32,525 nucleotides of DNA from Bacilli bacterium (lineage in GTDB: Bacteria; Bacillota_I; Bacilli_A; RF39; UBA660): NCBI GenBank assembly GCA_030531695.1, contig JAUNMV010000011.1:1-32525 (forward strand), read 5' to 3'. The notes under the pieces are model-generated. The model worked only from the letters and a program-made list of their open reading frames with translations. It ran no database searches and had not been told where the DNA came from. The translations under genes and the position numbers were made by a program. Positions 1 through 32,525 of this stretch are shown here, in pieces; the first letter of the stretch is position 1; each line of letters opens with the position of its first letter.

Positions 1-93
1 GAAGAGGGTATTGGTACTACTTTTACAGTCACATTAAATCAAAAAATAATAAGTGCTGATAATAATACTAGCGAAGAAACAGAATTATTATAG
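1..93 (+). CDS. Histidine kinase, C-terminal end only (partial)
   Basis: An open frame runs from the first base to a TAG at 91-93. It encodes about 30 residues with the pattern GTTFTVTLNQKI followed by a short acidic tail. The same ending occurs in the next two genes (GSTFTVTFNQKI and [12 protein letters not shown]), so this is the end of the ATPase domain of a third tandem paralogue whose body lies outside the window. The following gene starts 9 bases after the stop and its AGGAGG ribosome site begins at the stop, so the two are very likely co-transcribed. Nothing can be said about its sensor part. Confidence 0.8.
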   Translation, partial: EEGIGTTFTVTLNQKIISADNNTSEETELL

Positions 94-102
94 GAGGTAT
101 TT

Positions 103-1545
103 ATGGGAATTTTTGTTTATATTAATTTGTCTACAATGATTACTTTATTTATTTTCATAGTTTTCTTATGTATAATTTATTATTCTAAAAAAAATATGGA
201 TAATATAGAAAATAGAATTTATCGCAATATTCTCTTATGGTGTGCTATTGTAATAGTTATTTCATTGGTATATCAAATATTTTGTTTGATTGATATAGAT
301 ATATCAATATTTACTGTTGTAAATAAATTATATTGTGGAGCTATGTGCTCATGGAGTTTCTTTTTGACTTTCTATATTATAGTAGTTTGTTATGAAACTA
401 ATGAAAAATTATATGCTATTTTAAAAAGAAAAAAAACATTTATATATTTCTATTTATTTATTTTATTTGTTAATTTATCTATTTATTTAACCCCTGTTAA
501 TGATATGGTATTTAAAAATAATGAATTTCAATCAGTTAGTGGACCTGGAATAATTCTATTTGGAATCTATATAGCTATATCTTATTTTTTATCTATTTTT
601 TTAATTGTTAAATATAGAAAAAATGTTAATCGAAAGAAGATAATACCTTTTTTATTAATGGCTCCATTATGTATTATTTCTTTGATAGTTCTTGCTATTG
701 TACCTCAATATGCGGTTATACAAATTTTTTATACTTTAGCTTGTTATTTAATGTATCATACAATAGAAAATCCTGATATGAAATTAATAACTCAACTTGA
801 GTTTGCCAGAGATCAAGCAGAAAAAGCATCTAATGCTAAGAGTGATTTCTTAAGTAGTATGTCTCATGAGTTAAGAACTCCATTAAATGCTATAGTTGGT
901 CTTTCTCAGATGATACAAGTAGAGTCTGATAAACCTGAAGTTAAAGAAGATGCAAAAGATATATATCAATCTTCTAATAATTTATTAGATATAGTAGATG
1001 GAATACTTGATATTAATAAAATTGATTCTAATAAGATGGAATTAGAGGAAGTAGAATATGACTTATCTAATATTTTAGAAGAAGTAAAAAAGAAAACTAT
1101 GGTTAGATTAAATGGTAAAGATATAGACTTAATATTTAATGTACCTTCTTTGCCAGAAAAGCTATATGGTGATAAGAATAAAGTAAATACTATTCTTAAT
1201 AATTTACTTAGTAATTCTGCTAAATATACTGATACTGGAAAGATACAATGTAGTGTAGTATGTAATTGTGATAATGATATTGCGAATATTACAATTAAAG
1301 TAAGTGATACTGGTAGAGGAATAGATGAAGTACATAAAGAACTATTATTTACTAGATTTAATAGAAATGAATCTGATAAAGATTCTAATATATCTGGTAC
1401 TGGTTTAGGATTATTCCTTACTAAATCTTTAGTTGATATTATAGGTGGAAAAATAGATGTTTCTAGTGAAGTGGGATTTGGGTCTACATTTACTGTTACA
1501 TTTAATCAAAAGATAGTAAAAGATAATGATACTGAGATACTTTAG
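103..1545 (+). CDS. Membrane sensor histidine kinase
   Basis: A 480-residue sensor kinase, expected to autophosphorylate on His and pass phosphate to an Asp on a response regulator; no receiver-domain gene is in the window. About seven hydrophobic segments fill residues 8-220 (roughly 8-28, 43-65, 77-97, 112-131, 148-170, 180-200, 203-220), with little extracytoplasmic sequence, so the signal may be sensed within the membrane. A short helix leads to the H-box SMSHELRTPLNAI with His255, an N-box NNLLSNSAKYTD, a G1 box DTGRGID near 402 and a G2 box GTGLGL near 432. There is no HAMP or PAS domain that I can see. The start follows AGGAGG at good spacing. A hairpin terminator follows the stop, before the next paralogue. 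Confidence 0.9.
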   Translation: MGIFVYINLSTMITLFIFIVFLCIIYYSKKNMDNIENRIYRNILLWCAIVIVISLVYQIFCLIDIDISIFTVVNKLYCGAMCSWSFFLTFYIIVVCYETNEKLYAILKRKKTFIYFYLFILFVNLSIYLTPVNDMVFKNNEFQSVSGPGIILFGIYIAISYFLSIFLIVKYRKNVNRKKIIPFLLMAPLCIISLIVLAIVPQYAVIQIFYTLACYLMYHTIENPDMKLITQLEFARDQAEKASNAKSDFLSSMSHELRTPLNAIVGLSQMIQVESDKPEVKEDAKDIYQSSNNLLDIVDGILDINKIDSNKMELEEVEYDLSNILEEVKKKTMVRLNGKDIDLIFNVPSLPEKLYGDKNKVNTILNNLLSNSAKYTDTGKIQCSVVCNCDNDIANITIKVSDTGRGIDEVHKELLFTRFNRNESDKDSNISGTGLGLFLTKSLVDIIGGKIDVSSEVGFGSTFTVTFNQKIVKDNDTEIL

Positions 1546-1572
1546 AATGTCTAATGACATTCTTTTATTTTG
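1544..1572 (+). terminator. Rho-independent terminator after the second kinase
   Basis: AGAATGT (1544-1550) pairs with ACATTCT (1557-1563) across a 6-base loop and is followed by TTTTATTTT. The stem starts on the stop codon. The same 7-bp stem sequence is reused in the terminator after cotJC. The third kinase could therefore be expressed separately from the second. Confidence 0.7.
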
Positions 1573-1607
1573 ATGTTAAAATTATTATAGATAATAGGAG
1601 GGGTTAT

Positions 1608-3016
1608 ATGAGACCATCTATTTATATTAATATATCTATTGGTACTTGTTGTTTAATATTTCAATTAGCATTACATTTAGTTTATACATTAAAGAAGAAG
1701 ATTCCTAATATAGATAATAAACTATATAGTAGAATGCTACTATTTAATACTATTACTCTTATTTGTTTTGTTTCTTTATGTACTTTTAATTATTATAATA
1801 ATAAGCCTATAGCAACTATATTTAATAAAGTAGCTTTATTTTCTACACTCTCATGGGCTTTATTATTTGCTTTTTATATATTTATGGTTGTTGTAGAGAA
1901 GAAGACAGATATAGTAAAGTATGTTACTAAAAATGAAAAAAAGATAATCACAAAACCGTCGCGTCCAATGCGGCGGTTTTAATATTACCTCTAGATATTG
2001 ATGGTACTCCTATATCTACTCCTGGATTTATATTTTGGGATATAAATGTATTAATATTACTTATAGCAGCCTCTATATTAATTATTACTAATAGAAAGAA
2101 TATAGATAGAAAAAAATTGTTACCTTTTTATTTATGTTTTCTTACCTTTTTATGTGTTCCTCTAGTTTTAGCTTTATTTCCAGAAGTTACATTTGGATTT
2201 ATGGTTTTTACTATTATTAGTTATATTATGTATAACACTATAGAAAATCCGGATTTAAAAATGCTTAGTGAACTCACTTTAGCTAAAGATCAAGCAGATA
2301 AAGCTAATAGAGCTAAAACAGATTTCTTAGCAAGTATGTCACATGAAATTAGAACACCATTAAATGCGATTGTTGGTTTATCTCAATTAGCTCATGAAAG
2401 TAATGATATAAATAGTATAAAAGAAGATACTGAAGATATTTTACTTGCTTCACAAAACTTACTAGATATAGTTAATGGTATTATGGATATTAATGAATTG
2501 GATGCGAATAATGTTGATTTATTAGAAGGTAAATATAATATTAAAGAAGTATTAGAAGAATTAAGTAGAATGACTAGATTTAGAATAGGTAATAAAGATA
2601 TTAAATTACGTTGTAGTTTTGATGATAATTTACCTGATTATTTATTTGGTGATAGAGATAAAGTAAAAAGAATTATGTCTAACTTACTTACTAATGCAGT
2701 AAAATATACTGATAATGGATTTGTTGATTTTATAGTTGAATCTAAAAATATAAATGATATTTGTGAATTAAGAATACTTGTGAAAGATACTGGTAAAGGT
2801 ATTAGTTCTGAAAATATAGATAGTATTTTTAATAAATTCTATAGAGAAGATATGGATAAAGATAGTGATATATCGGGTACTGGATTAGGTTTATCTATTA
2901 CTAAGGGATTAGTTGAATTAATGGATGGTAAGATTACTGTTGATAGTACATTAAACTTAGGAAGTACATTTATTGTTAATATTAATCAAAAAATAGTATA
3001 TGCAACTGAAAATTGA
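1608..3016 (+). pseudogene. Third tandem histidine kinase, split by a -1 frame change (disrupted gene or programmed frameshift)
   Basis: Start ATG at 1608 follows AGGAGGGG (1596-1603). Frame one encodes the start of a multi-TM sensor like the preceding kinase (TM segments 1-3) and runs into a TAA at 1980-1982. The rest continues in the -1 frame, open from 1937 to the TGA at 3014-3016. That part has later TM segments and an intact kinase core: [37 protein letters not shown]. The second frame has no well-placed start codon of its own. Joined by a -1 slip near 1937-1943, the product would be 469 residues, close to the 480 of its neighbour. Compared with that neighbour, the region expected to hold TM segment 4 is shorter and replaced by a GC-rich hairpin, so topology would be disturbed. 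A pseudogene, an assembly error and real frameshifting are all possible. Confidence 0.6.
1937..1980 (+). other. A-AAA-AAG heptamer, 8-base spacer and GC-rich stem-loop
   Basis: In the first frame the heptamer A-AAA-AAG (1937-1943) is read as AAA AAG, the classic bacterial -1 slip site used in dnaX. Eight bases later, AAAACCGTCGC (1952-1962) pairs with GCGGCGGTTTT (1970-1980) across a 7-base loop: 11 bp with one G-U pair. A slip here moves reading into the open -1 frame of the kinase core. The stem is also flanked by A and T runs, so it could act as a terminator in either direction. Its base composition is unlike everything around it. Confidence 0.6.
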
Positions 3017-3046
3017 TAGTTGTTTACTATTTTTTTAATGTATAAT
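3013..3046 (+). terminator. Weak terminator followed by a -10-like box
   Basis: ATAGT (3016-3020) pairs with ACTAT (3026-3030) before a run of seven T. TATAAT follows at 3041-3046, without a good -35. It probably separates the kinase region from the ABC genes, but the stem is short. Confidence 0.4.
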
Positions 3047-3068
3047 TTTCTTTGAAGGGATGAATAAT

Positions 3069-5303
3069 ATGATAAAGTTAAAAAACGTATCTAAATATTA
3101 TTATGGAAAAGGTGTAGTTGCTACTGGTTTTTCTAAAGTTAATCTTGAATTAAATTTAGGGGAGTTTGTAGCTATTACTGGAGAGAGTGGATCTGGTAAA
3201 TCTACTTTATTAAATGTAATAAGTGGATTAGATACTTATGAAGATGGAGAAATGTATATTAATGGTGAAGAAACTAGCCATTATATAGAAAAAGATTTTG
3301 AAGAATATAGAAGAAAAAATATTGGTAATATTTATCAAAGCTTTAATTTAATTAATAGTTATACAGTATATCAAAATATAGCTTTAGTATTAATGCTTAA
3401 TGGTGAAAAAGATATTAAGAATAGAGTTATAGAATTAATTAAAAAAGTAGATTTATATAAGTTTCGTAATACTAAAGTATCTCGTCTTTCTGGTGGACAA
3501 AAACAAAGAGTAGCTATAGCTAGAGCATTAGCTAAAGATGTACCTATAATAATAGCAGATGAACCTACTGGTAATCTTGATAAAAGAAGCGCTTTAAGTG
3601 TTATGAAATTACTTAGTGAATTATCTCATGATAAATTAGTAATAGTAGTAACACATAACTATGATCAAGTAGCTCCTTATGTAACTAGAAAGATTACTAT
3701 GCATGATGGAAAGATACTTGAAGATGTAAAAGTTAAAGATATAGATAATAAAGCGACTTATAAACCGAGTAAATTAAATACTTTATCTATTTTTAATAGA
3801 TTTAGATTAGGATTTAGAAATACATTTAATATAATACCTAAATTTGTTTTACTTTTACTTGTATTCTCTTTTATAGTAGGTGCTTTAATGAGTGAATATT
3901 CTTCTTTTAGAAAAGAGGAAACTCAATCTAAAGAAGAGGCTTCTAATGTAGTATTTAAGAATAAGAGTGTTAATAGAATTGTTCTTAAAAAGAAAGATAA
4001 ATCGGTTATAACTGATAATGATTTAGAGGTATTAAGAAAACTAGATAATGTAGATTATGTAGTTGATAATGATTTATTACTTGATACTGAATTAGGTCTT
4101 AGAGATGAAGATGATAATTATTGGGTAAGAACATTTATTATGCCTTATATCAATTTTAAGAATACTGTTGATGTAGGTAGATTACCTGAGAATGATAATG
4201 AAATATTATTAGAGATGAATGAAGACTGTTATTACTTTAGTTATGAAAGAGATAAGATGCTTGAAAAGGAATGGTTCTTTGTTAATGACTATAATGAGAC
4301 TGCTGCTAATAATAAAAAATTAAAAATAGTAGGTATTAGTTATAATAATCATTTAAATTATGATGATATTTATTCTTATGTGGGTGATACTTTACAAAAA
4401 GAATTGAAAGTAGAAATACATAAACAATTTAGTGATGTTGTTATTAATTTTTATGGAAAGAATCATAAAGTAGATAGATATTCTACAGCTTTTCAGTTAA
4501 CTCCATCTGATAGAGTACCTGTTGGTCAAGCATATATACCTGAAAGGTATAGTTATCTGTGTTATAAAAATGACTGTTTATGGTCTACTTTTGATGTTAC
4601 TAATAATAATTTATATTATAAAGATACTAAGACATTTACTATTAGTAGAACTTATAATAAGAAAAATATTACTAGTATGGTAGATATACCTGATTATAAA
4701 AAAGATAATTTTGAATTCCAATATGATGGAAAGATATATATAAATACACAAGACTTTTTATCATTATTTGATAAAGAAAATTATCAAGCTAGTGTTTTTG
4801 TTAAAGATAAAGAATTAGTACATGATACAGCTTTAAATATTAATAAGTTGGGATATGAAACATTAGAAATAAAAGATACTTTAGTAGAATTAGGTTTTGC
4901 TCAATACATTAGAATAATTAAATTGATTATTACTATAGCTTTAGTAGTAACATTATTCTTCATATCTTATTTCATTATTAAGATTATTTTAAAGAGTAGA
5001 AATACTTATTATTCTATTATTAGAATGTTAGGTGGTACTAAAAATATTACTACTGAGTTATTAGTGATTGAATTAATGTTAGTTGCTAATATTGCATACT
5101 TTATATTTATGATATTTGTATATATTAATCATATGGGAATGATTAATGTTAAATTATTTACTGATATATATGAAGTATTTAAAGTTAATGATTATATTAT
5201 TTTATATTTAATTGTTGTTGGAATGGCTTTTGTAAGTAGTATGAGATATTCTAGAAAACTATTTAAAGATAGTGTTATGAAATCATTTAAAGAGGAGGTT
5301 TAG
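3069..5303 (+). CDS. MacB-like ABC transporter, ATPase-permease fusion
   Basis: About 744 residues. The N-terminal 220 form an ABC ATPase of the MacB/LolD type: Walker A GESGSGKST near 38-46, signature LSGGQKQR near 141, Walker B IIIADEP followed by TGNLD, and the H-loop VTHNYD. Then come one TM helix near 258-280, a long extracytoplasmic region of about 330 residues, and three TM helices at the C-terminus, the FtsX/MacB permease plan. Such proteins usually drive mechanical export or envelope work rather than classic membrane transport. The ATG at 3060 touches the GAAGGG ribosome site, whereas ATG 3069 sits 9 bases from it and gives MIKL, as in the next gene, so I chose 3069. The stop is one base from the next start. 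Substrate unknown; peptide or antimicrobial-peptide export is plausible. Confidence 0.87.
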   Translation: MIKLKNVSKYYYGKGVVATGFSKVNLELNLGEFVAITGESGSGKSTLLNVISGLDTYEDGEMYINGEETSHYIEKDFEEYRRKNIGNIYQSFNLINSYTVYQNIALVLMLNGEKDIKNRVIELIKKVDLYKFRNTKVSRLSGGQKQRVAIARALAKDVPIIIADEPTGNLDKRSALSVMKLLSELSHDKLVIVVTHNYDQVAPYVTRKITMHDGKILEDVKVKDIDNKATYKPSKLNTLSIFNRFRLGFRNTFNIIPKFVLLLLVFSFIVGALMSEYSSFRKEETQSKEEASNVVFKNKSVNRIVLKKKDKSVITDNDLEVLRKLDNVDYVVDNDLLLDTELGLRDEDDNYWVRTFIMPYINFKNTVDVGRLPENDNEILLEMNEDCYYFSYERDKMLEKEWFFVNDYNETAANNKKLKIVGISYNNHLNYDDIYSYVGDTLQKELKVEIHKQFSDVVINFYGKNHKVDRYSTAFQLTPSDRVPVGQAYIPERYSYLCYKNDCLWSTFDVTNNNLYYKDTKTFTISRTYNKKNITSMVDIPDYKKDNFEFQYDGKIYINTQDFLSLFDKENYQASVFVKDKELVHDTALNINKLGYETLEIKDTLVELGFAQYIRIIKLIITIALVVTLFFISYFIIKIILKSRNTYYSIIRMLGGTKNITTELLVIELMLVANIAYFIFMIFVYINHMGMINVKLFTDIYEVFKVNDYIILYLIVVGMAFVSSMRYSRKLFKDSVMKSFKEEV

Positions 5304-5304
5304 T

Positions 5305-7734
5305 ATGATTAAGTTAGATAGAGTTAATAAATACTTTAATAGATTTAGAAGAAATAGTAATCATGTTATTAATAATACTAGCCTTACTTTTGATGATACT
5401 GGATTAGTTGCTTTATTAGGACCTTCTGGTTGTGGTAAAACTACTTTATTAAATGCTATTGGTGGATTAGATAAAATATCTTCTGGTAGAATTTATGTTA
5501 ATGGTAAAAAGATTAGTGGACATAATATTCATAGAATAGATAAATTAAGAAATTTAAATATTGGTTATATATTTCAAGATTATAAATTAGTTGATAATAT
5601 GAGTGTTTTTGATAATGTAGCATTATCATTAAAAACAATAGGTTTAAAAAATCCTAAAGAGATAGAAAAACGTGTTCATTATGTATTAGAGTGTGTTGGA
5701 ATGTATCGATATAGAAAACGTCCAGCATCAATGTTATCAGGTGGAGAAAGACAAAGAGTAGGTATAGCAAGAGCTATAGTTAAAAATCCTAATATAATTA
5801 TTGCTGATGAACCTACAGGTAATCTTGATAGTAAGAACTCGTTAGAGATAATGAATATAATTAAAAAGATTAGTGAAGATAGATTAGTTATACTTGTAAC
5901 TCATGAAGTTAATTTAGCTAAATTTTATGCATCACGTATTATAGAAATAGAAGATGGTAAAGTAATAAATGATTATATAAATGATCATGAAGATAACTTA
6001 GATTATTCTATAGATAATAATATTTATCTTAAGGATATGAATAAACAAGATAAGATTGATTTTGGAATAGATGTTTATAGAGATAAAAATGATTCTTTAG
6101 ATATAGAAATAGTATTAAAAGGTAATAATATCTTTATAAGAAGTAAGAATGATAGAAAGATAGAAGTAGTAGATGATAATACATCTATAGAGTTTATTGA
6201 TGATCATTATAAAAAGATGGCTAAAAAAGATTTAGATAATATTAAATTTGATTTTAGTATTTTAAAATCTAATCATAGACTAAGATATAGTTCTATATTT
6301 AATCCGTTTACATTTATTACTAATGGATTTAATAAAGTATTAAATTATTCTTTAGTTAAAAAATTATTATTAATAGGATTCTTTTTATCAGGTATATATA
6401 TAATGATAAGTACTTCTAGAATAGCTGCGAATATGACTATTAAAGATAAAGATTTCGTTACTTATAATAAGAATTATATTGTGGTTAATACTAATAAAGT
6501 ATTATTAGATGATTATAATAAATATAGTAGTATGAATAATGTTAATTATGTTATTCCTGGAGATAGTGCAGTTACTTTTAAAGTTAAAGTAGATGATTAT
6601 TATCAAACAAGTAAGATTAATGTTACTATGACTGGTAGTTTATCTAGTATAGATATGATTACTAAAGATGATTTAATAAGTGGTAGAATGCCTGAAAATG
6701 ATCATGAAATTATTATTGATAAGATGGTTATAGATAGGTTAAAAAATGAAGTAGAAACTGCTAAGATGGTGGGCTTAATTAAGAATAAAGATTTCTTAGA
6801 TAGAGTAGCTACTATTACAAATTTAAGTGATTTTAAAATAGTTGGTATTTCTAATTTAGAGAGTCCATCTATATATGTAGATAGAGTTAATTTTACAGAT
6901 ATTATTTATAATAATGTAGATAGTGATCAAATATCTTTTGTTACTGATGATGATACTGATGAGACTAGTGATTATCAATATTTTATGTTATTTGCGAATA
7001 AAGTATATTTAACTGAAGGTAGATGGCCTGATAATGATTATGAAGTAATGATTAATAAGAGTGAAAAAGAAAATTATCCTTTAAATAAGGAGATGTCTAA
7101 AAAGATTAATGGAGTAAAATTAAAAGTAGTTGGATATTATGATAGTTTAGATCAAATAGATAAATATTTAGTAAATAATAATATGATGAGAATATTATTA
7201 TTAAAGAAATCTAAGAATATGATGATTTATTCTAATGATAAAGAAGCTACATTAAATGAATTAATAGAGAGTGGAGTAAATGCTGAAGACTCTTATGCAT
7301 CTTCTCGTAATAGTTATATTAAAAGTAGAGAAATGATTACACAAGTACAATTAACTAGTTCAGCTATTATTCTTGCGATATCTTTAATAGAAATAGTATT
7401 AATGCTTAGAAGTTCATTCTTATCTAGAATTAAAGAAGTAGGTATATTTAGAGCTATAGGTTTAAAGAAAAAAGATATTTATATTATGTTCAGTGGAGAA
7501 ATAGTTGCGATAACTACATTTGCTTCTCTTCCTGGAGTATTAATATGTGCATATATTTGTAATCAAATAAGTCAAATTAAAGGATTTGAAAGTGAATTAA
7601 TAATAAATAAACCTTTAGTATTAGGAACTATATTATTAATATATATATTTAATCTATTCTGTGGATTATTACCTGTAATATTTACTTTAAGAAAAAGACC
7701 TGCAGAAATATTATCTAGAGTTGATGCAGATTAA
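5305..7734 (+). CDS. Second MacB-like ABC transporter, ATPase-permease fusion
   Basis: An 809-residue paralogue of the preceding protein with the same plan: Walker A GPSGCGKTT (39-47), signature LSGGERQR, Walker B IIIADEP plus TGNLDS, H-loop VTHEVN. A charged linker of about 120 residues follows the ATPase. Then come a TM helix near 352-372, an extracytoplasmic domain, and three C-terminal TM helices including the typical FtsX stretch EVGIFRAIGLKKKDI. The GAGGAGG ribosome site lies inside the last codons of the upstream gene, and the gap is one base, which indicates translational coupling. The two proteins differ enough to suggest a heterodimer of two full-length fusions, whereas MacB itself is a homodimer. 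No membrane-fusion partner is present, as expected for a single-membrane cell. Substrate unknown. Confidence 0.87.
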   Translation: MIKLDRVNKYFNRFRRNSNHVINNTSLTFDDTGLVALLGPSGCGKTTLLNAIGGLDKISSGRIYVNGKKISGHNIHRIDKLRNLNIGYIFQDYKLVDNMSVFDNVALSLKTIGLKNPKEIEKRVHYVLECVGMYRYRKRPASMLSGGERQRVGIARAIVKNPNIIIADEPTGNLDSKNSLEIMNIIKKISEDRLVILVTHEVNLAKFYASRIIEIEDGKVINDYINDHEDNLDYSIDNNIYLKDMNKQDKIDFGIDVYRDKNDSLDIEIVLKGNNIFIRSKNDRKIEVVDDNTSIEFIDDHYKKMAKKDLDNIKFDFSILKSNHRLRYSSIFNPFTFITNGFNKVLNYSLVKKLLLIGFFLSGIYIMISTSRIAANMTIKDKDFVTYNKNYIVVNTNKVLLDDYNKYSSMNNVNYVIPGDSAVTFKVKVDDYYQTSKINVTMTGSLSSIDMITKDDLISGRMPENDHEIIIDKMVIDRLKNEVETAKMVGLIKNKDFLDRVATITNLSDFKIVGISNLESPSIYVDRVNFTDIIYNNVDSDQISFVTDDDTDETSDYQYFMLFANKVYLTEGRWPDNDYEVMINKSEKENYPLNKEMSKKINGVKLKVVGYYDSLDQIDKYLVNNNMMRILLLKKSKNMMIYSNDKEATLNELIESGVNAEDSYASSRNSYIKSREMITQVQLTSSAIILAISLIEIVLMLRSSFLSRIKEVGIFRAIGLKKKDIYIMFSGEIVAITTFASLPGVLICAYICNQISQIKGFESELIINKPLVLGTILLIYIFNLFCGLLPVIFTLRKRPAEILSRVDAD

Positions 7735-7755
7735 AGTACTTAATAGTACTTTTTT
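7733..7755 (+). terminator. Terminator after the ABC pair
   Basis: AAAGTACT (7733-7740) pairs perfectly with AGTACTTT (7745-7752) across TAAT, followed by more T. It overlaps the stop codon of the second ABC gene. Confidence 0.8.
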
Positions 7756-7768
7756 CTTTTGGTGAAAG

Positions 7769-7797
7769 TTGAAAAAAATATAAAAATATGGTATAAT
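7769..7797 (+). promoter_or_regulatory. Sigma-A promoter of the patatin-like gene
   Basis: TTGAAA (7769-7774), a 17-base spacer and TATAAT (7792-7797), with TGG in front of the -10 (extended -10). It is the best-matched promoter in the left third of the window. Confidence 0.75.
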
Positions 7798-7825
7798 ATA
7801 GTAACTATTGAGGGGGATTATAGGT

Positions 7826-8623
7826 ATGAATAAAACTGGTATATTTCTTACCGGTGGTGGAGGAATAGGAGCTTTCCACATAGGGTTTTTTAAGGCTTTA
7901 GAAGAAGCTGGAATCAAATATGATGGTGTATATGGTAGCTCTGTTGGTGCTATGGTTGCTGGTGCTGCTACATATTTAACATCTGATGAAATGTATGATG
8001 CTTGGAGAACTTTGACATTGGAAAGTGTATTAAAAATAGATAGTAAAAAAGTTAAAGATTTAAGTGGTGCTAAAAGAACATTAATGCTTTATAAAGAGGC
8101 TTTCTTATCTTGTTGTAGAAGAGATCCACATTTATTTATAAATATTGATGATTTAAGAAAGTTAATGTATGCATCTCTTGATGGAGAAAAAATAAAAGAA
8201 TCAAAAATAGATTTTGGTATTACAACAACTGAATTACCTAGTATGAAAATGAAAAAAATATATAAAGAAGATATGAGTGTTAATCCTCTTGAATATATTT
8301 TAGCAAGTATTTACATGCCAATATTTTCTAGACAAAGAATTATCGATAATAAACATTATTTAGATTTATCTAGATTTAGAAGATATCCATTAGAAATGTT
8401 AAAAGAAAGAAAATGTAATAATATATATATAGTTAATATTGAAGCCAATAATTTAAAAAGATTACAAAAACCTATTCTTAAAAATTTTAATAATGGTGAA
8501 AAAGTTACATTTATTAATTATGAAAAAAAACCATCTATATTAGATTTTTCTTTAGAACAAGCTGAGAAAAATTTAAGAAGTGGTTATGAAACAACTATGA
8601 AAGTTTTAGAAAAAACTATATAA
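7826..8623 (+). CDS. Patatin-like phospholipase
   Basis: A 265-residue soluble protein of the patatin/RssA family, expected to hydrolyse acyl esters of lipids with a Ser-Asp dyad. It has the glycine-rich oxyanion loop GGGGIGAF (10-17) and the nucleophile elbow GSSVG with Ser39. The catalytic Asp would be Asp180 in HYLDLS, where most family members have DGG or DGA, so the Asp is kept but the loop is altered. ATG 7826 sits 9 bases after GAGGGGG; a longer frame from TTG 7808 is unlikely because it overlaps that ribosome site. It is a single gene with its own promoter and terminator. It has no signal peptide, so it acts in the cytoplasm or at the inner membrane face. Confidence 0.85.
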   Translation: MNKTGIFLTGGGGIGAFHIGFFKALEEAGIKYDGVYGSSVGAMVAGAATYLTSDEMYDAWRTLTLESVLKIDSKKVKDLSGAKRTLMLYKEAFLSCCRRDPHLFINIDDLRKLMYASLDGEKIKESKIDFGITTTELPSMKMKKIYKEDMSVNPLEYILASIYMPIFSRQRIIDNKHYLDLSRFRRYPLEMLKERKCNNIYIVNIEANNLKRLQKPILKNFNNGEKVTFINYEKKPSILDFSLEQAEKNLRSGYETTMKVLEKTI

Positions 8624-8624
8624 T

Positions 8625-8651
8625 AAAGGAGATCAATATGATCTCTTTTTT
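8625..8651 (+). terminator. Terminator after the patatin-like gene
   Basis: AAAGGAGATC (8625-8634) pairs with GATCTCTTTT across AATAT (one G-U pair), then a T-run. Confidence 0.8.
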
Positions 8652-8748
8652 GGTAAATGCAACCGAAATTATACAAAAAACAACTAAAAATTGGTAGAAC
8701 GCAACTGGTTTATTTTGTAAGATTGAGTTGTAAAAAGGAGGAAAAATT

Positions 8749-10095
8749 ATGAATTTTTCAGAAAATTTAAAAAGACTTAGAAAAGAAAATAATCTAAGTC
8801 AAGAAGAACTAGCTGAGAAGCTAAAAGTATCTCGTCAAAGTGTATCTAAATGGGAGAGTGGAACTGCATATCCAGAAATGGATAAGATAATTCAAATATC
8901 TAATATGTTTAATGTAGGAATAGATGAACTACTAAATAAAGATATTAAAGAAGTACAAGAAGAAAAACAAACTAAAAATAATATTAATAAGTATATTGAT
9001 GATTTTTTAAACTTTATAACTAAGTCACTTGATATGTTTCTTAATATGAAATTTAAGGATAAATGTAAACTTATTTTTGAAGAATGTTTTATTGCATTTA
9101 TGTTATTTATATTTTTCTCAATTATAGGATCATTATTTGGAAATGTATTCTTTAATGCATTTAATTTTGTTAATCAACAAGTTTTATATTTTGTTAAAAA
9201 TCTATTTGATGGAATATATGGTTTAATAACATTTGGTTTAAGTGTAATAGTAATGTTACATATATTTAAAACTAGATATTTAGATTACTATGTAGTAGTA
9301 GATAAAGAAGATTTAGATAATACAGATAATAATGAAGAAATTAAGAAAAACTTTGTTCCTGAAAAACGTGAGAAAGTTATTATTAGAGATCCTGAACATT
9401 CAGGTTATAAATTTATTAATGGTTTATTAAAAGTATTATTAGTATTAATTAAAATAAATGTAGCATTTATTTTTGTAGGATTCTGTTTTTCATTTATTGG
9501 ATTAATTGTAAGTTTTGTTTTATCTTTTGCGATTAGTAAAACTGGATTATTCTTTGTTGGAGTATTATTAAGTATTCTTTCAGGTATTGTTATTAATTTT
9601 ATTATTTTAAATATATTATTTAATTTTATACTTAGTCATAAATGTAAATGGTTATTCTTATTTATAACATTTATTGTATCTCTAGTATTATTAGGTAGTG
9701 GTATTGGCTTAGGTACTATTGGTTTTTCTAAATTTGATTTTGTAAGAGAAGAATCATATGAAGTAGAAGATACTCTTCCAATGAATGATAATAGTTTTAT
9801 TATTAATCATTATAATAGTAACTATAATTATGTAGAGTCAGATAATAGTGATATTAGAGTAGTTATGAGTTGTCCTAATACTTATACTTGTTATGTAGAA
9901 AATGAAGATAATATTATTAATATTAGAACTAATTATAAAGAAATGGAGGGAATGAAAATATTCCGTAAAGTTTTAAAAGATTTTAATAATAAAAAAATAG
10001 TTACTGATGATCATATTGAAGTAAATATTTATACTAATAAAGAGAATATAGATAGATTACAAAATAATTTTGAAGAATATATAAGAGGCGAATAA
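8749..10095 (+). CDS. XRE-family HTH regulator with membrane and extracytoplasmic domains
   Basis: 448 residues. Residues 7-60 form a Cro/CI-type helix-turn-helix (LRKENNLSQEELAEKLKVSR, then QSVSKWESG). After an acidic-lysine linker come about five to six TM helices between residues 113 and 330, broken by a charged cytoplasmic segment near 180-225. The last 115 residues lie outside the membrane and contain short beta-rich repeats around IRVVMSCPNTYTCYVEN, reminiscent of DUF4097-type adhesin domains often found next to such regulators (inference). It starts after AAAGGAGG at ideal spacing. A membrane-tethered DNA-binding protein suggests envelope-signal sensing. The 98 bases upstream, after the previous terminator, hold two GCAAC copies near 8659 and 8701 that could be operator halves, but I see no clear -35/-10 pair. 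Confidence 0.8.
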   Translation: MNFSENLKRLRKENNLSQEELAEKLKVSRQSVSKWESGTAYPEMDKIIQISNMFNVGIDELLNKDIKEVQEEKQTKNNINKYIDDFLNFITKSLDMFLNMKFKDKCKLIFEECFIAFMLFIFFSIIGSLFGNVFFNAFNFVNQQVLYFVKNLFDGIYGLITFGLSVIVMLHIFKTRYLDYYVVVDKEDLDNTDNNEEIKKNFVPEKREKVIIRDPEHSGYKFINGLLKVLLVLIKINVAFIFVGFCFSFIGLIVSFVLSFAISKTGLFFVGVLLSILSGIVINFIILNILFNFILSHKCKWLFLFITFIVSLVLLGSGIGLGTIGFSKFDFVREESYEVEDTLPMNDNSFIINHYNSNYNYVESDNSDIRVVMSCPNTYTCYVENEDNIINIRTNYKEMEGMKIFRKVLKDFNNKKIVTDDHIEVNIYTNKENIDRLQNNFEEYIRGE

Positions 10096-10111
10096 TAGTC
10101 GCCTTTTTTTT
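10086..10111 (+). terminator. Terminator after the HTH membrane gene
   Basis: AGGCGA (10086-10091) pairs with TCGCCT (10099-10104), followed by a T-run. The stem contains the last coding bases and the stop codon of the gene. Confidence 0.85.
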
Positions 10112-10141
10112 GACCTTAGGTTATAATTAATATGATATAAC
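10110..10141 (+). promoter_or_regulatory. Probable promoter of the defence pair
   Basis: Extended -10 box TGATATAAC (10133-10141). A TTGACC lies at 10110-10115, directly on the preceding T-run, but the 20-base spacing is long, so the promoter probably relies on the extended -10. Confidence 0.45.
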
Positions 10142-10167
10142 TTATATGTCTTTTGAGGTGATATCTT

Positions 10168-11814
10168 ATGGAAATTAAAATTAATGGTATATTTGATAAG
10201 TATAATAATACAGTTAATTTAGATAAAAAATGTAATATCTTTATTGGAGAAAATGGAGTAGGTAAAAGTACTACTATGAAGATAGTAAAATCTTTATTAT
10301 CTGGTGACTTTATAGAACTACTTAAATATTATTTTAAGAGTATAGAAATAATTGATAATGATACTCATTTAATAATTAATTATTGTGATTTATTTCCTAA
10401 ATTAGAAGATATACTAGATATTACTAATAACTTTGTTCCTAAAGATACTGAGAATAAATATTATTCAGATACTGATACTAGAATTATTAATATATATTAT
10501 AAAGACTTATGTAATATTGTTAAGGATAATAAAGATATATATAGACATCTTATTAGAACTATTATTAATGAGAATAATAACTTTTCTCATAATGCTTTTA
10601 AAAAACAATACAATGTTGAATCAAATAATTTAAGTAAAATCTCATATTCACTTATTGTTTTTTATAAATTTAGATGTGAAACATTAAAATTTAATAATAT
10701 TAAGTATCTTGATAATACTACTTTTTGTAGAAATAAATATTATGAGAATATTGATAAATTATTAGCTGAGTATAATAAAATATCATTAATATCTAATGTT
10801 AGAGAAATTGATATTAATAATGATGTTTGGACTATCCCAACACAATTTTTTAGTTCTAATTTAGAATATCGTATATTAGATAGTTATAAAAAAGAAGAAA
10901 AATATTATATTAGTAAAGTAGATAGAGGTATCAGAAATAGTGATAAGTTTGATAAGAATCATGTACATTTAACTATTCCTGAAAGAGAAAGATATTTAAA
11001 AGAATTATTTGAAAAATATGATTTAGAAGAAATTATTAATAATACAATTTATTCTAATATATATGAAAATTATGATTTATATAAAGATTTGATGGGTGAA
11101 TATAATGATGACGGTACATCTTCTATAGATATTAAAAAAGTATTATTTAAAAATTATTATGATCTAGATACTATTAAGAAATTTACTAGAGATTATTATA
11201 TAATGCTTAAAAAGATGGTTAATAGAGAATATAGTGCAGAAGAGTTAAATTTAGATTTAATTTTAGAAGATGATTTTATTATGAATAAATATTATTATTT
11301 TATGGAACCTCTTATTCCACATTATTCTTTTTATAGATATTTTATGTTAGGAACATCTAAAGATTTATTTACATATGAGACTTTAGTATTTAATAAATTT
11401 ATTCATGATAATTTAGATTATTATATGGAACATGCTGATAGTAGAGTAAAGAAATTAGATTCTTTACTTAGTGAATATTTTAAAAGTAAAAAGATATATT
11501 CTTCTCCTAATGGTTTAATTATTTCTGATGAGTTAGACTACAATAATAGATATAATTTTAAGTATTTATCTGAGGGAGAAAGAAGAGTTATTGTATTACT
11601 TATATTAAGTATTTTTAATGATAATGATGTTTTATTAATAGATGAACCTGAAACTTCTTTATCAGTTTTATGGCAACAGAGATTAATTGATGATCTACTA
11701 GATAATGGTTCAATTAAACATTTAATTGTATCTACACAATCTCCATTTATTGTGGATGATGATAAGTTAATGGAATATGTTACTTGTTTACCGGGAGATG
11801 GTGTAGATGAGTAA
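10168..11814 (+). CDS. AAA/ABC-type ATPase of a PARIS-like anti-phage pair (AriA-like)
   Basis: 548 residues, an ATPase of the RecF/OLD/AAA_15-21 group. Walker A GENGVGKST is at 27-35, an ABC-like signature LSEGERR starts near 467, Walker B VLLIDEPETSLS has Asp492-Glu493, and STQSP (522-526) takes the place of the usual TTHSP switch. The roughly 420-residue middle part is charged and rich in Tyr, Asn, Asp and Lys, with no domain I recognise; in this group it forms the helical arm. The start follows GAGGTG. The last 8 bases overlap the DUF4435 gene, as expected for AriA-AriB of PARIS, where the ATPase holds the nuclease inactive until a phage protein triggers release. An OLD-like pair of another type is the main alternative. 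Confidence 0.7.
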   Translation: MEIKINGIFDKYNNTVNLDKKCNIFIGENGVGKSTTMKIVKSLLSGDFIELLKYYFKSIEIIDNDTHLIINYCDLFPKLEDILDITNNFVPKDTENKYYSDTDTRIINIYYKDLCNIVKDNKDIYRHLIRTIINENNNFSHNAFKKQYNVESNNLSKISYSLIVFYKFRCETLKFNNIKYLDNTTFCRNKYYENIDKLLAEYNKISLISNVREIDINNDVWTIPTQFFSSNLEYRILDSYKKEEKYYISKVDRGIRNSDKFDKNHVHLTIPERERYLKELFEKYDLEEIINNTIYSNIYENYDLYKDLMGEYNDDGTSSIDIKKVLFKNYYDLDTIKKFTRDYYIMLKKMVNREYSAEELNLDLILEDDFIMNKYYYFMEPLIPHYSFYRYFMLGTSKDLFTYETLVFNKFIHDNLDYYMEHADSRVKKLDSLLSEYFKSKKIYSSPNGLIISDELDYNNRYNFKYLSEGERRVIVLLILSIFNDNDVLLIDEPETSLSVLWQQRLIDDLLDNGSIKHLIVSTQSPFIVDDDKLMEYVTCLPGDGVDE

Positions 11815-12691
11815 CTTCTATGATCAATTTAATAATGCTAGAAATAATCAACCTAATTCTAAAATGTTAATGGAATTTAATCAGAAAAGAAATTATATAG
11901 ATACAGATAATAATGTTTGTTTTGTTGAAGGACCTGATGATAAGAGATTTTATAGATTTATAAAAGGTAATGATAAATTACATAGTATACATAAAAGTGA
12001 TTATATATATTCAAATAAAAATAGTAATGAATCTCATGGTAAAAGGGGAGTATTACTAATGTATAATTATCTTTATAATAAATTCTCTTCTTATCTAGAT
12101 AAATGTATTTTTATAGTAGATCATGATTATAATGGTTTAGTAGGATATGGTGTATCTAATGAGAAGGGGATTACTGTTACTAAGAATTATGCTTTTGAAA
12201 ATTATTTTTTAGAAGATAGTAATATAGATAAGATATTTAATTATTTTAATATTAGTAATGATATAGATAATTTTAAAAAGATACTTAAAAAATATATTAT
12301 AGATGTAGGTGACTTTGTAAGAGTTAAATCTACTTTAACTAATAATAAACAAGTACATGTTAGTAGTATATTTTCTAATAATGAGATATTTACATTTAAT
12401 TTTAATAATTCAAATATTTTTAATACTAATTATATGGAAAAAGAAATTACTAATATGTTTGATGCGATAAAGAAAAATTCTAAAGCATATGATTTTTATT
12501 TAGTTAAAGCAAAAGATTATATGCATAGTTATAGATGGATTAGAGGACATGATATTTATAATTTTTTATATGAGTATTTAAAACAAATACATAATAAAGA
12601 TATTAATAATGATGATACTTATAGAGAAATAGTTAAGTTACTTGATGTAAATATTAATGTTAGAGATGGATTAGGTAATATATTAAAATAG
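11807..12691 (+). CDS. DUF4435/TOPRIM-type putative nuclease of a PARIS-like pair (AriB-like)
   Basis: 294 residues. The TOPRIM-like hallmark is visible: acidic VEGPDDKRFY with Glu41, Asp44 and Asp45, then CIFIVDHDYNG with Asp105 and Asp107 as metal ligands, followed by the family-typical YAFENYFLED. In PARIS, AriB is a TOPRIM nuclease that cleaves host tRNA after release from AriA, causing growth arrest; that role is carried over here from the family and gene order. The ribosome site GGGAG lies in the 3' end of the ATPase gene, and the ATG overlaps that gene by 8 bases, so translation is coupled. A strong 9-bp terminator starts near the stop. The pair thus forms a closed two-gene cassette between the HTH gene and tRNA-His. 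Confidence 0.7.
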   Translation: MSNFYDQFNNARNNQPNSKMLMEFNQKRNYIDTDNNVCFVEGPDDKRFYRFIKGNDKLHSIHKSDYIYSNKNSNESHGKRGVLLMYNYLYNKFSSYLDKCIFIVDHDYNGLVGYGVSNEKGITVTKNYAFENYFLEDSNIDKIFNYFNISNDIDNFKKILKKYIIDVGDFVRVKSTLTNNKQVHVSSIFSNNEIFTFNFNNSNIFNTNYMEKEITNMFDAIKKNSKAYDFYLVKAKDYMHSYRWIRGHDIYNFLYEYLKQIHNKDINNDDTYREIVKLLDVNINVRDGLGNILK

Positions 12692-12715
12692 GACAATTTG
12701 ATGTCCTATTTTTTT
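12687..12715 (+). terminator. Terminator of the defence pair
   Basis: AATAGGACA (12687-12695) pairs perfectly with TGTCCTATT (12702-12710) across a 6-base loop, followed by a T-run. Confidence 0.85.
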
Positions 12716-12717
12716 AT

Positions 12718-12743
12718 AAAAAAAACATGTACTTAGTACATGC
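12718..12743 (-). terminator. Terminator of tRNA-His
   Basis: Read on the minus strand, GCATGTAC pairs with GTACATG around TAA and ends in a run of eight T (the A-run 12718-12725 on the plus strand). It faces the defence-pair terminator. Confidence 0.8.
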
Positions 12744-12756
12744 TTTAATTTCAATA

Positions 12757-12833
12757 TGGGGCGTCATAAGAGAATCGAACTCTTGCATACTAGTGCCACA
12801 AACTAGCGTGTTAACCACTTCACCAATGGCGCC
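12757..12833 (-). tRNA. tRNA-His (anticodon GTG)
   Basis: On the minus strand a full cloverleaf can be drawn. The D stem is GTG/CAC, and the anticodon stem CTAGT/ACTAG has loop TTGTGGC with anticodon GTG. The T arm AAGAG-TTCGATT-CTCTT follows, and the 3' CCA is encoded (12757-12759). A G at -1 (12833) opposes C73, the identity element of tRNA-His. The acceptor stem has a C4-A69 mismatch (12829 against 12764) where a C-G pair would be expected. The gene has its own promoter and terminator and is transcribed toward the defence genes. Confidence 0.93.
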
Positions 12834-12851
12834 ATTTCAATTGACTTCTTT

Positions 12852-12880
12852 ATTTTATAATAGTTTTATTTAAAAATCAA
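12852..12880 (-). promoter_or_regulatory. Promoter of tRNA-His
   Basis: On the minus strand, TTGATT (12875-12880), 17 bases, TAAAAT (12852-12857). Transcription would begin about 10 bases before the mature tRNA 5' end. Confidence 0.55.
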
Positions 12881-12890
12881 GGGTTTTTCG

Positions 12891-12938
12891 TTAATTTAGG
12901 CTAATAACTATACATACCTTTTTTTGACTCATAAATTA
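12891..12938 (+). promoter_or_regulatory. Possible mother-cell sigma factor (SigE/SigK-like) promoter for cotJB-cotJC
   Basis: CATACCTT (12913-12920) resembles the SigE -10 consensus CATACAnT, with TTAATTT about 15 bases upstream as a -35. A second candidate, CATAAATTA (12930-12938), fits the SigK -10 CATAnnnTA but would leave a very short leader. No good vegetative promoter is seen here. The cotJ operon of Bacillus is SigE-dependent. Confidence 0.4.
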
Positions 12939-12956
12939 AAAAGAAGGGAGATTATT

Positions 12957-13346
12957 ATGAATTTTGAAAATTATTTAAGAAATGATACTAATTTATTTAA
13001 TCCTGAAAACGGATATAATTTAGGAAATATGTTTAGTGATTTATATGATCCTTATAAAGATTATAAGCCTACAAAATTAAAAGCAAATAATAAGAAAGAA
13101 GAAATGTATTTACAATTATCTAGAATATCTTTTGCGATGCATGAGATGAATTTATATTTAGATTTGCATCCAGAAGATAGAAAGATACTACAATTATTTA
13201 ATGATTATAGAAAAATGTTTGTTGAATTAGAAAAGAAGTATGAAAGTGAATTTGGACCTTTAACTACTTGTAGTGATACTTTAGAGAAGAGTCCTTTTGG
13301 TTGGGTTACTTATTCATTTCCATTTGAGGAGGATATAGATGTTTAG
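12957..13346 (+). CDS. cotJB: Spore coat protein CotJB, with a CotJA-like N-terminal stretch
   Basis: 129 residues. The C-terminal 80 match the CotJB pattern well: a helical start, then MNLYLDLHPEDRKIL, a Lys/Glu-rich helix, ESEFGPLT and the end SPFGWVTYSFPFEED, corresponding to the family's final W/P-rich stretch. CotJB is a small inner-coat protein laid down with CotJC. The first 45 residues are not part of normal CotJB; the segment LGNMFSDLYDPYKDYKP recalls the end of CotJA (GTLW.DLYDPY), so a CotJA remnant may be fused here (inference). I placed the start at ATG 12957 after GAAGGGAG. The longer frame from TTG 12924 reads through the promoter region. The gene overlaps cotJC by 8 bases. Confidence 0.85.
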   Translation: MNFENYLRNDTNLFNPENGYNLGNMFSDLYDPYKDYKPTKLKANNKKEEMYLQLSRISFAMHEMNLYLDLHPEDRKILQLFNDYRKMFVELEKKYESEFGPLTTCSDTLEKSPFGWVTYSFPFEEDIDV

Positions 13347-13995
13347 TTATCAAAAAAGATTACAATATCCAGTTAATATTAATAAAAAAGATGTGCGAAT
13401 GGCTAAATATTTAGTTACACAATATGGTGGACCTAATGGAGAATTAGGAGCAGCTCTTAGATATTTAAATCAAAGAGTTAGTATGCCTGATAATGTAGGT
13501 AGAGCATTACTTACTGATATAGGTACTGAAGAATTAGGACATGTAGAAATGTTACAGACTATGATACATCAACTTACTAAGGATGCAACACTTGAAGAAT
13601 TAAGAGCAGTTGGACTTGACTCTAATTATGCCGAACATGGAAGTGGAATATTTCCAACAGATGCATCAGGAGTACCATTTACTGCAGCATATTTTGCGAC
13701 TACAGGGGATGCTTTAGCAGATATCTCAGAAGATATGGCAGCTGAACAAAAAGCAAGAGCTGTGTATGAAAACTTAATAGATTTAACGGATGATCCTAAT
13801 GTGATTGGACCACTATTATGGTTAAGGCAAAGAGAGATAGTTCATTATGCTAGATTTAAGGAATTATTTGAATACTATAAAAATAAAGATAGTTCTACTA
13901 GTATTAATACACCATCTAGTTTAGATATTACTAATGGAATGTTAGATAATATGAATTTTGATTTTACTAATATGATGATGAGAAGAATGTTTTAG
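13339..13995 (+). CDS. cotJC: Spore coat protein CotJC (manganese-catalase-like)
   Basis: 218 residues, close to CotJC and other non-haem Mn-catalase family proteins. A four-helix ferritin-like fold with a two-metal site is indicated by Glu35 (GELGAALRYL), Glu65 and His68 (TEELGHVE), Glu136 (MAAEQKAR) and His169 (REIVHYARF), the five-ligand pattern of Mn catalases. It may remove peroxide in the coat or act structurally. Translation is coupled to cotJB: GAGGAGG lies in the cotJB 3' end and the ATG overlaps by 8 bases. Its presence implies the lineage forms spores or descends from spore formers. The C-terminal 40 residues are Asn/Asp/Met-rich and poorly conserved. Confidence 0.92.
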   Translation: MFSYQKRLQYPVNINKKDVRMAKYLVTQYGGPNGELGAALRYLNQRVSMPDNVGRALLTDIGTEELGHVEMLQTMIHQLTKDATLEELRAVGLDSNYAEHGSGIFPTDASGVPFTAAYFATTGDALADISEDMAAEQKARAVYENLIDLTDDPNVIGPLLWLRQREIVHYARFKELFEYYKNKDSSTSINTPSSLDITNGMLDNMNFDFTNMMMRRMF

Positions 13996-14006
13996 ACATT
14001 CTTTTC
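13984..14006 (+). terminator. Terminator after cotJC
   Basis: AGAATGT (13984-13990) pairs with ACATTCT (13996-14002) across TTTAG, then T. The stem lies across the last codons of cotJC, and the next promoter's -35 starts immediately after. Confidence 0.75.
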
Positions 14007-14036
14007 TTGACTATAAAAACATTTGTACGATATATT
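14007..14036 (+). promoter_or_regulatory. Promoter of the nucleotidyltransferase gene
   Basis: TTGACT (14007-14012), 18 bases, TATATT (14031-14036), directly abutting the cotJC terminator. The -35 includes a TTG that opens a longer frame; it is not a start codon. Confidence 0.6.
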
Positions 14037-14051
14037 AGATTTGGTGATAAT

Positions 14052-14660
14052 ATGGAAGGATTTAATAGAAATATACAAGAACAATTAATAATATTTGAAA
14101 GTATTATTAGAAAGAATACTAAGCTAATGAATGTACTTAATGTACTACAAGAATATGCTAAAACTAATAGTAAATTTCATGATTATTATGTAGGTGCTGG
14201 TAGTGTTAATCAGACTGTATTTAATTATTTAAGTAATAAAGAAATTGATTATGGTATAAAAGATTTTGATATTGTCTATTTTGATGAAGATTTATCTTAT
14301 GAGGCAGAAGATAAGATTATAAAAGATTTAGATAAATTATTTAAAGATAAGAGTATAGAATTTGATGTTAAAAATGAAGCTAGAGTACATATTTGGTATA
14401 ACGAGAAATATAGTGATAAAAGAGATCCTTATACATCTGTTGAGGATGCTATAAGTAAATGGGGAGCTACAGTTACTTGTATTGGTGTAAGATTGGAAAA
14501 TGATAAGTTAATTACTTATTGTCCTTATGGATTAAATGATATTTTTTCTATGACTATAAGACCTATTAAGGCTTATTTTAATAAAGAAAATTATGATTCT
14601 AGGTGTGAAAGATGGTTAAAGAAATGGCCTAATTTAAATATTATTGGATGGGATGATTAA
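14052..14660 (+). CDS. Nucleotidyltransferase family protein (NTP_transf_6/DUF925)
   Basis: 202 residues. The pattern fits the DUF925 nucleotidyltransferase family: YYVGAGSVNQTVFNYL (46-60) corresponds to the family's GAG..R..VWD.L helix, then KDFDIVYFD with metal-binding Asp71 and Asp73, then VKNEARVHIWY, TSVEDAISKWGATVTCIGVRL and the end YGLNDIFSMTIRP. The fold is that of DNA polymerase beta, but no substrate has been established for this family. ATG 14052 follows GGTGAT at short spacing, a form also seen as GAGGTGAT before other genes here. The stop is followed at once by the next gene's promoter. Confidence 0.85.
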   Translation: MEGFNRNIQEQLIIFESIIRKNTKLMNVLNVLQEYAKTNSKFHDYYVGAGSVNQTVFNYLSNKEIDYGIKDFDIVYFDEDLSYEAEDKIIKDLDKLFKDKSIEFDVKNEARVHIWYNEKYSDKRDPYTSVEDAISKWGATVTCIGVRLENDKLITYCPYGLNDIFSMTIRPIKAYFNKENYDSRCERWLKKWPNLNIIGWDD

Positions 14661-14671
14661 TGTGTTATAAT
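14644..14671 (+). promoter_or_regulatory. Promoter overlapping the end of the nucleotidyltransferase gene
   Basis: TTGGAT (14644-14649), 16 bases, extended -10 TGTTATAAT (14663-14671). The -35 lies inside the upstream coding sequence and the -10 just after its stop. Confidence 0.6.
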
Positions 14672-14691
14672 CTATTATAGGAGGAGTAGTT

Positions 14692-15540
14692 ATGAAAATA
14701 CTTAGAAAGATTTTATCATTTATTTTAGGAGTTGTTTTATCTCTATTAATAGGTGGATTATTACTTAGTTTCGCAGTAAAAAGTGTAATTCAGGAAGAAT
14801 TAATTGGAGGAGCAATTAAAGATCAATTTATTCCTATGATTACTGAAAGTACTGAGTTAAGTGAAGAAGATAAGAAAATAGTTGAAGAGATGTTTGAAGA
14901 TAAAGAAGTCAACGATATGGTTAATCAGATGGTAGATGAGATATTTGAGACTATGACTACTGATGATGGAGAAATATCTGAAGAAACTATTAATTCTATA
15001 TTTGATTATGTAATATCTAATAAAGATAAAATAGAGGAAGTTACAGGAGAAGAGATAGATTTAAGTTCATTAGAAGAAGTTAGAAATAGTGATGAATTTA
15101 AAAATGTTACTAAAGAGTTAACTGAATCTATTAATGAATCAGCTGGAGAACTAGATGATACTAGTAAAACTGCGATTAAGACATATACATATATGGTATC
15201 TAATGAATGTAGATTAGTATTATTAGGTTTAATAGTACTAGATTTAATATTAATAGCTTTAGTACAATGGTCACCATATAAATGGATGTCTACATTAGGT
15301 AAAGCACTTACTACTAGTGGATTAACACTATTATTACTATACTTTATTATGAATAAATTTATTGAAGCATTACTTAGTGAACAAGATATTACATTTAATA
15401 TTAACACAAGTAGTATTTTAACTATGGGTATTATTTGTGTTATAGGTGGAGTATTACTAGTAGTTATTAAATTAATAATTGATAATATTATTAAGAATAA
15501 AAAAGTAGATATGGAGACTAATTATAATGCAGTATCCTAA
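14692..15540 (+). CDS. Membrane protein of unknown function with acidic extracytoplasmic loop
   Basis: 282 residues; I do not recognise the family. An N-terminal hydrophobic segment (about 7-29) is followed by a roughly 130-residue, strongly acidic helical region rich in Glu, Asp, Ile and Asn (about 35-170). Three further TM segments follow near 175-195, 205-226 and 240-262, with a lysine-rich end. The acidic region is probably outside and the C-terminus inside. The start follows AGGAGGAG. Its last 14 bases overlap the next gene, so it is the first gene of an operon with the S66 peptidase and the small acidic protein. Link to the cell wall is inferred only from that neighbour. Confidence 0.75.
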   Translation: MKILRKILSFILGVVLSLLIGGLLLSFAVKSVIQEELIGGAIKDQFIPMITESTELSEEDKKIVEEMFEDKEVNDMVNQMVDEIFETMTTDDGEISEETINSIFDYVISNKDKIEEVTGEEIDLSSLEEVRNSDEFKNVTKELTESINESAGELDDTSKTAIKTYTYMVSNECRLVLLGLIVLDLILIALVQWSPYKWMSTLGKALTTSGLTLLLLYFIMNKFIEALLSEQDITFNINTSSILTMGIICVIGGVLLVVIKLIIDNIIKNKKVDMETNYNAVS

Positions 15541-16507
15541 ATTTATAGATAAAGATTCTACTATTGGGATAGTTGCGATGTCTAGTGGTGTAGGTAGTAG
15601 ATTAGATGATTATTTAAAATCTATTTCTACATTTACTGATAGGGGATATAAGATACTTGAGACTGATAGTGTTAGAAATACTGGTATAGCTTCTAATACT
15701 GGAGAAGTTAGAGCTAAGGAATTAGATACCTTAATTAATAATAAAGAAGTAGATTTAATTATTAATGCAGCTGGTGGAGATTTATGTTTAGAAAGTATTC
15801 CTTATATAGATTTTAATAATATAGTTAATAATAAGAAATGGATTATGGGAGCAAGTGATCCTACATCTATTTTATATGTATTAACTACTGGATATGATAT
15901 ATCTACAATATATGGATTTAATTCGACTTCTTTTGATGATAGACCACTACATCTATGTCAAGAGAACGCTTTAGAAGTAATTAAAGGTAATATAATTAGA
16001 CAACATAGTTTTGATAAGTATGAGCTTAATCCATTTACTAATGATGAAAGAGTATTGGATACTCCTGTTAAATGGATTAGTAATAAAGATTTTAAAGTTA
16101 GTGGAAGAATAATAGGTGGATGTATAGATGTATTAAGAAATCTATTAGGTACTCCATATGATTATACAAATAAGTTTATAGAAAAATATAAAGATGATGG
16201 AATTATTTGGTATTTTGATAATTTTGCTTTAAGTGTAGAAGACTTTTATTTAACACTACTACAAATGAAAATGTCTGGTTGGTTTAAATATACTAAAGCA
16301 GTTATATTAGGTAGAGTTTGTTTTCCAAAAAGTTTTAATGAAGGCTTTGAATATAGTGATGCTTTAGTAAGAATATTTGAAGACATTCCAGTAGTCAGTG
16401 AAGCTTGCATTGGACATTTATTCCCAAAAATGGTTATAATAAATGGTAGTTATGCAACTATTGATGTTACAAAAGGGAGAGGTATTATAGATTTAGAATT
16501 AAAATAG
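15527..16507 (+). CDS. S66-family LD-carboxypeptidase-like protein
   Basis: 326 residues, family S66 (LdcA/MccF), Ser-Glu-His hydrolases that trim tetrapeptides in cell-wall recycling or cleave microcin-like substrates. The N-terminal domain has IGIVAMSSGV and NAAGGDLCLESIPYIDF. The nucleophile is Ser110 in MGASDPTSIL, and the His is His297 in ACIGHLFPK. At the position of the catalytic Glu (usually FLE plus D/T) the sequence reads WYFDN, giving Asp231. That conservative change could alter rate or leave an LdcA-like binding protein. There is no signal peptide, so it is cytoplasmic. It starts inside the end of the preceding gene, with GGAG upstream, and is followed by AGGAGG for the next gene. 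Confidence 0.85.
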   Translation: MQYPKFIDKDSTIGIVAMSSGVGSRLDDYLKSISTFTDRGYKILETDSVRNTGIASNTGEVRAKELDTLINNKEVDLIINAAGGDLCLESIPYIDFNNIVNNKKWIMGASDPTSILYVLTTGYDISTIYGFNSTSFDDRPLHLCQENALEVIKGNIIRQHSFDKYELNPFTNDERVLDTPVKWISNKDFKVSGRIIGGCIDVLRNLLGTPYDYTNKFIEKYKDDGIIWYFDNFALSVEDFYLTLLQMKMSGWFKYTKAVILGRVCFPKSFNEGFEYSDALVRIFEDIPVVSEACIGHLFPKMVIINGSYATIDVTKGRGIIDLELK

Positions 16508-16518
16508 GAGGTAATTTT

Positions 16519-16767
16519 ATGAGTATGAGTGAAGAGCAATTACAAAAAACAGGTATATTAAAAATGATGTTAGATAAGGCAGATCATGTAGATGAGACCA
16601 CCTTACTTGAGAGAATTGATATATTTGAGGATAGATTAGATTACCTAAATATTGAAGAAGAAAGAAAAGAAAAACTAAGAGATTTAGTTAGACAAATAAA
16701 AGTTGAAGAAGATGAAAAAGTACAAGAATTCTTATTTAAACAACTAATTAAGACAATAGAAGACTAA
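16519..16767 (+). CDS. Small acidic helical protein, unknown
   Basis: 82 residues with an excellent AGGAGG site; in-frame ATGs lie at 16519 and 16525. The composition is rich in Glu, Lys, Leu and Asp, and the heptad-like pattern predicts two or three long helices, perhaps a small coiled-coil dimer. No Cys, no membrane segment and no known motif. It is the third gene of the operon starting at 14692 and is closed by a terminator overlapping its stop codon. Confidence 0.75.
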   Translation: MSMSEEQLQKTGILKMMLDKADHVDETTLLERIDIFEDRLDYLNIEEERKEKLRDLVRQIKVEEDEKVQEFLFKQLIKTIED

Positions 16768-16782
16768 TAATCTTCTTTTTTT
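16758..16782 (+). terminator. Terminator after the small acidic protein gene
   Basis: AGAAGA (16758-16763) pairs with TCTTCT (16771-16776), then six T. The stem contains the stop region. Confidence 0.75.
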
Positions 16783-16798
16783 GTCAAGTTTGTGACAA
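16781..16798 (+). promoter_or_regulatory. Inverted repeat upstream of the MscS gene
   Basis: TTGTCA (16781-16786) and TGACAA (16793-16798) form a perfect 6+6 inverted repeat with a 6-base centre, just after a terminator and about 50 bases upstream of the MscS -10. It has no T-run of its own, so an operator is more likely than a terminator. The binding protein is unknown. Confidence 0.35.
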
Positions 16799-16824
16799 GT
16801 ATAGATTTCTCTTTACTGAAAGGG

Positions 16825-16852
16825 TTAACTAATCATATAATTATGTTATAAT
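16825..16852 (+). promoter_or_regulatory. Promoter of the MscS-type channel gene
   Basis: Extended -10 TGTTATAAT (16844-16852), with TTAACT (16825-16830) 16 bases upstream of TATAAT. Confidence 0.55.
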
Positions 16853-16879
16853 AATAAGCTGTTTAAGGGGATGGTTTAT

Positions 16880-17752
16880 GTGTTACCATTAGAAGAATTT
16901 TATAAATATTTAAGTGATACTACTTCTATTGATAAAGTTTATTATGAACTTATTTTTTCAACACTTATTTTAATATTATTTTTTATAGGAATTAAAACTA
17001 TAGGTAAACTTATTATTAGTAAGTATTCATCAGGTAGAAAAGAATTTGTAGGTACTCAAATATTTATTATTACATTAAATATAATAGAATGTTTTTGTGT
17101 AATATTTATTTGGGATGATTATATTAAAAGTTTAATGACTTTTGTATCTGTATTATCTGCTGCAATGACTATTGCTTTACGTGATATTATTTATAACTTC
17201 TTTAGTGGATTATATATTAAGATTAAAAGACCTTTTAAAGTAGAAGATAGAATTCAAATAGATGATTTAAGAGGAGATGTTATGAGTATTTCTGCACTTG
17301 ATTTTGAAGTGTTAGAGATATCTACTAGTGAGAATAATGGACAATCTACTGGTGTAGTTGTATCTATGCCTAACTCATATATCTTTACTAAACCATTAAA
17401 GAATCTTACTAAAGGATTTAAATATATTTGGGATGAAATAGTTGTTAAAGTGGAATTAGATTGTGACTTAGCAGCTAATAAGCAAGAATTATTTAAGATA
17501 GTTAATAATATAGAGACTATTAAAAGTATTCCTAAGAAGATGAAAAGTGAAGTTGAAAATTTAAATAATAGTAATAGAATTTATTTTAATCAATATGATC
17601 CAATTATATATACTAAGATTGTAGATGGACATATAGAGTTAACTATTAGATTCTTAATGCATCCTAAGAAAGCTAGATATATTGAAAGTGTTATTTGGAA
17701 TAAGATCTATACTTCATATAAAGAAGGAACAATTAATCTATATAAAGGGTAA
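16880..17752 (+). CDS. Small-conductance mechanosensitive ion channel (MscS family)
   Basis: About 290 residues. Three TM segments lie near 18-40, 55-77 and 80-105 and lead into the MscS core: SAAMTIALRDIIYNFFSGLY is the pore-lining third helix, then RPFKVEDRIQIDDLRGDV begins the beta domain, and VVVSMPNSYIFTKPLKNLTK is the conserved MPN-x loop. A mixed alpha-beta C-terminal domain follows. It opens under membrane tension to release solutes during osmotic downshock. The pore helix has fewer Gly/Ala than E. coli MscS, so conductance may differ. The ATG at 16871 abuts the AAGGGG site with no spacing; GTG 16880, 9 bases away and in frame, is the better start. It is a single-gene unit. Confidence 0.85.
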   Translation: MLPLEEFYKYLSDTTSIDKVYYELIFSTLILILFFIGIKTIGKLIISKYSSGRKEFVGTQIFIITLNIIECFCVIFIWDDYIKSLMTFVSVLSAAMTIALRDIIYNFFSGLYIKIKRPFKVEDRIQIDDLRGDVMSISALDFEVLEISTSENNGQSTGVVVSMPNSYIFTKPLKNLTKGFKYIWDEIVVKVELDCDLAANKQELFKIVNNIETIKSIPKKMKSEVENLNNSNRIYFNQYDPIIYTKIVDGHIELTIRFLMHPKKARYIESVIWNKIYTSYKEGTINLYKG

Positions 17753-17777
17753 GAGATTTATTATAATCTCTTTTTTT
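17751..17777 (+). terminator. Terminator after the MscS gene
   Basis: AAGAGATT (17751-17758) pairs with AATCTCTT (17765-17772), then T. The T-run is followed after one base by the next gene's extended -10. Confidence 0.85.
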
Positions 17778-17778
17778 G

Positions 17779-17787
17779 TGATATAAT
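17779..17787 (+). promoter_or_regulatory. Extended -10 promoter of the rhodanese-like lipoprotein gene
   Basis: TGATATAAT, almost touching the preceding terminator's T-run. Any -35 would lie inside the terminator stem. Confidence 0.55.
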
Positions 17788-17805
17788 CATAGTAGAGGTG
17801 ATAAT

Positions 17806-18222
17806 ATGAAAAAGACATTTAAAGTACTTATATTATTATTTATTGTATGTTTTTTAGTTACTGGATGTTTTAATACTAAAAAGAAAGAAGAGAAAAAAGA
17901 AGAAGTAAAAGTAGTTACTGCAGAGAAGATATCTTATTCTAAGTTAAATGATATTGTTACTCATTATGATGAACATATTAATACAGATGTAGTTGATGTT
18001 AGAAGTGAAGAATTATTTGAAGAAGGTCATGTAACAGGAGCTATTAATATTCCATATGAAGAGTTAGATAATATTATCATTGATTTAAATAGGGAAATAA
18101 TAATATATGGAGATAGTGCAGTTAAGTCTAAACAAGCTGCTAAAGAGTTAATTGGATTAGGATATAAGAATGTTAAATATATAGCTGGTATTAATAACTG
18201 GCCTTATGAATTAGAAGATTAA
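17806..18222 (+). CDS. Rhodanese-fold lipoprotein lacking the catalytic cysteine
   Basis: 138 residues. A signal peptide ends in the lipobox LVTGC, so Cys21 is lipid-anchored on the outer face of the membrane; a Lys/Glu-rich spacer follows (24-35). Residues 42-137 form a rhodanese domain: VVDVRSEELFEEGHVTGAINIPYEEL is diagnostic, and GINNWPYELE matches the family's GG...W end. The active-site loop that should read C-x-x-x-x-[RK]-S reads YGDSAVKS, with Gly102 where the sulfur-carrying Cys belongs, so sulfur transfer is not expected. It may be a binding or scaffold protein. Start after GAGGTGAT; single-gene unit ending at a bidirectional terminator. Confidence 0.85.
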   Translation: MKKTFKVLILLFIVCFLVTGCFNTKKKEEKKEEVKVVTAEKISYSKLNDIVTHYDEHINTDVVDVRSEELFEEGHVTGAINIPYEELDNIIIDLNREIIIYGDSAVKSKQAAKELIGLGYKNVKYIAGINNWPYELED

Positions 18223-18252
18223 AAAAGATGAGATTTATTTCTCATCTTTTTT
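18221..18252. terminator. Bidirectional terminator between convergent genes
   Basis: AAAAAAGATGAGA (18221-18233) pairs perfectly with TCTCATCTTTTTT (18240-18252) across a 6-base loop. It serves the rhodanese gene on the plus strand and the HAD gene on the minus strand, whose last codons lie within it. Confidence 0.9.
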
Positions 18253-18825
18253 TATTAAATATTTGTGATATCTATTTGCACGTAAACATTGTTCATCAGC
18301 TGACTCATTAAAATCTATGTATGATGGATATACTCCTAATTTTCCATCTAAAATATCTATTACTGGTTGAATATGTTCTAATCTTAAACCTTGATATAGA
18401 ACTGGTACTACTAAATGATCTTGTAATTCTTTGGAGTGTTTAAATCTCATTTGTTCATCATCAATTATGCAATATTTTTTAACTTTATATGTATTAATAT
18501 AGTCATTTATCATTAGTTCCCAATTTTCATTTCTTTTATCAAGCAATGTATCATATACTTCTATATTATATTTTCTTAACTGAATTAAATATTTATGATC
18601 TTTAAAAGCTTCTTTACTTGTGGGTCTAACTGATGAAGTAGCTACTATTTTGGCATTAGTTCTTTCTATTATTTTCTTTAATACTAAGGCGTTATATTTA
18701 TATACATATTCATCACCTTGAACAAGACTTTTCATATTATTAACTACGCCATCAAAATCTAAAAAGATATAATTATCATTATTCTTTTTATTTATTTCTT
18801 TTGGAATAAATTTTGCTTCTTTCAT
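18235..18825 (-). CDS. HAD-family phosphatase of the RNA-repair (Swiss-army-knife) type
   Basis: 196 residues. Motif I IFLDFDGVVNN gives nucleophile Asp23 and acid-base Asp25. VATSSVRPT (61-69) holds the motif II Ser, near the family's typical SS-x-R. CIIDDEQM (119-126) supplies Asp122-Asp123 as the metal-binding motif IV. This spacing resembles the HAD_SAK families found in bacterial RNA-repair proteins, where the enzyme removes 2'- or 3'-phosphates; that assignment is by motif and context and is not certain. A general HAD phosphatase is the alternative. I moved the start to ATG 18825, preceded by GAGGAGAAG. It overlaps the end of the upstream 2H-like gene by 38 bases, and the two form an operon. 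Confidence 0.75.
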   Translation of the reverse strand: MKEAKFIPKEINKKNNDNYIFLDFDGVVNNMKSLVQGDEYVYKYNALVLKKIIERTNAKIVATSSVRPTSKEAFKDHKYLIQLRKYNIEVYDTLLDKRNENWELMINDYINTYKVKKYCIIDDEQMRFKHSKELQDHLVVPVLYQGLRLEHIQPVIDILDGKLGVYPSYIDFNESADEQCLRANRYHKYLIKKDEK

Positions 18826-19249
18826 AATTCTTCTCCTCTGTAGATATATAGTTTTTATTATTATCTTGTATAAAGTAAGCAAATGTACCTTCTACTTTTA
18901 TAGGTTTATCTAATTTTATAAATTTTAATTTATGTGTATTAATTGCTTTACTATTATCAGATATACTTGTAGTAATATGGGGAGTATAATCATTATTTAT
19001 ATAGTATTCTATTAATTCATCAGGTAGTTTTACTTGAACTCCGGCATTATTACCATCGTTACCATAACCAATTATTTCTATTGTATATTTCTTTCCTAAT
19101 AATTCATTAAATAATTCATCTTCTTTAGGAGTAAATTTAAATGTAAGATGTAGATTGTTAATCTTATTATTTAATTTATTGATATCAAGACTTCTTATGA
19201 TATTAGAATTCTTATTATCAAAGAATAATCCTTCATATAATATATTCAT
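18788..19249 (-). CDS. 2H-phosphoesterase-like protein (LigT/cyclic phosphodiesterase type)
   Basis: 153 residues with two H-x-T motifs: HLTF (His34, Thr36), preceded by a hydrophobic strand, and PHITTSIS (His91, Thr93). This is the signature of the 2H superfamily, which opens 2',3'-cyclic phosphates or acts on RNA ends. The spacing of 57 residues is compact, and the C-terminal 30 residues are Lys/Asn-rich. The family call rests on these motifs and on the length; the substrate is inferred. ATG 19249 lies 7 bases after AAGGGG; a longer frame from 19273 has no ribosome site. It is first in the minus-strand operon with the HAD gene. Both together could convert a cyclic-phosphate RNA end into a ligatable hydroxyl end. 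Confidence 0.65.
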   Translation of the reverse strand: MNILYEGLFFDNKNSNIIRSLDINKLNNKINNLHLTFKFTPKEDELFNELLGKKYTIEIIGYGNDGNNAGVQVKLPDELIEYYINNDYTPHITTSISDNSKAINTHKLKFIKLDKPIKVEGTFAYFIQDNNKNYISTEEKNYERSKIYSKRNK

Positions 19250-19273
19250 ATAAACACCCCTTATTGGTTGCAT

Positions 19274-19302
19274 ATTATACTATAAAATTAGTATTATGTC
19301 AA
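19274..19302 (-). promoter_or_regulatory. Promoter of the 2H-HAD operon
   Basis: On the minus strand, TTGACA (19297-19302), exactly 17 bases, TATAAT (19274-19279): a full consensus sigma-A promoter. Its -35 ends two bases from the CIRCE element of htpG. Confidence 0.85.
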
Positions 19303-19304
19303 AA

Positions 19305-19331
19305 TTAGCACTTTAAATTGACAAGTGCTAA
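19305..19331 (+). promoter_or_regulatory. CIRCE operator (HrcA site) of htpG
   Basis: TTAGCACTT (19305-19313), 9 bases, AAGTGCTAA (19323-19331). The consensus is TTAGCACTC-N9-GAGTGCTAA, so one base differs in each arm, and symmetrically. The right arm overlaps the htpG -35. An extra half-like GAGTGCTA follows at 19335-19342. Confidence 0.9.
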
Positions 19332-19346
19332 AAAGAGTGCTATAAA
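19318..19346 (+). promoter_or_regulatory. Sigma-A promoter of htpG
   Basis: TTGACA (19318-19323), 17 bases, TATAAA (19341-19346), embedded in the CIRCE element so that bound HrcA would block polymerase. Confidence 0.85.
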
Positions 19347-19380
19347 TAGAAGTGTTGAGAGTTTTAGGAGATGACAATTA

Positions 19381-21261
19381 ATGAAGAAAAAAGAATTTAA
19401 ATCAGAATCTAAGAGACTTTTAGATTTAATGATTAACTCAATTTATACAAATAAAGATATATTTTTAAGAGAGTTAATTTCTAATGCGAGTGATGCTTTA
19501 GATAAACTTTATTATAGAAGTTTAACAGATGATAAGATTAAAGTAGATAAAGATAAATTAGAGATTAATATTTCTTTTGATGAAGAAAAACGTACTATTA
19601 CTATTAGTGATACTGGATGTGGTATGACTAATGAAGAGTTAGAGTCTAATTTAGGTACTATAGCTAAGAGTGGTTCTCTACAATTTAAAGAGAATATGAC
19701 AGGAGACGAAAAAGCTAATATTATTGGTCAATTTGGTGTAGGTTTTTATTCTGCATTTATGGTTAGTGATAAGATTACTGTTACATCAAGAAGTGTAGAT
19801 AGTGATCAAGCATTCACATGGGAAAGTGAAGGTGCAGATGGTTATACAATTCTTCCTGTTACTAAAGATAGTATTGGTACTGATATAGTTTTACATATTA
19901 AACCTGATACTGATACTGAAGATTATTCTAAATACTTAAATGAATATGAATTAAAGAGTTTAATTAGAAAGTATTCTGATTATATTAGTTTTCCTATTAA
20001 GATGGAAGTTACTCATCATCATTTAAAAGATGAAGAAAAACATGAGTATGAAGATCATAAAGAAATAGAAATAATTAATAGCATGGTTCCATTATGGAAA
20101 AAAGATAAAGATAAAATTACTGATGATGAATATGATAATTTCTATATGGATAAATTCAGTGATTTTGATAAACCATTAAAAGTAATTACTTCTTCAGTAG
20201 AAGGTATGATTACTTATAAATCATTATTATTTATACCTAGCCATGCACCAGCAGACTATTATTCACAAGAATATGAAAAAGGATTATCTTTATATACTAA
20301 TGGTGTAATGATTATGGATAAGTGTGCTGATTTATTACCTGATTACTTTAGTTTTGTAAAAGGTGTAGTAGATACAGAAGATTTATCTTTAAATATTTCT
20401 CGTGAGATGTTACAAGAATCTCATAGTTTAAAATTAATAGCTAAGAATATTGAAAGTAAGATTCGCAAAGAATTAGAAACTATGATGAAGGAAGATAGAG
20501 AAACATATAACTCATTCTTTAAAACATTCGGTGTTCAATTAAAATATGGTGTTTATAATAACTATGGACAAGACAAAGATAAATTAAAAGACTTAGTAAT
20601 GTTCTATAGTAGTAAACATGAAAGATTAGTTTCATTAAAAGAATATGTTGATGAAATGAAAGAAGGACAAGAAAAGATTTATTATGCTGCAGGATCATCT
20701 ATTTCTAAAATAGATTCAATGCCTCAAGTAGATCAAGTTAAAGATAAAGATTATGATTTATTATATTTAACTGATTATGTAGATGAATTCGCAATTACTG
20801 CTATACAAGAATATGAAGGTAAGAAGTTTGCTAATGTAGAAAATGATAGTCTAGATTTAGAATCTGATGAAGAAAAAGAAGATACTAAAAAGGAGAATGA
20901 AGAAAATACAGAAATGCTTAAAGCAATGACTGAAGAATTAAAAGAAGTTAGTGATGTTAAATTTACTAATAGATTAAAGAAACATCCAGTATGTTTAAAA
21001 ACTAAAGGAGATGTTTCAATAGAAATGCAAAAAGTATTTGATGCTATGCCTAATGATTTAGGAATAAAAGCAGAGACAATACTTGAAATTAATAGTAAAC
21101 ATCCAATTGCTGAAAAATTAAAGAAACTATATAAAGAAGATAAAGAAGAATTTAATAAATATTCTAAAATTTTATATAGTGAAGCAAGAATAATTGCAGG
21201 ACTTCCTATAGATAATCCTACAGAGATATCTAATTTAATTTGTGAGGTAATATCTAAATAA
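19381..21261 (+). CDS. htpG: Chaperone protein HtpG (Hsp90)
   Basis: 626 residues, full length (E. coli HtpG has 624). The N-terminal GHKL ATPase shows LRELISNASDALDK with Glu31, Asn35 and Asp38, then DTGCGMT, LGTIAKSG and the lid and glycine motif IGQFGVGFYSAFMV. The middle domain carries SVEGMITYKSLLFIPSHAP and the conserved LSLNISREMLQESHSL, with its catalytic-loop Arg. The C-terminal dimerisation domain follows an acidic linker near 488-510. It binds and remodels client proteins in an ATP-driven cycle. The start follows AGGAG. Control by HrcA is indicated by the CIRCE operator over its promoter. A strong terminator ends the single-gene unit. Confidence 0.97.
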   Translation: MKKKEFKSESKRLLDLMINSIYTNKDIFLRELISNASDALDKLYYRSLTDDKIKVDKDKLEINISFDEEKRTITISDTGCGMTNEELESNLGTIAKSGSLQFKENMTGDEKANIIGQFGVGFYSAFMVSDKITVTSRSVDSDQAFTWESEGADGYTILPVTKDSIGTDIVLHIKPDTDTEDYSKYLNEYELKSLIRKYSDYISFPIKMEVTHHHLKDEEKHEYEDHKEIEIINSMVPLWKKDKDKITDDEYDNFYMDKFSDFDKPLKVITSSVEGMITYKSLLFIPSHAPADYYSQEYEKGLSLYTNGVMIMDKCADLLPDYFSFVKGVVDTEDLSLNISREMLQESHSLKLIAKNIESKIRKELETMMKEDRETYNSFFKTFGVQLKYGVYNNYGQDKDKLKDLVMFYSSKHERLVSLKEYVDEMKEGQEKIYYAAGSSISKIDSMPQVDQVKDKDYDLLYLTDYVDEFAITAIQEYEGKKFANVENDSLDLESDEEKEDTKKENEENTEMLKAMTEELKEVSDVKFTNRLKKHPVCLKTKGDVSIEMQKVFDAMPNDLGIKAETILEINSKHPIAEKLKKLYKEDKEEFNKYSKILYSEARIIAGLPIDNPTEISNLICEVISK

Positions 21262-21262
21262 T

Positions 21263-21288
21263 AAAAAGCCATTTTTGGCTTTTTTTTC
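21263..21288 (+). terminator. Terminator after htpG
   Basis: AAAAAGCC (21263-21270) pairs with GGCTTTTT (21277-21284), then T. Confidence 0.9.
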
Positions 21289-21296
21289 TATTTATA

Positions 21297-21305
21297 TGAT
21301 ATAAT
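21297..21305 (+). promoter_or_regulatory. Extended -10 promoter of the next exported protein
   Basis: TGATATAAT about 9 bases after the htpG terminator; no clear -35. Confidence 0.5.
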
Positions 21306-21327
21306 CGATATACGAGGTGAATCTTTC

Positions 21328-22374
21328 GTGAAGAAGAAGTTAGTAGTACCTGTAGGTTTAATATGTATAGTTATATTTATTATTTTATGTTTTAAATGTA
21401 TAAAAATAGAAAGAATAGATGTTAATAATCCAAATAGTGGTAGTAAGACAATGGCTACTGAAGAAATACTAGTACAGGTATTAAATGGTACAAGAGAATT
21501 TATAAATAGTGATGGAGTAGAATTATTAATAAATAATTTAGTAATAGAAGATACTAATTGTAAGATTAATACTTATGCATTTGTAGATATTGATGGTGAT
21601 AAGAATAATGAATTAATCGCAGTAACAGATTCTTATTATGGATATTATTTAGTATTACATATAGATATTAATAATATTATTTATGGTTATTATGTTAATA
21701 GTAATGATATAGATTATATAAATAATGAGGGAGTTATATTAGATAAAGTTAATGATTCTACATATTATAGGAGATTAACATTTGATAAAACTACTTATAA
21801 AAAGAGTAATGTAGCTAGTTATACTGATTCTGAATATACTATTAATAATACTGTAGTAGAAGAAAATGATTTTAAATCATATGAAGATGAATATGCATTA
21901 AAAGGATTACTTAAATTTAGAAATTATACAGCTAATTGGATGGATAAAAAGATTAATAGTGATTATAGTGTAAAACTTGTTTCATCTTATACATCTAATA
22001 GTGAAGACTTAGATTTCTTATTTGGTTTAGATAAGAAATATGATAATTTTAAGAATGATTTAAGAGAAGAAAATCTAAGTATCTATTATATTGATTCTAC
22101 TAGAAATAGTGGAAAAGTTATTCTTAGAAAAAGTGAAGATGACTTAAATAAATATAGAGATGAATTAAATTCTAAGAAGAGTTTAGCTTTTTATGATGAA
22201 GAAAGTGATTATATCGCAGTAGTTAATAATAATGATAAATTAAGTACTGATATGGATAATCATTATGAAGTATATTACTTTAAATACTACAATAAAGGTA
22301 TGCAATATTTTGGTAAAAAAACACTTGTAAATTATACAAATATCTTTGATGAAGATATGATTAATTCTTTATAA
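21328..22374 (+). CDS. Exported, membrane-anchored protein of unknown function with an FG-GAP/EF-hand-like loop
   Basis: 348 residues starting with GTG (21328), 8 bases after GAGGTG. One N-terminal hydrophobic helix (5-22) follows a Lys-rich start; its Cys residues are not in a good lipobox, so a signal anchor is more likely. The outside part contains AFVDIDGDKNNELIAV, a D-x-D-G-D-x-x-x-E loop that binds calcium in dockerins, EF-hands and FG-GAP repeats. The rest is rich in Asn, Asp, Tyr and Lys, with alternating strands, and I do not recognise a family. It is a single-gene unit with its own promoter and terminator. A surface or envelope-stress role is only a guess. Confidence 0.7.
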   Translation: MKKKLVVPVGLICIVIFIILCFKCIKIERIDVNNPNSGSKTMATEEILVQVLNGTREFINSDGVELLINNLVIEDTNCKINTYAFVDIDGDKNNELIAVTDSYYGYYLVLHIDINNIIYGYYVNSNDIDYINNEGVILDKVNDSTYYRRLTFDKTTYKKSNVASYTDSEYTINNTVVEENDFKSYEDEYALKGLLKFRNYTANWMDKKINSDYSVKLVSSYTSNSEDLDFLFGLDKKYDNFKNDLREENLSIYYIDSTRNSGKVILRKSEDDLNKYRDELNSKKSLAFYDEESDYIAVVNNNDKLSTDMDNHYEVYYFKYYNKGMQYFGKKTLVNYTNIFDEDMINSL

Positions 22375-22382
22375 ATAATAAT

Positions 22383-22425
22383 AAAAATCAACGTATTAGA
22401 GATTTCTAGTAAGTTGATTTTTTTA
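22383..22425 (+). terminator. Terminator with a large loop
   Basis: AAAAATCAAC (22383-22392) pairs with GTTGATTTTT (22413-22422). The 20-base loop can form a small inner stem (TTAGA/TCTAG). Confidence 0.8.
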
Positions 22426-22478
22426 TTGTATTTTGTTAGAATTTAATAGAATAGAACATTGTAGAAAGAGGATAAACT

Positions 22479-24299
22479 ATGAGGATAGGAAATATAATTA
22501 TAGATAGAAAAATCTTTATAACTTTATTAATTATTTTTGTAGTTGTAACTGGTTTAGTTGGATACAGTTATCTTAATAGTGATTTAAGTTCCGCTTTAGC
22601 AATAAACGTAGATGATAAAGTATGTGTACAAGAAAATTTAAATGATAGACTTAGATGTTTATCTACTCCTGATAATATGAAAAGTAAATATATATCTGAT
22701 AGAAATGGAGTGAACTTTTCTAATATTTCTAGTAATACAAATGGTAATGGTCTTTATACGTTATCTAGTACAGTAGGTGATACTTATCCTGTTAGTTATT
22801 ATAGAGGATCTGTTACTAATAATAATGTTAAGTTTGGAGGATTCTGTTGGAAGATAGTAAGAACTACTGATACAGGAGGAACTAAACTTATATATAATGG
22901 AGTACCTGATGGGAATGGATATTGTACTGATCCAGATACTAGTAATTCATTAATAACTTCTTATTATGCTCATGCAATGTCTCCTGCTTATATTGGATAT
23001 ATGTATGGTGATGTAATAACTAGAAAATCTACACCTGTATCTAATTATTATTTTTCTAGTTCTTTTAGTTATTCTCAAGAAGATGATTTATATACTTTAA
23101 CAAATCCAGTAAATGATTCTTCTCTAGCAGCTAGTAATCATTATTCTTGTTTAGGTGATGGCACTAGTTGTCAAATATTACGCTATATATTTTATGAAAA
23201 AGAATCTACTTTTTATTATATAGAATTAACTGGAGAAGATAGTGTAACTACGGCTTTAAATAAAATGCTTTTTAACTCTTCTAATACAACTAATTCTCGA
23301 CTTAAAGATACAATAGACTCTTGGTATTTAACTGGATTAAATTCTTATGAACCTTTTTTAGAGGATACAGTATGGTGTAATGATAGAAGTATCACTGACT
23401 ATGGAACATGGAGCCCTAATGGTGGAGTTTTAGCTAATACATATACTTATTTTAGTACTTATACTAATGTTACTAATGGCATTATTGATTTAACTTGTCC
23501 AGCAAACGATTCTTTTACTGTTTCTTCTCAAAATGGTAATGGAAAATTAACTTATAAAATTGGTACATTAACTGTTCCAGAATTGTATCTGGCAGGACTT
23601 ATTTATAATACTGGTAATACAACTAATTATCTGACTACACCTTTCTCATGGTTTACTATGACTCCTAGTTTTATTGGATATGATAATACATTAGCTTTCT
23701 TTGTTGATTCTAATGGTAAGATTGATAGAATGGGTTATGGTAGAGATCAAAGAGGTGTAAGACCAGCTGTATCACTTAGACATGAGGTTGTTTTAACTGG
23801 TGGAGATGGTAGTAGTACTAATCCTTATACTGTTGATTTACCTTTTACACCTTCACAAGTTAGTTATGCTAAACCTGGGTCCTTTACCACTACATATGAT
23901 AGTAGTACTTTATCTATGAATGTTGATCTTACTACTTCTGGTGGTTGGGAATATATTATTAAGCCTTTAAGTGTTAAGAAAGGTAAAAATTATAGAATAA
24001 GTTTGGACTATACTATTAGTAATGATTATACTGGTTATTCTTCATTTAGTGGAATTGGATTACAAGTAGTTGATTCTACTCTTAGTTATATAACAACTGC
24101 TAATTCTGGCACTACAGGAACATTGAATGAAGTTAGAATTACTAATAATAGATATTTAAGTAATACTGCAGGTACTTATAGTGAAACAATAGATTTTACG
24201 GCAGGAGAAGAAAACTATTTTATAATTAATTGTGGTATGGCCGGAGATGATCAGACTATTAACTTTAAAATAAGTAATTTTTATATAAGAGAGATATGA
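22479..24299 (+). CDS. Large secreted or surface-anchored protein, DUF6273-like, with C-terminal beta domain
   Basis: 606 residues. A single N-terminal TM helix (12-33) without a clear cleavage site leaves the rest outside. The central 400 residues contain FGGFCWKIVRTTDTGGTKLI, a segment RLKDTIDSWYL and the closing GVRPAVSLR, the pattern of cell-surface proteins common in uncultured gut Firmicutes and related to DUF6273. The last 150 residues look like a jelly-roll, carbohydrate-binding-like domain (GWEYIIKPLSVKKGKNYRIS). The composition shifts to Ser, Thr, Tyr, Asn and Gly with several Cys that may form disulfides. There is no LPXTG sortase signal. Ribosome site GAGGA. Adhesion or glycan contact is inferred. 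Confidence 0.75.
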   Translation: MRIGNIIIDRKIFITLLIIFVVVTGLVGYSYLNSDLSSALAINVDDKVCVQENLNDRLRCLSTPDNMKSKYISDRNGVNFSNISSNTNGNGLYTLSSTVGDTYPVSYYRGSVTNNNVKFGGFCWKIVRTTDTGGTKLIYNGVPDGNGYCTDPDTSNSLITSYYAHAMSPAYIGYMYGDVITRKSTPVSNYYFSSSFSYSQEDDLYTLTNPVNDSSLAASNHYSCLGDGTSCQILRYIFYEKESTFYYIELTGEDSVTTALNKMLFNSSNTTNSRLKDTIDSWYLTGLNSYEPFLEDTVWCNDRSITDYGTWSPNGGVLANTYTYFSTYTNVTNGIIDLTCPANDSFTVSSQNGNGKLTYKIGTLTVPELYLAGLIYNTGNTTNYLTTPFSWFTMTPSFIGYDNTLAFFVDSNGKIDRMGYGRDQRGVRPAVSLRHEVVLTGGDGSSTNPYTVDLPFTPSQVSYAKPGSFTTTYDSSTLSMNVDLTTSGGWEYIIKPLSVKKGKNYRISLDYTISNDYTGYSSFSGIGLQVVDSTLSYITTANSGTTGTLNEVRITNNRYLSNTAGTYSETIDFTAGEENYFIINCGMAGDDQTINFKISNFYIREI

Positions 24300-24320
24300 T
24301 ATATCTTTCTTTTTTTTTCT
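24286..24320 (+). terminator. Terminator after the surface protein gene
   Basis: A stem centred on AGATAT (24292-24297) and ATATCT (24301-24306), extended outward with one G-U pair, is followed by a long T-run. The stop codon TGA is in the loop. A TATAAT for the next gene follows at 24329-24334 without a clear -35. Confidence 0.8.
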
Positions 24321-24358
24321 TTTTATCTTATAATTTTAAATGATAGGGAGGGTGTGTT

Positions 24359-26698
24359 ATGGCACTATCTAAAAAAGAATTAAAAAACATGAATGCTTAT
24401 TTTAGAGCATTAAATTATTTATCTGTAGCTCAATTATATTTACTTGATAATCCATTGCTTAGAAGACCATTAGAAGTTACAGATGTTAAACCTAATGTAG
24501 TAGGACATTTTGGTACTACTCCGGGACAAAATCTTATTTATATGCATTTGAATAGAATTATTAAAAGAGATAATTTAAAGATGATATATATATCAGGCCC
24601 TGGACATGGTGGACAAGCTATGGTTGCGAATAATTACTTAGAAGGTATTTATACTAAGTTTTATCCTGAAATAACAGAAGATGAAGAAGGTTTAAAAAGA
24701 CTTTGTAAGCAATTCTCTTTTCCTTGTGGAATATCTTCACATGTAGCACCAGAGACTCCAGGAAGTATTCACGAAGGTGGAGAACTAGGTTATAGTCTTG
24801 CACATGCCGCAGGAGCTGCACTTGATAATAAAGATTTAATAGTAGCTTGTGTTGTAGGTGATGGTGAAGCAGAAACTGGTCCTCTTGCAACTAGTTGGAA
24901 TATTAATAAATTCCTAAATAAGAAAGAAGATGGAGTGGTTTTACCAATACTTCATCGTAATGGATATAAGATTAGTAATCCTACAGTATTTGGTCGTATG
25001 AGTAATGATGAAATGGAAGATTTCTTCTATGGATTAGGATGGAAGCCATACTTTGTAGAAGGACATGATATTGATAAAGTAAATGAAGATATGGCTAAGA
25101 CTATGGATTCAGTATTTAAAGATATTAAAAAGATAAAAGAAAAAGGTACTGGTAATTATCCAATGATAGTATTAACTACTCCTAAAGGATGGACTGGTCC
25201 AAAAGAATTTGATAATAAGAAAATTGAAGGTAGTTTTAGAGCTCATCAAGTACCAATTACTTTTACAAGAGATAATCCTGTAAATTTAACTTTAATTGAG
25301 AATTGGTTAAGAAGTTATAGACCTGAAGAGTTATTTGATAATAATGGTAGATTGATTAAAGAACTTAGAGATATGAATCCTCCTATGGGTAAATGTATGG
25401 GTATGAGTAGTTTTGCGAATGGTGGATTAATTCTTAAAGATATTATTACTCCTAAATGGGAAGATTATTGTTTAGAAGTTAAGAAACCTGGTCAATTAAT
25501 TGCTCAAGATACTATGGAATTAGGTAATTATATTAGAGATTTATTTGTACTAAATAAAAAGAATAAAAACTTTAGAATATTTGGACCAGATGAAGCTTTA
25601 TCAAATAGATTTAATCATGTATTTGAATATGAAAATCGTACATGGAATTATAAATTATTAAAGAGTGATGAGTTTTTATCTCCTACTGGTAGAGTAATGG
25701 ATTCTTACTTATCTGAACATTTATGTGAAGGTATGTTAGAAGGATATATTTTAACTGGTAGACATGGATTTATTCATAGTTATGAAGCATTTGCTAGAAT
25801 AATAGATTCAATGGCTTCACAACATGCTAAATGGTTAAAAGTATGTAATGGAATAGAGTGGAGAGCTCCTATTGCATCACTTAACTTTGTACTTGCATCT
25901 CATGTTTTCCAACAAGATCATAATGGATATACTCATCAAGATCCTGGATTCTTAAATCACTTAGTTACTAAAAAAGCTGATGTAGTAAGAATGTATTTAC
26001 CTCCAGATACTAACTGTTTATTATCTTGTTTTGATCATTGTATTAAATCTAAGAATTATGTAAATGTAATTATTGCATCTAAACATCCGAGACCTCAATG
26101 GTTAAGTAGACCTAAAGCTAAGAAACATTGTACTGCAGGTATTGGAATATGGGACTTTGCATCTAATGATGAAGGTAATCCTGATGTAATAATGGCTTGT
26201 TGTGGAGAAACTCCAACACTTGAGACATTAGCAGCAGTAGAAATATTAAGACAAAGTATTAAAGATATAAAGATTAGAGTTATTAATGTAGTAGACTTAA
26301 TGAAATTACAATCTCCTGATACACATCCACATGGAATGAGTGATGAAGAGTTTGATAATATGTTTACTAAAGATAAACCAATTATATTTAATTTTCATGG
26401 ATATCCATCATTAATTCATCAATTAATGTATAAACGTACTAATAGAAATTTACATGTTCATGGATATAAAGAAGAAGGTACAATTACTACAACATTTGAT
26501 ATTAGAGTACAAAATGAAATAGATAGATTCCATTTAGTAGAAGCAGTATTAAATGAGATACCTAAATATAAAAAGGTATCCACTCCATTAATTACATGGT
26601 GTCATGATATGTTAAAACAACATAAAGCATATATTAGTGAAATGGGTGAAGACCTACCATATATTAGAAATTGGAAGTGGGGTGCATTAGATGACTAA
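24359..26698 (+). CDS. xfp: Phosphoketolase (xylulose-5-phosphate/fructose-6-phosphate)
   Basis: 779 residues, the normal length. A thiamine-diphosphate enzyme that cleaves xylulose-5-P (and often fructose-6-P) with phosphate to acetyl-P. Visible signatures: VGHFGTTPGQNLIYMHLNRI, the family motif GPGHGGQAMVANNYLEG, SHVAPETPGSIHEGGELGYS, the ThDP/Mg site VVGDGEAETGPLATSW, and the C-terminal FNFHGYPSLIHQL. The start follows AGGGAGGGTG. The 3' end overlaps the next small membrane gene by 8 bases. It suggests fermentation by the phosphoketolase route, with acetate and ATP from acetyl-P, in a cell that may have a reduced central metabolism (inference). Confidence 0.97.
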   Translation: MALSKKELKNMNAYFRALNYLSVAQLYLLDNPLLRRPLEVTDVKPNVVGHFGTTPGQNLIYMHLNRIIKRDNLKMIYISGPGHGGQAMVANNYLEGIYTKFYPEITEDEEGLKRLCKQFSFPCGISSHVAPETPGSIHEGGELGYSLAHAAGAALDNKDLIVACVVGDGEAETGPLATSWNINKFLNKKEDGVVLPILHRNGYKISNPTVFGRMSNDEMEDFFYGLGWKPYFVEGHDIDKVNEDMAKTMDSVFKDIKKIKEKGTGNYPMIVLTTPKGWTGPKEFDNKKIEGSFRAHQVPITFTRDNPVNLTLIENWLRSYRPEELFDNNGRLIKELRDMNPPMGKCMGMSSFANGGLILKDIITPKWEDYCLEVKKPGQLIAQDTMELGNYIRDLFVLNKKNKNFRIFGPDEALSNRFNHVFEYENRTWNYKLLKSDEFLSPTGRVMDSYLSEHLCEGMLEGYILTGRHGFIHSYEAFARIIDSMASQHAKWLKVCNGIEWRAPIASLNFVLASHVFQQDHNGYTHQDPGFLNHLVTKKADVVRMYLPPDTNCLLSCFDHCIKSKNYVNVIIASKHPRPQWLSRPKAKKHCTAGIGIWDFASNDEGNPDVIMACCGETPTLETLAAVEILRQSIKDIKIRVINVVDLMKLQSPDTHPHGMSDEEFDNMFTKDKPIIFNFHGYPSLIHQLMYKRTNRNLHVHGYKEEGTITTTFDIRVQNEIDRFHLVEAVLNEIPKYKKVSTPLITWCHDMLKQHKAYISEMGEDLPYIRNWKWGALDD

Positions 26699-27290
26699 AA
26701 CTTATATTACTACTATGAATAAGAAAAATTACTTTTGTATTGGACTTACTATGGTAGGATTAATGCTTACTATATTAAATCAAGTATTAATACCTGTAGG
26801 ATTACTTGTTCTTATAGTTACATTGTTTGATGGACCATTAAATAAAGATATATTTGTTGTAAGAGATAAGAAGTTATACTTACTTAATGCTAATGAAAAA
26901 ATGATATTTAGAACTATAGCTTTATTAATAATTGGATTAGGATTTGTACTTTGTTTATCTAAGATATATATGGCTTCATTAATATTATTTTATGGTTTAA
27001 TAATTATATTATTTATATTTAATATAGTTGTTAGTAAACAAAATAATGATTTTATTAAAAAACAGGAAGAACTTACAGATGATCCTATAGAAGGATACAA
27101 GACTTTTGAAATATTAGAAGTAATAGATAATAAGTCTTCTCTTACTTTTAAAATGAGAGATAAATTTACTAGAGATAGTTATGAATTAGAGTATAAAGTT
27201 AGTAGTGGATTTACTGATTATAAAGAATTATGTAATTTATTAAAAACATTTAAGTATGATGATTCTCCAGTAGTAGAACAAGTTATTTAG
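26691..27290 (+). CDS. Membrane protein of unknown function
   Basis: 199 residues, not recognised. Two hydrophobic segments near 14-48 (probably a hairpin) and two near 70-115 make about four TM helices. The remaining 85 residues are cytoplasmic, with a small alpha-beta domain (YKTFEILEVIDNKSSLTFKM). ATG 26691 overlaps the end of xfp by 8 bases, with GTGGGGTG upstream, so translation is probably coupled to xfp; an alternative ATG lies at 26715. It has its own strong terminator. A link to xfp function is not supported beyond position. Confidence 0.75.
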   Translation: MTKTYITTMNKKNYFCIGLTMVGLMLTILNQVLIPVGLLVLIVTLFDGPLNKDIFVVRDKKLYLLNANEKMIFRTIALLIIGLGFVLCLSKIYMASLILFYGLIIILFIFNIVVSKQNNDFIKKQEELTDDPIEGYKTFEILEVIDNKSSLTFKMRDKFTRDSYELEYKVSSGFTDYKELCNLLKTFKYDDSPVVEQVI

Positions 27291-27317
27291 AAGAGATGTA
27301 TATCTCTTCTTTTTTTT
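27289..27317 (+). terminator. Terminator of the xfp operon
   Basis: AGAAGAGAT (27289-27297) pairs perfectly with ATCTCTTCT (27302-27310) across GTAT, then T. It overlaps the stop codon. Confidence 0.9.
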
Positions 27318-27334
27318 GAATAAAATAATAATAA

Positions 27335-27361
27335 TTAGCACTCACTATTGACAAGTGCTAA
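27335..27361 (+). promoter_or_regulatory. CIRCE operator (HrcA site) of hsp20
   Basis: TTAGCACTC (27335-27343), 9 bases, AAGTGCTAA (27353-27361): one mismatch to the consensus in the right arm. The site overlaps the -35 of the hsp20 promoter in the same way as at htpG. Confidence 0.92.
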
Positions 27362-27376
27362 AGATAGTGATATAAC
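27348..27376 (+). promoter_or_regulatory. Sigma-A promoter of hsp20
   Basis: TTGACA (27348-27353), 17 bases, TATAAC (27371-27376). Predicted start of transcription near 27383. Confidence 0.85.
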
Positions 27377-27381
27377 ATAAT

Positions 27382-27399
27382 TGTACATGGAAATGTACA
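27382..27399 (+). promoter_or_regulatory. Perfect inverted repeat at the predicted 5' end of the hsp20 mRNA
   Basis: TGTACAT (27382-27388), GGAA, ATGTACA (27393-27399). It lies just downstream of the -10 and ahead of the ribosome site. It could be a 5'-terminal RNA hairpin or a second operator. It does not cover the ribosome site, so a simple RNA thermometer is not supported. Confidence 0.6.
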
Positions 27400-27411
27400 T
27401 AAGAAAGGTAG

Positions 27412-27813
27412 ATGAAAGATATGGAATTATTTCCTAGAAGAATTTTTGATGATAGTTTATTTGATCTAGTACCAGCTAGAATGGAGAACACTATGAAGTG
27501 TGATATCTACGAGAAAGAAGGTAATTATCATATAGAAATGGATCTCCCTGGATACAAAAAAGAAGATATTTCTGTAGAAGCAAAAGATGGTTATTTAACT
27601 ATTAGAGCTGAAAAGAAAAACGAAGTAAATGAAGAAGATGAAGAACGTAATTATATTAGACGTGAAAGAAGTTATGGTTCTTATGAGAGAACATTTACTT
27701 TAGGTGATTTAGATCAAAATAATATTGATGCATCATTTACTGATGGTACTTTAAAAATTGTTGTACCTAAGAAAGAAGAAGCAGAAAATAAAACATATAT
27801 TGAAATTAAATAA
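27412..27813 (+). CDS. Hsp20/alpha-crystallin small heat-shock protein
   Basis: 133 residues. The alpha-crystallin domain covers about 28-118: CDIYEKEGNYHIEMDLPGYK, KEDISVEAKDGYLTIRAEKK and the end FTDGTLKIVVPKKE, with the conserved G-x-L motif GTLKIV and an I-x-x-like C-terminal tail. The N-terminal part starts with FPRRIFDD, as in many bacterial IbpA-like proteins. It is an ATP-independent holdase that keeps unfolding proteins soluble. Two in-frame ATGs, 27412 and 27421, flank the best spacing from AAAGG (27404-27408); either may be used. HrcA/CIRCE control is strongly indicated. The two-gene HrcA set in this window is hsp20 and htpG. Confidence 0.95.
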   Translation: MKDMELFPRRIFDDSLFDLVPARMENTMKCDIYEKEGNYHIEMDLPGYKKEDISVEAKDGYLTIRAEKKNEVNEEDEERNYIRRERSYGSYERTFTLGDLDQNNIDASFTDGTLKIVVPKKEEAENKTYIEIK

Positions 27814-27817
27814 TAAT

Positions 27818-27846
27818 AAGGATTAACAGTAGTTAATCCTTTTTCT
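27818..27846 (+). terminator. Terminator after hsp20
   Basis: AAGGATTAAC (27818-27827) pairs perfectly with GTTAATCCTT (27832-27841) across AGTA, then T. Confidence 0.9.
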
Positions 27847-27849
27847 TTG

Positions 27850-27858
27850 TGATATAAT
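27850..27858 (+). promoter_or_regulatory. Extended -10 promoter after hsp20
   Basis: TGATATAAT four bases after the terminator's last T-run; no -35 seen. Confidence 0.55.
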
Positions 27859-27880
27859 CTAAGTAGTTGAGGTGAGTGAT

Positions 27881-28405
27881 ATGACTTATAAAAGAAGTAA
27901 GTTTTTTCCAATCTTTATTACGATAATTATTATTGTTATTGTAATATATTTATTTGCCAACATTGAACAAACAAAAGTTAAATGTAGTAAGAGAACTACT
28001 GATGATTTAGGTATTACTGTTGTAGAAGAGTTAAATACTGGATTAGATGGTAAGAAGATAACTGAATTACAATTAAAAAGAACTATTATTTTACCTGATA
28101 AATATTTAGTAGATGATACTTACTTAGATTATATTCAATATACTATTGAAAAATCATATGCTTATTTAGGCAAAAATAAAGTAAAAGTATCTAAAGTAAA
28201 TGATAGAGTTATTGTTTATATGGACTTAACTGATAATGAGACTATAATACTTGATAATATTAGTTTTGGTATAACTGATGATTTAACTATTAATATTAAT
28301 TCTAATACTAAGAGTAGTGATGTAGTAACTTTAAAAGTACATGATAACTATACTCAAGGTGAATTAATTAATCATATGAAAAATAACGGATATAAGTGTG
28401 GTTAA
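27881..28405 (+). CDS. Membrane-anchored exported protein, unknown
   Basis: 174 residues. A basic start (KRSK) and one strongly hydrophobic helix (9-27) are followed by an extracytoplasmic domain of about 145 residues. The latter has alternating beta strands and helices around LQLKRTIILPDKYLVDD and VIVYMDLTDNETIIL, rich in Asp, Thr, Lys and Asn. I do not recognise the family. A GTG at 27872 lies inside the GAGGTGA ribosome site, so ATG 27881 is the start. It heads an operon with the two small proteins downstream: the next start is 1 base after the stop. Confidence 0.7.
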   Translation: MTYKRSKFFPIFITIIIIVIVIYLFANIEQTKVKCSKRTTDDLGITVVEELNTGLDGKKITELQLKRTIILPDKYLVDDTYLDYIQYTIEKSYAYLGKNKVKVSKVNDRVIVYMDLTDNETIILDNISFGITDDLTININSNTKSSDVVTLKVHDNYTQGELINHMKNNGYKCG

Positions 28406-28406
28406 T

Positions 28407-28673
28407 ATGGACTTTGAAACTTATATTAGAGAAGTAGAAGGTGGATTAGATTTTTACTCTGATAATATTAATGATATTAATGGATTATTACTTACTAATA
28501 AAGAAATTAAGGTATTGAAAGATTATGAAATACCTTATAGTAGTTGTAATAATTTAAAAGAGGTAATCTATTTAGTAGAAGATAAGATAGATGAATATGA
28601 TTCACCTGAAGATTTACTTGAAATTTCAGATAGTATTTCTGAAAGAGATTATTATGCGAATACAAATAAGTAG
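28407..28673 (+). CDS. Small acidic protein, unknown
   Basis: 88 residues, strongly acidic, mostly helical. The central part reads like a simple helix pair (ETYIREVEGGLDFY, NNLKEVIYLVEDKIDEY). No Cys pair, no membrane segment, no recognised motif. ATG 28407 follows the previous stop by one base, with only a weak GTGGTT ribosome site, so it probably depends on translational coupling. An apparent in-frame GTG at 28398 would overlap the upstream gene and is less likely. Second of three genes in the operon starting at 27881. Confidence 0.65.
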   Translation: MDFETYIREVEGGLDFYSDNINDINGLLLTNKEIKVLKDYEIPYSSCNNLKEVIYLVEDKIDEYDSPEDLLEISDSISERDYYANTNK

Positions 28674-28684
28674 GAGGGTTTATT

Positions 28685-29086
28685 ATGTTTAGCTTGGGGG
28701 ATTATTTAACAGAAAAAAGTATTGGTAGATGGAAAAAATCTATAATAGAAAATGAAGAAGTTATGAAAAGAATTAAGAAGATTCCTAAATCGAAACCTCA
28801 TCTAGTTACTGTTACTAAATATGGAGTTATTTATTATTCTAGTGGTAATAAATTAGGCTTTTCTTATTCAGATTTAAATTTGCCAGAATTACCAAAGGAT
28901 GGTCAACAAGCAATGATGAGTGTTATTTCAGATAAGTTAGCTGAAAAGAATTTATATGGGATTTTTTTGCCACATTTTAATCGAGATGCTAGACCTGACG
29001 GTTATGATTATAACCATATAGAATATAAAGATAGGACTAAAACTGAGCTTGTAAAAGTTAAGAAAAAAAATACCGGAAAATGGTAA
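28685..29086 (+). CDS. Basic soluble protein, unknown
   Basis: 133 residues with a good AGGAGGG ribosome site. The first 40 residues are helical and basic (KSIGRWKKSIIENEEVMKRI), followed by a beta-rich core (HLVTVTKYGVIYYSSGN, LGFSYSDLNLPEL), a helix, and a C-terminal Lys-rich tail. Asp, His and Arg in PHFNRDARPDGYDYNHIEYK could form a site, but I recognise no family. Third gene of the operon starting at 27881, closed by a weak terminator. Confidence 0.7.
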   Translation: MFSLGDYLTEKSIGRWKKSIIENEEVMKRIKKIPKSKPHLVTVTKYGVIYYSSGNKLGFSYSDLNLPELPKDGQQAMMSVISDKLAEKNLYGIFLPHFNRDARPDGYDYNHIEYKDRTKTELVKVKKKNTGKW

Positions 29087-29097
29087 TTTTTTCTTTT
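29068..29097 (+). terminator. Weak terminator
   Basis: TACC and GGTA pair around GGAAAAT between A- and T-runs at about 29070-29093, overlapping the stop codon. The stem is short. Confidence 0.45.
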
Positions 29098-29141
29098 ATT
29101 ATGAAAATTTTGTGAAGTAAGTTTTATAAATCTTATTATTT

Positions 29142-29150
29142 TGTTATAAT
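29142..29150 (+). promoter_or_regulatory. Extended -10 promoter of the cysteine desulfurase operon
   Basis: TGTTATAAT, 19 bases upstream of the start codon, no clear -35. Confidence 0.5.
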
Positions 29151-29168
29151 CTTTTTGAGGTGAGAATG

Positions 29169-30293
29169 ATGATTTACTTAGATTATAGTGCAACAACTCC
29201 AGTTGATCCTGAAGTAATAGATACATATAGTCGTGTATGTAGAGAATTTATAGGTAATCCTAATTCATTACATAAATTAGGTGTTGAAGCTAAGAAATTA
29301 ATAGATGCATCTACTAAACAAATAGCAGATATATTAGGTGTTAAAACTAGTGAAATTATTTATACTAGTGGAGCAAGTGAAGCTAATAATACAGCTATTA
29401 AAGGTATTGCTTTAAAATATCAAAATAGAGGAAAACATATTATTACTACAGAACTTGAACATTCTTCTGTAATAGCTCCAGTTTCATATCTTACTAGTTT
29501 AGGATTTGAAGTTGATTTTGTTAAGTTAGATGAGAATGGTTTAGTTGATTTAGAAGACTTAGAAAGATTAATTAGAGATGATACTATTTTAGTTAGTATA
29601 GCTGCAGTTAACTCTGAAGTAGGAGTAGCTCAACCTATTGATAAAATAGCTGAAGTAGTAAAGAAATATCCTAAATGTTATTTCCATAGTGATATTACTC
29701 AATGTATTGGTAAACAAAGAATAGATTTAACTAATGTAGATTTAGCTAGTTTATCTGGACAAAAGTTCTTTGGCATGAAGGGTGTAGGTATTTTAATAAA
29801 GAAAGAATCTATAGTAATTGAACCATTAATTCATGGTGGTAAATCTACTACTGTATTTAGAAGTGGTACACCTGCAACTCCATTAATAGCATCTATTAGT
29901 AAAGCTATGAGACTTGCTTATGATGACTTTGATACTAAACTTAAGCAAGTAAAAGAAATACATGATTATTTAATAGATAAAATTAAAGACTTAGATATTT
30001 ATATTAATAGTAATGATTATTGTTTACCTAATATGGTAAATGTAAGTTTAAAAAACATTAAACCTGAGACAATGCAACATGCATTAGAAGAATATGATAT
30101 TTATATTTCTACACAAACAGCTTGTTCATCAGCAGAATATTCTAAAGCAGTATATGCAGTTACTCGTGATAAAGAAAAATCTCGCCATAGTATTAGAATT
30201 AGTTTAAGTTATAAGACTACAAAAGAAGAAATAGATAAGTTTGTAGGAGTATTTACTAAACTATTAAATGATTTAAATATTAGAGGAGAGTAG
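29169..30293 (+). CDS. Cysteine desulfurase (NifS/IscS family)
   Basis: 374 residues, PLP enzyme that takes sulfur from cysteine for Fe-S clusters or tRNA thiolation. It begins with the family-typical IYLDYSATTPV. The PLP-stacking His98 is in ELEHSSV, and Lys199 in LASLSGQKFFGMKG carries the PLP, with Gln in place of the common His just before it. The persulfide Cys319 is in TQTACSSAEYSK, and RISLSYKTT closes the domain. The short active loop resembles the class I IscS/NifS group. GTG 29160 is part of the GAGGTGAG ribosome site; ATG 29166 and 29169 are both usable, and 29169 gives the conserved beginning. The stop is one base before the thioredoxin-like gene. Confidence 0.93.
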   Translation: MIYLDYSATTPVDPEVIDTYSRVCREFIGNPNSLHKLGVEAKKLIDASTKQIADILGVKTSEIIYTSGASEANNTAIKGIALKYQNRGKHIITTELEHSSVIAPVSYLTSLGFEVDFVKLDENGLVDLEDLERLIRDDTILVSIAAVNSEVGVAQPIDKIAEVVKKYPKCYFHSDITQCIGKQRIDLTNVDLASLSGQKFFGMKGVGILIKKESIVIEPLIHGGKSTTVFRSGTPATPLIASISKAMRLAYDDFDTKLKQVKEIHDYLIDKIKDLDIYINSNDYCLPNMVNVSLKNIKPETMQHALEEYDIYISTQTACSSAEYSKAVYAVTRDKEKSRHSIRISLSYKTTKEEIDKFVGVFTKLLNDLNIRGE

Positions 30294-30294
30294 T

Positions 30295-30567
30295 ATGAGA
30301 GTAGTTAAGATTAACGCTGTATGGTGTAGTGGTTGTCTTGTAATGAATAATGTATGGAAGAAAGTATTAAAGGTACATGATATTGATACTCTTAGTTTAG
30401 ACTATGATATGAATGAAGACGAAGTACTTACTTATTCCCCTGGTAATATTTTACCTGTATTTATCTTTTATAGTAATGATAAAGAAGTTAAAAGAGTTGT
30501 TGGAGAAGTAAGTTACGAAGAAATGTTAGAAGTTGTGGAGGGTATTTTAGATGAAGAAAATAATTAA
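30295..30567 (+). CDS. Small thioredoxin-fold protein with C-x-x-C
   Basis: 90 residues, a compact cytoplasmic thioredoxin fold: NAVWCSGCLVM puts the redox pair at Cys11 and Cys14, a cis-Pro follows in NILPVFIFY, and the closing helix is YEEMLEVVEGIL. It lacks the first helix of standard thioredoxin and has CSGC instead of CGPC. Position between a cysteine desulfurase and a CcdA fusion suggests it shuttles electrons between the membrane carrier and cytoplasmic thiols (inference). It follows the desulfurase by one base and overlaps the next gene by 17 bases. Confidence 0.85.
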   Translation: MRVVKINAVWCSGCLVMNNVWKKVLKVHDIDTLSLDYDMNEDEVLTYSPGNILPVFIFYSNDKEVKRVVGEVSYEEMLEVVEGILDEENN

Positions 30568-31753
30568 GATACTATCTATACTTGTAATATGTTGTTTTTG
30601 TATTTTGGATGTAAGTGCTAAGAGTAAGCCTACTGTATATTTTTTTCATGGAGATGGATGTCCACATTGTAAAGAAGAAAATAAATATTTAGAAACAGTA
30701 AGTAAAAAAATAAATGTTGAAGCATACGAAGTTTGGTATAACGAAGAAAATGAAGAGTTTATGAATAAAGTTAAAGAAGAACTTGGTATTACAGAGACAG
30801 GTGTTCCTTTAACTATTATTGGTAATACTTATTTTGTTGGTTACAGTGATGCATCAAGTAAAGTTATGTCTCGTGCAATAGATTTTTATAGTGATGAAGA
30901 CAATTATATTGATCAAATAAATAATATTAAAGAAGGTACTTTTGATAAGGAGACTTTCGTTGATAAATTTAGTGAAAAAGAACTAGATGATAATGATAAA
31001 TATATTGTTAAAGTTCCTATTTTAGGAGAAGTTAACATGAAGAATTTATCATTAACTACTGCTGCTGTAGTAATAGGATTAGTAGATGGATTTAATCCTT
31101 GTGCTATGTGGGTTTTATTATTTTTAATTAGTATATTAATAGGCATGAAAGATAAAAAACGTATGTGGGCTTTAGGTATTACTTTCTTAGTAACTAGTGC
31201 CTTAGTTTATATGGTTATTATGTTCTCATGGTTAAATATTGTAGTAAGGGTAAGTACTTCTACATTTATTAGATACTTAATTGGTTTATTTGCAATAGGT
31301 GGAGGAATATTTAATCTATATAGTTATTATAAGACTAGAAAGACTAGTGGATGTGTAGTAGTAGATGATAATAAAAGAAAGAAAATATTTGGTAAAATAA
31401 AGAAATTTACTAGTGAGAAAAGCTTTATTCTAGCAACTCTTGGAGTAATGGCATTAGCTGTATCAGTAAATATGGTAGAGTTAGCTTGTTCTGCAGGACT
31501 TCCTTTAATATTTACACAATTGCTTGCTTTAAATAATACTAGTGGTATAGCTGGTTTATACTATACATTAATTTACATTTTCTTCTTTTTATTAGATGAC
31601 TTAGTAATTTTTATTATTGCGATGATTACTATGAATGTTACTGGTATAAGCACTAAATACAATAAATATTCACATCTAATCGGGGGAATATTAATGTTAA
31701 TAATTGGATTACTTCTTATTTTTAAATATGAAGTGTTAACTTTTGGATTATAA
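30551..31753 (+). CDS. Thioredoxin-CcdA (DsbD-like) fusion, membrane thiol-disulfide carrier
   Basis: 400 residues. Signal peptide 1-23 is followed by an extracytoplasmic thioredoxin/glutaredoxin-like domain with GCPHC (Cys37, Cys40) and a cis-Pro in TGVPLTII. From about 165 a six- to seven-TM CcdA/DsbD domain follows, with its two relay cysteines in GFNPCAMW and VELACSAGLP. Electrons would pass from cytoplasmic thioredoxin through the membrane pair to the outer CPHC pair. It starts after GGAGGG, inside the upstream thioredoxin-like gene (17-base overlap), and ends the operon at a strong terminator. Likely roles are disulfide reduction or isomerisation outside the cell, or cytochrome-like maturation; I cannot choose. 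Confidence 0.88.
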   Translation: MKKIIKILSILVICCFCILDVSAKSKPTVYFFHGDGCPHCKEENKYLETVSKKINVEAYEVWYNEENEEFMNKVKEELGITETGVPLTIIGNTYFVGYSDASSKVMSRAIDFYSDEDNYIDQINNIKEGTFDKETFVDKFSEKELDDNDKYIVKVPILGEVNMKNLSLTTAAVVIGLVDGFNPCAMWVLLFLISILIGMKDKKRMWALGITFLVTSALVYMVIMFSWLNIVVRVSTSTFIRYLIGLFAIGGGIFNLYSYYKTRKTSGCVVVDDNKRKKIFGKIKKFTSEKSFILATLGVMALAVSVNMVELACSAGLPLIFTQLLALNNTSGIAGLYYTLIYIFFFLLDDLVIFIIAMITMNVTGISTKYNKYSHLIGGILMLIIGLLLIFKYEVLTFGL

Positions 31754-31779
31754 GATACAAAAATTTGTATCTTTTTTTT
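31752..31779 (+). terminator. Terminator of the desulfurase operon
   Basis: AAGATACAAA (31752-31761) pairs with TTTGTATCTT (31764-31773), then T. It touches the stop codon. Confidence 0.85.
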
Positions 31780-31794
31780 ATTATTAAATAGACT

Positions 31795-31823
31795 TTGAAA
31801 AAAATATTATGTATAATTATATT
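31795..31823 (+). promoter_or_regulatory. Promoter of the DUF1292 gene
   Basis: TTGAAA (31795-31800), 17 bases, TATATT (31818-31823). A TATAAT at 31812-31817 is too close to that -35. Confidence 0.5.
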
Positions 31824-31844
31824 TAGAATAGAGGAGTTTTTGCT

Positions 31845-32111
31845 ATGGAAGAAGCTAAGAAAATAGAAATTATTACACCTGAGGGTATCTTAGAGAGTGT
31901 AAATTTAATTACTTATCTTATTAGTGATGATGGTGTAAGACAATATGTGGTTTATTCTAAAGATGAAACTATAGGGGATGGAGACGATAGAATTATCTAT
32001 ATCTCTAAACTTTATAATAAGAATGGTGTTTTATATATCACTGAAATCAGTGATGATGTTGAGTGGAATGAAGTACAAAAATTGCTTAGAAGAATAGCAA
32101 ATGCTGTATAG
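31845..32111 (+). CDS. DUF1292 family protein (YrzB-like)
   Basis: 88 residues. The pattern fits DUF1292: a strand, then YLISDDGVRQYVVYSKDE, an acidic turn DGDD followed by RIIYISKLY, and the closing DVEWNEVQKLLRRIANAV, which is an acidic and helical end of the same kind. The family is widespread in Firmicutes, usually near alaS or ruvX-like genes, and its function is unknown. Strong GAGGAG site. The next gene starts 18 bases after its stop and probably belongs to the same transcript. Confidence 0.8.
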   Translation: MEEAKKIEIITPEGILESVNLITYLISDDGVRQYVVYSKDETIGDGDDRIIYISKLYNKNGVLYITEISDDVEWNEVQKLLRRIANAV

Positions 32112-32129
32112 GGACTGGTGGTGCTTTAG

Positions 32130-32525
32130 ATGGATGCTGAATTCAATTACTTATACGAAGATAAATATTATGAAAATGCAGTTAAAAATTTAAAGTCTAC
32201 ATTCTATGATGTTGTAGAAAGAGAAGAGATTATGCTTAATAATCTTGAAAATAGAATTGCACAAGAAACAGATGAGGGTGTAAAGGCTAGATTACTAGAT
32301 TTATGGTCTAAACAAAATGATAGCTTAGATCGTAGTATTGTTATGTTTAGACAATTAAAACAATCTGTTAGAGTTATTGATTCTTTTGTTCAAGAATTAA
32401 GTGATATAGATAAAGCTATTGTTTCTGATATTATTAATCAAACTAATAATATTAGAACATCAAGAGTAGCGCAAATGGAGCAACAAGATATAATGGAACA
32501 ACCTGTAGTAGAGGAACAACCTGTA
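32130..32525 (+). CDS. Helical or coiled-coil protein, N-terminal part (runs off the window)
   Basis: An open frame from ATG 32130 to the window edge gives 132 residues without a stop. The sequence is almost entirely helical and charged, with heptad-like stretches (REEIMLNNLENRIAQE, IVMFRQLKQSVRVID), then a Gln/Glu/Val-rich low-complexity beginning of a linker at the very end. A weak GGTGGTG precedes the start. I recognise no family. No signal peptide or TM segment is in the visible part. Confidence 0.7.
   Translation, partial: MDAEFNYLYEDKYYENAVKNLKSTFYDVVEREEIMLNNLENRIAQETDEGVKARLLDLWSKQNDSLDRSIVMFRQLKQSVRVIDSFVQELSDIDKAIVSDIINQTNNIRTSRVAQMEQQDIMEQPVVEEQPV

Follow-up and report, generated by a model that had tools for sequence, protein, structure and literature searches.

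Whether a pair of overlapping genes in the window (the whole 32,525-nucleotide stretch of DNA that was analysed) encodes the anti-phage system PARIS, and whether it does so in a form of its own, is the question raised by this locus, which a preliminary description had read as a PARIS-like AriA-AriB operon. PARIS is characterised by an AriA hexamer that binds three AriB and by an abortive response set off by a phage anti-restriction protein. In E. coli PARIS, a ring-forming ATPase, AriA, sequesters AriB until a phage protein releases it; AriB then forms a dimer and cuts the anticodon stem of host tRNAs (PMC12409363; PMC11455837). The window genes are, in our assessment, very probably a chromosomal accessory PARIS operon of a divergent branch, for which we infer a role in defence. 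PARIS is already known as a kind of system; the distinguishing traits of this branch are a larger sensor part and a changed catalytic residue.

Assignment of the gene pair to PARIS

The two open reading frames, their 8-base overlap and the ATPase and DUF4435 motifs of the preliminary description are all present at the positions listed here:

10086–10111, + strand: hairpin and T run after the upstream HTH gene (read from the sequence; the scan lists the palindrome on the − strand only)
10168–11814, + strand: ariA-like gene, ATG start, 548 aa; ABC/AAA_21 ATPase, candidate sensor subunit
10246–10269, + strand: Walker A GENGVGKS, AriA residues 27–34 (from sequence; conserved in homologues)
10348–11520, + strand: enlarged middle, candidate sensor region, roughly AriA residues 61–451 (no Pfam match; Walker A–signature distance)
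11566–11580, + strand: ABC signature LSEGE (LSEGERR from residue 467); LSSGE in nearly all other AriA
11629–11658, + strand: Walker B and catalytic Glu, LLIDEPETS region, residues 488–497 (LLIDEPETSLS 489–499; from sequence)
11731–11745, + strand: switch STQSP, residues 522–526, in which Gln524 replaces a near-invariant His (from alignment)
11807–11814, + strand: 8-base ariA/ariB overlap, ATGAGTAA (from sequence)
11807–12691, + strand: ariB-like gene, ATG start, 294 aa; DUF4435 Toprim nuclease, candidate effector subunit
11924–11941, + strand: Toprim motif VEGPDD (VEGPDDKRFY from AriB residue 40); Glu41 corresponds to catalytic Glu26 of E. coli AriB
12038–12043, + strand: AriB GK motif; Lys79 corresponds to Lys64 of E. 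coli AriB (profile alignment)
12113–12136, + strand: Toprim metal motif IVDHDYNG, AriB residues 103–110, with Asp105 and Asp107 (alignment of 55)
12542–12553, + strand: AriB RGHD motif; Arg246 corresponds to Arg236 of E. coli AriB (profile-alignment register; G247 invariant in 55)
12690–12715, + strand: hairpin and T run just past ariB (read from the sequence; absent from the scan listing)

The two genes form a coupled pair, and their overlap suggests that the coupling is translational. The ariA gene has its own ribosome-binding site, the hairpin and T run ahead of it make it probable that ariAB also has its own promoter, and the hairpin and T run past ariB is likely a terminator.

The published detection rule for PARIS (Rousset et al. 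2022; PMC9122126) calls for an AAA_15 (score of at least 32) or AAA_21 (at least 27) ATPase adjoining a DUF4435 protein (at least 27). In the window, the ATPase scores 48.0 bits against Pfam AAA_21 (cut-off 27, E 2.4e-12), the second protein scores 49.1 bits against DUF4435 (cut-off 27, E 8.1e-13), and the genes overlap. PADLOC profiles, which the preliminary description had proposed as a check, agree with its reading: the best model for the ATPase is AriA (PDLC04164, 1.3e-15), and AriB (PDLC02983, 5.6e-18) is the only family matched by the second protein. The same models match 55 of 55 (AriA) and 53 of 55 (AriB) collected homologues. A phmmer search of the PDB with the ATPase returns AriA first (8ux9/8v45, 1.8e-14), and a profile of the AriB homologues (n = 55) finds AriB 8ux9_A at 6.5e-16. 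Matches of AriB to rotavirus VP2 in the PDB sequence search (E 0.003) were set aside as composition-driven chance.

The AlphaFold2 model of the window AriA has a mean pLDDT of 64, with the ATP-binding parts at about 80–95 and the middle mostly below 70. The model has the AriA fold together with the Walker A, signature and Walker B motifs, its middle being of low confidence, and the first 15 matches in a fold search of the PDB are all AriA chains (E 1.4e-11 to 5.6e-8). For AriB (pLDDT 81.7), which carries the catalytic Glu and Asp of the Toprim domain, the top two matches are the AriB chains 8ux9_A and 8v46_D, both weak (E 0.014 and 0.058, TM 0.38) but without a rival. Counting against the PARIS reading, identity to the solved AriA and AriB in the fold alignments is about 15%, and the TM-scores are modest (0.3–0.4). 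A switch His, usual in PARIS AriA without being defining, is replaced by Gln524 in the window and in two related loci (G433/G338).

Many PtuA and GajA profiles of PADLOC also match the window ATPase, as would be the case if the pair belonged to another ABC-ATPase defence family with a Toprim or nuclease partner (Gabija, Septu, retron PtuAB, MADS or AbiL-type) and were merely PARIS-like. Such matches are expected from the common ATPase core, however; AriA profiles score highest, the partner matches AriB alone, and in the fold search the first retron PtuA chain (1.6e-5) comes behind the 15 AriA chains. Gabija and the class 1–2 OLD proteins would bring a Toprim fused to the ATPase or a neighbouring UvrD (GajB) helicase, whereas the window ATPase ends 22 residues past the switch and is flanked by an HTH-membrane regulator and ariB. 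Septu/PtuAB would bring an HNH gene; none adjoins, and the partner is DUF4435 and of no other family. We therefore regard membership in one of these families as very improbable indeed. Profiles, the published rule, gene arrangement, fold and trees together favour PARIS over Gabija, Septu, retron and other OLD-type ATPases, and by sequence and fold the pair belongs to the PARIS family, as the preliminary description had held.

A divergent branch of AriA and AriB

Homologues were drawn from an IMG/VR scan with an AriA alignment (80 loci) and from genomes, which together gave 70 adjacent ATPase-DUF4435 pairs (counted as rows, with some loci appearing twice); the set is weighted toward viral contigs, and residue conservation was read from an alignment of 55 rows. 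The scan pattern was confined to the Walker B region, so the switch motif played no part in the selection. The earlier observation that the switch reads STQSP and lacks the usual histidine is borne out, as 53 of the 55 aligned AriA have His and the two exceptions are the window, with Gln524, and its relative in G433 (L047). The signature Ser, present in 52 of 55, is Glu in the window, and D492 and E493 are invariant. Among the 70 pairs, the combination of Gln switch and LSEGE is confined to the window's lineage, which comprises two species (the window; L047/L068 and L038). Two apparent 'IANSP' switches among the collected pairs proved to be search-pattern artefacts in proteins that carry THSP, and a near-invariant Arg at position 241 (Lys in the window) was not relied upon, as it falls in a gappy, low-confidence stretch.

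The window, L047 (G433, CAMOKF010000002.1) and L049 (G216) form one clade in both trees (AriB 100/95; AriA 99/97), with long branches that advise caution. The suggestion of a distinct branch thus holds at the level of sequence, given this clade and a switch Gln unique to the lineage among the 70 pairs. The same −8 overlap occurs in G433, G338 and G216 and in none other of the 70 pairs. Between Walker A Lys and signature Ser the window AriA spans 434 residues, where the median of 54 homologues is 332; the distance is 438 in L047 and 471 in L049, with the largest elsewhere being 401, so that the middle (sensor) region of the clade is longer by about 100 residues. Of the preliminary claim that this ATPase is long with an unrecognised middle, the length stands and a Pfam search of the middle gave no match, but the PHROG family phrog_7507, which matches 55 of 55 collected AriA, aligns with window residues 97–534.

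PARIS pairs in G219, G105 and G037, which represent other genera of this bacterial family, group in a separate clade, and PARIS has therefore probably entered the family more than once. No relatives came up when IMG/VR was searched with only the window AriA or with a close AriB alignment, nor when plasmids were searched with AriB: the branch is rare. In G216 the AriA frame (L039/L049, 385–3016) is broken at Walker A, where IFIGENGVR gives way to another frame; an assembly error or a decayed copy is the probable cause. Outside the branch, a P2-like Yersinia phage, vB_YenM_31.17, carries between its CI repressor and integrase an ATPase and an 879-bp hypothetical gene (L190:3173–5322) that look like an unannotated PARIS pair. 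ATPases of Fusobacterium phages were not accepted as PARIS, being short proteins beside hypothetical genes whose PARIS identity was not established.

The enlarged middle hints at a different trigger from the phage, the Gln switch at an altered ATP cycle. It is conceivable, if rather unlikely, that these features mark a distinct PARIS subtype of small-genome gut Bacillota, in which the enlarged sensor would answer to another trigger and the Gln switch and Glu signature would make AriA work by nucleotide binding rather than hydrolysis.

AriB residues were placed by profile alignment with the numbering of PMC12409363. In E. coli AriB, E26A is inactivating, Lys64 and Lys60 hold the anticodon loop, with K60A/K64A abolishing defence, and Arg236 is a predicted D-loop contact (PMC12409363). 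The window AriB has its catalytic residues intact, Glu41 and Asp105 being invariant and Asp107 present in 53 of 55 rows, and keeps several tRNA-contact residues, including the equivalents of Lys64 and Arg236; Lys60 and Arg28 are not retained, with about Glu75 and Pro43 in their places. E. coli AriB cleaves U36AAUCA41 of tRNA-Lys(UUU)/Thr(UGU) between positions 40 and 41. Among 25 host tRNA genes read, the exact U36AAUCA41 occurs only in tRNA-Lys(UUU) and two tRNA-Thr(UGU) genes; since UAAUCA is common as an anticodon-stem sequence, these sites are permissive and not proof.

The partial retention of tRNA contacts, together with the long tree branch on which the window AriB sits, leaves some room for an otherwise equivalent system whose effector has been retargeted, so that AriB of this branch would cleave another RNA (or DNA) than E. 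coli AriB does. We consider this somewhat unlikely, as neither the catalytic centre nor the RGH motif is damaged and the cleavage site known from E. coli recurs in the host tRNA-Lys and tRNA-Thr. A copy that has decayed or been domesticated and plays no part in defence, its Gln switch marking an ATPase that no longer cycles, is distinctly improbable: the pair retains the Walker A Lys, Walker B Asp, catalytic Glu and Toprim residues, and two species have intact copies of the two genes, at about 60% and 56% identity, which implies selection. This reading could draw on the changes of switch His to Gln and signature Ser to Glu throughout the window/G433 lineage and on the interruption of ariB in G338 at about codon 211, but the latter truncation could stem from an assembly or binning fault.

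For a functional PARIS, every biochemical step is drawn by analogy with E. coli. AriA would form an ATP-dependent ring that keeps AriB inactive; a phage protein would bind AriA and release AriB, which would dimerise and nick host tRNAs in the anticodon stem; translation would then halt, and the infected cell would release no phage.

Genomic setting

The ariAB pair is accessory. A genome of the same genus (G433) has the order ABC1-ABC2-HTH-ariA-ariB as in the window (identity 61, 72, 55, 60 and 56%), and this shared synteny argues for the contig belonging to its genome, although the bin is 5.6% contaminated. A second congener (G431) has ABC1-ABC2 directly beside tRNA-His, cotJB and catalase and lacks patatin, HTH, ariA and ariB, and a third (G434) has ABC2-HTH followed by other genes, without ariAB. 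Within the genus, 2 of 6 genomes carry DUF4435, and within the family 3 of 193, the presence/absence pattern that an accessory defence module should show. Around ariAB there is neither a prophage nor a defence island, a point against the PARIS reading. The host genome also has an N6-methylase homologue (PF02384, 3.2e-117), which would fit with a restriction system that PARIS could guard.

Two flanking genes were considered as parts of the system and rejected. The tRNA-His gene (12757–12832, − strand), a candidate island insertion site or target, lies near cotJB and catalase in five of five congeners, with no ariAB at that place, and its 3' end has no further copy within the window; it is conserved core, outside the system. 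The HTH gene (8749–10095), a candidate operon regulator, has homologues in other genera in other contexts without ariAB, and these contexts, with the hairpin and T run before ariA, make it a mere neighbour.

Several features of the surroundings deserve separate mention. An 11.5-kb block of G338, a genome of another genus, shares 98.5% identity with G433; it includes ABC1-ABC2-HTH-ariA along with most of the ariB gene and runs at both ends into serine-recombinase sequence (L038:1–1105 (G338:C36) and L038:12582–15705); it represents either a recent mobile-element transfer or a MAG assembly or binning fault. In the window, two histidine kinases (103–1545 and 2117–3016) stand ahead of the two ABC-FtsX transporters, a layout resembling antimicrobial-peptide sensing/resistance modules, and a patatin-like phospholipase (7808–8623) lies between ABC2 and HTH, where G433, G434 and G431 have none. 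The CotJB and manganese-catalase-like (CotJC type) genes by tRNA-His (12924–13995), spore coat genes in a small genome, occur in all six genomes of the genus. A class-V aminotransferase (29160–30293) that scores as SspA/DndA in PADLOC is more likely an ordinary cysteine desulfurase.

Significance and comparison with known systems

With this locus, a divergent PARIS is recorded from uncultured, small-genome gut/rumen Bacillota. It offers a natural set of variants (Gln switch, LSEGE and about 100 residues added between the two ATPase halves) with which to ask what part the ATPase cycle plays in AriB release and the sensor in the choice of trigger, and the host tRNA set yields a direct cleavage prediction.

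Gabija GajA, Septu PtuA and retron PtuA (OLD-type) share the ABC ATPase core with the window protein, but their systems have a helicase or HNH nuclease partner, or a fused Toprim, and they score lower by profile and by fold. PARIS of E. coli B185 (PDB 8ux9, 8v45–8v49) is the best PDB match by sequence for AriA and by fold for both proteins, and like the window has a two-gene operon of ATPase and DUF4435 Toprim protein with ABC motifs and Toprim catalytic residues. Its AriA has 464 aa, however, against 548 aa with an enlarged middle in the window, which also differs in its switch Gln in place of His, its LSEGE signature and an AriB without Lys60 and Arg28. The pairs of IMG/VR phage contigs and of G219, G105 and G037 share gene order and close spacing with the window, and the IMG/VR AriA (the set tested) share phrog_7507, whereas these pairs have the THSP switch, LSSGE and an AriA of about 450 aa. 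The pair in G216 (L049), at about 27–29% identity, has the normal His switch and LSSGE, yet it is the sister of the window lineage in both trees and shares its long AriA (563 aa ORF) and the identical 8-base overlap.
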